Source: Apoderus coryli
Lineage: Eukaryota > Arthropoda > Insecta > Coleoptera > Attelabidae
Assembly (NCBI GenBank): GCA_911728435.2
Contig: OU452208.1
Span: forward strand, 1,364,001 to 1,428,000
DNA length: 64,000 bases
Direction of reading: 5' to 3'
The notes beneath the pieces are model-generated. The model was not told where the DNA came from and searched no databases. It was given only the letters and a program-made list of their open reading frames with translations. The first letter of the stretch is position 1; every line of letters starts with the position of its first letter. Both the position numbers and the translations under genes were made by a program. Shown piece after piece: positions 1-64,000 of this stretch.

Positions 1-1118
1 TCTATAAGTAATTTAATTTTAGGTTTTTTAATTTCTATATAAGGCAATGCATTATTGGATTTATATAATTTATATTTAATTAGCAAAACAGTTTTATATG
101 AAGTAAAATACAAACATAAGTGAAATATAATACTAAAGATAACAATAATTCTTAAATACTAAGTAATTTATGGGCTCGTAACTTGCAGTTCGTTTTTCTC
201 AAGGAATCTATGGTTAATGGATTGACCCGTATTTTGGGACACCCTGTATATGTTTTTGTGTCTCATATCATTCGTGTAAGAAGATTATTTCATTAAATAA
301 TAATAACTGACCATAATAATTCTTATACTACAAAAAAGCTTTTGCAGCGAAATTAAAGTCAAATTGTTTGATATTATAGAGCAACATTGTGGGTTGGATA
401 CATATTTTATGAAGCACCGTACCGGTTTTACTTGATGGTAGTATTATTCACGTTATAATTAATCACTTGAGTTCATTGAGGTAACAAATATGAAGCTTCA
501 TTAAGTAACCTTGTTGGATTTCTGAGCGCCCTTGTGGTAAATATTTAACGTTAAAGTTTATATCAACTATGGAAATGAATTTGATTTGCTGTTGTTTGGT
601 TAGGATAAAACAATATACAACGGAAATACCATGAAGAATACATTTTGTTGTGGGATCTCTGGAAATACGAAAACTTAAACTAAATGTAACGGTAATTTAA
701 TTATTTTCACAGTTTAAATATTGAATGAATTATACTATTATAGTGATGTTTTCTTATCTATTTCAACAGCTTTAAGACTACAAAAATTCATATGCATTAA
801 ACAAATATAAACAAACATACAAATGTAACATTTCAAATTCTGAAAAACTACGAACTCTTCACGCTTTTATGAATGGTTTCTGATTTTAAGCTTTTTCAGG
901 TATCAAATTTGCTTATTTATGTTCCAAGGTTGACACATGAAAAGTATTGTTGAGTTATTTACAAAAGTTCAAAGCTTAACAAATAAGAAAAGAAAAATGT
1001 TTTTTTTTTGTGGCGGAGGGGTTGTAATAATGTTAACACTATTTTCTGTAACAGCCGATTTGACATTTCTTAAATGCTTTGGGGTTAGTGTGGTTTCGCA
1101 AATCATCATAAATAGCAT
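1..1118. other. AT-rich non-coding stretch with one IS630-type end motif
   Basis: I see no credible coding sequence here. The only recognisable item is GGGACACCCTGTATA at 236-250, the type of terminal motif carried by mariner/IS630-like MITEs found throughout this window. The rest is AT-rich intron-like or intergenic sequence. Confidence 0.5.
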
Positions 1119-1119
1119 C

Positions 1120-1226
1120 AAGGTAGAGCAACGCCTGCAAATTGTCCAAGCTTATTTTGAAACATTTGGTTCAATTCGAGAAACTCATAGGGCATTACGT
1201 GCATTTCATGGTGCTCATAATCGTCT
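1120..1226 (+). pseudogene. N-terminal helix-turn-helix scrap of a mariner/IS630-type transposase
   Basis: About 34 residues, from VEQRLQIVQAYFE through THRALRAFHGAHNR, match the pattern of the DUF4817-type helix-turn-helix that starts many insect mariner-like transposases (EQR..IV..YYE....V..THRALR..FG.HN). Upstream residues in the same frame look unrelated, and the frame stops soon after. No DDE/DDD catalytic domain follows, so this is an isolated fragment. The family call rests on pattern recognition only. Confidence 0.5.
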
Positions 1227-1478
1227 ATCACAGGGGTCTTTAAACTTTGAAACCTAAAGGTCATAATGATGTTTTTATCATGTTCCAAGGACCAAAACAG
1301 TTTTAATTTTTCTGCCCTTAAGTGTGTAAGAATTCTACACTAGTCTCAAAGTGCGCGACCTAAGCAAACATACAATTTTTTGCATTTCAATTACTATTCG
1401 TTTATTGTAGTGATACTATGTATTGTATTATGTATTTTAGGTACTCATGGCATTAGTTGTAATTAAATGAAGCAAAAA

Positions 1479-2060
1479 TATGTGTGGTAAAAATAAAGGA
1501 GTGGTTGCACTTGTGTCAAAGGCTGTAGAAAATGATGGTGGGTCAAAACCATTAGTCATACATTGTATCATTCATCAATATTCCTTGTCTTTCCTCGTGC
1601 GGAAAATGTTTGGGTATGTCTGAAGTTCTAAAATCAGTCATATCAGTTGGTAACTTCATCAGATCCACTGGGCTGAATCACCGACAATTCCGCGGGTTTA
1701 TTGAAGAGATTGAAGATAATCACTTACCATATCATACTGCTGTACGCTGGCTTAGTTGCGGAAAAGTCCTTAAGCGCGTTTTTGAACTTCGAGCAGAGAT
1801 CGAAATTTTTTCAATGAGAAGCATCGCCTGACTGAATTTCCCGGCGATTCTGCAATCGAAACTTTGAGTGCTTTAAAGATAAATGTTGATACTCGTTTCT
1901 CACTTTGATATCATTGCGAATGAAATTAAGCTTTTGCAAAATCGTTTTGATTATGACATTGATACCCTGGCTTTGGAAGTCTAAATAGAAATTTTTGATT
2001 TACAGTGCAGTGATATGATGAAGAACAAATATCAAAATTCATCTTTGTTGCAATTTTATT
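1479..2060 (+). pseudogene. hAT-like (GTF2IRD2/ZBED type) transposase remnant
   Basis: The sequence encodes, with frameshifts, blocks typical of the hAT-derived general transcription factor II-I repeat domain-containing 2-like family. These are CGKNKGVVALVSKAVENDGG near 1480-1545, then [40 protein letters not shown] and ELRAEIE (1610-1810), then after a frame change KHRLTEF, FDIIANEIKLLQNRF and LQCSDMMKNKYQNSSLLQFY to about 2060. Known members are hAT transposases or domesticated derivatives with RNase H-like folds. There is no intact frame, so this is a dead copy. Family call moderately sure. Confidence 0.6.
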
Positions 2061-2111
2061 ATTATATTATTACTAATAATATGTGCTTTTTTATGCAAAA
2101 TTAAAAATATA

Positions 2112-2832
2112 CGAGGCATGTTTTTTAAGTAAGTACCGTTTTGGAATTAAAAAAAGACATGCAAAGATATCGCAATAATTTTATTTTTACATGAAAGCCT
2201 GTACCTTAATCTACTTTTCTACATAATTTCCGTGAATATTGAGGCACTTGTCATAACGTGGCACCAGTTTTTGAATACCCTCCTCATAAAATTCTGCCGC
2301 CTGACGCTGCATTGATTGTCTCATTACGAGGCAGAAACTCCACTAGCAATACTCCTTTTCTGTCCCAAAAAACTGTGCACATGATTTTCCGGGCAGAAAT
2401 TGTTTGCTTAAACTTCACTCTTTTGGGTGATGATGAATGTCGCCATTCCATGGATTGTTGTTTCGATTCTGGAGTGACGGAGGCCACCCATGTTTCGTCA
2501 CCAGTAACAATTTGGTCTAAAAAATCTTCACTTTCATTGTGGTACCGCTCAAGGAACGTCAATGCACTGCGGAACGTCAATGCACTGCCTAAACGTTGGG
2601 TTTTGTGCAAATCCATCAACATTTTTGGAACAAACAAGTCAGGCGGCAGAATTTTATGAGGAGGGTATTCAAAAACTGGTGCCACGTTATGACGAGTGCC
2701 TCAATATTCACGGAAATTATAGAGGAAAACTAGATTATGGTACAGGCTTTCATGTAAAAATAAAATTATTGCGATATCTTTGCACGTCTTTTTTTAATTC
2801 CAAAACGGTACTTACTTAAGAAACATGCCTCG
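2112..2832. mobile_element. Rearranged mariner fold-back element with TA target duplications
   Basis: A 721 bp unit begins CGAGGCATG (2112) and ends CATGCCTCG (2832), flanked on both sides by TA (2110-2111 and 2833-2834), the mariner target duplication. The arms are long inverted repeats of about 193 bp (2112-2304 and 2639-2832), nearly identical. Each arm contains the end of a mariner transposase gene (reading YEEGIQKLVPRYDECLNIHG on the right arm) plus its terminal repeat. The original 5' half has therefore been replaced by an inverted copy of the 3' half, making a fold-back element. Confidence 0.8.
2305..2638 (-). pseudogene. mariner transposase, central fragment
   Basis: Between the inverted arms the minus strand encodes part of a mariner transposase: VPKMLMDLHKTQR, ERYHNESEDFLDQIV, then TGDETWV, which holds the first catalytic Asp, followed by KQQSMEWRH and RKIMCTVFWDRKGVLLVEFL. 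The second (HDNA.PH) and third (SPDLAP.D) catalytic blocks are missing. An 18 bp tandem duplication near 2553-2588 repeats GSALTF as SALTFRSALTF. A look-alike open frame exists on the opposite strand because of the palindromic arms. Non-functional. Confidence 0.7.
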
Positions 2833-2898
2833 TACATATCTTTAGGAAAAACCTTATAGTGATTAATAGATAATTAATTTTATCATCATCAAATACAT

Positions 2899-3410
2899 AT
2901 GAAGGAAGAACTTCGGAGATGGGAAAAGGAACAACTTAAGTCCTACTGGAGAAACACTCCAGGCCTAAGACAATCAAAAAGGTTTATCAAACCTTCAGAG
3001 GCCAACGCAGGGAAGCTTATCCAACTGGAGAGAAGCGACTTAAGGCGAATTACAGGCCTTTTTACGGGACACCACCCAGTGAAGTACCATCTCAAAAAGA
3101 TGGGCCTAACCGAGGACGACACTTGTCGGTTTTGCGAAGACGCAACAGAGACAACAGAACACGTGCTCTGCGAATGCATGGCACTTTTCTGCAAAAGGCT
3201 AAAACACCTTGGAGGGGTGACCTTAACACCCGACGAGGCAAGGAATTTAGCCCCCAGAGAAATCATCAACTTTATGAAAAGTGTGGGACAGCTGGGCAAT
3301 TCATAGATTAGAGTCATTCACAAAAGATCTTCTGCAGGTGGAAGTGAGGGGAGGCCAAACCGCCTAAACGACTCCGAAAAAACAATCTACATCAGCAAAT
3401 ACAGGGTGGT
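2899..3410 (+). pseudogene. 3' end of an RNase H-bearing LINE (I/R1/Loa-like group)
   Basis: An open 135-residue stretch carries the C-terminal tail seen after RNase H in several insect LINEs: LRRITGLFTGHHPVKYHLKK, then DDTCRFCEDATETTEHVLCE with paired cysteines and a histidine, a CCHC-like motif. It is followed by a short 3' UTR ending near ATACAGGGTGGTCTACATG. Only this 3' end remains, as expected from a 5'-truncated insertion. The RNase H fragment at about 26.5-27.0 kb looks like the preceding part of the same family. Confidence 0.7.
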
Positions 3411-3555
3411 CTACATGAAATTAACAGGTTCAATTAAAAATTCGACTAATATTATTAATATGTGCATTTTCCACGAAAATGTCCAGAGTTATCCATAGAA
3501 AAGTATTATAATATTTGACAGATAATTACTTTGTGCATCTAATTCTGATCTCATA

Positions 3556-3638
3556 TACCGGGTGTTCCATTTGAAATAAACAAGTTATTTAGAATTAAAC
3601 TTTACGTTCATATAACTTGTATTATTGGACACCCTGTA
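3556..3638. mobile_element. Tiny IS630/mariner-type MITE
   Basis: About 83 bp between TACCGGGTGTTCCATTTGAA and the inverted TTGGACACCCTGTA. The two ends align as imperfect terminal inverted repeats that also share an internal ACAAGTTAT block. No coding capacity. This is the smallest clear example of the recurrent CAGGGTG-ended repeats in this window. Confidence 0.55.
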
Positions 3639-3659
3639 GTTAGTATTGGGTTTTTTTTT

Positions 3660-4122
3660 TATATTTGGCGTAACAAGTGATGACAGGGTATATTTATCAG
3701 CCCAGGCTGGCTTAAAAAGAGTAAACGAATAGGTGTGATTTTTTAATGCAAATTATGTCAATATTTTTATAAAAATTAAAATATTTAAAAAACTGTCAGG
3801 TTTAAGTGAGATGTACTTTAATGTATTTTGTACGGGGAATCTAAAAATATATTCATCTACTGGGCCATTCATTTAAAAAAACAACTATGGTTCATTTCTT
3901 ATATTTGGGACACCCTGTATAGAGTCACAATATTTTGAAAATGTAGCTATAAATCAGTTTTATCGAACACATGAATAAAACTTTTAGGAAATTTAATAGT
4001 TTAGCCACACTGTTCCGTGTCGTATGGCGTGAATGACCCTGTATAGTAGCGGGGCCAGAAAGGAGCTGGGATGCGACGAGTCGGTGCTGTTTTCAGCGTC
4101 AAGTGAATCTTCTAGTCTTTAG
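3660..4122. other. Non-coding, scattered repeat ends
   Basis: No gene seen. A GGGACACCCTGTATAG motif near 3906-3921 marks another mariner/IS630-type repeat end. The remainder is AT-rich with no support for a feature. Confidence 0.4.
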
Positions 4123-4125
4123 TTA

Positions 4126-4250
4126 GGAGTACAACATACGAGCCGCAAACCGCGGCGGAAGGCGGTCACGCGGATGTTAATTTCTATTGTAAAACCGCGC
4201 AGGTGCGTGGCCGCCTTCCGCCGCGGTTTTCGGCTCGTGCGTTGTTCTCC
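4126..4250. mobile_element. GC-rich hairpin MITE with TTA target duplication
   Basis: Arms of about 47 bp beginning GGAGTACAACATACGAGCC are the imperfect reverse complement of the right arm ending GGCTCGTGCGTTGTTCTCC. The arms contain CCGCGGCGGAAGGCGG, strikingly GC-rich against the surrounding AT-rich DNA. The unit is flanked by TTA on both sides (4123-4125 and 4251-4253), as expected of a 3 bp target duplication such as that of PIF/Harbinger-type elements. The loop is about 30 bp. No coding capacity. Confidence 0.65.
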
Positions 4251-4253
4251 TTA

Positions 4254-5512
4254 ATATTCGCTGGCTCTACATTAGAGTTATCTGTGCACCATTATATTCC
4301 CGACGCTGTTTACCGCACATACACTTCACCCATCGTTTAATGTCGCCAGTTTAATTTTTTGACAAAATTTTGGACACCGCTAACAAAAAATTAACGAATT
4401 TTGTATATATGCATGTTTTGTACGAGAGGAAATACTCTTTATACCTAACGGTCAATATGTTGCTCAGTGGCGTACAGGCGGGGGAAGCAGGGAAGTCAAT
4501 ACTTTTTTTTCTTGTATGACACTGATTTTGAATTTGTCTTATTGGTATTAAATATTTAACATTTCCTATTAAAAAAAAAAAGGTTGGTATAGGTACTTGT
4601 TTGATCATGATATCTTTGGAATAATATTGATTTGAAACTATATTTGTATTTGGAGTATTTAGTTAGGTACCTATTAATTGGGTTTCACTTTATTAAAATA
4701 CATAATCCTTTTAGCTATAAAGAGAAGAAAATATTCAGTTGTTTATTTTTTGTCTATTTTATTCATTGATTTTTTCGATTTCGAGGGTTGTATTGAATAT
4801 TTAGTATTATATAAGTGTAATTGTAATTAATTACAGACACGTACCATTATTAGTTATTATTATTTGTGTAAAGTGCTATATTATGCTTTTGTATATTTGT
4901 CTGAGGAACTGAATGTAATTTTTTTTATGTGAATCATCTCCTGTTAACTGACTATCCCATTCGTGCGATTTGACGCCATTAGATTATTTTCTCTGAAGAT
5001 ATATAAATACGCACCAGGCGCGCCCTATTGCTCGAAATCATATTCAATATCAATTTCAGGAATCTAATGCTGAAAATACATTTTTCTGTATTTTAAATTA
5101 CTTAGTTTAAAGTTCTCTGCCTTAAAAAACAACAACAAATAAAAATCATTAATACATTGCACATCCAATTAATTAATTAAAAATCGAAAATAACCACACC
5201 ACTAAAAATAATAAATAAATATAAAAAATTTGGCCATAATTTTTATCATAATAATAATATAAATGGAACTTTTTTCAGTATAAGCAAATGTATACATCAG
5301 AATTGTTATATAAGCTTAAGGCGTTTTGTCAACGCAATGCTTATTAATTATTGTTTTATAAAAAAATATTTTTTTATGAATATTAATTAAAAAATGTTTA
5401 TATTAAAAAATATATTAAAACAATATTTGCAACATTGTCATTGTTATTAATTTTACAGTGTTTGCGACAATATAAGAAACCACCATAAGAGTATAATCGA
5501 TTTATTGCTTAA
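4254..5512. other. AT-rich non-coding stretch
   Basis: I see no gene, structural RNA or clear repeat here. It contains several low-complexity A/T runs. Short open frames have no recognisable domains and look random. Confidence 0.4.
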
Positions 5513-5516
5513 TATA

Positions 5517-7795
5517 CAGGGTGATTCATTATGTTTGCAACAAACGAAAACTGGAGATTCCTGAGAACAATTCAAGCATTTTTTGCCTTTGAACCCATGT
5601 CCGCAAATGCTTCGTTATCGAGATACAGGGTGTCCAAATTTAGTGGCAAAATTAGCTTTTTGGTTCATTTCTCAAAAACTAGCAAACCGATTTCGACAAA
5701 ATTTTACATGCATTTGGGGACCGATAACCTAAAATAATCTGCATTATTTTGACTTTCATTAACTGTTAATTGGCGTTGATATAGCGCATTTTTGGCAACT
5801 TTTACACGTAAATTAATTAAAGACAGCTTTGGACAACTCTCATTATTTTAAATTATTACTTTTTTAAAAAGAACAACTTATAAACTACAAAAAAAGTTAA
5901 TTACGTCGATGTTGTGGTTTGTACCATTTTTATGGAAACCGATAAATTGCCATTTAATGGTAGATTTAAATCAAAATAACGTTTACCAGGAAACAAAAGG
6001 AAAAATCAAAGTTACCGTCGAAAATGATTTAATAATAACAAATTACTTAACAACAAATTTTAAGACCTATCAGTACAATTAAAAATTTAACAATAAAAAA
6101 ACTAAACTCGAAATTAAAATAAGAAAATTCATAACAACTAATCAAATTGCCCTCCATTGACAATAATGCACATTCTATTTTTTCAACTAATGAATTTGTA
6201 GCGTTTCTTATTTCCCTAGCAGCTTCATGAACTCTCTCCAGTAGTTGGTTTTCATTTATAATTGGTACACTGTAAACCAATTGTTACATGTACCCTCATA
6301 AAAAGCAGTCGAACGGATTCAGATCCGGTGACCTTGGAGGCCACTCAATGGGACCTTCCAAACCAATCCAATTGTTTCCAAACAGTTGATTTAAAACTTG
6401 TCTACCACAATACGCATAGGCTCCGTCATGTTGATACCACATGTTTTGAACAATATTCAGAGGTACATCCTCAATAAATTCAAGTAGTTTTGTAGAAAAT
6501 GACTGTATTGATTTGAGTTTAAATGCCCATTAATTACGAACAACGGCAATAATTTATTGTTAAACATGCCACCCCAAACATTTATACTAAAACGTTCTTG
6601 AAAATTTCGCGGCCTAATAGCACGAGGGTTCTTTAAAGAGTATACATGTTCATTATAGTTTGTATCTATGCCATCTCTAGTAAAAGTTGCTTCATCTGAC
6701 CAGAGCACTTTCTCTAAAAATCTTTCATCTTCTTGATGCTTACCAAGAACCCAGTTACAAAATAGTAGGCGCCTTCATGGTCTCCAGGATGTAGGGCCTG
6801 GTAATCTTGAGGATGATAGGGATACATCATTTCTCGATTTAATACTCTCCAAACAGTTGTTTGAGGTAATGCCAATTGAGTTGATAGTTTTCTAGTGCTT
6901 ATTTTCGGATCGTCTAAAACTAAATCTACTATGTTTTTTTTTAGTTTAAATATTTAGACGATGCGGTCGTTCGGTAACTAAAGGTAAAATGCTCCCTGTC
7001 CTGTCGTTCTAAGCCTGTGAAATGTAGCCGTAAATGTTTTGTGATATGGATGACGTCTATTAGGTATTCTCATTGCTCTTGCATTTGCATTGCACAAACG
7101 ATAACAAAACACCATATTATCTGCATATTCTTCAATTGAAAAACTCATTTTAATTTAGAAAAACAAAAATAGGCTGAAGGACTTCGGTTAATGGCCTTTT
7201 GGGGTTTTGTACCAATAAAGTACGTTTTATTATTATTAGAAAAAAAACATTCGCAATATTAAAAACAACTACGAAATAATAAAACAATTTTAACTAATTT
7301 AAATTTGTTGCTGTCAAGGTTTTTTTTTATTCCATGCAACTTTGATTTTTCATTTTGTTTTCTGGTAAACTTTATTTTGATTTAAATCTACCATTAACTT
7401 GCAATTTATAACATCGACGTAATTAACTTTTTTGTAGCTTATAAGTTGTTCTATTTAAAAAAGTAATAATTTAAAATAAGTCAAAGCTGTCTTTAATCAA
7501 TTTATGTGTAAAATTTACCGAAATGCCCCCTATATCTTCGCCAATGAACAGTTAATGAAAGCCAAAATAATGCAGAATATTTTAGGTTATCGGTACCCAA
7601 ATACTTGCAGAATTTTGTCAAAATCGGTTAGCTAGTTTTTGAGAAATTATCAAAAAAGTTGATTTGACCACTAAATTTGGATCCTGTATCTCGATAACGA
7701 AGCAATTGCGGACATAGGTTCAATAGTAAAAAATGCTTAAATTACTTTCAGGAATTTCCAGTTTTCGTTTGTTGCAACCATAATGAATCACCCTG
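5517..7795 (-). mobile_element. Mariner/IS630-type element with very long terminal inverted repeats
   Basis: The left end CAGGGTGATTCATTATG (5517) is matched by the inverted right end CATAATGAATCACCCTG (7795), with TATA on both outer sides (TA target duplication). The inverted similarity continues inward for nearly 500 bp per side; for example the block with ATTACGTCGATGTTGTG near 5900 pairs with the region near 7400-7440. A decayed transposase gene lies between the arms on the minus strand. A solo end of the same family occurs at 44287-44768. Confidence 0.75.
6047..7148 (-). pseudogene. Mariner-like transposase, frameshifted
   Basis: Reading the minus strand from an ATG at 7148, the protein starts MSFSIEEYADNMVFCYRLCN, continues through a helix-turn-helix (DDPKISTRKLSTQLALPQTT, VWRVLNREMMYPYH), and reaches the catalytic core. 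The core shows MLWSDEATFTRDGIDTN (first Asp), NVWGGMF, then YQHDGAYAYCGRQVL (second Asp), then GPIEWPPRSPDLNPFD (third Asp). I count about 38 residues between the HDG and PFD aspartates. The C-terminus continues past 6280 with LLERVHEAAREIRNATN. Several frameshifts and stops break the gene, so it is non-functional although all three catalytic acidic positions can still be seen. Confidence 0.75.
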
Positions 7796-7799
7796 TATA

Positions 7800-8264
7800 A
7801 TAGTAATAGAACACTTTATTCATAAGGCACTACGATGGTACATAGAATGCGTCAAAATACAATCCGAAAATAACAATCATAATAGAAATCCAAAACTACA
7901 CTATAACTAAAATACATTTACCATGGTGGATGACGCATTAGACGTTTCTGGAGAACTAAACGTCGGATCATGTTGCCGCTTCTATTCCAAACCAGTGGCA
8001 ACATCGCTATTTCAACTGGAACACCCAGTATATTTTTTGATTTTCGAAATGCCCATGTAAATATGAGCAACTTTGCTTAATACTTCCCTATACCTATCTG
8101 TAGTCGATTACCGAGAATAAATTAATTTCAATTTTATTTGAACGAAAACAGGACTTCCAACAAATATCGCCCCCCTACAAGACAATTTTGAACCGAAATT
8201 TGGGCCTTGCCTGAACAATACATCTAGCCATTTGATCTTTTGGTCACTTCTAGGTTTAAGTATA
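7800..8264. other. Non-coding, no clear feature
   Basis: No coding sequence recognised. The motif GGAACACCCAGTATA near 8019-8033 may be a decayed IS630-type repeat end. TATACAGGGTGGGCCAGAAC at 8262-8281 begins another repeat of that type. Confidence 0.35.
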
Positions 8265-8399
8265 CAGGGTGGGCCAGAACTTAATTTTTTTTGTTAACTA
8301 ATACATGGGTATTTGATGGGGATTATTTTTAATTAGGTATGTGTACACTGGTATTTTTTAGTATTTGTAACTTATTTTTGGGGTTAGATTTCTATATCA

Positions 8400-8522
8400 G
8401 TTTTTTAACTGCCATCCATTTTGTAGTTCCTTTGTGTTTATGCATTATAAATGTATGTATTGTAGAATTTGAACTTTATGTTATGTTGAACTGCAAATAA
8501 ATTTATTATTATTATTTAATAG
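8400..8522 (+). mobile_element. LINE 3' UTR and tail fragment
   Basis: The stretch ends with a polyadenylation-like AATAAA directly followed by TTATTATTATTATTT (about 8497-8518), the microsatellite-like tail of several LINEs in this window. No coding part is left, so this is probably a severely 5'-truncated insertion in + orientation. Confidence 0.45.
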
Positions 8523-8559
8523 AACAATGTCATGCATTTAATAATTATTCTCAGTTGAG

Positions 8560-8945
8560 TAGTTATGATGGCGTCGCAAAATAATAATTACTCTAATAAT
8601 TTAATTAAATGAATATTCTGGCATATTTTAATGCATCTCTTCACGTTTCTTTGCGTAGTGCCGAAGAAGACTTAGACATTACACGTTCTTCGGTAGGAAG
8701 AATTCTAAGGGAACATGGAATGCATGATTATAAATTTTAGCAACGTTCAAGCTGTTAAGCCTGAAGATAGCCAAAACAGAGTTGAGTTTTGCGAAATAAT
8801 TTTAGTGCATATCCAGGAAGATCTCAATTTTTTAAAGAAAATTATATGGACCGACGAATGTAAATTTTCAAGGAAGGGCATTTTCAATCGCCACTTTTGG
8901 GCGAATGAGAATCTCCATATCATAAGAGAGCTAGGTTTTTAAGAC
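8560..8945 (+). pseudogene. Mariner/IS630-type transposase fragment
   Basis: With one frame change the + strand encodes NILAYFNASLHVSLRSAEED and TRSSVGRILREHGMH (helix-turn-helix region), then VQAVKPEDSQNRVEFCEIIL, KKIIWTDECKFSRKGIFNRH and FWANENLHIIREL. The TDE block holds the first catalytic Asp. The remaining catalytic blocks are absent. The same family is seen on the minus strand at 15400-16180, where ALKPEDYQYRIEFCE is the matching block. Confidence 0.65.
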
Positions 8946-9748
8946 ATATTTAGTTTTAATGTATTCCACAAAGCACGCGATTACAGATTAGGGGATGACA
9001 GAAGTCGAGAGGTTAAGAAATCAGAACACTTGACGAATGATGTGGCTCATTGTAGCTTTTTATACTTTGATAGTTATGTATTGATATAACTCCAATTTCT
9101 CGATGTTTGTCAAAGATATTAGAGTCCTAGTAGTTTTTGTAACGTATTTTATTTATTTCGATATGAAAGATGAAATTTCAAAATTACAAGTAAGAATTAA
9201 CTACTCAGGTATCTATAAAACCGACGCTAGAAAACGTCTAGACATTGTTTGCGAAGAGCATTGGGGGTGAGCTAGCTGTAATTAAGAAAGTAAGGTGAGC
9301 GCCACACATTTTATTATTTGAAGCTCATCGTTTATAGATTTGGGAAACCTGACGATGGCAGTCAAACACAAATTATGAGAACAATTGATCTATTTAATTG
9401 AAACTGGTGAAATTTAATTCAACATAATAAAAGAATTCCCTAGCCCGAACAGTGTACCTAGAGGTTCAGCAAAAATACAAAACATTTCATATCATTATAC
9501 AACATGCAACTTTAAATTTCATATAACCACTACTTATTTAACAGTACAAGTTATTAGCACACGTATCTGTTACAGTTTTCGCGTTATAACTTTTGATTGA
9601 TGCATCCAAGCTTACATGTAACGCAACATATACAATATCAATTAAAACTTGAGTCATTAGTTATATTAAATAGATATTCGTAACTTAAAAGAAAAATCTA
9701 AATAAAATAGACACGTATTCTTTGTACGACGACGGTTGCTCCTAGGCA
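8946..9748. other. Non-coding stretch
   Basis: No gene or clear repeat identified. AT-rich, with only short random open frames. Confidence 0.35.
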
Positions 9749-9904
9749 TTATTGTAATGTTCCTTCATTACTTAAACGAAACATCCTACCCAATAAACCA
9801 AAATTATATGCAGGCTTCTCCTTCGATAAAACCTCTACATTGATTTTGAGGTTGCCCATACAGGTATTTCCTCTTTTCTTATGCTTTAAGTCGTTCACAA
9901 TACA
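9749..9904 (-). other. Possible terminal exon or unclassified coding fragment
   Basis: The minus strand shows a good acceptor-like tract, TTTTTTTCAG, ending at 9905. It is followed by 51 open codons (CIVNDLKHKKRGNTCMGNLK ... GLLGRMFRLSNEGTLQ) and a stop. I do not recognise the protein. The composition looks more coding-like than neighbouring random frames, with a Lys/Arg-rich start and a Gly/Leu-rich middle. It could be the last exon of an unknown minus-strand gene or part of a transposon protein. The same place is also a candidate repeat terminus, so the acceptor may be accidental. Confidence 0.25.
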
Positions 9905-10721
9905 CTGAAAAAAATATGGTACGTAAAACCAATGAATGGTTGTCATCAATATTTTGAACATTAATATTATGAATTGGTCACTGTTACAATGAATTTTGAT
10001 CATAAATTAATAATTTCATACATAGAAACAATGTACGATGAAACATTAATCAATAAATGAAAGACATCGAAAATTTATGTTTTTTTTCATCAATATAATG
10101 TCACTATTTATTGCTTGAATGTTTTAAATTTATTAATTTATGCTCTTCGCCTTTAACACAATAATTTGTAAATCATACACCTATGAACAGCGAACATAAA
10201 AACTAATAAACGATCATCGTTGATTCAATGGATGCTAAGCATTAATTTTACGAACCTAACCGTTAAATTCTGAATAACGCGCGCAAATCAATGCACCCGG
10301 ACCATAGACTGATTACTCAAAACATTGACATTATGACATTCTCATAGACTTTTTGTTTACGCGTCCTTTTTGTTTTGTTTAGTTAAATGTATACAGTTGA
10401 AAAGTGAAGTGTGTTCCTAAATCTATTTTTAAAATTTGTTCCGAAATAATACAACAAATGTAGAAATATAAGGTAAGTAGTAATCCTTTTATATAAGTCC
10501 CATTTAGTAAAGTACAAAACTAAAGTCAGTTTAAAACGAAAAAAAACACAGTGCGGTATTCCTTAGTAATGTTGAAAACCCGCCGATACGAGGGGAGAAT
10601 TTAGAATAGAAGAACATATAATAAACCTTAAAGGAAGAAAATCTGCAATTCAACCGTACTTATGGGTTCTATAAGTCTATTCTAAAGGCGCACACTGTTT
10701 ACTTAAAAACCTGTTATTTTG

Positions 10722-11770
10722 ATTAATAATAATAATATAATAAATGACTTTATTGAGAACTTAGAAAAGTTACACAAAAGTCGAAGTCGATGCACAGCCT
10801 CCTAGCTTAACATATTAGCAATACTAAAGATAACTGCATAATAATAATAACAACAAAAACCCTGATACATAAAAAAAGGCAATGATTCCTGGATGCCCTG
10901 CGGCACTACGCAATGTCCTGGGCCCAGACACTGCCGTTCCCAAAATGACAACCTGACTTCTATCATTCACATACGTTCCGAGTAGAGACACAGCAGACTC
11001 CCCAAAGCCCAGTTAACCCACAATGGCCAGCAACAAACCATGACCAATGCGGTTAAATGCCCCTTGCGTAGTCCAACAGCAGCAATGCCGTCAATCGACC
11101 CTGATCTACCGCCCCCAATGCATCATCCAATATTTTAAGTCATGTCGTGGAGCAACTGTGACCCTGACGGAACCCAGACTGGACCTCCGACAACAACCCA
11201 TGCCCATCAAGATATGTTTTCATTTGATTGCAGATCACTCTCTCAATAACCTTGGAGATCGCTGGGAGTATATTAATCGGTCTATAAGATCCTTAAACGT
11301 TGATGGAGTTTTAGTTTTGGGATTGGAATGACATTGGCTTCTTTCCAACATGTTGGGAAGTTCCTCGTTTCTATATAGTAATTAACTAGATGCTGTATAA
11401 AGGGCATTATAAACGGACAACTACTACTACTAGCATATCAATAGTGATCATGTCACTGCCTACAGCATTTGACTTAATCCCAAGCAATGCATCAAGTATC
11501 TCCCCATGATCCACCATTGTAAATTCAAAGTTAATATCAGGCCTAATTTTAAATTGATCGTTCCTGGGTCCGGATTGTTGGTAGAAGTGGCCACAAAAAA
11601 ATCATTAATATTATCAACATCATGAATAAAAGACGGTATTGTGATATTTTCCCTTGCATAAATGTTTAGATCTCGTAATAATTTCTAATTTTGTTTAGAA
11701 GAATTTCCGCGGACTTTAGTTTCCAAATATAGTTTTTTCTCCCTTTTCACCTCAGACGACAGACGAATCT
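10722..11770 (-). mobile_element. Decayed LINE (RT domain, 3' end present)
   Basis: The tail is (ATT)n-like at 10722-10745, preceded on the minus strand by an AATAAA. Upstream on that strand the decayed reverse transcriptase is readable in pieces: SEVKREKKLYLETKVRGN, ELPNMLEEANVIPIPKTK, then YRPINILPAISKVIERVICN, GLLSEVQSGFRQGHSCSTT, and LKILDDALGAVDQGR with ALLLLDYARGI at the position of the first catalytic Asp (usual pattern D.s.AFD). Many stops and frameshifts break it, and the F/YADD box is not visible. It may be inserted within a larger element (see the 65 bp repeat region). Confidence 0.7.
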
Positions 11771-12090
11771 GACATGTTTAGCATTTCATATTAACTAAAT
11801 TAAAAATAAAGCCTTTAGATTTCGAGTGTCGTACAAATATGATTTAATTTATTTACAAAGCAGGTGCATCAAATCAATGGACGTACAGCAAGATAATTTT
11901 GAGTCTTATTTGGGCTTTTAAATTCTCTAACCATTGGTCCTAGTATATTTGAACCATACTGCACTTTGCAGTACACATAATACATATGTACCTATATGCT
12001 CGCGATTATTGATTGAATACAGAACAATAATCTCAATCTTTCGTAAAAATAATTTCCGGCGAACACAATTACGTAAAACAATTATTATAA

Positions 12091-12350
12091 CATTGGTTTA
12101 ACGTACAAAAGTCATAGATTCATGTTTCTCGTTCGTAACATTAATAACCTTCAGACATCGGTTTAATGTACAAAAGTCATAGATTAATGTTCATCGTTCG
12201 TAACATTAATAACCAGCTAACATCGGTTTTACGTATTGGAGACATAAACTAATCTTCATCGTTCGTAACATTAACAACCTGGTAACATCGTTTTAACGTA
12301 CAGGAGTTATAAATTAATGTCCATCATTCGTAAGATCAATAACCGGCGAG
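12091..12350. repeat. 65 bp tandem repeat, four units
   Basis: Four diverged units start at 12091, 12156, 12221 and 12286, exactly 65 bp apart. Each begins CATYGGTTTWAYGTA-like, then has a (g)TCATAGATT-like block, a TCGTTCGTAACATTAATAAC block and a short variable end. No coding frame. Sub-terminal tandem repeats of this kind are common in DNA transposons and Helitron-like elements. The flanks at about 9900 and 12520 may be the matching termini. Confidence 0.75.
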
Positions 12351-12689
12351 CATAAATTTATGTTCTTTATTTATTAATTCAACGTACAGAATTCGCTACC
12401 GAATTTATGTACGAACGTTCATTGTATTAATGTCACCCATCATCGGCTCAAATTTAATGTTGACGTTCATTGATTTGAAGCACTTTTTTATTAATATCAC
12501 GTACCTTTTCGGTACAGTGTATACATAACATTTTCGATAGCGGGGACAGATTGGTCTCACATCGAAAAATTCTAAATTCACTCTCTTATTTTCTACATAA
12601 ATATTTTTTTACCTATCAATAAAATAGGTACCGTTTCTTTACAAAGAAAATTATTTACAATACATTGAAATTGATCATCGGGTAGTTTT

Positions 12690-13445
12690 CGTGGAAATAA
12701 TGTTAATCGAGGACGCCAACGTACAATTAGGACCTCGGAGGTAGTTTTAAACAGAATTGGAGATGATCTGAAGTTAAACTGTAGACATTCTACGAGAGCA
12801 GTTACTCCATCCGTATGATGTCCAACAGGTGCAAAATCTTTTGCCAATAGACCCTGAAAGTCGGCTGACGTTTTGCCGTTTCATCGAGACAATGAAAATA
12901 CCAAATGCAAACATACATAGGAAAATTTTATATACGGACGAAGCTGCGTTCACGAGATCGGGAATTATATATTTATGTAAGAATACCTTAACGTGTCAAC
13001 GGTTCATGTGACTTTTAAAGACAATTTATTACCAGACGTGTCTAACAAATATTTTTAGTTTATAGGCTGGGAATAATTATTTGTTATCTTTTCCATAATA
13101 TTAAGTGAGTTACATGTTCTACTTTTGTGTGTTTATATTATAGTAGATTTATAGATGATAGAGTAGGAAAGAAAGGACTCTTGGTAAAAAGAAAGGAACA
13201 CTTATTGTTGGGCCGGCATATAGAACGGATGCCATAATTGATATTATATTCTGATTTTATTAAATGATTCTTGTTTATTGGAAAATATAAAGTTGTTATT
13301 GAAAATTTCTTGTTTTCTTACATTTACATAACGAACATATTATGTATTGCGATAAAAATCCTCATGCCTTCCGGGAGAAACATTTCCAGCATGAATTTAG
13401 AATTCATGTTTGGACAGGTATGATTGACAATTTCATTATTCAACG
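12690..13445 (+). pseudogene. Mariner-like transposase split by a 340 bp insertion
   Basis: The + strand encodes RGRQRTIRTSEVVLNRIGDD near 12705-12770, then in other frames LREQLLHPYDVQQVQNLLPI, ESRLTFCRFIETMKIPNANI and KILYTDEAAFTRSGI (first catalytic Asp), to about 12970. The protein then breaks off and resumes near 13335 with CDKNPHAFREKHFQHEFRIH and VWTGMIDNFII. The intervening stretch of about 340 bp does not fit the protein and looks like a later insertion. An IS630-type end GGACACCCTGTATA at 13798-13811 probably closes the element. Dead copy. Confidence 0.65.
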
Positions 13446-14580
13446 AACCGATGTGTATTTGGCATTACAACTGTAATGCCAAATCTCTTCTTGCAAAACA
13501 CTATACCCAATTTATTGGAGTACTGCGTGCCAAAATGTGTTTTTTTTTTGTTGAGAAACAGAGCCTAGCGCAAATTTTAGAAGAGACACGCGCCATTTTT
13601 AATTTTCTAGGCATTAACACAATATTGCATTTGCGTCAAAGCACGCCAATAATAGTAGTCATTCTTAGTTCTAAAATTAGTGAAAATCGATAAAGGCGTT
13701 TGTAAATTATTCCGCAAAAACGATATTAAGTTTAGAACTTTAGCGGCCAAACTTTAGTTGAGGAATTTGTGGTTAAGCGCTGTGCAGTCATTTCATGGAC
13801 ACCCTGTATACCTACGTAAATAAGTAGTTTTAAAAAAATGTCATATACTTTAACCAAATTCTCGCAAATTTGGTACAAAAATACTATGGGATATGTCTAG
13901 GTGCTGATTAACTGTTAGGGAGCAATGAGCATTGGCAAGAGGTTTAAAAATTTAAATAATTCATACCTCTTAAACTTATCCGAAATATTGAATAATTTTT
14001 CATTGGTTAACCGAACACATTAACCTTAAAAAAAATCAAATTTAACTCTATATTTTTCACCGATCGTCGTCGCCTTGGGACACACTGTAAATTAAACAAA
14101 GGAAAAGTTGAAAATACCAACAGAGGCAAAAAAGTGAGAATAGGCGATAAAAGAAAGGTAAAGCTTAGTTATTTAACACTATGTATTATTCAGTAGAATG
14201 GTTTTATTTTCGTCGATTCTTCTTTGTTATGGTTTAGTCCTTTTTACCTGATCCTCAGTTATTGCATCCTTTTTGGTACAGCATGTTTTTCCATGTATAT
14301 GAGTATTTTTAGATAGGGTATTTTATACTATACCACTTTCTTCGGGACTATACTTCTTTACCCATTTACGGCTAATGTAATAATTAAATTAAAATTATCA
14401 TTTTTTTTGTACTCGTATTTTCAGCTCATCATACACATAATATTGCATGTGGTATATGAAGTTATTTGTTTCATGAAATAAAATGAAAAATATATATATA
14501 TTGAAATTAAGGCTAGTCACAAGACTTACATTTCGAGAGTTTGGTGATTGCTGGTTGATAGTACCTTAGAAGTTTTGGGA
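13446..14580. other. Transposon tail plus repeat fragments, no gene
   Basis: Up to 13811 this is probably the decayed remainder of the preceding transposase element. At about 13850-13925 there is an inverted partial copy of the repeat family also found at about 23.6 kb and 44.9 kb (shared blocks around TTTGGTACAAAAATACT and AGGTGCTGATTAACT). The rest is AT-rich with no recognised feature. Confidence 0.45.
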
Positions 14581-14775
14581 AAAGTAACCATACTATTGTT
14601 TTGAAAATTTAAGTGTTTACTCAGGTCAACCCAATCTATCAGTCTATAATATTGTGATACTTGTACGACTTCTTGTTATATCGAAAGTTTTCATATTTCA
14701 AATGGATTTCCCATCAATTTTGAAGTATTTTATTTTATCACTTCCCTATTCCCTATCTTCAACTGTTTTTGAATG
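14581..14775 (+). repeat. Dispersed repeat A, copy 1
   Basis: This 190 bp block (AAGTAACCATACTATTGTTT onwards) is nearly identical to 18290-18480. It matches in inverted orientation 16320-16450 and more distantly 59895-60012. It holds no coding frame. It ends in a mariner/IS630-like context near other CAGGGTG-type ends, so it is probably the sub-terminal part of a MITE family. Confidence 0.65.
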
Positions 14776-15399
14776 AATAGTTTATTTTGATTTTTTTTTG
14801 GTCCAAAACAGGTCTCGGGAAAATATTCGCCATTTTGTATATCATCTTAAGAATATTAACCATCTTGAGCGAATGACGCACTTGGTTACAGGGATGGCGC
14901 AAATGGCATACCCTGTATATTATCAAATATTCTGAAATACAATCAAATTTACTTTCAAATTATATATCATGTTCCTATACCTAAACTGTAAGGTTTCTGA
15001 AATAAAAACAAGTTTGTATAACAATTGGATCATGTGAGGTAATGAAAAATTGTAATTATAATATTTTGACACTTAGTGGTATTTATGTGTGCTGAACCTT
15101 AACAAAACAGAAGAAAAATATCACTCTAATGAAGTTTTAATTAATATGTCTATTATTCATGAGCAAATTGACAAATTTATAGAAATAACATGAGAAAGTT
15201 TAATGAAATCTATCCCGATTTACAACCGATGAACAAGAGAAAGTTTGCACGGCCACAAAATAATTTTATTAACTATGGGTCATAATTGAAGACAAACTAC
15301 TTATATTATGTCAAAAAACAAACATGTATAGTGAAAAAACAAATAACAAAGCGAACAAAATAACATTGCGATAAAAAAAAAGCAAAACATTTATAATAA

Positions 15400-16180
15400 A
15401 TTTTCAAAATGACGACCATTTTGAAATCCGGGTCATTACAGTAGATTTGTGGCCCTCCTAGTTTCACTGACATCTAGCTCTTCAATGCAGTTGATCACTC
15501 GTTGACGCATATCTTCATTACTCGTTATAGGTGTCATGTAAACTTTCCTTTTCAAATTGACCTCGCAGGCCTATGGCACCGCCCTAACCGTCTGTACCAT
15601 CGATCGTTGAACATGTGGAAGAACTCTGTTGTTACTTCCCTAGTGCAATGAGGGGTTGTCCCGTCCAGTTGAAACCAACATGTACGATATTCTTCTAATG
15701 GCAGGTTATCCAAAAAATCGTGAACCACTGACTTTAGAATAAGAAGATACTTCTCGGAACTTAATATTTCATCGTAAATATGAAACCTTATTTGGTTATA
15801 TTTAAAAAAGCCAAAAAGGTTAAAACTATATTTGTCCTGTATATCTGTTTCTTTAAACGCATAAGGATTTTGTTCAGCTCAGAAATGTTCATTTCTTCTG
15901 TTAAATATACCTTCCCGTGTAAATTTAGCTTCATCTGCCAAATTATTTTCTTTAAAAAGTCAGGATCTTTTTGGATGCGTATCAGAACTGTTTCACAAAA
16001 TTCTATTCTATATTGATAATCTTCTGGTTTCAAGGCTTGCACTCTTATAAACTTGTATGGATGCATGTCGTGGTTTTTTGTTAAATCTTTTGAATGGAAA
16101 CGTAGTTAAACCTAAATCTCTTGCACTTCTGATGGAAGCTTGAGCAAAAGCGTTAAACTAGCCTAAAACATTGATTATGT
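15400..16180 (-). pseudogene. Mariner/IS630-type transposase remnant
   Basis: Reading the minus strand: AQASIRSARDLGLTTFPFKR (about 16150), then HPYKFIRVQALKPEDYQYRI, EFCETVLIRIQKDPDFLKKI and IW at the site of the first catalytic block. After frame changes come YLLILKSVVHDFLDN, LPLEEYRTCWFQLDGTTPHC (second catalytic Asp in the QLDG block) and TREVTTEFF to about 15600. The third catalytic block is degraded. Imperfect ends occur at about 14917 (ACCCTGTATATTATC) and 16300 (ATAGGGTGTTTCATTTG). Sub-terminal blocks are shared with about 60.5-61.1 kb. Non-functional. Confidence 0.65.
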
Positions 16181-16319
16181 TAGTATAGTTTCGCTTTCAG
16201 TTTTGACCATAATTATTTTGTAACCGTGCAAACTTTCTCTTGTTCATTGGTTGTAACATGTCATTAAACTTTCTGCATGTTCTATAATATAATAATATAT
16301 AGGGTGTTTCATTTGAAAT

Positions 16320-16452
16320 AAGATATTTGGTATCAACTTCCGGTATAAGCGGAAGTCGTACAAATATGACAATATTATATACTGATAGATTGGGTAGACC
16401 TGAGTACTTAATCACTTACATTTTCAAAACAATAGTATGGTTACTTTTCCCA
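16320..16452 (-). repeat. Dispersed repeat A, inverted copy
   Basis: This is the reverse complement of the repeat at 14581 and 18290: it contains AACTTCCGGTATAAGCGGAAG, ACTGATAGATTGGGT and CAAAACAATAGTATGGTTACT. It lies just outside the candidate end of the 14.9-16.3 kb transposase element, so that element is bracketed by inverted copies of repeat A. Confidence 0.6.
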
Positions 16453-16559
16453 GGTACCATTAACCAGCAATCACCCTGTATTCCAAAAAATTATTGCTTT
16501 AAGTACAATTTAAAAAATTATAAAACAGTAACTACGGAGTTCTCGATAACATAATAACA

Positions 16560-16740
16560 AAATCGGTGGTGTCACCCCAAAACTTTCCCGACAAGTTATA
16601 ATATAATCAAAAATATATGACCTGCTTAACGAAACATAATTTTAATAATAATAATTATTATAATTGTGATATTTTCATTATTACCAATAAACTAACGTAA
16701 CAAACTAACTACATTATTCAAAAATTATAAAAAAAAAAGT
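16560..16740. repeat. Dispersed repeat B, copy 1
   Basis: About 180 bp (CCCCAAAACTTTCCCGACAAG, then ATATGACCTGC, CGAAACATAATTTTAATAAT) matches 59688-59860 with scattered differences. In both places it lies beside repeat A, so A and B are probably parts of one interspersed family. Confidence 0.6.
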
Positions 16741-16742
16741 AT

Positions 16743-16815
16743 TGCCAGAGCTGGGATTCGACCCCAAAACCTTCTGCAAGCGAAGCGAACGCCCTACCAA
16801 TGACGCCACAGAAAC
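16743..16815 (-). tRNA. tRNA-like sequence (Ala-CGC-like), probably a pseudogene or SINE head
   Basis: The minus strand has an A-box-like TGGCGTCATTGGTAGGGCG, an anticodon-arm region with loop TTCGCTT (anticodon CGC by position), and a B-box-like GGGGTCGAATCCC forming a T arm (TTGGG/CCCAG). It is followed at once by a run of ten T, a pol III terminator. The acceptor arm pairs poorly, which argues against a working tRNA. It may be a tRNA pseudogene or a tRNA-derived SINE head without a body. Confidence 0.4.
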
Positions 16816-16944
16816 CTGGTTAGAAATATTGTATTTTATAAAAGGATGTGTTTGGGATAAATTTATCTAGTTTTATCAACGATAAAACTAGATGTCGCCA
16901 AACACATCCTCTGTAACGTGTGGGGTATATACCACATTATTTAC

Positions 16945-17044
16945 GAGAGTTTGGCTGTCGACTACTGACCGATCACCACTGATGAGTCGTGGATCGACGA
17001 AACGGCCGTCTGGTGAAAGTATAGTGGTTGACAGACAAACTCTC
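16945..17044 (+). ncRNA. Type I hammerhead ribozyme, copy 1
   Basis: Core: CTGATGA (16979-16985), stem II GTCG/CGAC with loop TGGAT (16986-16998), GAA (16999-17001), and a minimal stem III from the self-complementary ACGGCCGT (17002-17009). The predicted cleavage site follows C17010 (GTC before TGGTGA). Stem I pairs TCACCA with TGGTGA. After an internal loop it extends by CTGTCGAC/GTTGACAG (one G-U) and GAGAGTTTG/CAAACTCTC with one mismatch between them. The internal loops are where type I ribozymes make loop-loop contacts. Every invariant core residue is present, so self-cleavage in the + strand RNA is expected. Confidence 0.88.
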
Positions 17045-17277
17045 GGATTTTAAGTCTTGTTTTGTTAAACAAGCCCATTTCAAATATATGCGATCCCGCT
17101 TAAGGGAGTATCGGCGCGTCTATGTCTTGGTAGTTGCTTTATGGGGTCAGAGACCTCCCAGGCAGCCGATATAGGAACTGTTGTTCACTCGGCGTACTAC
17201 CAACGATAAAACTAGATGTCGCCAAACACATCCTTTTACATCTCTGTACCGTGTGGGGTATATACCACATTATTTAC

Positions 17278-17377
17278 GAGAGTTTGGCTGTCGACTACTG
17301 ACCGATCACCACTGATGAGTCGTGGATCGACGAAACGGCCGTCTGGTGAAAGTATAGTGGTTGACAGACAAACTCTC
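17278..17377 (+). ncRNA. Type I hammerhead ribozyme, copy 2
   Basis: The CTGATGA core is at 17312-17318, exactly 333 bp after copy 1, with the same stem II, GAAA, palindromic stem III and stem I arms. I see no difference from copy 1 inside the ribozyme. Cleavage of this and the adjacent copies would release a unit-length 333 nt RNA. Confidence 0.88.
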
Positions 17378-17610
17378 GGATTTTAAGTCTTGTTTTGTTA
17401 AACAAGCCCATTTCAAATATATGCGATCCCGCTTAAGGGAGTATCGGCGCGTCTATGTCTTGGTAGTTGCTTTATGGGGTCAGAGACCTCCCAGGCAGCC
17501 GATATAGGAACTGTTGTTCACTCGGCGTACTACCAACGATAAAACTAGATGTCGCCAAACACATCCTTTTACATCTCTGTACCGTGTGGGGTATATACCA
17601 CATTATTTAC

Positions 17611-17710
17611 GAGAGTTTGGCTGTCGTCTACTGACCGATCACCACTGATGAGTCGTGGATCGACGAAACGGCCGTCTGGTGAAAGTATAGTGGTTGACAG
17701 ACAAACTCTC
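17611..17710 (+). ncRNA. Type I hammerhead ribozyme, copy 3
   Basis: The core is at 17645-17651, again 333 bp downstream. One substitution lies in the outer stem I (CTGTCGTC in place of CTGTCGAC), which costs one pair but leaves the core and inner stem I intact. The downstream half of this unit has a few more substitutions than units 1 and 2. Confidence 0.87.
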
Positions 17711-17908
17711 GGATTTTAAGTCTTGTTTTGTTAAACAAGCCCATTTCAAATATATGCGATCCCGCTTAAGGGAGTATCGGTGCGTCTATGTGTTGGTAGT
17801 TGCTTTATGGGGTCAGAGACCTCCCAGGCAGCCGAAATAGGAACTGTTGTTCACTCGGCGTACTACCAACGATAAAACTAGATGTCGCCAAACACATCCT
17901 TTTACATC

Positions 17909-18287
17909 ACTCTTAAGTTTGTCAAAATCGAATAAGGCGTTTAGAAGTTACAGCTATTTAAAGAATTACACATTGAATGGCTTCCGCCACTCTTATTAAG
18001 GATCGTACATCAACAAGCCTCAGACAAAAGTGGTGTAAAATTGTCTAGGCTTTTTCATGATGTTACCATATTTTTATCTATATTTGGAAATTTTCGGAGA
18101 AATTAAGCATTTTAAGTCTTTAAATGAAATAACGCCCCCTTGTGGCGAAATGCGGAACTTGAAAATAATTTCTAGAATTTTTTCATGACCACTTTAATTG
18201 AAAAAAAAAATCCCCCAACGTTCTACGACCAATAGTTTCCGAGATACAACCGCTTGCCACGCTTAGTGGATCAGCCTGTATATTCAG
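17909..18287. other. Non-coding between ribozyme array and repeat A
   Basis: No gene recognised. The sequence ends in GATCAGCCTGTATATTC near 18270, which resembles a decayed mariner/IS630-type end. Otherwise AT-rich. Confidence 0.35.
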
Positions 18288-18495
18288 AGTAACCATACTA
18301 TTGTTTTGAAAATTTAAGTGATTACTCAGGTCAACCCAATCTATCAGCCTATAATATTGTGATACTTGTACGACTTCCTGTTATATCGAAAGTTGATACC
18401 AAATTTCATATTTCAAATGGATTCCCCATCCATTTTGAAGTATTTTATTTTAACACTTCCCTATCTTCAACTGTTTTTGAATGAATAATTTATCT
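18288..18495 (+). repeat. Dispersed repeat A, copy 2
   Basis: Nearly identical to 14581-14775 over the whole length (AGTAACCATACTATTG through CTTCAACTGTTTTTGAATGA). One extra block, GATACCAAATTT, is present here and missing there. Confidence 0.7.
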
Positions 18496-20082
18496 CAAAT
18501 TTTTTTTAGCGCGTTCAAAGTAAAATTCATATAAATTAACGAGTTAATTTTATTGGGTCCGTCATATCACAGAAATATTTTGTCACCCCTATAGCATATT
18601 CCAATAATTTTAAATAACATGGAATAATAATAATAAGTCGAAATACTGGTAAATTTGTTATATGTATTATTATAGTAGGAAACTGCAATTGACGTTTATT
18701 GATAACAAAACATCAATGATCAAAGAACTTAGCAATAAAATTAACTAAGTAATATAAATATCTAGTTAATTCCGATTCAATTAATTTTTTATTTAAACAT
18801 AAATTTAACTTTAGTATGCATTTAATACAATCTATTTTTGCAATCCATGAACCAAACGTGGCGTCGTAAAAATCTATTATTTTGTAGAGTTTTTAGGATT
18901 GCCATTTTATAGTGAAATTATTTTATTTCTATATGCACAGAGAAAAATCTATCATATCACGAACCATATGCACATTCAATCAATGATAGCATATATTACG
19001 TATTCCACAATCAAAGCTACATTTCTTTCAATTATACTTATATGATTAATTGCGAAACATATGACTTTATTGCTTTAAGTATAAGAATTAATTGACTTCC
19101 AATCAAATGCCTCAATTATAAGAATATATTGAAATTAAATAAAAAGTATTGATTGGACTAAGTGTCACTATCGTTGATAGAACATTTATTGCTTTTTAAG
19201 GGGAATACAGAAATTATAGACAGAATATATTTTGGTATTGAAATAATTGTTTTGTCATTTTAAATCAATTTTATATATAATCCTGGAGAGAAATTAATTA
19301 CTTAATTTAATAAAACTATCACGTTAACTAATTGTATGAAATAAAAGAAAGTTTTTATTCAAAAACAGTTTTATTAATTCTATAATACATTGTATTGTAA
19401 TAAAAAAAATATTACTCTATAATCACAGTACAAAAAATAAACAATACATTAAAAGATGTATGTCATTCTAATACATGAACATTGAACATGTACGACTAAC
19501 AAAATATTAAACCAAATATCGTATTTGTGCTTTTTTACCATATCTTCATAGTGTCCCACTCCCACTCCGTACTTTGTATACTGTATACCTACATCGTGTT
19601 AAAAGAGGATATTTTGAATTTTGAGGTTATCTGAGGTTGCAAAAATGTATTCCATGCTGCCATGCTATACTGGTTAATGTGAAATAAAAAGCTTAATATT
19701 CATAACTTTTGAATGGAACACCCTGAATAGTTTTGTTAAAACGTTTTTATTATGCATTATAGGTACCTCTTAAATCATTTGTTGGCTAGACCGATCTTTA
19801 ATAGTATTGTTCGAAAAGCTTACACAAAATAATTTATAGTAAAAAACTTATGATTAGATATACTTAGTTAGGAGTAAAACTTACCGGAGAATATTGGAAT
19901 TAGTTTGTCCAATTCTGAGGCGTTTCAGAAGTCTTCCATAATATATTATTGCAGATTATAGAACTTAACTATATAGACACGCGCTACCGGCACACAAATA
20001 GAATAAATATATAAATGTAACATAACCTATTGTTTTAAGCTTTGCTAGTGACTAGGGAGTTCCGAAATTTCCCGATACATCA

Positions 20083-21697
20083 CACAGTGGTACAAAATCC
20101 CGAAAAGCTGGCCAAAATCTTAATTTCACCTTGATTTAAACAAGATTTTGTATAATAGGCTTTTATAATCACAGATTACAAAAAAAGTGGTGAATTTAAA
20201 AAAAACAAAATGGCGGACTTAAAATGGCTGGAGACTTTTAGAAAACTTGCTTAAACAACTTAAATTTAATTACCAACAACAATCATTTCAAAACTGAAAA
20301 ATAATAATAGTGAGGCAAAAATATACAGGGTGATTTATGGTTGATATTTACGATCATCCTAAAAATTTGGTTACTTATATACAGTCAATATAATATATTA
20401 CCCAAAGATTTTTATATTTTTGCCTAGTTACAGGGTAGGTAATCGCAATTGACCTTAGTGTGAACTATACTTTTTCAAATGATATACCATGCTCCTATAG
20501 GTAAAAATAATGAGGAAAAAGTTTACAATTCTTTCCACGGCTGGTTTGTCGAAGCAATTGATATTGATTTTTGGAAAGTCTTGTTTCAATTAGCAATGAA
20601 AAAGCTTCATCCTCAGAAAGTCTTCTCTCTTGAACCGAATTAATTGATTTTCTGTACTTGGACGGTTTAGTAGGTGTAACAAACGTAATTTCATGTAAAA
20701 CATATGCAGAATCCAATTTTCCCTCAGCTCTTAATTTCATATGTGTTGCATACGTTAGTTCATTGCTACTTCTTACTTTACGAATTTCCTCAGTTTTTCT
20801 CCGCATTGTTCTCTCACTAGATTTGGAAAAAGAGCATCAAGGACGACCACTTCTAGGAATACTCGAAATTGGTTTCTGCTTATCGTCATTGATCACAATA
20901 GTCATTTCGTTTAGCCAGTTTTGAAATTTGCCTAAAAACTTATCCTCGGTTCGGTGCACTTCCTGCAACTTCATTTTTATTTTTTGTACGGTATTACGTA
21001 AATTAGTTTTATCACTCTCAGTTAATTCAAAATCGCACTTATATTTTCTATTAATTTCGTTTCGCACAATGTCACATATGTCCTTGATATTTTGATTCAA
21101 GTGGCCCTTTATTAAAAAAAAAGAGCGGAAATGCTCCGATATTTCGTGTATTTAGGTTTAAAAAAAATTCCAAAGGCAGAGTGGCAGCTAGTGGCAGACA
21201 AATGTCACTTTTCTTGAATAAGTAGACAATAATAATCAATATCTAACAAGATTTGTTGCGGAATTCCGTGGATTTTTTTTTTGTATCTCTACCAAAATAA
21301 ATAATATGTTCTTGAAAGGTTTAACTTTTTCTTGTATTTTGTACTTAAATTATTAAATAGCAATAAATAATTAATTATTATTACTAGCATATTCGAATAC
21401 TACGTACCTTTCCCTACTTCAGCCATTTTGTTTTATTAAAAATGAATTAAATCTACACTTTTTTAGGTACTCGCAAACTAAAGCCTATTTTTAAGCGCGT
21501 GCGTGTTTAACGATCCCACTTGTTCGAGAGTCACTTTCGTACTGCGTATCGCGGCAGGTCGTTGACCTTGAGACGTATGTTTAACGCTACGCGATACTCT
21601 ACTATGTTGCCGAACTTATGTAATTGTAAAAATCCGCATTTTTAGAAAAACTTTATTAATGGTTTTGACCAGCTATTTAAACTTTTGTACCACTGTG
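20083..21697 (-). mobile_element. Transib-like (RAG1-related) DNA transposon, internally deleted
   Basis: The termini are CACAGTGGTACAAAA at the left (20083) and the same sequence inverted at the right (ending 21697). A second conserved block, AGCTGG(C/T)CAAAA, lies 24-35 bp in from each end. Both sides carry the 5 bp target duplication CATCA (20078-20082 and 21698-21702). Terminal CAC and 5 bp duplications are hallmarks of the Transib/RAG group, and CACAGTG is the V(D)J heptamer sequence. Between the ends the minus strand encodes a transposase N-terminal fragment. The catalytic part is missing, so it could only move with help in trans. A CAGGGTG-type repeat lies inside at about 20322. Confidence 0.68.
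20495..21106 (-). pseudogene. Transib/RAG1-like transposase, N-terminal fragment
   Basis: One frame runs from about 21106 to 20495 with a single in-frame TGA at about 20836. The first part (GHLNQNIKDICDIVRNEINR ... RTEDKFLGKFQNWLNEM) looks helical. Then comes RSGRP, the stop, and SERTMRRKTEEIRKV, followed by NELTYATHMKLRAEGKLDSA, TKPSKYRKS, LSEDEAFSLLIETRLSKNQY and LFPHY. GRP plus a basic helix is reminiscent of the nonamer-binding region of RAG1, and the following helical block resembles the region before the catalytic core in Transib-type proteins. The DDE core is deleted. An upstream ATG stub (MAEVGK, 21426-21408) precedes a GTACGT donor, but the phase does not join directly. Family call inferred. 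Confidence 0.55.
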
Positions 21698-22389
21698 CAT
21701 CAGCCCGAAATCTACGTTTTTATATCAATGGTTTTCAATTCGTTTTATTATGATATCGGCGTATGAAAGCATTTTTTTTTTAAGTCAAAAACTAATATTT
21801 ACGAAGTGGGGTAGGTAGTACGAAAATCCAGTTTTTATTTAATTTATATACTTAAATTCGATACATGCATGAGTGCAAAATGTTGGATACTCGACGTTTT
21901 GTGTTTCGATATATCGATGAATTTAGCCCGGCCCAATAATAAATTAAGGTTGTCCCAACAACAACAACAACATTAAGTATTGACTTAATATTATTTAGTT
22001 TATTTAAATAGTAGTATATGATAGCGAGTAAAATTTGATTTTGTTAATTCAATGATATATATTTAATAATCCGAGTAGAGAAATAATATTCTTCCAATGC
22101 TTTTTCTTGCTTATCGTAATATAACAATATTTGAAATAATACAATTGCAATATTAGTTGCCAATTATTACTGTAATCATTGAAAGAAAAAATATATCTGT
22201 TTTGTGCCTAACATATATGAAATTGAATTTCAATAATATCTGGAATGTCGGATTAAGTATATATTTAATGTTGGCCGAATTGTAATCTAATGAATTAAGT
22301 ATTACTGTCATTAAACCAAAATAGAGGCAATCAAACATATCGCTAATATTGATATTACAGTAAGATTTTTTTCTGTGTGCATATGCATA

Positions 22390-23325
22390 TTTCTATGCAT
22401 TCATTTGTATTTCAAACCACAATTTTAATCATTGTTCATTAATTATGTATACACAGTGATTAACAAACTAAAGATCTGGACAATTGCTTTTGAGCAAAGA
22501 AAATTTCGCCTAAATTTCAAGTTCGATATTTTTGGAAGCAGCAGACCAAATATCGACGTCCGCTTTTCACGAGCTGACAGATTGCCGTTTTGTGAAAGAC
22601 TGCTATCTTAAAATTTTCTCAACTGTCAAATCCTTTTTTATACAGGGTGTTAAAAAAGTCCATGATTTTTAGTCCAATTTTGAGTGTGTGTAACTTTCAT
22701 AGAAAAGTTTTTAATTTTATTTCTATATATTTCTCAAAATTTTGTAGAAATTACAAATGTTGAATCAACAAAAAGTAGCTAATATTAATAAGTTTATATA
22801 CTTACAGAAATGTTTATATTTCAGAATCAATTTAATCTTAGAACAATTCATTAATTATCTGTATCCAATTTTTCCCTCCTTCGCCACTGAAGATGATAAT
22901 CTTATTTCTCGAAACATGTTTGATGCATCGACTATAATTTTAACAAAATTAAAAAAAGATTTATTTGTGGAGCAGACGAAGTTTCATTTATCCTTAAGAG
23001 ATAACCTCCACGTAGAATGAACTAAGTACTTTTATAATATAAACAAAAGTAAGCTATAAGTTTACCTGAAGTTGGAGGCCACATCATAATTAAAATAAAC
23101 TGTTGCCCTCGAGGCACGAATAGCACTCCATATTTAAGTGTAAAACTAATAATTTTATGACTTTTTGTCATTTATCTCTATTTTTTTTAAGTATCGGGTT
23201 TTGTTCCTTTTTCTTTTCTTTGGAGGCACTAGTTATACGTACATATTTTATATTTCAGATCTTCTACGCCAAGTTGTTTTACGGAAAATAGTTGATTTTT
23301 TGTATTATAAAATTTATGTTGCCTC
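22390..23325. other. Non-coding with one IS630-type repeat end
   Basis: TATACAGGGTGTTAAAAAAG at 22641-22660 marks a mariner/IS630-type end. The short open frames at 22757 and 23165 have no recognised domains and look random. No gene supported. Confidence 0.4.
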
Positions 23326-24420
23326 CTTTTCTACTATTTACGAACGCCTATGTAAACGAAATTGTTATGCTGCACGTTGTAGGTTATCTTATATCAAAGC
23401 TATAAATAACTAGTCAATATTTCTGCTATTTTTAAGAAGTACGTTTTTTTCTAACTTTTTACCCCATTTTACACTTTATTTGTATGTCAATGTGGTCTAA
23501 TTGTTTAGGTTAAATACTTTAGGTTATATTTAATTAAATTCACAAAAAATTAATCAACATTTCATATCACATAAGTTGAAGAACTATGATTTTTTTAATT
23601 TTTGAACCCTCTTTTAAACCCCTTGCCTACGCTCAATGTTAATCACCACCTATAAGTATCCTGTAGTATTTTCGTACCAAATATGGTTAAAATCCGTTAA
23701 GTGGTTTTTGAGTTATCACGGATACAAGTTTTTTCTGGCCCTTCTATAGAATTTTCACGGACGCCTATGGTACATTAATTTTTGTCGTGTATTTTTAACA
23801 CCAATTCAACTAGTTAATTAAATATAAAAAAAATTGCATTTTAATTATTTTTTTTTATTTTACCCTATTTTCTACTATTTACGAACGCCTATGTAAATAA
23901 AAATTTTATGTTGCATTTTGTAGGTTATCTTATATCAAAGGTATATATAATTAGCCAATTTTTCTGGTAAATTTGGGAAACGTTTTTTTTTTTTCGTTTT
24001 TGACCTTTTTTTAAACTATTTTCGAACGCCTGTGTGAACCAATTCATTTATGGAATATTTTTTAGCTTATATTGTATCACAACTATGAAAAATTATTCCA
24101 TATTTCGAGTTTAGGAAATATATATTTTTTATGTTTTGACCCCTTTTCCACTATTTACGAACGCCTATGAAAGTAAGTTATTCATGACACATTTTATAGG
24201 TTATATTCCATCAAAACTATAAATAAGTAGTTAATATTTCTGCTATTTTTAAGAAATACGTTTTTTTAAATTTTTTTTACCCCATTTTACACTATTTTCG
24301 AACGCCAATGTGGTCTAATATTTTATGTTCAATATTTTAGGTTATATTCAATTAAATGCGTAAAAAATTATGCAGTATTTCGGATAAGTTTAAGAACTAT
24401 GAATTTTTTTAATTTTTGAA
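23326..24420. repeat. Diverged ~138 bp tandem repeat, about seven units
   Basis: A core like CTATTTACGAACGCCTATG recurs at about 23333, 23473 (decayed), 23758, 23873, 24020, 24150 and 24293, mostly 137-141 bp apart. It is followed each time by a GGTTATATTNNATCAAAACT-like block and an AATATTTCTGNTATTTTTAAG-like block. Units differ by many substitutions, so the array is old. Inverted fragments of the same family occur at about 13.9 kb and 44.8-45.0 kb. Confidence 0.65.
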
Positions 24421-24479
24421 CCCTCTTTTAAACCCTTTGCCTACGCTCAATGTTTCCCAAAATGTAATCAGCTCCTTGC

Positions 24480-24600
24480 CATGTCCAATAGTATTTTTGT
24501 ACCAAATTTGGTTAAAATCTGTTAAGCGGTTTTTGCGTTTTCGTGGATACAGACAGACAGACAGACATTTTTTTAAAACTACTTATTTATGTATAAAATG
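24480..24600 (+). repeat. Repeat end with (CAGA)n motif
   Basis: GTTAAGCGGTTTTTGCGTTT followed by GTGGATACAGACAGACAGAC resembles the ends of common insect interspersed repeats, where a conserved GGTTAAGCGGTTT block precedes a CAGA microsatellite. A related block without the CAGA run lies at about 23690-23735, and an inverted one at 44925-44985. Confidence 0.45.
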
Positions 24601-25205
24601 ACCAAAAACAAGTATTTCCGGAGAAATTATATATATGATATGGAGAGCTAAAAAACTATAAGTACTTCTTTGAATGTGGATAAACAGTTATACATATTTA
24701 TGATTTATAACAAATCTATCTGACTTTATATTAGTTAAACAGTGCGGAAAAGTAACTTTACAGCACTGAGTACGGAAAAGTACAACTTTTCCCACTAAAT
24801 AAATTAGAATTTACTTGAATTGGGTAGGTAAATGCAATAATTCTAATTTGGACCGACAAGAAAAAGATATCCTCTTATGGTTTATGATAATTTCACCCCT
24901 TAGTAGCTTTGCATCTCAAAAATATAGACTAGGTATATAGTCACATGAAATGCCATTATTTCATCAATTCTTAGTAATTTAGCAAATATATTTTGTGCTC
25001 GGGTTTCTAATTGCCGTTATATTATCATGGAAATGTTACTTCATTCATATAATATGAAGTAGGTATATTATATAGTTTTTACAATACACAATCATTTGAA
25101 AAACTGCTTAAACTGTCTATTGTCATGTTTTACTTTTGTATGTTTGTCTGTTACGTAATGTCTGTGTTTCTATTTTGTTCTCTGCACCTCTTCCCTATTT
25201 TTTCC
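24601..25205. other. Non-coding stretch
   Basis: No gene or defined repeat recognised. Confidence 0.35.
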
Positions 25206-25283
25206 AGCGACATCATGGCATTTTTGAATCGTTAGTCAACTCTTTATCGACATTTTTGTGGCCTGTAGCGAATGATCTGGCAA
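25206..25283 (+). other. Candidate exon bounded by consensus splice sites
   Basis: A pyrimidine-rich TATTTTTTCCAG precedes 25206, and the segment ends at ACA before GTAAGT (25284). The 78 bp between are open in one frame (RHHGIFESLVNSLSTFLWPV ANDLAT, 26 codons, phase 0 at both ends). I do not recognise the peptide, and it does not look like TRPM. It could be an alternative or 5' UTR exon of the + strand gene whose exon lies at 42912, or chance. Confidence 0.25.
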
Positions 25284-25774
25284 CAGTAAGTCGTATTTTG
25301 TATTATATTTTGTGGCCTGTGTGTGGTTTATGTTAGCTGATGATATTGTGCTGTAATATATATCGCTTTGTAGTTTTTTTATTGCATGAATTCATATATT
25401 TAATATTATTTACAAAAATGAATTAAATGGTATATAGTTAATATAAATTTAAGAAGGAAAAATTATCTTTGGTATGTATTATTTTTGCGAAGCCCACTTT
25501 GCCGAAGAAAGAAAACGGGACGTATAGGTACGTGAAATATCATCAAAGCAATATCGTAGATTAAAAAGATACGATTTGTTAACAGTTGGCGAACAAGATA
25601 AATTAGTTAACAAAGAATATTTAGGAAAATCTGGTCTAATTAATTTTTTACTGTGCGGCATGTGAAATGTATGACGTAATACATAAAGCTAATTTGGATT
25701 TGAAACGCGTTCTGAATAAAGCACAATAGCCACATGCGGAAAAAAATGCCCCACAAAGCAAAACAAAAGCGCAC

Positions 25775-26130
25775 CATTATTGATTTCGCATTTTGAGCAT
25801 TATAATGTTCGGATTAATTAGCTTCATCCACTGTTCGAACAAAGAGCTTCTAAACGTATCATGGGTATATTGCCATACCCATAACGCGTTGTGGACCAAA
25901 CATTCGGGCAGGGGCAGTGCGCTATTGCGACTAACATATATGTTATCCATCATCCACCATTTATTTCGCTTTTTGAGCATTTTAATGAACGCACAACGCG
26001 TTCTGATTAATTAGCTTTACTCGCTGTTCGAACAAAGAGCTTCTACACGTATCATGGGTATATTGCCATACCCAGAACGTGTTGTGGACAAAACATTCGG
26101 GCACTGCCCGATTTCGGCTATTGCAGATAT
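25775..26130. repeat. 180 bp tandem duplication
   Basis: Two units start at about 25783 and 25963, exactly 180 bp apart. Shared blocks include ATTTCGC(A/T)TTTTGAGCATT, TGTTCGAACAAAGAGCTTCT and CGTATCATGGGTATATTGCC, and CCATACCC plus AAAACATTCGGGCA. The short open frames across it are by-products of the repeat. Confidence 0.7.
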
Positions 26131-26544
26131 ATATATATACTTATTGTTGGTTATGTGATGGAAGCTTTCTTGGTTGATTCAGGAAAATATAATTTTTTTG
26201 ACAAATTATAGATGAAATTCCCTCATACATTTTCGATATCTGCTTTATAACACTGTATAAACTGTTGTTAATATCATGATGGCAGATGTGAGTGAGTTCA
26301 GTTCAATTGAGTCGTTATCTTTCTTTCTGCAGATAACATTAAAATTAGAGCTGTCCGTACACTGCGACCTGATGGTCTATTGTGTCTTGAGTTACTTGAT
26401 CGGTGTCTCAAGTTACAACTCTCCATCAAGTTCTACTACTCCAGTAGCTTGGCTGGTTTCAGGGACAACACGTCTCCATCTTGGAGAATTTCATATCCCG
26501 CAAGTCTTCCTTACGCTGGTTTCTGATATCGGCGCCTTCTGTTT

Positions 26545-27000
26545 CTAGGTGATCAGAAGTTTCTTCCTCCTCTGTTTCGTCTTTAATTCTGAACTTATCC
26601 TTGTAGGTGTGTTTCGCTAAGCCCCAGAACTGTTCAGGCCCTACAAATCGGGTTGAAACCTCCTTTTTTGCTAACCTATTGGCTTCTTCGTTTCCCCTGA
26701 TACCATAATGTCCGAGTATCCAAACAAAGGTGAAACTCTGTTATTTTTGCTCAGCTGGTTAAGACCTATTAATCATGCACACACCATTTTTGAGCTGATG
26801 ACATGAACTCCGCGCTAATATGGCCGCCTGGATATCAGTGGATCGCAATGTCGCATTTCCGATAGTTCCTGTCCAGGTTAAATTGTACGCATCTCCCGAT
26901 TGCGTGAATTTTGATTCTGCGTATTTGGTGGCAGGCCCGAATACTCCTGCTCCTGTCCCTTTATTGGTTTTGGAGTCGTATGTAAATCATTTGATTGTGA
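26545..27000 (-). pseudogene. LINE RNase H domain remnant
   Basis: The minus strand reads YDSKTNKGTGAGVFGPATKY (start of an RNase H fold, usually TDGSK..G.GAG), then after decay FTFVWILGHYGIRGNEEANR with LAKK (the conserved W..GH.G..GNE.AD..AK block), then STRFVGPEQFWGL. This is the RNase H of an I/R1/Loa-type LINE. It probably belongs to the same family as the C-terminal tail at 2899-3410. Stops and frame changes make it dead. Confidence 0.65.
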
Positions 27001-27079
27001 TTTATCTAAGGTTGCTGCTGTGTAAGTTCCTTTCCCAGTCCCTCTTGTTACTTAACTTTGTGGTGAAGTTCTTCTGAAA

Positions 27080-28440
27080 GTTATATTTTTTCTTAGAGAT
27101 GGGATGTGTTTGATCAGAATTGTGCAGGCTTCCTGATTCTTTTCTTGCATATAGCTAAACGTAAAATTTTTTGTTAGAAGTGATGTGTGATTTTGACTCT
27201 ATGGTAAATTAATGTTTTTAGCAAGTAATCATAGTTATAGAGAATTAGAATTAGGCTTATCAGTAGTCAGTTTCCGCCTCGTAGCCCTGAATTTTTTGCT
27301 GAGTTTTCGCTAAACAGAATCATTCAAACTCTAGAACGTGCCTCTAGCTGATGACCTCTAAAACCTCGTGTTGAAGTTCATAGGTGCCATATTTTTAGTA
27401 GTAGTATCCTTTCCAGAACATGTAAAAATGTCCGAAGATAGCTCAGAGTAAAATTTGCTGGGATTATGTAGATATTTCCCTGTAGTAATCAGATCTGACT
27501 GGCGGCGCCTACCGATCCTTTTTATTTGAGAGCTTCCACTAGTTGTGTGCTGATGATGGTTGTTTCAGCTATCAGAAAATTAGATTTTTCTTGGCATATA
27601 TAGCCTCGACAGTCGGCTTGATTATATTTAAACATGAAGCCAAGGCAGCAGCACTATATACCAGCTGCAATCCAATAGAAGTCCCTTGTTTTTCAGTACC
27701 CCATCAAGATATTTATTTAGAACCCTAGTCTTAATAGGCAGCTTCTTGAAAAATTTAACAACATTGGATTCCATGAGCAAAGCAAAGATGTTGAAATTCA
27801 GCCACATTTAGAGCCAGATATAGACCAAATGATGCTTATCTTGGTCTGTAAAATATTTGCACAATAGATTTCTGTATTGTTTGTCTTGGAACATTGGACA
27901 ATGACCGTTGACATTTATACTGCGCTAGTCAAAAGTCACCCCCTCTCGCATCTTAATAATTAAATTTTAGGGTTGAGCGTGGCACTTTTCCTCCCTTCAA
28001 AATGGGATGAGTTGGACTATCGTTTGGACATACATTGTGCAACACGAGGGGCTCACTTCGATTATTTGTAATTATACGCTCAAAAACTTGAATAATTTGT
28101 ATTTCTATTGACATGTCATTTGCTATTATATCGGTAATACTTCCCTAAATATAAACTTTAAAACCTGATGATTCTTTTGTAATAACTAACCCTGCATATT
28201 ATTTCTCAACAAATACATTAGCAAAAATTAACGGTTTTAGGACTTATTATAAAAATTAAATGTACAATTTGTAACATTTTGAAGTTTATTTGAGACGAGA
28301 ATTCGTATTGCAGTTGCAGAGGCATAAATTGTCGATGACGGACTCGCTTCAGTTGTTGCAATTTCTGAAATATTCGATAACGGCTGAGTCTGTCATAATT
28401 TAAGTTGCAATGTGACATTTTTTGGCAGTTGACTGATCTA
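27080..28440. other. No recognisable gene
   Basis: Short open frames at 27543 (+) and 28218 (-) have no domain I can name. Codon-like bias is weak. No clear repeat structure was found, so I leave this stretch unassigned. Confidence 0.35.
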
Positions 28441-28730
28441 CATATAAATAAATAATAAATAAATAAATAAATCTTTAATGTCTAACAGGTTTACACCCAA
28501 TTACAAGACAATTACAATGTTTCAACTTAAAAATAATAATTCTATGCAATTTATAGACTTAAATATAACACCAAATACTGACTACACTACGAATAAGAAC
28601 AAAATAAAAAATACACTAATTATTACTAATACAAAACCAAGAGTACGCTAAGCTGACAAGCCACCCCACCCCATATCTTGAGTAAAAAAAAATCATTCCC
28701 TTCTCAACATGAATCTAAAAAATATAAGAA

Positions 28731-28973
28731 TTATAAGTTTAAACTAGTTAGATATTCGTGCAACTGACGCTTGAAAGTATTAAAATTTTCATTGAAAAAG
28801 TCAACAAATCTGTGTATTTTATGGTAATTGGACAAACTGCAAGCTCTGTAAACCGGCGCTCTACCCTCATAGTTAGTGTGTGCTTGAGGTACTCGAAATA
28901 TGTTGCTATTTCTTGCATTATGTTGGGGAGCATTTATATTGATATGTTGCAAAAGACGAGGACAGTCAATCAT
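28731..28973 (-). pseudogene. LINE copy 1, C-terminal end of ORF2
   Basis: MIDCPRLLQHININ, then NSNIFRVPQAHTNY, PVYRACSLSNYHKIHRFVDF and NFNTFKRQLHEYL match the C-terminal end of copy 2 (GMIDCPELLAMI at about 36000). This LINE group ends in such a F...LK..L block. It is separated from the RT frame by a frame change and by loss of about 20 codons relative to copies 2 and 3. Confidence 0.7.
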
Positions 28974-29026
28974 GGCATGAATAATCTTAAATAAGAAGAC
29001 CTGATACGAATAAATTCTGCGATAGT

Positions 29027-30652
29027 TTAGAGATTGAAATCCGAATAATTAATAAAATAAATATGTTTTAAAAATTGTTGGGCAGCTTCTATTTTATTTA
29101 TATGTACCTGATATATAGGGGACCAAACAACCGACGCATATTCCAATTTAGGTCTAATTAGTGAGTTGTATAGTGACACAAGACAAGGCACGCTTTGGAA
29201 ACCCACAGTAGAGCGAACAATAAAACCCAAACTTCGAATAGCATCATTCACAATTCGCTCCACATGATGGTTAAAGGACAAATCGCTATCAACCCAAACT
29301 CCAAGATCTCTGACAACCTCGCATCTCCCCAGGGCCGCCCCATCCACACTATAATTCATCTCAAGAATATTCCTCCCCTTGCAAAAGCTCACATACTTAC
29401 ATTTGTCTATGTTTAGTGGAATTCTATTTTCTGTACACCATATTACGAGGCGGTTCAAATCGGTCTGTAGATCGTGACAGTCCTGCAAGTTTTCAATAAC
29501 ACGAAACAACTTCAAGTCATCGGCAAACAACAGACATTCACTCCCAATATTTTGTGTAATGTCATTTATGTATATGGCGAACAATAAGGGCGCGAGATTA
29601 CTTCCCTGGGGCGCTCCGCTGGTCGCAGTGAAATCATGTGATCTGAACCCGTTATATTCGACATACAGCCTGCGTGAGCATAAATATGATTGGAAAAACT
29701 TTATTAGATTATGGGTGAAGCCGACATTTTTCATTTTAAGTTGCATTATTGTATGATCCATCCTATCAAATGCTTTTGAAAAGTCAGTATATATGGCGTC
29801 AATCTGTAGTCTTTTTCCAAGGGCGGGATAGGTAGCCTGCAGAAATTCTGCGATGTTAGATACCGTCGATCTCTTTTGAACAAACCCGTGTTGCTCCCAC
29901 AATATGAGGATTTTAACTTGATTAAATAATTTGTTCTGCAATACCGTTTCGAAAATCTTTGAAAAATTCGATATTATTGAAATTGGGCGATAGTTTGTTA
30001 TTCTATCGTTATCGCCCGCTTTATGTACAGGGCATATTCGCGCTATTTTCCAGGCGTCAGGAAATACATGTGATGTGATTGATTTATTAAACAATATACA
30101 CAAAGGCTCCGCCAGAGCATAGGCACAATCCCTCAAAACGAATCCGGGAATATTATCTGGTCCTGCCGTCATCTTGGGTTTTAACTTTTTCAATGAATCG
30201 AGAATGTCTGTCACATTTAACTCCCCAATACTAACCGGAATATCGGCATTTCCATCTGGAGTATAATAGTCCACCTGTTGCGATGGCAGAAAAGCACTTT
30301 GAAAAAAATCGGCTAAAGCGGTCACTATATTCTCAGGCTTCTCCAGCAGGACCTCGCTGTCACTAATCATACTACCGGGAATGCGCGTTCTTCTAGATTT
30401 GCTTCGCACGAACCTCCACAATTGTTTAGGGTCCGATTTAACGCAATCCTGGATTTCAAGCAGATAATTGCTATATGACGTTTCAATTGCCCGCTTAATC
30501 CTACACCTCAAAACCCTAAATTCATTTAAATAGAGAACCGAACCAGTAGCCCTCCATTTGTGTAACACTCTATTCTTAGCCTTGATGGACTGAATGATGT
30601 CCCGCGAAAACCATGCCGGATATGAGAGCACTTTAAAAACAGGTACACACAT
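29027..30652 (-). CDS. LINE reverse transcriptase (intact long frame)
   Basis: The 541 codons include the linker (YPAWFSRDIIQSIKAKNRVL ... LWRFVRSKSRRTRIPG) and the RT blocks: KPKMTAGPDNIPGFVLRDC, WKIARICPVHKAGD, NYRPISIISNFSKIFE, EQHGFVQKRSTVSNI, AIYTDFSKAFDRMDH (first catalytic Asp), TSGAPQGSNLAPLLFAIYIN, LLFADDLKLF (catalytic Asp pair), WCTENRIPLNIDKCK and VRDLGVWVDSDLSFNHH, then the thumb region RPKLEYASVVW. The natural C-terminus is lost: a frame change near 29040 ends the ORF early and the end (MIDCPRLLQ ... HEYLTSLNL) lies at 28973-28731. The RT catalyses target-primed cDNA synthesis in live copies. No ATG context or promoter was evaluated. Confidence 0.85.
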   Translation of the reverse strand: MCVPVFKVLSYPAWFSRDIIQSIKAKNRVLHKWRATGSVLYLNEFRVLRCRIKRAIETSYSNYLLEIQDCVKSDPKQLWRFVRSKSRRTRIPGSMISDSEVLLEKPENIVTALADFFQSAFLPSQQVDYYTPDGNADIPVSIGELNVTDILDSLKKLKPKMTAGPDNIPGFVLRDCAYALAEPLCILFNKSITSHVFPDAWKIARICPVHKAGDNDRITNYRPISIISNFSKIFETVLQNKLFNQVKILILWEQHGFVQKRSTVSNIAEFLQATYPALGKRLQIDAIYTDFSKAFDRMDHTIMQLKMKNVGFTHNLIKFFQSYLCSRRLYVEYNGFRSHDFTATSGAPQGSNLAPLLFAIYINDITQNIGSECLLFADDLKLFRVIENLQDCHDLQTDLNRLVIWCTENRIPLNIDKCKYVSFCKGRNILEMNYSVDGAALGRCEVVRDLGVWVDSDLSFNHHVERIVNDAIRSLGFIVRSTVGFQSVPCLVSLYNSLIRPKLEYASVVWSPIYQVHINKIEAAQQFLKHIYFINYSDFNL

Positions 30653-30707
30653 GTCAAAAACAACAGTCAGCCTTTCGTAAAATAATTCAGTAGCCTCATT
30701 AATATCC

Positions 30708-31507
30708 TCATAGGCATGTAAGAATGTCTATGGAGGCAATTTCATTATACAATAGAGGAAAGTTAGCCCTCCGAAAATTGTATCGTTTTGCAAGTGCATT
30801 AATAGAAAAATCTTTGTGACTTGAGTTAAGCCTTAATTGAAACAGAACATTTAGAGCAGGATGATGACTGTCTTCAGCCACCGCAGGCGGTACACAGCGT
30901 ACAACATGACAGTCAAAGGTAGCAAGTATCAAATCCAAAATATTATTATGGGTATTAACAATCTTATTATATTGATTCAAATCAAAAATAGCCATCATAT
31001 CCAACAATGCCTGCAGTCTCGGGTTTGCAATAGACTCCTCGGTGTAATGTATGTTGAAGTCGCTTAAAATTAATAATTGTGACCCATACAAATAAATAAG
31101 GGATGCAAAAAGTTCACAGAGCTCTGCATAATTATCCAAACTGACGGCAGGTTGCACATAAACACAAAAAATATACAAAGAGGCATTATTTAACTTGATT
31201 CGGCAGCCGATGACGTCAATAGAAGGGGAAAGCCAGGTTGAGACAGTAGATCTGTCCTGACCGCCAAGAGCACTCCCCCGCCCCTAGTAACGCCAAGGGC
31301 CCCCAAATCCCGATCTCTGCGATACACGTTATAAGAATTTTCAAAAAGTTCAGCATTATTTACATTTGACTGTAACCAAGTTTCTGTAATGGCGACAATG
31401 TGATGATCGCTTTCTGCTACATATGTATAAAAATCTCTAACTTTAGTATTGAGACCCCTAACATTTTGATACAATAAACTCAAGCAAACATTCTGCCTGG
31501 TAGCCAC
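30708..31507 (-). pseudogene. LINE apurinic-type endonuclease domain
   Basis: The start MATRQNVCLSLLYQNVRGLN leads into the EEP endonuclease fold: LLYQNVRGL, then AITETWL (the E of the metal site), YRRDRD and TRGGGVLLAV. After a frameshift near 31185 come FCVYVQP, LLILSDFNIHY (the GDFN-type block, here SDFN), LDLILATF and EDSHHPAL (SDH-type block, here DSHH). In live LINEs this enzyme nicks target DNA to prime reverse transcription. The frameshift and a stop before the RT inactivate this copy. Confidence 0.8.
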
Positions 31508-31659
31508 AGCAATTAGTTTTTTGGGTTGGCACCGTTATCCATTTTAACAATTGTGGGGATTCCTCTAACATACTTTATGTCCTTTATCCTGCATAGGGCA
31601 GCAGATATATGTATATTTATTGAAAAATGTATAATGTTTAAATATAATAAATAGTTATT

Positions 31660-32290
31660 ATATTTATGGAAAAATGTAAGATCGCTCAATATATTTGCAA
31701 CACTATATTCTCCCGCTATGTCACAAAATTATTTTTTCTACGGACACGAAACCCTTTTAATTTTTCATTATTTGGCGTTAAAGATGGACGACCGAAGGCT
31801 TCGAGACCATCGTCCGAAGGTTTGCTGATATCCAAATATTTTGGGTGATGTTAGCAGAAGGATAAATGGTCTTATGCTAGGGTTTTGTGTTTACACTATT
31901 TTCATTTCTATTTTTAAGACTGGTGTTACCTATACATTGGATTTTTTCGGTCTCTGTATGGTGGGATATGCGTTACTATGTTATATGTAGATGGTACGGT
32001 TTACATATATCTGCTGTTTTATATCTCGCTGTGTTTAAATGCAGGCCGTTATTGTAGATGGGCAACGACTATGGTACTCTGAGAGAAGAGCGAAATGAAT
32101 TCGTCAGTATCTGTCACATGCCTCGGTCTGGTTCTACTGAATTGGACTGAGGCCGTGCTAAATGAAACAAAATCTCTTGTGTAGGAAAAACCAGTAATTT
32201 TGTCCGCTACACCAGAAAATTATTTTTCATTTATTTTATTTACAGATACGAAATCCTTTTAACTAAAATAAGTTTACGATTTGACTTTGG
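31660..32290 (+). repeat. Unclassified dispersed repeat C, copy 1
   Basis: Blocks such as GGACGACCGAAGGCTTCGAG, CCAAATATTTTGGGTGATG, AGAAGGATAAATGGTCT and GATGGGCAACGACTATGGTA match 40490-40860 over several hundred bases. The 3' part (GAATTCGTCAGTATCTGTC) matches 39600-39640. The copy lacks the conserved coding block seen in the 39.6 and 40.3 kb copies. Possibly a DNA transposon or Helitron-type family; I could not classify it. Confidence 0.6.
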
Positions 32291-33560
32291 AGCAGCGAAT
32301 TTGATGTTACAATAAGTATCTTGAGTATATTGCCGCCAACAACACATGTTCTTGGAAATGTTGGCGTTCCAATTGTGTAAATGACTTAGCGGTCACGGTT
32401 TTTATGGTATTTATCCACAACTTAAGATTTCGGCTTACCATATTTGCATAGTTTTACTATAGGATTTTATCAGATCTATTGGTATTTCAACTAAATCTTG
32501 TTTGATTTTTGATAAATTTTTGTTATCTTTATTATTCATCTAAGAAAAATAATGTTTAGTATTTCATGTAGTAGCTAGTGTATATTTGTCAGGATAAGTA
32601 GCATTTTTGAGTTTTCGCAATGGAGGTAATTTTTTATTTCTATCAAAACTATTTTTTTTTTGACTATGGCAATTTGTAGAAAACCTTTTGCTTTTTAATA
32701 ATGATTTAAAATCTATTTTTAACATATTTGTTACTGTCAATATTCAATAAGAATGCAAAGACGTTTGAATGTTGAACATTGTCGAAAAGTCTAAAGTAAA
32801 TGATCCTTTAACACCTTGTTAAAGAATTTAGATATTCTGATTTGAGTAAAAGTTATCAAAACATAAGCTGTTATTTAACTGGGGTGTTTTCATATTTGCA
32901 TTTGCACATTCAAAATTATCATATACTGTGAACTAAGGATACGCACGGAGGAAAAATACTCAAAATAAAGTTTGGTTCTGTACTTCAATTTCATATACAA
33001 TTCGGTTTAAAATTCACGTAGTCCTTTATAGAGGTAGATTATTATTACCTAAAAAATCCAATGAAGGTAACAAGCTGGTGCTCTGCTCTTTGTTATTAGT
33101 CCCATTCTGATTAGTGTTACTAACTATATTATTCTATTTAGTGATTCTGCGGCTGTCTCAGTCCTCAATTCGAAGCCATTGAAGCATATGTCGCAGTGTT
33201 TCTTCTATTGTATGGCCTGCAGGTTTTATAATAAATACATAGTGAAAAATGTTTTCTTCAAGTAATGTAGTTGAATAAATAAAGGGTGTTACAGAATGTT
33301 GTGAGTAAATTTTAAGGGCAGATTGTTTGGTAGCAGTTGTTCAGCCATCCGTTTTTCAAATAATGGAGCATTCATATCTTCATGATAATGTGCAGAGGAT
33401 TCGCTTATATTTGTAGCAGATAATAACAATGCATTGAAAACAAATCCATTTTTGCCACCTGCATGAAGTATGATGACACGTTTACCTCTAGAAGATATGG
33501 AGTGCCTCTGCATTTTTTGTATTATCAACTAAACCGTATTTCAACAACGCGTCGTGAGTC
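32291..33560. other. Non-coding stretch
   Basis: No gene recognised. AAAGGGTGTTACAGAATG at about 33281-33298 may be a decayed IS630-type end. The remainder is AT-rich. Confidence 0.35.
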
Positions 33561-33569
33561 TCAAACTAC

Positions 33570-34438
33570 GTCTCATCTAAATAAACTATATCAGAATGTA
33601 CGAGGCTTAAAAACTAAAACCGATATTTTATATAATGCATCTCTATCGTCACAATATGATGTGTTTGCCTTTAGTGAGACTTGGCTTGACTCATCTGTCC
33701 TGGATTCTGAGATATTCAGTGATTATTTTCAAGTTTTTAGATCTGACCGTGATTTTACTTTGACAGGTAGAACTAGGGGCGGAGGGGTGCTAATAGCCCT
33801 TCCTTCGGCTTTTAATGTCTTGGGAGTTAAATTCATATATTTTAATAAATCTGTTTTTATGTTTGTGGTTTATATTCCGCCAGGTCTTTCATTTCAATCT
33901 TATGATCTGTTTTTCGATGAATTTGCAAACTCTGAATGGTCTCATAATAATGGGGGATTTTAATATTTCCGGTTATGTTGAATTCTTGAATAATGAATTA
34001 TTGATAAATAATTACGTCAGATCGTTTAATAATCTGTGTCAATTCTTGGATGTGAAAAATTTTAATTTTATTAGGAATGATGGTGGTAGACTTCTTGATT
34101 TGATATTGTGTCGATATTCCGCTCAGGTATCTGCGTCTGTTAATTACTTCATACCGGTGGATCTTCATCATCCTCCTCTTGATGTTGATTATAACATCAA
34201 ATCAGCTGAAAAGACAACTACAGCCAGTAGTTGTAAGCCATTTTTCAACTTTACAAAAGCTAATTTTCCAACCCTGTATGAGCGTTTTCTTCAGCTTGAT
34301 TTCTCAGACCTTGATAACTGCAGTGATCCTGAAATTGCCTGTCACAATTTTTATGCTAAATTGAATAATGTGTTTGCGGAATCTGGTGATCCTGATGCAT
34401 TGAATGAATTTAAAGTTTTGATATTAAATCTGTTGTAA
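33570..34438 (+). pseudogene. LINE copy 2 endonuclease and linker, frameshifted
   Basis: LYQNVRGLKTKTDILY, FAFSETWLDSSV, FRSDRDFTLTGRTRGGGVLI and FVVYIPPGLSFQSY are readable to 33960. The reading frame then shifts to LIIMGDFNISGYVEF (GDFN block), GGRLLDLILCRYS and PVDLHHPPLDVD. The tail FYAKLNNVFAESGDPDALNE joins two regions that are separated in copies 1 and 3 (the YPSWYT...KAKCHKTFK stretch of copy 3 is absent), so an internal deletion is visible. Confidence 0.8.
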
Positions 34439-34458
34439 ATTCTTCTTACCAGTCCTAT

Positions 34459-36153
34459 TTGACTGAGGCCGAGAGTAGACTTAATGATGATCCTGGGAAG
34501 TTCTGGTCTTTTATACATTTGCGTAAGAATTTTGGACGCTTGCCGAGTAGTATGACGTATAATGGGGAGAGTATTGAGGATCAGCAGGGACTGGTAAATA
34601 AATTTGTTGAGTATTTCAGTACATCCTACGTTAATTCCCATACTTTTGATATCAATGATTGCATGCTTGAGTCATTAAACGTACCTTTTTTGTCTGATCG
34701 AAAAATTGTGGAATCTGAGGTTTATCATGCGCCGCGAAAATTAAAACCGAAATTTACAGCAGGCCCCGATGGTATACCATCTTTTTTGATTAGAGATTGT
34801 TCTGCTGTATTCGCTGGACCATTATGCACTATTTTCAATCTGTCGTTGCAATCATGCACTTTCCCATCTATTTGGAAATCTTCTAGAGTTACGCCGGTTT
34901 ATAAAAAAGGCGATAAGCATGATATTTCAAATTATCGACCCATATCCATTCATTCTTGTTTTGCGAAGGTTTTCGAGTTTATATTACATGATATTATAAT
35001 GAATCATGTAAGTCGGCAGATTTCAACTGTGCAGCATGGTTTCTTTCCGGGTCGTTCTACAACAACCAACTTACTTGTTTTAACACAATTTCTAGCCACA
35101 CAATTAGATCGTGGAGGTCAGGTGGATGTTATCTACACCGACTTCTCCAAGGCCTTTGACAGACTTGATCATGGCATCTTATTGGCGAAATTATCCCGTT
35201 TCGGTCTATCAAATAACATTCTCCTATTTTTGCAGTCCTATTTAAAGGGACGTTGTCAGTATGTGGAGTACAAAGGATTCAAGTCTGTCAACATTATGGT
35301 AACTTCTGGAGTTCCCCAGGGTTCGGTGCTGGGACCTTTATTATTTCTGTGTTTCATTGATGATATCTCCAGGAACTTAACTTGTAGTTAACTCTTATAT
35401 GCGGATGACTTCAAGTTGTATTCTGTCATTAATAGTACCGATGACTGTTATCTCCTTCAAGAAGATTTGAATAGGCTTTATGAGTGGTGTGTTCGTAACA
35501 ATATTTTTTTGAATATAAGTAAGTGTTTTTCTGTTTCCTATACACGTAAGATGAAGCCTGTAAGTTCTCTGTATTTTATACACAATAGTCCATTAACTGT
35601 TTGTAATCCAATTAAAGATTTGGGAGTTTACTTTGATAGTAAGCTGAACTTTATTGAACATTATAATAACGTTATTTCAGCATCCTTTAGGTCTCTTGGT
35701 TTTATTGTGCGTAACTCAAGGGAATTTAAGTCCCCGCAAACGCTCATTACCCTATTTAATGCATTTGTGAGGTCTAAGCTGGAGTATGTGTCTGTGGTAT
35801 GGAATCCTGTTTATGATATACATTCCACAAATATTGAAAGGATTCAGCGTCGTTTTGTTAAGTTTCTGTGGTTTCGCTGTGATGGGACTTACCCAGTCAT
35901 TGGATTTCCTCAGGAGACTTTGTTGAGTCGTTTTAATTTAATTTCTTTGAGCAAACGAAGGGAGTTTTCTGCTTTTGTTTTACTTTTTAAAATTTTGAAT
36001 GGAATGATTGATTGTCCGGAACTTTTAGCAATGATTCCTTTCTATGCACCAGGTATACGCACACGTAACATTAACTCTATTTTTTTATTTGTCGGGAGCG
36101 CGCACAAATTTGTTGCTGCATTCTCCTTTATTTACAATGTGTTCTGTTTGTAA
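34459..36153 (+). pseudogene. LINE copy 2 reverse transcriptase with one in-frame stop
   Basis: One frame covers KPKFTAGPDGIPSFLIRDCS, WKSSRVTPVYKKGDKH, NYRPISIHSCFAKVFEFIL, QHGFFPGRSTTTNL, VIYTDFSKAFDRLDHG (catalytic Asp), TSGVPQGSVLGPLLFLCFID, a TAA stop at 35389-35391, then LLYADDFKLYS (catalytic YADD), WCVRNNIFLNISKC, KDLGVYFDSKLNF and RSKLEYVSVVWNP through NGMIDCPELL. The two halves are exactly in frame, so a single nonsense change just before the YADD box interrupts an otherwise well-kept RT. Confidence 0.83.
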
Positions 36154-36390
36154 CTCCTTATCGGACCAGATTGATTTGTTTAACACTAAATTATCGTTCA
36201 TAAGGAAAATAATTTTGATAAGTTAATTTTAAGTTTTTAGTAGAGTACTAATTAAATTATAATATTTATTTTTTATGTTTGTAATGTACATATATATGTA
36301 TTTTTTTTCCTGCCCTTTAATTGGATTCGTCTGTCTCGGCAGTATCTCAAATAAATAAATAAATAAAAAATAAATATAACTACCTGACTG

Positions 36391-37790
36391 ACGATAATCT
36401 TTTCTGAGCATTCTTCCCGCAATTCTACTATACTTCTTGATTCCATTACAGCCATTATATTGTCAATTTTTGTATATTTAAATCCGCAGTCTATTAGTAT
36501 TTCCCGCAGTGTGGCCAATCAATTGTAATTATATTGTCCGTAGTTTTTAAGTTGTTCTCGAACCATATCAAAAGGAGGCACCCTTATTTTGGTTATAAAA
36601 ACTATACACAATTTTCCTACCCTCGTCATCAATTTGTTTAAATTTTTGTCCAATACGTTTTCTTTTTACACTAGGTCAATTACATTTCCGCTTTCTAATC
36701 ACCCGATAATTTAGTCAGCTTGGTATTTTTTGTTGGTTTTGATGAGTACCTGGTACCTCATTTTCCAGTAACATTAAAAAAAAGTATAACTGTATTGTTA
36801 CAGCATAATTTACCCAATAATCAATCTACTACATCGAAGCTGTTCTTAATATTGGGCAACATTTATTTATATTATTTAAACGTTACATTCCAATGATATT
36901 GAATTATTGTGGCGGGCCTATTTCTTGGTCACTCATATTAACTGATTTAACGCTTTACCAATGCTTGTGAACCAATCACTTTAAGTATTCCGAAGAGTCA
37001 GAAGAAATATGCGAAAAGTTAATTAAGAATTAGGAAAACATTCGCTTAAGGTCAGAGTTGAACTTTCGGAGTTGAATTATCTATTAATTGAGCTACCGAA
37101 GTACGAGTAAAGAGAGTGTACCAATATTCCCACCAACTTATAAACGCTGTGCGATTTCCTAGTTCTGCTACTGTCTTAACCCTTAGTTCGAAGACATCAT
37201 AGACAGAGAACGAAGTGTTTCTTCTATTGCATGTTTCTGTGTGTATTCATTACAATGTGCAGGACATGCAACCACAACCAGAAGAATTTATTGTCGAGGT
37301 GGTAGTAGGTGAACTTTGGGTATGATCTGCAAGTCAGAATACCAAGAAACGGTACTCTGAAACTGTGCAATTTGTGCAACGTTACGCCAACCAATAAAAT
37401 ATAGAGAAATCTAAATGGTCATACCTATGGCTAACATAGAAAAATATTATTGTTATTGATGCTCAAGGGCAGTAAACGGTCTTTGCCGAGATAAATAGGG
37501 CTGACCGAAAGGTATTCTTCTGACTGTTATTTATTCTCGTGATAAAGTTGTTGTATCGTGGTAGCGATTTATTTCAATCATCAGTGGTAAATTGAACATA
37601 ATCATGATTGCTTCTTAAGATACCAGCCACTCGGGGAAATACTCTACAAGAAGGCAGCCAAGGAACCACACTGATTAGGTACACGTAAGGTGTTTTAGGC
37701 TGTTGAACTACTAGTTAGACCAAGACATCTAGACCTCACAGCTTTAGGTTTAGTTATGGCTGTGATTTAAAAATGAAGGTTAACAGTTTT
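36391..37790. other. Non-coding stretch
   Basis: No gene or named repeat recognised. The short frame on the minus strand near 36273-36518 extends into the LINE tail and is not credible. Confidence 0.35.
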
Positions 37791-37799
37791 CGACTCTGA

Positions 37800-38430
37800 A
37801 CGTTGTACTCAGAAACATGGTACTAAAAGGCCTCGACCGCTTCTTGAGGTGATGAAGATTGTTGTCCACGCATTTTTTGTTTCACATTTAGGGACCAAAA
37901 GAATTCGTTACGTTATAAATTAGGTGCATATGGACAATGAGACATTATTTCAACAATTTTCTCTTTCGAACAGATAACTGTTTAACGTGCTGTGTGCGAG
38001 CTGGCGTTGTTAAGATCAAGAATAACGTTTTCGGTTGACTTTTGGCAAACAAATTACTGTATACCATTCTACGTGAACTGATCTTCGATCCGTGTCTTGT
38101 ACAGTCGAAAAACAAGCGAACATTTTCTTGGAAGGGCTTCATGCACGAACAACTTTTGTGAGATTTAGTTCATTTTGGAATATCCAGATATTGTTGCAGT
38201 TTCTACGTCGAATTTGCATAACAGATTTTGGTCGAATTTCACAGGATTCACCACTCACTGATGCACGACCATGACGAAATTCTGCAAACAAATCGTACAC
38301 TATCTTCTTTGATGGTTCTTTTGTACCAAAGGTTGACAGAAGCCGTTTAATACATCCTTGTGCAATTATACCTCTTTTTAAAACGTAAAAAATCATCCAA
38401 CGAAAACCTTCACGAGTAATATCCATTTTT
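37800..38430 (-). pseudogene. mariner transposase remnant with internal deletion
   Basis: The minus strand begins MDITREGFRWMIFYVLKRGI, then CIKRLLSTFGTKEPSKKIVY, DLFAEFRHGRASVSGESCEI and RPKSV, a recognisable mariner N-terminal DNA-binding domain (38426-38230). It then jumps, with frameshifts, to the C-terminal half: LTTPARTQHVKQL, where HHDNA..HTA would be expected, and VTNSFGP near 37890. The first catalytic region (TGDE) is missing, so there is an internal deletion. Confidence 0.65.
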
Positions 38431-38439
38431 TTTACAAAC

Positions 38440-39530
38440 TTACTGTCTTAAAACAGTCACTGCTGTTCACAAAACCTATCGCGCATTTCGCAATATAGTG
38501 ACAAAAGTTCGATCGCATTCACACTGTGTTTGCAGTAATTTTTATACCTACGTGTTTATGTTGCAGCATGGGGGCACAAAGAGGTATCGGTTTCAATAGC
38601 GGTGTGTGTTGCGATTGCAAGCAGGCTCAGGTGCCGTAGGTTGTCTTGTAGGTCTATTAAGTAAACGAAAAATATTCGATATCTTTTTATGTTTAACAGT
38701 TTTTTTTTGCTACATTATTAGTTAGGGTAAAAACACCGACTTGAATGTGGTTATTGTTACGCAAAAATCCTCTCCTCCTAATGGCCAAAAATGCAAGATA
38801 GGAGTCGTATTCGAAGATAATTTCACTATATTACCCATGGAGTGTTGTTTTTATGGTTCTCGTAGTTGAGAATAACCTCGATTACGCACGGGGTAAGTTA
38901 TATTTGCAAATAAAAATGTGTAAAATCAAGATGGTAGCATAAATTGCAGTTAAATGATAAAATAAGTCGCTGGCGATGTGAGAATCAGATAAGTCTATGG
39001 TTTTACTTGTACCGGGTGGCCCATTTAAAAGGGACCACTACCTTATCGAAGAAACTATAAACAGTACAACAAAAAGTTAAATAGAAACTTTTGTTGGGTA
39101 AATTTGAAGTTTTTATTTATTTAGTTGTTACATATACAGGGTGGCTCATATTGCAGTGACGGCATTCGACTTCTTTATTTTAAATAGCACACCCTATATA
39201 TTCATACATATTTATCTAGAGGTCTAAAAGACAAAGTCAACGATATAAAATAGTATGGGGTTTACATGCACCGTTTCGAATTTATTTTCGTTTACCTTCA
39301 ATATTTAGCCTACATTTCAACTAGCGTACGTAAGATATTTGAATGATTTTTTAGATTCTGTTTGGATATAAAAAAATATACATAAATGCTGTACTTCTGC
39401 TAATAGAACGGTTACTATAATTTGAAAAATCATACAATGTTGCCATATTTGGCATTTCATTTCTCGTTTTTTTCAAATGCACACCCCTGTATATTATCTC
39501 AGATATAAGCTTCGTTCGCGGACACGATTC
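38440..39530. other. Non-coding with clustered IS630-type repeat ends
   Basis: TACCGGGTGGCCCATTTAAA (39010-39029), TATACAGGGTGGCTCATATT (39134-39153), CACACCCTATATATTC (39187-39202) and ACACCCCTGTATAT (39481-39494) are degenerate mariner/IS630-type ends, suggesting several small nested MITEs. No coding sequence. Confidence 0.45.
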
Positions 39531-39539
39531 TGAACTGGT

Positions 39540-39795
39540 TCTAGTTTTCTACTCTTGCTCAGTTTGGATGATATTGATGATGGGCAACGACTCTGACGAG
39601 CTCATATTAAGAGCGAAACGAATTCGTCAGTATCTGTCGACCCATGCCCCGGTCGCATTTTCGGAATTCGCCGACATATTAGCTGCTCGGAACAACTCGG
39701 GTGATAAGAATCACAGATTCATAAAGTCCCGACGTATTAGACTAATGCGTCAGCGATTTACGTATAAAATTGCACATCTCAAACTATAAGAATAT
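39540..39795 (+). repeat. Unclassified repeat C, copy 2 with coding block
   Basis: GATGATGGGCAACGACT, then an open frame LRAKRIRQYLSTHAPVAFSE, EFADILAARNNSGDKNHRFI and KSRRIRLMRQRF. The same peptide, diverged, is encoded in inverted orientation at 40430-40274, and the conservation at protein level suggests that it was once a real coding segment. I do not recognise the family. Confidence 0.55.
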
Positions 39796-40273
39796 CTTTT
39801 CGTTTTGAATCAGATTGGTGTAACTAGTTTCTTGAGCTGTTAAAAACATTTTGATTTCCCAATAAAAATAAATGCTGTACCTAATTCAATATTAATTAAT
39901 GAAATGGATCCAAATAAATTGCCAAATGTGTGTTACAAAGATACATCATCAAGTGATAAAGGCGAGTATGTAGATGCTTTGTATTTTTAGGTTAGTTTTA
40001 TGCCGTTGTTATATTATATTTAGAGTCGTGAAGAAAGAAAGTACAATCAATTAGGTGGCAGCGATGTTTCGCTGCTTTATTTCCGCTTTTTAAAGCTTCT
40101 TCCAGTTAGATTGTAGAATTTAAACAAATAGATGACATTTCTATATAAAACAACACTACCAAAAAATATTACTATACACAAGGACGCGAAATAGTCAATT
40201 ATGAATTAATTTTTTTCATATTTTCCAAACTATAACCGAGATTTGTACGAAAAAAAACATTATGGGAAACCCT

Positions 40274-40870
40274 TTAGTAGTTGGCACGTTGCATGTATTT
40301 CATAAATCGCCGACGCATTAAACTAAAACGTCGGGACTTTATGAATCTGTGATTCGTATCACTCGAGTTATTCCGAGCGGCTAATGTGTCGGCGAATTCC
40401 GAAAATGCGCCCCGGTCTGGTTCTACTGAATTAAACAAAATTCCTTGTGAAGATAAAACCAGTAATTTTGTCCGCTTTGCCACGAAATTATTTTTCATTT
40501 ATTATATTTACGGACATAAATCCTTTTAATTTTTCATTATTTGGCATTGAAGATCGACGACCGAACGCTTGGAGACCACCGTCCGAGTGTTGCTGATACC
40601 CAAATATTTTGGGAGATGCTGGCAGAAGGATAAATGGTCTCCTGCTAGCGTTTTGTGTTTACACTACTTTTATTTCTATTTTTACGACTGGTTTTACCTA
40701 CGAGTATATATTGAGTTTGTTCGGCCTCTGTATGGTAGGATATGCATTAGTATGTGTATGTGGATGGTACTGTTTACATAATATATCTACTGTTGTATAT
40801 CTTGCTGTGCTTAAATGCAGGCCGATATTGATGATGGGCAACGACTATGGTACTCTGACGTGTGTTCAAT
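40274..40870. repeat. Unclassified repeat C, copy 3, partly inverted
   Basis: The minus strand of 40274-40430 encodes GAFSEFADTLAARNNSSDTN, HRFIKSRRFSLMRRRF, the counterpart of the copy at 39.6 kb. From about 40480 onward the + strand repeats 31730-32090 almost colinearly (CGACGACCGAACGCTTGGAG, CAAATATTTTGGGAGATGC, GATGATGGGCAACGACTATG). The copy is thus a head-to-head composite of two family segments. Confidence 0.55.
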
Positions 40871-41039
40871 TAATAAGGCCATTTTTGTAATTTGTTGTTT
40901 GTTAAAGAGTGCCTAAATTTTTAGCATTATCGAGTGTTTAATCCTTTTCATTTGTATAAATAATGGATGTTGATATAAGGGTGGAATAAAGTGCAGCAAT
41001 GTTTAGTGTTAAATAGTGCCTTTGGTGAATCAGCGCTAT

Positions 41040-41465
41040 GAGTAAAACAAGGGTATACGAGTAGTATAAGTGTTTTCAAGAAGGGTGAGACGGCGAGCGC
41101 TTTGGTCGCCCAAGCACACCACTATCCGATTAAAACATGGAAAAAGTGAAAGAAATCATCATGAACTATCGCAGAATAATTAGAGAAATCTCTAATATTA
41201 GTTCAAATGTTTTAAGTTTGAACATTTGTTCCAAAACAATCAATGCAGCGTAGTTTGCCGGGAAACAGTTCAAAGAAAACGACCGGATGTGTTCGCTAGA
41301 TGTGGATCCGTATGACTTTTGTTCTGCTCCCGAAAATTAAGACAACCTTAAAAGACGGTATTTTACAAGCATAGATGAGGTTAAAATCACATCGCTGAAA
41401 GAGTTATATGCTAACCCAGACGTTCATCCAAATTTTGGTTGGACAGGTCTGGTCCACAGCTACTA
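41040..41465 (+). pseudogene. mariner transposase, internally deleted
   Basis: Readable pieces: KVKEIIMNYRRIIREISNIS (second helix-turn-helix region), then, after a jump, DVDPYDFCSAPEN (D.AP.DFFLFP block with the third catalytic Asp), then NLKRRYFTSIDEVKITSLKE LYANPD. The first two catalytic blocks are gone. A mariner family of the Mos/mauritiana type is likely. Confidence 0.6.
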
Positions 41466-42389
41466 GATTTTTAGTAATAAAACTACTGTCAAAAATTCAA
41501 AACCAATTGGCAATGTGTCATTAAAACTGTTCAGTCTATAACAGTACACAAATAGGTAAGAGATTTGTGTACCTACTCAGTTGGAAATATTTTTTATAAT
41601 TATCAAGTGATTTTACTGATCGTTGATAGTATCGACTTGTACTTAATGAAAATTCGTATTATACTTACTAATGTGGAAAAACGAACATTTAAAAACTTTT
41701 CCGAAATCATTACAAAATATACATATCATTTTTCATCACACAGTGGCTTTTTCGGATGTCGAGTAATAACCAAACTACTTTTACAATTTTTTTACCTAAG
41801 CTAAAGATTATAATCAAGTGCGGCTAAAAATCAGACATGCTAACGCCATCTCTATCAATCTGGAACGATTTCATCCAATCTTGGTAATTTGCTATTTATA
41901 TTTGCGGCAAAACATTGTCTTTTGTAAATCCAAATCAAAATTGCACTACACAATATAATCTTTATTCTTTTGTGTTAGTTCATTTCTTTTGTTAGTAACC
42001 GCTTCATTAAGACTGATGATGAGCGTCGAAATATATCCCAGATTATAATTAATAACGACTTATTTGTTTTAAATAAAAATATACCTAAAGTGACGTCTGT
42101 TATTTGTTTTATTTATAATATACGTTATTACTTCGTTTTTAGCGTTTTAATTATAAAATACTTTGATTAACTGATTTGAAAGGCTTTTTTGAATTGTTTA
42201 AATTAAAATATGTATCGTGGCTGCACCTACACTTTTATATCGTTTTATTATCTGCGATATGCGGCCCTTATCATTTCCAACATTGATTAAATAGTCCTAA
42301 TCCTCTGGTTTGGACTGTACAAACGAACAAATTATTATAGTATTTATGAGGTTTGTTAAAAAAAAAGTGAGTTTATTGTTTGCGAAAAA
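41466..42389. other. Non-coding stretch
   Basis: No gene or clear repeat recognised. AT-rich, lying upstream of the mariner remnant and the Trpm exon. Confidence 0.35.
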
Positions 42390-42810
42390 TATTTATTTGT
42401 TTATCAATACCCTTTAAAGTAATCCACCCCAGATATAATGCATTTGTGCCAGCGCTTTTGCCAATCCTCGAATCACTTCTGATATGCGATTTTTGGTAGG
42501 AGGGCAAGTCCTATGGTATGGTGCAAGCAACATAATGTGTGTGTGCAGGTGCATTATCCTGATGCAAAAGCCATTAATTGTTTTCCCACAAATCTGGCAT
42601 TTTCTTCGTATTACTTTACACAAACTGCGCATAACTTCATCGAACGACTTGGAAAGAACTCACGGTGGATGACGCCATTGTTATCGAAGAACACAGTGAT
42701 CATAATCTTCACATTTAACACACTTTTGAGCAAAACTCGATCGTACATGCAAAAGCTACTGAGCTCATGCGACGGTTCTTTTGTCAATTATTTAACTAAT
42801 CGGCCGACAT
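42390..42810 (-). pseudogene. mariner transposase, C-terminal remnant
   Basis: The minus strand reads, with stops, LLKSVLNVKIMITVFFDNNG then VIHREFFP (the VFFD..GV.H.EF.P block of mariner), and near the end KWFEDWQKRWHKCIISGVDY FKGY-like sequence (FEDWQKRWHKCIISG), the usual C-terminus of mariner transposases. The central part is scrambled, and an IHTDNA-type block is not visible. It lies about 100 bp upstream of the Trpm exon on the opposite strand. Confidence 0.6.
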
Positions 42811-42911
42811 CCTGTCTAATAGTGATTCGACGAATACTTCATTAATTTGGTTATTATACATAAATAATGGTTCAATATATCTAAAAGCAAATTTTTTTGT
42901 TTATTTTGCAG

Positions 42912-42994
42912 GCTCCAGCAAGGAGCTGGATAGAAGCAACATTTCACAAAAGGGAATGCTCAAAATATATACCACATGCCAGGGATGAATCCAG
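42912..42994 (+). CDS. Trpm: Trpm cation channel, N-terminal exon
   Basis: An 83 bp exon lies between an acceptor TTTATTTTGCAG (ending 42911) and a donor CCAG|GTGAGT (42995). It is open in the frame giving APARSWIEATFHKRECSKYI PHARDES plus two bases of the next codon. The pattern SWIE..F.KREC...IP...D matches the start of the TRPM-type N-terminal homology region, where human TRPM1 and TRPM3 have an SWIE..F.KREC segment followed by a Cys-rich CCCG block in the next exon. TRPM channels are plasma-membrane cation channels; insects have a single Trpm, implicated in metal-ion homeostasis. The next exon (expected to begin with a CCCG-type peptide) was not found downstream in this window, so the following intron would be over 20 kb. 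Strong match, single exon only. Confidence 0.75.
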
Positions 42995-43834
42995 GTGAGT
43001 ACATATTTTATTCATTTTAGTCAAGTTTCATAACATGTTTAGACATTTGAAAGTTTTCTTGGTATATAGATTCCACTTGTATACAATATACAGAGTATTC
43101 TAAATGTATGATTGATGGAGTGAGTATCAGTTTTTTATTATTTTGTCGTTACAATATCCCAGATTAGAGTTAATCTCTATATGAATGATAATAAGCAACA
43201 TTCTTGATTTATTCCAGACCATCATGATATACTATTATTATATCTATTATCCTTTGATAAGCAAAAGTTAATGTTTATCATCTGTTCATCTTTTATGCGC
43301 TCCTAATCCGTTGATTCGGTCTTCATGATAATTGTGCAAAGTGATCAATCATATGGGACTTTTAGTTTATTTTTTAGCTGAGATTCAATTTTCGTGGATT
43401 AATGAGATATTTGATTACACGACTATTCCAAAAAAGTTTATTAAAATGCCTGCGCTTAAAACAGAACAGAGAGGCAGAGTAACACACGCATTTAGTGTTG
43501 AAATTAGGCAATACATCATGCGTAAACTCCATAAAATTGTCAATTTGAGGGTTTCTTGTATGATTTATTTCCAAACGAATTTAATAGATTGTAAACGAGA
43601 CATCGTTATGAATAATATGTAAAGGTATGTAAGGGAATCGACATAGCGGATTTAAATTTAGAATGCTATACGTATACGACAAAAGCAAACGTTTTTAATA
43701 TTACCTTACACGAAAATTTTTGCTGTATACCGCAAAATTGCGGTTATCATATTTCCTACTTTATTATTGGAAATGAAACAACGTCTTCTAGGAAAGTATG
43801 TGAGGGGAGAAATTTGGGTTTAGAAAGTAGATAG
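42995..43834. other. Intron sequence downstream of the Trpm exon
   Basis: No further exon recognised. The open frame at 43332-43622 has no known domain, and its reverse complement is equally open, which argues for chance. Confidence 0.4.
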
Positions 43835-44286
43835 GCGACTTTATTGATGGGGTTAATTGTGGAAAATTAAAGATTTGAAAAAGTAAAGGCAATAAAACTT
43901 TAATTGTAATTTGTGTTATGTTTGTACGAAGTAATTTCAAGAGATTCCAAGACATTTAATAGAGTGCTTTTAGGGCAAGAATGGAGCATTTCAGCTTTAG
44001 AATTAATGATAAACGAATGGTGACAGTTAACCATATGGATAGCAAAGCAGGAGTTGCTATTATTGTCTTGATTATCTTGGATAACTTTGTCAATGACTTT
44101 CTGATGTTCTTTTATTTTTGTATCAAAGTTTCGGCCAGTTTGACCGATTTACACAGCATGCAACCAATTGAACCACACTGTAAAAGATAGACGCCTGATC
44201 TTTTTAACCAATGAGTCGGAGATTTGCTGTTGTTAAAGAAGTTGCCAATTGTGTGACTGGTTTTAAAACAGACTTGAATGTTGCAT
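43835..44286 (-). pseudogene. Penelope-like element GIY-YIG endonuclease remnant
   Basis: The minus strand reads SGVYLLQCGSIGCMLC, then in another frame IGQTGRNFDTKIKEHQKVID, KVIQDNQDNNSNSCFAIHMV NCHHSF and LLNVLESLEI. GVY.L.C...C....GQTGR.F..R..EH is the GIY-YIG nuclease with zinc-binding cysteines typical of Penelope-like elements. The next histidine-rich block (HMVNCHH) also fits. Only the endonuclease is left. It differs from the Penelope copies at 45-48 kb and is probably a second family. Confidence 0.6.
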
Positions 44287-44768
44287 GAAGCAACTTTGAT
44301 TTTTCATTTGGTTTTCGGGTAAACGTTATTTTGATTTAAATCTACCATTAACTTGCAATTTATGAGTTTCCATAAAAATGGTAGAAGTCACAACATCGAC
44401 GTAATTAACTTATTTGTAGCTTATACGTTGCTCTTTTTAAAAAAGTAATAATTTAAAATAATGAAGCTTGTCAAAGCTGTCTTTAATTAATTTATGTGTA
44501 AAATTTACCCAAATGCCCTCTATATCTACGCCAATGAACAGTTACTGAAAGCTAAAATAATGCAGATTATTTTATGTTATTGGTCACCAAATTCATGTAA
44601 AAATTTGTCAAAATCGGTTACTTAGCTAGTTTTTGAGAAATGAACAATTTGACCACGAAATTTGGTATCTCGACAACGAAGCGTTTGCGGACATGGGTTC
44701 AATGGCAAAAAATGCTGAAATTACTTTCAGGAATCTCCAGTTTTCGTTTGTTGCAAACATAATGAATA
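44287..44768 (-). mobile_element. Solo terminal arm of the 5.5-7.8 kb mariner-like family
   Basis: The 480 bp from AACTTTGATTTTTCATTTGG to TTGCAAACATAATGAAT match the right arm 7340-7787 (and the inverted left arm) with about one difference per ten bases or fewer. The transposase body is absent. It could be an arm left after internal deletion or recombination between arms. Confidence 0.7.
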
Positions 44769-45012
44769 GGCGTCCATAAATAGTAGAAAAGGGGTCAAAA
44801 AATTAAAGTGTAGAAATTATATATTTAGCAGTTTATGTAGTTAAATGGGTCTTACAAATACACGACCAAAAATTCGTATAGGCCTCCTTGAAAAGTCTAA
44901 AAAAGGATCAGAAAAATCTGTATCCACGATAACTCAAAACTCACTTAACATATTTTTAGCAAATTTGGTGCAAAAATACTTCAGGGATTTCTAGGTGCTG
45001 ATTAACTTTTGG
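44769..45012 (-). repeat. Inverted fragment of the 23 kb repeat family
   Basis: AGGCGTCCATAAATAGTAGA is the inverted core of the 138 bp repeat (TCTACTATTTACGAACGCCT). TCTGTATCCACGATAACTCA, CTTAACATATTTTTAGCAAA and TAGGTGCTGATTAACT match in reverse the 23640-23730 end block. It follows the solo arm directly with no spacer. Confidence 0.6.
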
Positions 45013-45059
45013 AAAACAACAACAGGTAATTGGGTTAGTTTAGAATGTTATTATTATTA

Positions 45060-47012
45060 TGTTTATAATTATAATAATATTTTTTTTTATAGTATTTTCT
45101 TGATTTTAGGTCAATTTGCAAATAATACTGCGGTTTTATGAAAAGCACATTGTATTTTATAAGAAATGTCGATTAAATCTTGACGTTTCGATAATTTTTT
45201 TGATTTTTCTCAAAATAGTCTAAAAGTAAACAATGTTGGAATAAGTTAAAAATTTCCTTACAACTAAAAACATTTAATTGAATATACCTGTATGGCATGA
45301 ATATTGGCTTAAGCACAAATCAACAAACACATTATTACACAAAAATCCAACATATATTTTCCAAAAATCATAATGATATTCGGTTGTCGTTAAACTTAGG
45401 TACCTACATATTTTATTTATTTTAAGTTACACATTGTTTTGTCCAGGTGTACAGCAGGAGAGTGCAGGTATATTCACAAAATACCAGTATAAATTTTGCT
45501 CAAATTATTTAGATCTTTTTTGTCGTTAATTGCCGATTGGTTTTTATGGATATATACCATTTCTTCAGGAAATTTGAGAGTTGTTGTATGTCAAAGAGAG
45601 ATATTTGTTCGAAACTGTATTTTGTTGAATGTTCCTGGATGCATCATTATACATTCGATTTATTCGGTCTTTAAAAATTTTGTTGATCAAGTTCGAGGGG
45701 TATTTATTTTTAATTAACGCATTTTTCGCTTTTTTTATGGCTGTGGATCTAAATTCAGGATCAGATAGTTGGATTGCTCTATCGGCTAATCCAATTATAA
45801 TGGATCTCTTTTGTGACGAAGGATGACTAGAATGGTAGTTAAGATATCGAGACGACCAGGTGGGCTTTGTATACCATTCGGTCTTGATTTCATTGTGAAT
45901 TTTATGTAAGGTTACATCCAGAAAATTAATTTTATTGTTATTTTGTGTTTCAATTGTAAATTGTAACCGTTCATTATACGAATTGAAACTATTTAGTACG
46001 TCGTTGACTCGGTCTTTTGGGATGGCTGTAATACAGTCATCGACGTATCGATAGAAGAAAGGTATGTTTATATTAAGGCTCTCAATGATTGTTTCTTCCA
46101 AATCCTCCATAACCATTTGAGCAATTACACTCGAAATGGCAGCTCCCATTGCACATCCGTTTATTGTTTAAATAACTTATCTTCATAGACAAAATAAGTT
46201 GACTGTAATGTCATTTCCAGAGCATTGATAAATTCTTGCTGAGGAATATCAGTGTGTAGACTAATTTCGCTCCATTTTTTTTGGATAATAGTGTGTACAA
46301 TTGGGATCGGGATGCTGGTGTATAACGACACTACATCCAAAGAAACAAGTATATAGTCGTCAGGAATTTTTATGTTTTTCATTTTCCCATGTATTCTTAA
46401 TGTAATATTTGTTTTTGTAAAGAATGTTTTTTAAAATATCTTTTAAGAAGTTTGAAACGGGTGTAAATGGTGTTTGTATAGACGAAACAATTGGTCGTAG
46501 TGGAGTATTTAATTTATGTAATTTAGAGAGACCATAAATCTTTGGTGGTATAGCGTTTAGTATTTTTAGTGATCTACTAGTATTTGGAGAAATAGACATT
46601 TTATTTTCCCATGACTCAATTAATTTATTAGTTTGTTTTTGATACGTATTTGTTGGGTCACGTTTAATTTCTTTATAGGTAGTATTGTCATTTAATAAAT
46701 CAAACAGTTTTTTGTTGTATTCGGATGCATCAATAACAACAGTCTTGTTAGATTTATCTACTCTCAGAATTTTGAGATGTTTATTATTTCTTAGAAAATT
46801 ATTAGTTTTTCGTAATTTGTTTTGGTCAATGTTATTTTTTATATTTTTGTTTTTTAATTTATTTTTGAAGTTGGTAATAATGTTACATGTTTGAGTTCTT
46901 ATTTTATCTCTATCCTTACTTTTAAGATGACTCGTGCCACATTCGATGTTAGAAAGAATATCAGCTACCGGAAGTTCTTTTTCCGAATTTATGTTTTTAG
47001 CAAAATTGCTTT
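45060..47012 (-). mobile_element. Penelope-like element, copy 1 (RT, endonuclease deleted)
   Basis: Reading leftward from about 47000: N-terminal SEKELPVADILSNIECGTSH, IDQNKLRKTNNFLRNNKHLK, LRVDKSNKTVVIDASEYNKK (46990-46700), then the RT blocks to 45565, then a non-coding 3' end to about 45060. The GIY-YIG endonuclease present in copy 2 is missing: the sequence jumps from the end of RT (about 45568) to the 3' end block (GGATATATACCATTTC). Several frame changes are present. Confidence 0.75.
45565..46599 (-). pseudogene. Penelope-type reverse transcriptase
   Basis: Pieces in order: ILNAIPPKIYGLSKLHKLNT, PLRPIVSSIQTPFTPVSNFL (46560-46440), ILVSLDVVSLYTSIPIPIVH (first catalytic Asp of the SLDVVSLYTSIP block, 46355-46290), FVYEDKLFKQ, then MGAAISSVIAQMVMEDLEET and IPFFYRYVDDCITAIPKD (YVDD active site, 46060-46020), FTIETQNNNKINFLDVTLHK, TKPTWSSRYLNYHS and SQKRSIIIGLADRAIQLSD. 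These are diagnostic of Penelope-like RTs, which are related to telomerase RTs. The frame is broken near 46155 and 46370. Confidence 0.8.
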
Positions 47013-48340
47013 ATTACAGCGATCCCAAAAGACCGAGTCAACGACGTACTAAATAGTTTCAATTCGTATAATGAACGGTTACAATTTACAATTGAAACAC
47101 AAAATAACAATAAAATTAATTTTCTGGATGTAACCTTACATAAAATTCACAATGAAATCAAGACCGAATGGTATACAAAGCCCACCTGGTCGTCTCGATA
47201 TCTTAACTACCATTCTAGTCATCCTTCGTCACAAAAGAGATCCGTTATAATTGGCTTAGCCGATAGAGCAATCCAACTATCTGATCCTGAATTTAGATCC
47301 ACAGCCATAAAAAAAGCGAAAAATGCGTTAATTAAAAATAAATACCCCTCGAACTTGATCAACAAAATTTTTAAAGACCGAATACATCGAATGTATAATG
47401 ATGCATCCAGGAACATTCAACAAAATACAGTTTCGAACAAATATCTCTCTTTGCCATACATAGATGGTTTGTCCCAACAACTCTCAAATTTCCTGAAGAA
47501 GTATATGATTAATGTATGTCACAAAAGTTATAATCTATGTTCCAAATACTTCAGCTCATTAAAAACGAAAACATCTAAATGGAAAAAAAGCAATATTATT
47601 TACGAAATACCATGTGTTAATTGTGAGGTAGTATATATCGGCCAAACATCCCAATATTTGGAAAATAGAATAAAAGGTCACAAATACGACAAAAAAAAAA
47701 TAAAACTGCATTAACGAATCATGAAATTACAACTAACCATAAATTTGATTTCAATAACACCAAAATTTTGAAGACTGAAAATAACAAAAAAAGGAGGTAA
47801 TTTCTGGAAATGGTACTTATATATCCATAAAAACCAATCGGCAATTAACGACAAAAAAGATCTAAATAATTTGAGCAAAATTTATACTGGTATTTTGTGA
47901 ATATACATGCACTCTCCTGCTATACACCTAAACAAAACAATATTTAACTTAAAATAAATAACATATATAGGTACTTACCTAAGTTTAACGACAACCGAAT
48001 ATCAATATGATATTTGGAAAATATATGTTGGATTTTTGTGTAATAATGTGTTTGTTGATTTGTGCTTAACCCAATATTCATGCCATACAGGTATATTCAA
48101 TTAAATGTTTGTAAGGAAATGTTTAACTTATTCCAACATTGTTTGCTTTTAGACTATTTTGAGAAAGATAAAAAAAATGATCGAAACGTCAAGATTTATT
48201 CGACATTTCTTATAAAATACAATGAGCCTTTCATAAAACGGCAGTATTATTTGCAAATTGACCTAAAATCAAGAAAATACTATAAAACAAATTATAAAAA
48301 AGAGGTCAAAGAAAAAAAAAATTATAATAATATAGATAAT
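47013..48340 (+). mobile_element. Penelope-like element, copy 2 (5'-truncated, with GIY-YIG)
   Basis: It begins abruptly at the ITAIPKDR point just after the RT active site. It then runs through the RT end, GIY-YIG endonuclease and 3' non-coding end, mirroring copy 1 to about 48340. The two copies are head-to-head, so 45060-46049 and 47013-48340 form a large imperfect inverted repeat around the 5' part of copy 1. Inverted or partial tandem copies are usual for Penelope-like insertions. Confidence 0.78.
47022..47714 (+). pseudogene. Penelope-like RT C-terminus and GIY-YIG endonuclease
   Basis: RT end: AIPKDRVNDVLNSFNSYNER, INFLDVTLHKIHNEIKTEWY, SQKRSVIIGLADRAIQLSD, INKIFKDRIHRMYNDASRN. Endonuclease: KWKKSNIIYEIPCVNCEVVY and IGQTSQYLENRIKGHKYDKK, i.e. 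the IYE...Y-IG motif with CxxC and Arg/His of the GIY-YIG nuclease (47585-47690). A frameshift at about 47700 separates the following TALTNHEITTNHKFDFNNTK and ILKTENN. The GIY-YIG nuclease would make the target nick in live elements. Confidence 0.8.
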
Positions 48341-49739
48341 ATTGTATTTTTTAAATTTTAAAAATTTAATGAAAACACGACTTTACCCAGCGGATATCAT
48401 ATTTTAGATTATAATGTACAGCATATATATAGTTCAACCTTCGGGAAAGTTTTGGGCTGACAGATTTTTTTTTGTATCATGTTTGTTCTTGCATTAACAC
48501 CCAAAAACTTTTACAACCTACCAAACAAATATATGATTTATTATAATAAAATAAATTATCTTGAACTCTCAACAGAGGAATAATATACCGATTATTAATT
48601 ACTATAAACATTTTAGTACCAAATATTATTTTTAAATTTGTTTAACTTTTTAAAAAAGTGTTTTAAATAAATTTCGCATCAAATATAAATTATCGTACGT
48701 TTGAGTGACACCAAATTAATTTTAATGTGGCGATTAAAACGGATTTACGTATTATTTAGTAACTGAAATTATTTATTTTATTTTAATTAACTGGGGAAAT
48801 AAATAAATAGTTCAGATTGATTGAAACGTTTTACTCTGAGAATGAATTATTGAAAAATATCTATTTTAAAAATAAAAATGACATATTTTTTAGAACGACT
48901 AGCTGACTAATATTAATGCTCTGCAAAAACAAGCCAGTTTGCATTCATCAATATTTTGTTAGAACGAACGTGTGTTTGGTGATTTATCTCGTTTATTGTT
49001 GAATAATTTATTTAAACTGAAAACAGTAAAGTTGATAATTAATTGATATAAAAGTATGGCTCTGAAGCATACAGGTTGATTCTACTATGAGCTTGGGTCG
49101 GTATATTGCGTGATGGTATTTGTATAGTGATTTTCCCTAGGACGAACCACTTTTGAACCACAAAAAAGTGAAAGTAGAGAAGTAGATTAGTTACTTACTG
49201 GGTTGAGTTGGGAAGAAGGAGAACCAAATTTATCAAGGCCAAATTTGCACGTAAGTTGAAGCACAGTGTGCTTGAAGAAAGTTAAATGCTAAAAAAAAAA
49301 CAATAACCCAGCAGATTAAATAACTCAGAATTTTTATGACAGATTTTTTGGGTGCCGTTGACCTTTACATACATGTGAATTTTGAGCTGTTTTATAATAT
49401 AGTATAAAGTACTTTACCCCAGTATGCATTTACAATAAAAAAATCCGAGGATAATCATTTTTAAGCAATAAAATTGTCATATAATTGATAGATTTACTAA
49501 TGTAAAAATTGGAATTGATAACGATTCACTTTAAGAATGAGAATGAATAGCATCAACTCTCGTTTATTGGCCATTTTACAGACATTTAGAGTCATACAAA
49601 ATATAATTAATATGCTAATAAATTTTAACAGGAAAATAATTAAAATTTAAATTTAATTATCAATAAAAAAAATTTTAGGCCTCTTTTCGAACTATTAATG
49701 TGTGACCTGGATTGTGTTCTTGACAGTGACAAGGTTTTT
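48341..49739. other. AT-rich non-coding stretch
   Basis: No coding sequence recognised. TTCGGGAAAGTTTTGGGCTGA at about 48439 resembles a block of dispersed repeat B. Otherwise nothing was seen. Confidence 0.35.
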
Positions 49740-49747
49740 TGGAGGTC

Positions 49748-51310
49748 AGGTAGATAGATAGATAGCTATATTTATTCACCATCTTATGTTACAAAACATG
49801 TATAGTACGTCAAAAAATAACAAAAATTAATCAAAGTTACAGCAACAAAGAAAGGCTTACAAACAAATTAAAATAGCAACAACATAAAACAAACTAAAAT
49901 CTAAAAAAATCTTACAATATCGCTTCTGAAATAGTCCTCAAAGGTATAAAAAGCTTGAGATATCAAAAACGATTTAATACATTTGGTAAATTGGACTTCA
50001 CCAAGGTTCTTTATGTGAGACGGCAGCTTATTATAAAATTTGACACAATAATAGTCAGAACCTTTCCTAGTCCTCAACAGGCGGTGAAACTCAGGCAATA
50101 TGTCATTGCGATTTCGCGTACCATAATTATGCATATCAGAGTGTAGAGTGAAATGCGAGGCATTGGTTCGAATGTAGCCAAGACAGCTTAAGATGTATAA
50201 GGAAGGCAAAGTAAGTAGTCCATGTTCAACAAAATACTTTTTACAGCAGTCACGCCAACCGAGCCCCAACATTGTACGTAAACATCTCCTCTGTAGCTTG
50301 AAGATTTTCATTGCATGGGAACTATGTCCCCAGTTCAAAATACCATACGACATACGGGAAACAAAATAACCATGATATACCGTCAACAGACTGGCGATTG
50401 AAACACTCTGCGCAAGCCTTCTGATCAGATATATGACCCTGGACAGCGAGCACCCAAGTTCTCGAACATGACTCTCCCAGGTTAATTTAAGATCAAGATG
50501 AACCCCAAGGAACTTCACGCGAACATCGCTCTGAAGATCGATAGGCGCAGAACGCAATGTAAAGTTCATGCTCTGAGTTTTAGCCTGATTCAAGCTCAGT
50601 TTATTTGCCAGAAACCAATTGCCTATGTCAGTCTCAATAGCATTAACCAACTCCCCTAAAGGGTCGTTTGGTCGATATCTAATCAGACTAGTTGTGTCGT
50701 CAGCAAAGCGGATTATATTTGACTCTTCTTGAGATTTGTATAAATCATTTACGTATATTAAAAACAATAAAGGTCCCAAAACCGACCCCTGGGGCACACC
50801 CCGTCCAACCCTTCGTCTCTCCGAGTATAGTCCCCCATACAAAACGTGCTGAAAACGATCGCTGAGATAAGAGCCAACCAAGGCAACACTGTCAACATCA
50901 AAGTTATAGTAAGAGAGTTTCTGAAGAAGTATCTCGTGTGAGACACAGTCAAAAGCCTTAGTGAGGTCATTAAAGGAAGGAAAGGTGTCACAGCCCCGCT
51001 CCATGCCATCCGAAACATATTCCAAAAGGTTATTAATTGCAAGAGTAGTAGATCTCTTATTACGAAAGCCATATTGACCTTGCATAAAGAGATTATTTGC
51101 TTCAAAATATTCAGTTATTTGATTTTTAATAATAGACTCAAATATTTTCGAAAAAATTGGCAAGATCGATATTGGTCGATAGTTACTGGGATCATCAACC
51201 GATCCTTTATTTTTGTAGATTGGAATAACCCTTGCCTCCTTCAAGACCGCCGGAAATACAGCGTCACCAATGCAATGGTTTATCAACTTAGTCAGGTCCC
51301 CAGGAACCCT
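49748..51310 (-). mobile_element. LINE of a second lineage, 5'-truncated
   Basis: The minus strand holds a single 461-codon RT frame (51286-49901), a short 3' UTR and a tail AATAAATATAGCTATCTATC with TATC repeats (49748-49775). The upstream boundary at about 51310 has no endonuclease, so this is a 5'-truncated insertion. The tail type (TATC)n differs from the (ATTT)n and (ATT)n tails of the other LINEs. Confidence 0.8.
49901..51286 (-). CDS. LINE reverse transcriptase, open frame
   Basis: MINHCIGDAVFPAVLKEARV, IPIYKNKGSVDDPSNYRPIS, FSKIFESIIKNQI, GQYGFRNKRSTTLAI, FPSFNDLTKAFDCVSHEILL (catalytic Asp, with PSFND where FLDFS is expected), GRGVPQGSVLGPLLFLIYVN, IIRFADDTTSLI (catalytic FADD) and WFLANKLSLNQAKTQSM, then FLGVHLDLKLTWESHV, SRMSYGILNWG and RRCLRTMLGLGWRDCCKKYF, to the usual C-terminal YNTRNR-like YGTRNRNDI and FYNKLPSHI. 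The frame is remarkably intact. The fingers domain is truncated at the N-terminus, and the A-motif looks altered. Related to CR1/Jockey-superfamily LINEs, a different family from the 28-36 kb copies. Confidence 0.85.
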   Translation of the reverse strand: MINHCIGDAVFPAVLKEARVIPIYKNKGSVDDPSNYRPISILPIFSKIFESIIKNQITEYFEANNLFMQGQYGFRNKRSTTLAINNLLEYVSDGMERGCDTFPSFNDLTKAFDCVSHEILLQKLSYYNFDVDSVALVGSYLSDRFQHVLYGGLYSERRRVGRGVPQGSVLGPLLFLIYVNDLYKSQEESNIIRFADDTTSLIRYRPNDPLGELVNAIETDIGNWFLANKLSLNQAKTQSMNFTLRSAPIDLQSDVRVKFLGVHLDLKLTWESHVRELGCSLSRVIYLIRRLAQSVSIASLLTVYHGYFVSRMSYGILNWGHSSHAMKIFKLQRRCLRTMLGLGWRDCCKKYFVEHGLLTLPSLYILSCLGYIRTNASHFTLHSDMHNYGTRNRNDILPEFHRLLRTRKGSDYYCVKFYNKLPSHIKNLGEVQFTKCIKSFLISQAFYTFEDYFRSDIVRFF

Positions 51311-52345
51311 ATATTTTTGTCCTCGGAATGATGAAAATCGGAAAATTCTACATTCAAGTGTTACCTTAATTATTTCGCTCTCAAGACGTTTAAGTCAAGG
51401 GTAAGGTCAAACAACCGTTCATGTTCGGCGAAAAAACTTTAAAACTAAAATTTCGACAAACATTATTTCAGAGTTTTAGTTTTCAGGTTATATTGCAGTA
51501 CCCGGACTTTTTGAACACAGTGTATGTCATTTGTATTTCGTATTACCTATATACAAATCTAACAAAATCCCCGTGGAATGATTTTTATTCGCAATAAAAC
51601 CGGGAAATAATTTTCCCGAGCACAATTTTCTTTTAATCAATATGTTGCGTTAAAAAAGTTTAAAGGTCATATGATGTAGTAATACCAGTGCTAGTATCCC
51701 CCTCGTTTACGTGCTTGATTACATTTTTTTTATTCATTTTTGTTGTGTTCTATTATACGAGATATTTTTGCAGTTATGCAGAAGAAATGTTATTGGTTTT
51801 ACCATATTTCGTTTATTAATTACGTATGCGGTATAAGTTTAAAAGTGATCTATATAGGTCCGGTTGTTTATATTATTTAGATGAGACCTAGAGTTTAAGG
51901 TCAAAGGAAATTCCTTAATTTTAACAGCATAAAGGGCGAGGATTATAGGTATATGTAAAAAGTATTCTTAATTATTTTAAAATTATTTAATAAAAGTCTA
52001 AAAACCACACCCAAAATCATTTATTATTTGTCATCACATAAAACAACGTATTTCTAACAGCTCTTATTAACATCTGTCTTCTATTATATCTTGTTATCTT
52101 CTAATACTATCATTGCTCGTTCGGCCACTCTTGTTATATCGTAAACAAAGACCTGTTTGTCTGGTGTGACGTAGGCGAACCACGTCGGAATGTACTTTAC
52201 AGGGGATGATTGCTAACATATATCATTTACAGTTTAAACATTCATGTTCACCTGTGTACGGAGAGATATGTACCTACTGCTGTATGTATGTATGTTTTTA
52301 CATATATGTAACATATTCTAAAGAAAAATTAAATAAACTAAAAAA
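51311..52345. other. Non-coding stretch
   Basis: No gene or defined repeat recognised. Confidence 0.35.
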
Positions 52346-52349
52346 AATC

Positions 52350-52430
52350 CGTGACACAAGTGGGATTTGAACCCACATCTCCCGATTGCCGGTGAGGTGT
52401 TCTACCAAGTATTGCACTATCGTCTCCTTC
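52350..52430 (-). tRNA. tRNA-like sequence with pol III terminator, probably pseudogene or SINE head
   Basis: The minus strand has an A-box-like TGCAATACTTGGTAGAACA, an anticodon region CTCACCGGCAATCGGGAG and a perfect T arm (GTGGG TTCAAAT CCCAC). The acceptor pairs at five of seven positions (GACGATA with TTGTGTC). CACGG and then eight T follow, a pol III terminator. The anticodon arm aligns best with tRNA-Gly(GCC) minus one base, so normal folding is disrupted. Probably a tRNA pseudogene or tRNA-derived element; a working tRNA is unlikely. Confidence 0.4.
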
Positions 52431-54000
52431 AATCCATATTATACATCAACGCTTTCTGTGTGCAGTGCTACGTCGATATCTTTAATTATTATTAATTTAA
52501 CAACACAAGCTACACACTGCACTGCGACCATGCATTGTTATTTCTCATTGCAAACTGCAAATACAAGATAAATGACAGAAAATGGAAATAAGTTGCTAGT
52601 AAAAGTTGTTCAAAAGTAAAAGGCAGTCTCTTAATTCCAATTTTTCAAGAAATGCGCCTACTTTTATTAATTTACTACTTGTAGAGGTACCAGTAGTAGG
52701 CGTAGATCAGTAAAGGAACACCCCAAATTATCATTAAGAAGAAGAGCTGAAAATCTCCAATTTATTAAAGAGCTGCAAATTCATAAGATTAAAGATTAAA
52801 ACACAACAAGATACCTCCATACATCTCTGTCGTAGTTCTTCCAATTTTTCAACTTCAGTTGCATAAACTAAATTATTTAATTGACCTCAGCGTGATCGCG
52901 TAATCGCTGTAGCCAAGGTGTGGGACCGCCCCTCCAATCCACCCACCAGAGAAATTCTCATCCAACCAGGTCTTACCATTTCGTCCAAAACGAGCAGGCG
53001 GGAACCGTCGTCGTGCTGGTAGTTAGGAGATATTAAGCTGTGTATTGAAAGGGGCATCCTCCAACAGTTGCCTCAGTTTTTTGGAGAGAATTGAGATATT
53101 CATTAGTGTTAAGACGATTGTGTATTTCTATGTGGAATTGATCCCCTATTATCCCTACCCGCAACATTATTGAGTCGTATTTTCCGATATTTTAATAACC
53201 AAACGCCTATTTTGAACCATTTAAAATACGAATGACGCATCTGTTATCAAGATGTCAATGAAACCGTTTTTCCATGGCTACTATGATTTCCTTTTCTTGT
53301 AATAATTTCTAAGAGCATCTGTTTTTCATAGAATACTCTAACATTCCATACTTTTTTCAATAAATCGTGAAAAAAAAACGTACTCCAAAATTTTGTGGTA
53401 TTTTTAACCCCTTGACCCCCCATTCGGGACGCTTATGATAAAGAATATCTGGTGATGATTAAATTCGAATTTTATAAAATTACTATAATGAATAAACTAA
53501 ATTGTAAATTCCTACCTGGATTGAGATCCGATGTCACTATAATCTATTTTATTATGCAATGGATTTAAAGGAAAGGAGAGGATAAATTAGTACTGAATTT
53601 TAATATTTATTTCCGTTTTCGGTCTCTAACGATTCTACTACAAAAATGCACTGAACAATTTACCTATATCACTAAACAGTACCAAATAGGTATTGACAAA
53701 AAAATAATACCGTTTATAGGTATCCCAAAGCACAAGCCTTTATTAGTTTGGTTGCTTCTACCTATTTAATGAAAATGGCCTAAACATCCTGGCCCCCCCA
53801 GAGTTGAATTTCAAAATTCAAGTAAACCAACAAATATTTCCAAAAACAAAAACAGTGAACTGTAAATACCATTCCAACATTACCCATCTAACAATTTATT
53901 AAAAAAAAAAATCCTTGGCTAACTTATAAAATCACTAAACAAAACATCGATAATAATACGAGTATATAATAATAAATGTATAAAAAATAAAAATATTAAA
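52431..54000. other. Non-coding stretch
   Basis: No coding sequence recognised. A decayed repeat-like GACCCCCCATTCGGGACGCT lies near 53415, of uncertain origin. Confidence 0.35.
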
Positions 54001-54003
54001 ACA

Positions 54004-54222
54004 TTATTGATTTGGAAGTGGACAAATTTTAACAACTGGCCGAGTGTAAATTCCATTTTTTGTTCTAACAGTTGCCACCCTAATTATACGAACTTGCCCG
54101 GGATGAATTTTATCTACAACTGCTAAAGGCCACTGTAAAGGATGTAAATTATCCTGTAAAATTATTACCATAGCACCTTCTTTAATAGGATTTGAGGGAG
54201 TATTCCATTTTTGACGAGATTG
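54004..54222 (-). pseudogene. BEL/Pao LTR retrotransposon pol, C-terminal DUF5641 fragment
   Basis: The minus strand reads RQKWNTPSNPIKEGAMVIIL, DNLHPLQWPLAVVDKIHPGQ and VRIIRVATVRTKNGIYTRPV VKICPLP. The pattern GxxVxIxDD..P...W.L.R....PG.DG..RV..V.T..G...RP...LCPLP is that of DUF5641, the domain after integrase in BEL/Pao polyproteins. Only the last 70 codons remain. No LTR or protease/RT/RNase H/integrase is seen nearby. It is the only trace of an LTR retrotransposon I found. Confidence 0.7.
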
Positions 54223-54560
54223 AAGGGTGGATATTCCCTCCGTACTTGTCAAATATCTGTCAAATACCTGTCAAATATCACAGGTATATCACAAACCAAG
54301 TTTCAGAATTTTATCTTTGTGTGTTCCTGGAATATTTAGGAATACCGGTTTGCGAAACTGTCCGTTTCGTGGGCTGCAAGTCCTTTATGGTACATTTTTC
54401 AGAGTTACAGAAGAATATTTGAATTTATGGAAATATTTTTTTTCTCATGTGCATGTCCGTATTTTACTACTTTTACTTAATTATTACTTTTACATTGTTT
54501 TTGTAGTAGTTGCCAGTGTTAAAAAAAAGTTATCTTGTCACTGTTAAAAATATTCCCCAA

Positions 54561-55503
54561 AATGCTGACCGTAGAACAAAGAGTTTTTCTAGTGCAAAGC
54601 TATGGAAGTAGTCACTGCTCTTATCGCTAATTTCCTGGCTTATACGTTTCGAAAGTTGCTGTTCACAAATTGGTGAAAAAATTTGAAAGAACAGGAGCAG
54701 TTTTTGATATTAAAAGGGAAAAGATACAATATAATGAGGACGATGGCACTACATTGCTTTCTTTATGAAACAGGGCTAAGTATTTAGAGGTGGTGGGAAA
54801 TTCTAACATCAAAAAATTTTACAACAAAATAAAATTTATCCTTAGACGCCTCATTTCAACCAAACTTTGGAGGCTGGGGATGAAGCAAAAAGGCTAGATT
54901 TTTGTTTGTGGGTTGTAAATAAATTTTAAACGGCAATAGAAATGTTCACAAGCTTATAATATTTTCTGATGAATCAACATTTTCAACCAACGTAGCTTCT
55001 CAACATGTCAGATATTGAAGTAAAGAGAATCCCGAACTTAGAATTCCCGCAATACGCCACTACTGCAAAAAAGTCAATGTGTGGTGTGCTATTTCATATT
55101 ACAGTATCATGGTGCCTTATTTTTTCGAAGGTACTTGCAAATGCTAGATACATTATTTGGCGATGATCTCGAAGAGCTTCCTCTGGATTATCGCAACGCA
55201 ATGTATTTTCAACACGATCGGTGCCCTACCCATTGCGCTGGAGAGGTTAGAGAATGGTTGAACCAGAAACTTCTTGTCAGATGGATAGAAAGAAATGCAG
55301 CAGTTTTATGGTTTTTTTTTTTGGGCCGTCTAAAGCAGCTTAGTTATGCGCAACCTCTGTATACCAATGTTGAACTTTTAAAATTAAGAATTAGGCGAGC
55401 CGCGGAATCATTGACAATTCAAGAGAGTCGAGTCAGTTTTGATCACGTTAGGAAGCAGTTGGAAAAGTTTGTTGAATATGGGGGAGGGATTTTTGAACTA
55501 TGA
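54561..55503 (+). pseudogene. Mariner/IS630-type transposase, frameshifted
   Basis: MLTVEQRVFLVQSYG (helix-turn-helix of the DUF4817 kind) and KVAVHKLVKKFERTGAVFDI, then a decayed stretch with DESTFSTNVASQHVRY (first catalytic Asp) and NPELRIPAIRHYCKKVNVWC AISYY. After a frame change come YLQMLDTLFGDDLEELPLDY and MYFQHDRCPTHCAGEVREWL (second Asp). The third block is replaced (WIERNAAVLWFFFLGRLKQL). It ends with the usual RIRRAAESLTIQ tail. Same fold as the transposases at 6.0-7.1 and 15.4-16.2 kb but a separate family. Confidence 0.68.
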
Positions 55504-56290
55504 TTATGATATGTTTAATGGAATGAAAGACGTCTGCTCCACAATATAATCTTTTATAATTAAATTAATGTACCATACATGTTTCGAGAGTATATACTCT
55601 CATCATCAGTGGCAATAATAGGGTCGAAATTAGAAAGCTACTTAATGCATTATTCAAGGATGAATTGATAACAATTACAAATCTGAAAATAGGTGTTACA
55701 AAGTAAGTGAACCAGTTCAAACGATCTTAAACTACACACAACTTACCACATTGTGGAAATAAAAAATTTTTATGTTCAAAATATTGTTGTCAGCATTTAA
55801 AAATCATTCTAGTGGCATTGCACGTTGTGATGCTCGTTAAGCCATTTCTCTTGTATTGGAGACCTCATAACGTATAAACAACATACGATTATTATCGTTG
55901 TGTGAGTTTTTATCCCTCTTATTTTTCGAAAATATGATATGTTTATTTCTGTTTAATAACTTTCGTTTCAATTTCCATTTTAATTTGTTTAATTTTATGT
56001 TTATGCCTTTTTTGAGACGTCCTGTTTGGTAAAAATATTTTTTTTCATAGTTGTTCTTATTTTTTCGACAAGCAAAATTTTTTTATCAAGAATAACTTTT
56101 TTTGTATCTTTCAATTTTTGGTCCATTTATTCTCTTGTTAACCGCATCCGTGGACATACTGTATACGCTTGCTAACCACAACCGCCGCAATTTTCTGATT
56201 AATATACATAATAATAGCGAAAATATGTCTCTGATTCCCAATATATTATTAACGACAAGAACATGATTATTATTTTTATTATTAGTAGTT
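55504..56290. other. Non-coding stretch
   Basis: Contains GTTTCGAGAGTATATACTCT near 55582, a short palindrome (AGAGTATATACTCT), and otherwise no recognised feature. Confidence 0.35.
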
Positions 56291-56297
56291 ATAATGG

Positions 56298-56413
56298 AAA
56301 TATTTAGATTAAGGTTGCATTTTGCGTTCTTTGATTCACGGTGATTTGTGTTCTTTGATTCACGGTGATTTGTGAATCAAAGAACGCAAAATGCAACCCT
56401 AATCTAAATATTT
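56298..56413. repeat. Large hairpin, about 42 bp arms with internal repeat in the loop
   Basis: The left arm starts AAATATTTAGATTA and runs through GGTTGCATTTTGCGTTCTTT to GATTCAC. The right arm GTGAATCAAAGAACGCAAAA ... AATCTAAATATTT is its reverse complement with about one mismatch. The loop (about 32 bp) holds a second copy of GTTCTTTGATTCAC, so the left inner arm is tandemly duplicated. This would make a very stable hairpin RNA or DNA. Possibly the ends of a MITE whose centre was lost. Confidence 0.75.
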
Positions 56414-56799
56414 CGGCCATCAGCCTACATCAGTGATTGTTTTCATCAGAAAATAACGCTGAATAAAAGAACACACACAAGCAATGCGTATGCGAATAAT
56501 CCCTGAAGTGGTTCAGAATCAGACCAGCGAACAAAGCTAATAATAAACTGGTCGAGCAGCGTGGGGTATTATGATACAAAACAAGTCCGTTCTTATTTAG
56601 TGCGTGTTTCTTCAAGTACATTATTTGGAGTATATCAAAATATATACAAGTACCGGTACTTAAGTAAACATAAAAAATATACTCTTAAGTACATGTACCT
56701 ACTTGAGTACAAGTACAATTTCAAGTAGGTACTTGCACTTAAGTACTGCCCAGGTCTGAGTAAAGCCAGTAATGCTATGCCACAAAATTATGATACATA

Positions 56800-57000
56800 T
56801 ATAATACATATCTTATTTACGAACACAAATTCCTTTTGCAGTTGGATAACTATTTGCGCGATTCCTTAAAATTTTGCAAAACTCAATTCGACGATCTGGA
56901 TTATCTTCGGTCATGATTTTTTTTTAAATGCTTCTCAACTTCAATAGGCAAACCTAGTAATTGTCTATTCTGGGAAATTGGAGGTCGACCAGTCCTACTT
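56800..57000 (-). pseudogene. Transposase fragment (mariner/IS630 type)
   Basis: The minus strand reads GRPPISQNRQLLGLPIEVEK and HLKKIMTEDNPDRRIEFCKI with LRNRAN, the linker between the helix-turn-helix and the catalytic domain (compare LKPEDYQYRIEFCE at 16 kb). Only this linker is left. Confidence 0.5.
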
Positions 57001-57339
57001 CTCTAAATTTCTTTTTAATTCTGCTTTAAAAATGACATGACACTGTCTAATTTGCAGTGCCGGAGCCAGAGCCTTATTGGTCCGTGTGCAAAATATTAGG
57101 TAACTGCCTACAAGAGGTGATTGTATCTTCTTTGCTTTTGTGTAAAAGGGTTGTTGGGTATAAAACATTAAAGTTTTGCGTTATCGAATCTTTGGTCAAG
57201 CTGTCGGCGGGCTAAATCAATTGTATAAAAACACTTATTTTGAATTTTTCGTCTCTTGCGCTAAACTGATCATCAAAATGGCAAAGTTTTAGCCTAGGCT
57301 ACTATTGAAATACTTAACCATCATCTAAAACTAAATATC

Positions 57340-59738
57340 TAATAATAATAATAATAATAATAATTGCTTTATTGCCCAACAGTATTACATACCATTAACA
57401 GAGCACATTTAAAAAATATGATTATTACTATAAACACTACCACACACCACGATACTTAATAAGAATCATCCAATACTCATAAGAAAAAAGAAATATATCA
57501 TTCTTAAAAAATATACATTAACAACATCTTAACCTACTAAATCTTACTATAAAATGAGGTAATCAAAAACCATGTTTTACATACATTGAGAAAAATAAAT
57601 TAGCGCTAAGGTTCGAAAATAATCAGTAAGATGACTGACTCAACATTAATGTGACTGACCTTCTAACTAATGTCAGTGATTCAGAATAAATATCACAGCA
57701 GTCAGCAACAGAGTTAAAATTATCGCACATTGTGTATATGGGTGACCTTTCGTATATGTTACTCCTGGCTCTCACATTATAAAACGGAAAATTATATATC
57801 TTGAATTTATTCTAGGAATCAAAAAATTTATTTCAGCCAAGAGCTCTGAACAAGCTATTTTACCATGCAACAGCCGATAAAGAAAACACACGGAACATAT
57901 CCTTCTACGCAGATCCAAGCTGAGAAAATCAAATAGTGTTGTTAATTCACTATAAAGTACACCCTGTTCTGGATAAACTCCATCAATTTTAAAGGAAAGG
58001 TACTTTAGAAATTTCCTCTGAATTCTCTCAATGCAAACTTTATAGCAAGTATAATAAGGGTACCATATAAGAGAGCAGTATTCCAGCTTGGAACGGACAT
58101 ATGCGAAATAAACAGACTTTATGGCATTCACATCTGTAAAAGATTTACAACTTCTCGTAATAAAACCGTACATCCTCAAAGCATCTCCAACCATACCTGT
58201 AATATGTTCCGAAAACGAAAATTCTCTGTCAAACAGAACTCCCAAATCCTTTATAGATTCAAGAACTAGCAAAACTTCATCACCTATACTGTACTGAAAC
58301 TGAGGAAAGATTGCTTCCGCGTGTACGTCACAACTTTACATTTTCCAGCATTTAAACACAATTTGTTACTCTGACACCATTCTTTAATTATGTTAATGGA
58401 ATGCTGAAGCTGCAAGCAATCATCCACAGTTCCTATTTGTGAGAATATCTTGAGATCATCAGCAAAACACAACTTCCGGCAAGCCAACTCCTTCCCGAGG
58501 TCATCTATGAACAATATGAACAACAGGGGGCCTAAATTTGAACCTTGCGGTACCCCAGAGCTTGCTAAATAGCACGGAGAATCATACCCACTGATTGAAA
58601 CATACTGCTGTCTCTGCGATAAATACGATTGAATAAGAGAAACTGCTGAAGTTCTAAAACCGAATCTTGCTAGCTTACAAAGTAATATAGAGTGATCAAT
58701 TCTATCAAAAGCCTTCGCAAAATCGGTATAGATCACGTCCACCTGCCCACGCTCGTTCAAAACGTTAGAAATATATTGCGAAAAGACCGCCAGATTTGTT
58801 GTTGTTGATCTATGGGAAAGGAAACCATGCTGAAAATCATCAATCTCATTTCCAACGAGAGGATATATTCTATTATATAAAACAATTTCAAAGAGCTTGG
58901 AAAAATTTGATAAAATTGATATTGGCCTATAATTATTTACAGATGAACGGTCGTCCGCCTTGAATATAGGACATACACGAGATAATTTCCACAATGTTGG
59001 AAAACGTCCTGTTTTGGACATTAGATTAAAAATACTACACATTGGACCACTAAAAACAGAAATACAATCTTTAACTAAAAAAGACGGAACGCAATCCGGG
59101 CCAGTTGTTAATTTATTTTTCAGTCTCTATGATGCCAAAATTATCTCAGACTCTGTAATATTTCGGAAATCAATGTCACAATCAATCTCTGACAATATAT
59201 TTAAAGTACCAGTAGCTGGACTGCCACTAGCTGGAACAAATACACTATGAAAATATTCAGCAAACGCATTGACTATAGATTGTTGATCGCTATATGTTTT
59301 TTCATTATAAGTCATGAGGCCCGGTATGTTACTCAAACCCCTTTTCGATTTGACAAAAGATCAGAACATTTTAGGATCTCTCGCAATACTGTTCTCCGCA
59401 GCTCTTACATAATTAGAGTAAGCCTCGGAAATCAACCGTTTGGAGTGCGCACGCAAACGCCTAAACTCCTCATGATGATATCGGGATCCAGTAGACTTAA
59501 AAGTTTTGTGACATTTAGCTTTTCTCTTGATACAGTTTATAATGTCAGACGTATACCATGAAGGATATCGATGACTAAATGTCTTATGGCAAGGTACAAA
59601 TAAGTCAAAAACACTATACAGTTTCGAATAAAATGATTCGAGAGCACTGTCAACGTCATCAAAATCATTTAAAAATACTAATGAAAAAAATCGGTTGTGT
59701 CTCCCCAAAACTTTTCCGACAAGATATAATATAATCAC
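57340..59738 (-). mobile_element. LINE copy 3 (same lineage as 28 and 34 kb), 5'-truncated
   Basis: The minus strand runs from a truncated linker (59738) through RT to a tail AATAAAGCAATTATTATTATT (57340-57372). No endonuclease is present: the 5' end abuts dispersed repeat B at about 59690. Four frame breaks separate the recognisable parts. The tail (ATT)n differs from the (ATTT)n tails of copies 1 and 2, so these are related but distinct subfamilies. Confidence 0.8.
57772..59738 (-). pseudogene. LINE copy 3 reverse transcriptase, frameshifted
   Basis: Linker FDDVDSALESFYSKLYSVFD, YPSWYTSDIINCIKRKAKCH, KSTGSRYHHEEFRRLRAHSK (59680-59400), then SNIPGLMTYNEKTYSDQQSI. RT blocks: MCSIFNLMSKTGRFPTLWKL, VCPIFKADDRSSVNNYRPIS, FQHGFLSHRSTTTNL, VIYTDFAKAFDRIDHS (catalytic Asp), SGVPQGSNLGPLLFILFID and LCFADDLKIFSQ (catalytic FADD). 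After a frame change near 58280 come SIKDLGVLFDREFSFSEH and RSKLEYCSLIW ... LLAEINF. Not functional. Confidence 0.8.
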
Positions 59739-60012
59739 AAATATATGACCTGCGTTACGAAACAGAATTTTAATAATCGTTATTATTATAATTGTATTAT
59801 TTTCAATAAACTAACATAACAAAATTCAAAAATTAAAAAAAATATATTGCTAGAATTAAATTGTATGTGGTGCAAAAAGGCATTAGACGTTTTGAGAAAA
59901 CTAAGGATACGATTGTTTTGAAAATTTAAATGGTCAAGCCAGTCTATCACTCTATAATTAGTGCCATTTGTGTCCCTTCCGGTGATACCGGAAGTTGATA
60001 CCGACTTTATTA
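59688..60012. repeat. Dispersed repeats B and A together
   Basis: 59688-59860 matches repeat B at 16560-16740 (CCCCAAAACTTTTCCGACAAG, CAAATATATGACCTGCGTT). 59895-60012 matches repeat A (ATTGTTTTGAAAATTTAAATG, CAGTCTATCACTCTATAAT, ACCGGAAGTTGATACC). Finding A next to B in both places supports one parent element. Confidence 0.6.
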
Positions 60013-60087
60013 TTTCAAATAGAACAACTTGTATAGAATTTATTTTTGAATTCCTTATCTGTTTGGGACCCAACCTAACACCCTATA

Positions 60088-60430
60088 CCCTATAGATAAT
60101 AATAATAATAATAATAATAAAGGCCTTTATTGAGGATACAAAATACAAAAAAAAAAAAACAATTATAAATATAATATAACAAAACTAGTGTGATTTTTTT
60201 TTCTTTCCCAAGTTTATATCCCCAAAGGGCGAGATTCAGTGCTGACTACTAAGTAGCCGCCTGTTCAGCTAACCCAAATTGATTTGATCTTCTACTAATT
60301 TTGAATAAATAATGTATCTGGAGATTGTTTAGTCGAAAACACGTCTTCGGGAAATATTTAGAATAATAGACACTTGAAGGTGGTAGTTCAAGAATATCTT
60401 CGAAAAATCAATTATCTCTATAAATTCACG
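60088..60430 (-). mobile_element. LINE 3' end fragment
   Basis: The minus-strand tail AATAAAGGCCTTTATTATTA (about 60092-60126) is preceded by a short 3' coding remnant (SIILNISRRRVFD and IHYLFKISRRSNQFGL-like readings, in different frames). The TACAGG at 60434 may be the boundary. Only the last few hundred bases of the LINE are present. Confidence 0.5.
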
Positions 60431-60504
60431 TATACAGGTTGGTAGCAAACTACTGTATTATCTACTAAAAAAAAAATAGGCGTAAGTCAATTTTCTCAAA
60501 TATA

Positions 60505-61100
60505 CCACCCTGTATACTCTGAACCTGAATGGTAAGGTTTCCGAAATAAAAGCAAGTTCCTATAAAAATTGGGTTATTTCGTTATATTTATTTTAATTAA
60601 GTAGTCATGAAACGTCACTAAACATTACGAAACATTAAAATTGTAATAATTGACATGTTAGGCCTCACTATTAAAATGTTTGTTGTTTCTTAACGAAAAT
60701 GTCTTGAAAAGAATTACTCAAATGAAGTTTTTATGAACTTGTTTATTATTCATGGAAAATGTGACAAAATTATGGAAAAGATATGCAGAAAGGTTAATGA
60801 AACTTATCCTAATTAACAACTAGCGTTAACATAGCTAAAAATATTATGTAGTCTTCATCTGAAGCCATAGCCTTCGCTAAATATCGCTTTTTGTTCTCAG
60901 TTCACTCTCATTCAGGAGATTATTTTTTATTTGTGCAAACTTCCTCTTGTTCATTGGTTGTAAATCATGTGACAAAATTATCGCAAGAACATCCAGGCAG
61001 GAATGTGTCCTCATTTAACTGCCTGAATGTTCTTGCGATAATTTTGTCACATTTCCAACGAATAATAAGTAAGTTCATTAAAACTTCATTTGAGTAATTA
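60505..61100. repeat. IS630-type repeat sharing sub-terminal blocks with the 15-16 kb element
   Basis: ACCACCCTGTATACTCTGAAC (60509-60529) is a repeat end. GGTAAGGTTTCCGAAATAAA matches 14992-15008, TTTATTATTCATGGAAAATGTG matches about 15154, and GTGCAAACTTCCTCTTGTTC matches 16228-16247. It is therefore a relative of the transposase element at 14.9-16.3 kb that has lost its gene. Confidence 0.55.
60969..61050. repeat. 32 bp-arm palindrome
   Basis: Left arm 60969-61000 (GTGACAAAATTATCGC through CCAGGCAG) and right arm 61019-61050 are reverse complements with one mismatch, separated by an 18 bp loop. It lies inside the gene-less IS630-type repeat. It may be the product of an end-joining inversion, or the start of a new fold-back element. 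Confidence 0.75.
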
Positions 61101-61918
61101 TTATTCTCTTCTATTTTAATTATTTTCACGACACTTTCGTTATTAAATACAAACTATTTAATAGTTAGGCATTCAATGTCAATTATAATATTTTTATTGT
61201 TTCGTGACATTCAGTGCCGTTTTAGTTATTTTAATTTGAATAGTGGTATAGTCGGTCCTAACGATAAAGTGCGCGTTGTTTAATACGATATTCCATGATT
61301 TCCCGAATGTAAATCACTAACTGAATTCCATAAAATTTTCTCATCCGGAATACTGCGTACATTCGCCTTTACATAAAAAGGAACCCTACTTCGTTGAAGA
61401 GAAAATCTGAATGGGTTTTAGAGAAAATGGAATGACTAAAAAGGATTTTAAATAGAACATCATGGGCTGGCTTTTATATTACCGAATATAAAGAGAGGTT
61501 TCGTGTGCACCTGTTTATGACACAGTCGTTTATTATATGCCTAAAATCCATCTGAAACCAATTTTTGTGAAGCTATAATTTTTTTCGGTTTTAGTGCAAC
61601 TTTTGAACATGAATGTAGGTAGGTATTCCTCAACGCTGTATTACTGAATTTTCCTGTGCAGGTGAAATACGACAATCGATTTCTTTGAGAATAATTTTCA
61701 ACACTTCATTTGACTAATGTTCACGGGAGTAATTGTTAACAATAAAATACTTTTATCTGAAATCATTACAAAATATTCAAATTCTAGGAGCTTTTAGACG
61801 TCACGAAACTGTTATTCCAGGATCTTAAGTTGTTAGTTACCGGGCAACGACAAAAATAACAGTACGGGAAATACTTTCCCGGCGGCAAAATTATTCCCGT
61901 AATCGTTTTTCGAGCTCT
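61101..61918. other. Non-coding stretch
   Basis: No gene recognised. GGGAAATACTTTCCCGGCGG near 61867 contains a short inverted GGGAAA/TTTCCC. Confidence 0.35.
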
Positions 61919-61920
61919 TA

Positions 61921-62289
61921 GGCAGGCCACACATCAAGGAAACATGAAACATGAAATGTGAAACGAGAAACATGAAACACGTTTCATAAAATAAGTACAC
62001 ATTGCCGTAAATGAGAATACGCACATCAGCGAAATGTGTTTCATGTGACGTCATAGTGAAGCAAATCCTGTAGAAACATGGTTTCATGAAATAGGTTTTG
62101 TTCTATATTTTTGTTTCTTGTTTCTTGTTGATATTGCGTTGGATGCAATATTTGATCAGTTTCAAAATTATTTGATTCTGGTGTGTGCATCGATGAACCA
62201 GAAACTTTCTGTTTCGTCTTTCATATTTCATGTTTCAGATTTCTTATTTCATATTTCACGTTTCCAGTTTCCTTGATGTGTGGCCTGCC
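61921..62289. mobile_element. 369 bp TIR MITE with internal ATGAAAC repeats
   Basis: The ends GGCAGGCCACACATCAAGGA (61921) and its inverted counterpart TCCTTGATGTGTGGCCTGCC (ending 62289) match perfectly over 20 bp, with further partial pairing. TTA precedes and TAA follows (TA or TWA target site). Just inside each end are clustered heptamers ATGAAAC/GTTTCAT (for example AAACATGAAACATGAAATGT), a possible transposase-binding array. No coding capacity. PIF/Harbinger-like or similar, by end type only. Confidence 0.8.
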
Positions 62290-62359
62290 TAATAATATAG
62301 ACAAAATAATGCACATAAATTATTTATTTCTTTGTTAGATAATATTTATTGTTTTATTG

Positions 62360-62635
62360 CAATTATTACTATTATTAATAATAATAATAATATTTATTCA
62401 AGATGTAACACAATTACAAGAATCATGACATAATGAAAAGGTTGTCCTCTTTACACTTATCCTTCGAAAACAAAAATATAGAATTATTTTAAATTTAACC
62501 ACAAACTTAAATATAACATAATGTACATTAATCTCAAAATTTTTACTCGCGACCAAATATAACAGCTTCTTTAAATTAAGACCGCTTAATTCATTATTAC
62601 AAGGATTCATTACAAAATTTATATCTCAATAACAA
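62360..62635 (-). mobile_element. LINE 3' end fragment
   Basis: On the minus strand, GAATAAATATTATTATTATT (about 62371-62402) forms an AATAAA plus (ATT)n tail after a short AT-rich 3' end. No domain is readable in the remaining 230 bp. It is truncated next to the following LINE. Confidence 0.5.
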
Positions 62636-62637
62636 AA

Positions 62638-64000
62638 AATAATAATAATACATTTATTTGCATTCAATTCATAACAACGTATAGATTAAGTCAGAATATC
62701 ATAAATACATAACATAATACTGAATTGATATGCAAAATGGAGTTGAAAACAATTAAAAAAAGTTCTAAGCTCAACCCCAAAATTCATAACTTTAGAACTA
62801 AATTTCTATTACGTCCGACCAATAACTGCACTCCCTAGACATGCCTTTTACTACAATCAAAGTTTACTACTTTCCCCAAAAAATCTGAAAAGAAAAATTA
62901 AACAAAAAATCTATTTGAAATCCAAAAGTCGATTCCTGTATTTAAACTTAAAAGCTGTAACCCCTAACTTTTTGAAGTCCTCTGGTATGTTATTGTATAG
63001 CATATAAATTTGGTAAGTAAATGATCTCTTGAATAATGAAGTTTTGTGAGGCGGGGGCGAAATAAGTCCGCGAAAACGTAAGTTCAACGTATGAACATCA
63101 GTCCTATATTTAATTTTATTAGAGAGGTATGGGGGACGATGATTATTTATTATATTATGAAATAAAACTAGCGAATGTAGCTTTCTTCGATCCTGCATGC
63201 TCAGCCACATAGCCTCCCTCAATTTGTGCGAAACGGGCTCAAATTTTCTAATTCCATACACGAATCTAAGGCATGATTTCTGAACTTTTTGAATTCTGTC
63301 TTTATCAGAACAATCTAGACACGGTCCATACACAACATCACAGAAGTTAAAGTAGCTTAAGACTAAACTATCGGTAAGTTTTTTTTTCAAAGGTTGTGAT
63401 AGTAGATGCCTATGGGGATATAACATCTTTAATGACGAATATGCTCTCTGGATATTGATGCTCACATGCTTCTTAAACCGCAATTCGACATCCAATTCCA
63501 AGCCAAGATTTCTTGTTGAAGTTGAGAACTTTAAACTTGAGTTATTTACTTTTATATTCAGTTGCAACTCCAACAAGCGCCTGTTTTTACCAAAGACAAG
63601 AACGTCAGACTTAGAGGCATTGATCATGAGGCCATGCTTTTGAGATAGCTCCACAATTCTGTTAATATCCTCGTTAATATCTTGATTAGCCAGATAATAG
63701 TCGTCATAAGTAAAGCTGTAGTAAATTTGCCGGTCATCCGCATATATATGCTCCTTGCAATGCTTTAGACTTGACCCTATGTAGCATGTGTAAATGTTAA
63801 ACAATAAAGGTGAAAGTATTGAGCCTTGTGGAACTCCACACGTCAGTCTTTCCTTTGAAGATTCCCCATTACTTGTTTGAACAAATTGAAACCTGTTTTG
63901 CAAATAGCTGTGAAAGAATCTGATTGACTGTTCAGAAAACCCAACAAATTTCAAAACGGATAGAAGCGTCTCATGATCAATTGTGTCAAATGCCTTAGAA
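62638..64000 (-). mobile_element. LINE of a third lineage, running off the right edge
   Basis: 3' tail AATAAATGTATTATTATTAT (62641-62662), 3' UTR, and an open RT frame that continues past base 64000. It has no frame break inside the window, so it may be one of the youngest elements here. The 5' part is not visible. Confidence 0.8.
62911..64000 (-). CDS. LINE reverse transcriptase, C-terminal 360 residues, open at window edge
   Basis: The frame enters at the edge with SKAFDTIDHETLLSVLKFVG (catalytic Asp of the AFD block, 64000-63945). It continues with LTCGVPQGSILSPLLFNIYT, HIYADDRQIYYSF (catalytic YADD), LSQKHGLMINASKSDVLVFG, STRNLGLELDVELRFKKHVS, LVLSYFNFCDVVYGPCLDCS and VQKSCLRFVYGI, ending TSLFKRSFTYQIYMLYNNIP EDFKKL and the stop at about 62911. 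No interruption was seen over 363 codons. The start lies outside the window. CR1/Jockey-superfamily-like. Confidence 0.85.
   Translation of the reverse strand, partial: SKAFDTIDHETLLSVLKFVGFSEQSIRFFHSYLQNRFQFVQTSNGESSKERLTCGVPQGSILSPLLFNIYTCYIGSSLKHCKEHIYADDRQIYYSFTYDDYYLANQDINEDINRIVELSQKHGLMINASKSDVLVFGKNRRLLELQLNIKVNNSSLKFSTSTRNLGLELDVELRFKKHVSINIQRAYSSLKMLYPHRHLLSQPLKKKLTDSLVLSYFNFCDVVYGPCLDCSDKDRIQKVQKSCLRFVYGIRKFEPVSHKLREAMWLSMQDRRKLHSLVLFHNIINNHRPPYLSNKIKYRTDVHTLNLRFRGLISPPPHKTSLFKRSFTYQIYMLYNNIPEDFKKLGVTAFKFKYRNRLLDFK

Follow-up and report, generated by a model that had tools for sequence, protein, structure and literature searches.

Animal retrozymes of the non-LTR type have been described as repeats with a type I hammerhead ribozyme, units of 170-400 bp, a GC content below 50% and a highly self-paired predicted circular RNA, in genomes that also carry Penelope-like elements (PLEs) (Cervera and de la Pena 2020, PMC7229834). 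That paper, which mentions insects in general, proposed circular templates and called PLEs 'strong candidates', and left open both the enzyme that moves these elements and whether the circular RNAs are the true templates. PLEs cut and extend both strands of AT-rich targets, with an internal start in an AC-rich stem-loop and two start sites (Frangieh 2024, PMC11167929), and Penelope inserts show an inverted pLTR and duplications of 8-10 bp (Arkhipova 2013, PMC3846280). Within the excerpts on which this comparison is based, the reports of hammerhead repeats in salamanders, Schistosoma and Dolichopoda (PMC7229834, PMC6155905, PMC8490949, PMC2837043) contain no comparable analysis of insertion ends, and one W-element has a presumptive target-site duplication (PMC8490949). 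Among the papers listed in the literature searches, none described in its title or abstract opening a retrozyme integration pattern of the kind reported below.

The locus analysed here resembles the animal retrozymes of PMC7229834 in its type I hammerhead, its unit of 333 bp with a GC of 0.46, its highly self-paired predicted circle and the presence of a PLE in the same genome. Its family goes beyond them, as presented in the excerpts of that paper, in that the insertion ends reveal head-to-head joints, duplications, shared variants and a pair of start sites. We regard the element as probably a non-autonomous animal-type (non-LTR) retrozyme, the monomeric and probably circular RNA of which would be copied with both target strands as primers, a PLE being the most likely source of the enzyme.

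The tandem array and its hammerhead motifs

The window, a stretch of 64,000 nt (positions 1364001-1428000 of contig C17), was analysed together with the 428-Mb assembly of 129 contigs to which it belongs. It contains three units whose starts follow one another in two steps of exactly 333 bp (Table 1), confirming the tandem hammerhead array that the earlier note had claimed. The three units differ pairwise at 1, 5 and 4 positions, and their GC is 0.456-0.459. A loss of 9 nt where the first units meet (16910-16911), at site B, shortens the step from the partial leading unit. The inverted arm at the left end reached a local score of 46, a value attained by none of 2000 mononucleotide shuffles (best 25). 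No ORF of at least 120 amino acids, and hence no reverse transcriptase or GIY-YIG ORF, was listed within the insert, nor did the insert match phage and plasmid records at the limit used.

Table 1. Coordinates of the features in the window (unit positions are numbered with u1 as the first base past the predicted ribozyme cut)
Feature	Position	Strand	Remark
Whole insert of the window locus (putative retrozyme)	16839..17908	+	
Short inverted copy (~39 nt) of unit end	16839..16877	-	head-to-head block, outward end at site B
Partial leading unit	16874..16908	+	step to first full unit 324, not 333
Unit 1 (333 bp)	16909..17241	+	
Hammerhead 1, long stem I	16944..17045	+	core match 16973-17016; predicted cut after 17010
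Site A, unit positions 72-79, putative reverse-transcription start	17082..17089	+	no end there at window locus
Site B, unit positions 226-233, putative reverse-transcription start	17236..17243	+	both outward ends of window locus
Unit 2 (333 bp)	17242..17574	+	
Hammerhead 2	17277..17378	+	core match 17306-17349; predicted cut after 17343
Unit 3 (333 bp)	17575..17907	+	
Hammerhead 3	17610..17711	+	core match 17639-17682; predicted cut after 17676
Penelope-like element, two head-to-head copies	45077..48295	.	outward ends align to one element position; candidate helper family

Every unit carries CTGATGA, stem II, GAAA, ACGGCCGT and GTC together with a long stem I, with every core element in place, including the palindromic stem III listed in the earlier note. 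The predicted cuts are spaced by 333 nt, and the third hammerhead has a single substitution in outer stem I (17627). The strict core pattern occurred three times in the window and in none of 100 shuffles. The Rfam model for type I hammerheads (RF00163), a check suggested beforehand, matched all three units at 33.8 bits (E 4.2e-6 locally and 1.2e-4 for the whole window); this falls short of the gathering score of 34 by 0.2 bits, and a search at that score accordingly reports none of the three. Elsewhere in the genome, a search in which 73 of 52,198 candidates were scored gave four matches and placed two hammerheads above the RF00163 cut-off, L077 at 37.4 bits, which belongs to a second family, and L078 at 34.4 bits.

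Stem II had been read as GTCG/CGAC, and the window copy does have these four pairs; since L078 and L077 both break the fourth, a stem of 3 bp with a 7-nt loop is the better fit. Stem III consists of 2 bp with a GGCC loop, within a palindrome, ACGGCCGU, that could pair between two units (computed duplex energy, -14.1 kcal/mol). Folded as a circle, the unit reached a computed energy of -119.4 kcal/mol, whereas 100 shuffles averaged -84.4 (sd 4.9), z being about -7.2. The computed energy favours a catalytically inactive pairing of the core (-52.6, compared with -43.9), as tertiary contacts lie outside the energy model and the catalytic core cannot be scored by it. In a three-sequence alignment, four pairs had changed on both sides against 1.3 in shuffles, and 87.9% of cells were paired against 84.7% in shuffles and 29-46% when slid. 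Further pair types showed no excess (8 against 8.7 in shuffles), and 9 of the 30 stem I pairs showed loss of pairing only, so that covariation lends thin support to the predicted stem.

The second, divergent retrozyme family (L077:380-860) has the same hammerhead core, and its stem I, although different in sequence, also folds into a long helix; it is likewise arranged head-to-head, with one end at an A-like site by eye. A general hammerhead pattern hit five loci in viral_contigs and one in genome_contigs, with one match per stretch, and these were set aside as unrelated; a tandem-repeat scan of the last such stretch only returned nothing. Two patterns nearer to the unit had no match in viral_contigs.

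Insertion ends, head-to-head form and target sites

A one-unit query retrieved at least 140 matches from the genome (40 scored of 1,231 candidates), and a query of u1-u70 at least 43 (40 scored of 878), these candidate numbers not being copy numbers. The family was found to be dispersed, and 62 loci were analysed by mapping their blocks to the unit. In the first sample the full-unit query began by chance at site B, which favours long blocks starting at B; 60 of the 140 match rows were entered and grouped into 40 loci, the remaining rows lying inside the same loci by eye, and all 40 were used, including the window locus (L015). The second sample, drawn with the u1-u70 query, which is distant from the ends and selects copies intact there, gave 29 loci, six of them already in the first; 22 of the 23 new ones were used and one near a contig end was omitted. 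L077 and L078 stand outside these counts. One truncated block of L066 was removed from the tallies, L067 was counted twice among single blocks, and the minus block of L041 is a match of 21 nt only. L026 and L027, both on C19 and about 181 kb apart, are identical in insert and flanks and represent a segmental or assembly duplication; L027 was therefore left out of the variant, duplication-word and block-length counts and kept in the tallies of ends, end pairs and 5' ends.

Block ends were taken as insertion ends because the flanks, L026 and L027 excepted, look unrelated between loci by eye. Among 103 outward 3' ends (L027 included), 44 lay at site A, defined as u68-84 and mostly u72-79, and 51 at site B, defined as u224-239 and mostly u226-233, about 154 nt away; eight lay elsewhere, so that A and B together account for 95/103. 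All 40 loci with two blocks had the minus block before the plus block, that is head-to-head, with no tail-to-tail case. Their end pairs were A+B in 33, neither A+A nor B+B in any, and one odd end in seven, the A+B share being 22/28 in the first sample and 11/12 in the second. The single-orientation entries ended at B in 14 cases, at A in eight and elsewhere in one. The window locus was tallied among these because its inverted arm is short; with B at both ends and no target-site duplication seen, it is an exception in the family.

A word of at least 7 nt common to both flanks was found at 32 of the 33 A+B loci with L027 included. Without L027 the figure is 31/32 (mean 10.3), whereas mismatched pairs gave 61 of 992 (mean 4.4); these words may take in up to a few element bases on either side. 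The one A+B locus that had no such word is L068. The proportion was 1/7 at the two-block loci with an odd end (the exception being L057), where the six others may have lost an end, and 7/23 for single blocks. The AT content was 0.83 in 64 flanks against 0.70 in 63 stretches lying 200 nt away. Dispersed copies, with duplications of more than 4 bp when present, are the standard by which animal retrozymes are held to be mobile, and this is what the family exhibits, the window locus having no duplication. Both the dispersal and the duplications at the distinct A+B loci bear out the retrozyme reading of the earlier note, which was largely right.

Founder variants and the RNA template

In the favoured reading, the arrays would be transcribed and the type I hammerheads would cut the array RNA into 333-nt monomers, which would then be closed into circles. 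An enzyme acting in trans, most likely PLE-derived, would cut both strands of AT-rich DNA, and both cut ends would prime on one monomeric RNA, at A and at B, copying it over anything from a partial turn to several turns. Joining of the two cDNAs head-to-head would produce the insert and a target-site duplication of about 7-12 bp. The scheme is built on what the comparison of genomic copies provides, namely the ribozyme motif, the A and B ends, the head-to-head form, the duplications, variant sharing of the kind left by one founder, and a ribozyme in which no inherited change was counted.

For the comparison of variants between blocks and loci and for the substitution counts, blocks shorter than 80 nt and 8 nt at block ends were omitted. 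Many locus-specific variants recur in every unit of their locus. L076 has four locus-specific variants, each in five or six units, L032 has five, each in two or three units, and L048 has three, each in three units; no single-unit variant was counted at any of these loci. When all units of one block agreed on a variant, its partner block at that locus also had it in 68/126 cases, the corresponding figure between loci being 217/3,994; the 58/126 not found in both blocks were taken as later mutations. Partial sharing was seen in seven cases, four of them clustered in L047 and one, at L015, differing from the majority base. This distribution fits one founder unit sequence per insertion, as would follow from two reactions on the same monomeric circle. 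Gene conversion could likewise have made the units uniform, as could a multimeric template that was itself uniform. The near-identity of the window units had been attributed to recent activity or homogenisation. Recent activity agrees with the three loci that have no single-unit variants; later homogenisation is not needed, as one template per insertion can account for the near-identity.

Blocks of 333-352 nt, corresponding to one turn, made up the fullest 20-nt bin (7/48; four starting at B and three at A), a peak that was noticed post hoc and for which 6/7 blocks came from the first sample, with its bias towards long B-start blocks. It is as if copying often halts after one turn. Founder substitutions were absent from u296-333 (0/42), where single-unit substitutions were not (21/143), with a Fisher p of 0.0046 on instances, which are not all independent, and of 0.078 on distinct sites (0/21). 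That founder changes spare this segment suggests that cutting matters for spreading. Six of the 21 distinct founder variant sites lie within unit positions 230-246, at or just past site B. In the first sample, the inner 5' ends were scattered over the unit with no enrichment at the cut (3/56 within 10 nt, 3.7 expected). A linear template ending at the ribozyme cut was thus unsupported, and a linear monomer of this kind would not be the usual template.

A somewhat unlikely alternative is that the same retrozyme is copied from a linear multimeric array transcript instead of a circle. Such a template would suit the longest block, of 2,254 nt or nearly seven turns (L018), and the PLE studied in vitro takes unprocessed RNA and has no need of its own hammerhead (PMC11167929). 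Against it, the founder variants are common to all units and to both blocks with partial sharing rare, no inherited change was counted in the ribozyme, and the one-turn peak, post hoc and partly sample-biased as it is, points the same way.

The candidate enzyme and further alternatives

The window holds two head-to-head copies of an element that we take to be Penelope-like, from the combination of a reverse transcriptase and a GIY-YIG domain in one element. The two domains scored 22 against 29.6 bits and 19.9 against 22.6 bits respectively, both under the Pfam cut-offs, and the arms of the element are 99% complementary over 452 nt. Among named protein matches, its best relatives come from the beetles Cylas, Callosobruchus and Henosepilachna, with ants among the weaker ones. 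Together with the beetle matches of the LINE proteins in the window, they make a beetle the probable host. A degenerate GAAACGTC motif was seen in it by eye; an Rfam search around it (44400-49200) gave no hammerhead up to E 10, and no sequence common to it and the retrozyme was seen by eye.

Sites A and B both lie in AC-rich stretches (98th and 92nd percentile of AC in the unit) on the 3' side of small predicted hairpins. The family shares with PLEs, as these are presented in the excerpts of PMC11167929 and PMC3846280, an apparent extension of both strands, two putative start sites with an internal start near an AC-rich stem-loop, an inverted fragment placed head-to-head, short duplications and AT-rich targets. 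The head-to-head inverted end, the fixed internal starts and the duplications are found in the relatives, and the window locus is without a duplication. Site A lies 72-79 nt past the hammerhead cut, against 85-92 nt for the PLE start, by subtraction from the numbers in PMC11167929. Unlike PLEs, the retrozyme is without a protein of its own, has a full and not a minimal hammerhead, and has its start sites farther apart, about 154 nt against a PLE 'tail' of 30-40 bp. By analogy, a PLE is the best candidate for the enzyme that would move the retrozyme, because of two-strand extension, AC-rich internal starts, the inverted end, the 8-10-bp duplications and the PLE in the window.

It is distinctly unlikely that the helper was instead a LINE and the head-to-head form a product of ordinary twin priming. 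LINE twin priming gives head-to-head inserts with duplications of similar size, and reverse transcriptases of LINE type are common in the window, with RVT_1 in 5/9 ORFs tested and best named protein matches in the beetles Tribolium and Callosobruchus. Against a LINE stand the insertion ends, which show no poly(A) or common 3' tail by eye and fall at fixed internal sites, A with B in 33/33 two-block loci having both ends assigned. A plain satellite, expanded by unequal crossing-over with the ribozyme as a passenger, is very improbable: its tandem units would be almost identical, as these are, but the purely satellite reading fails because the relatives are inserts dispersed over the 62 loci, their ends clustered at A and B, with duplications at all but one of the distinct A+B loci, and the ribozyme is spared by founder variants. 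That the element is a cut-and-paste DNA transposon or MITE with internal tandem repeats is scarcely credible. The window locus, taken by itself, does look like one, with perfect 17-bp inverted ends (16839 and 17904) and TA on the flanks, but the two outer ends of the A+B relatives are different sequences and not inverted copies of each other, their flank words are mostly 7-14 nt and not TA, and block lengths vary freely; a TIR transposon with a TA duplication was rejected, the relatives showing neither constant terminal inverted repeats nor a duplication of fixed length.

With two-strand copying of one monomeric RNA as the preferred reading, a tentative generalisation, quite possibly correct, is that animal retrozymes move by obligate two-strand priming on one circle, at A on one strand and at B on the other, often for one turn and with a PLE acting in trans. 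If true, this would constitute natural evidence that ribozyme-made RNA circles can become tandem genomic DNA, and the genome copies would document the rolling reverse transcription of such circles. The signature, comprising A+B ends, a head-to-head joint, a duplication, shared founder variants and a clean ribozyme, can be checked in any genome, and sites A and B provide two named RNA sites for tests with PLE protein.

Single blocks had 5' ends near u271-288 at L066, L067, L055, L063 and L065, those of L066 and L067 being due to nested LINE insertions. The inserted LINE 3' ends (L066:1338-2025 and L067:983-1592) carry poly(A), are 97% identical to each other over 628 nt and occupy one and the same position of hammerhead stem I in separate copies, with duplicated stretches of at least about 12 bp; they may come from a LINE that targets the retrozyme specifically.

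Around the array, one dispersed repeat has copies at 14543-14799, 16310-16445, 18288-18507 and 59893-60050, two of which lie on either side of the array in inverted orientation. The outer pair so formed (16310-16445/18288-18419) was considered as part of the element and rejected, being this dispersed repeat with other copies in the window. Beside the array, a stretch on the minus strand (16747-16822) is tRNA-like by eye only, ARAGORN and Rfam reporting nothing there. Elsewhere in the window, a 65-bp repeat occurs in four tandem copies at 12088-12344, and a hairpin at 56303-56408, which scores as miRNA families far under their cut-offs (45.5 bits for a cut-off of 73 and 43.4 for one of 100), is perhaps a MITE.
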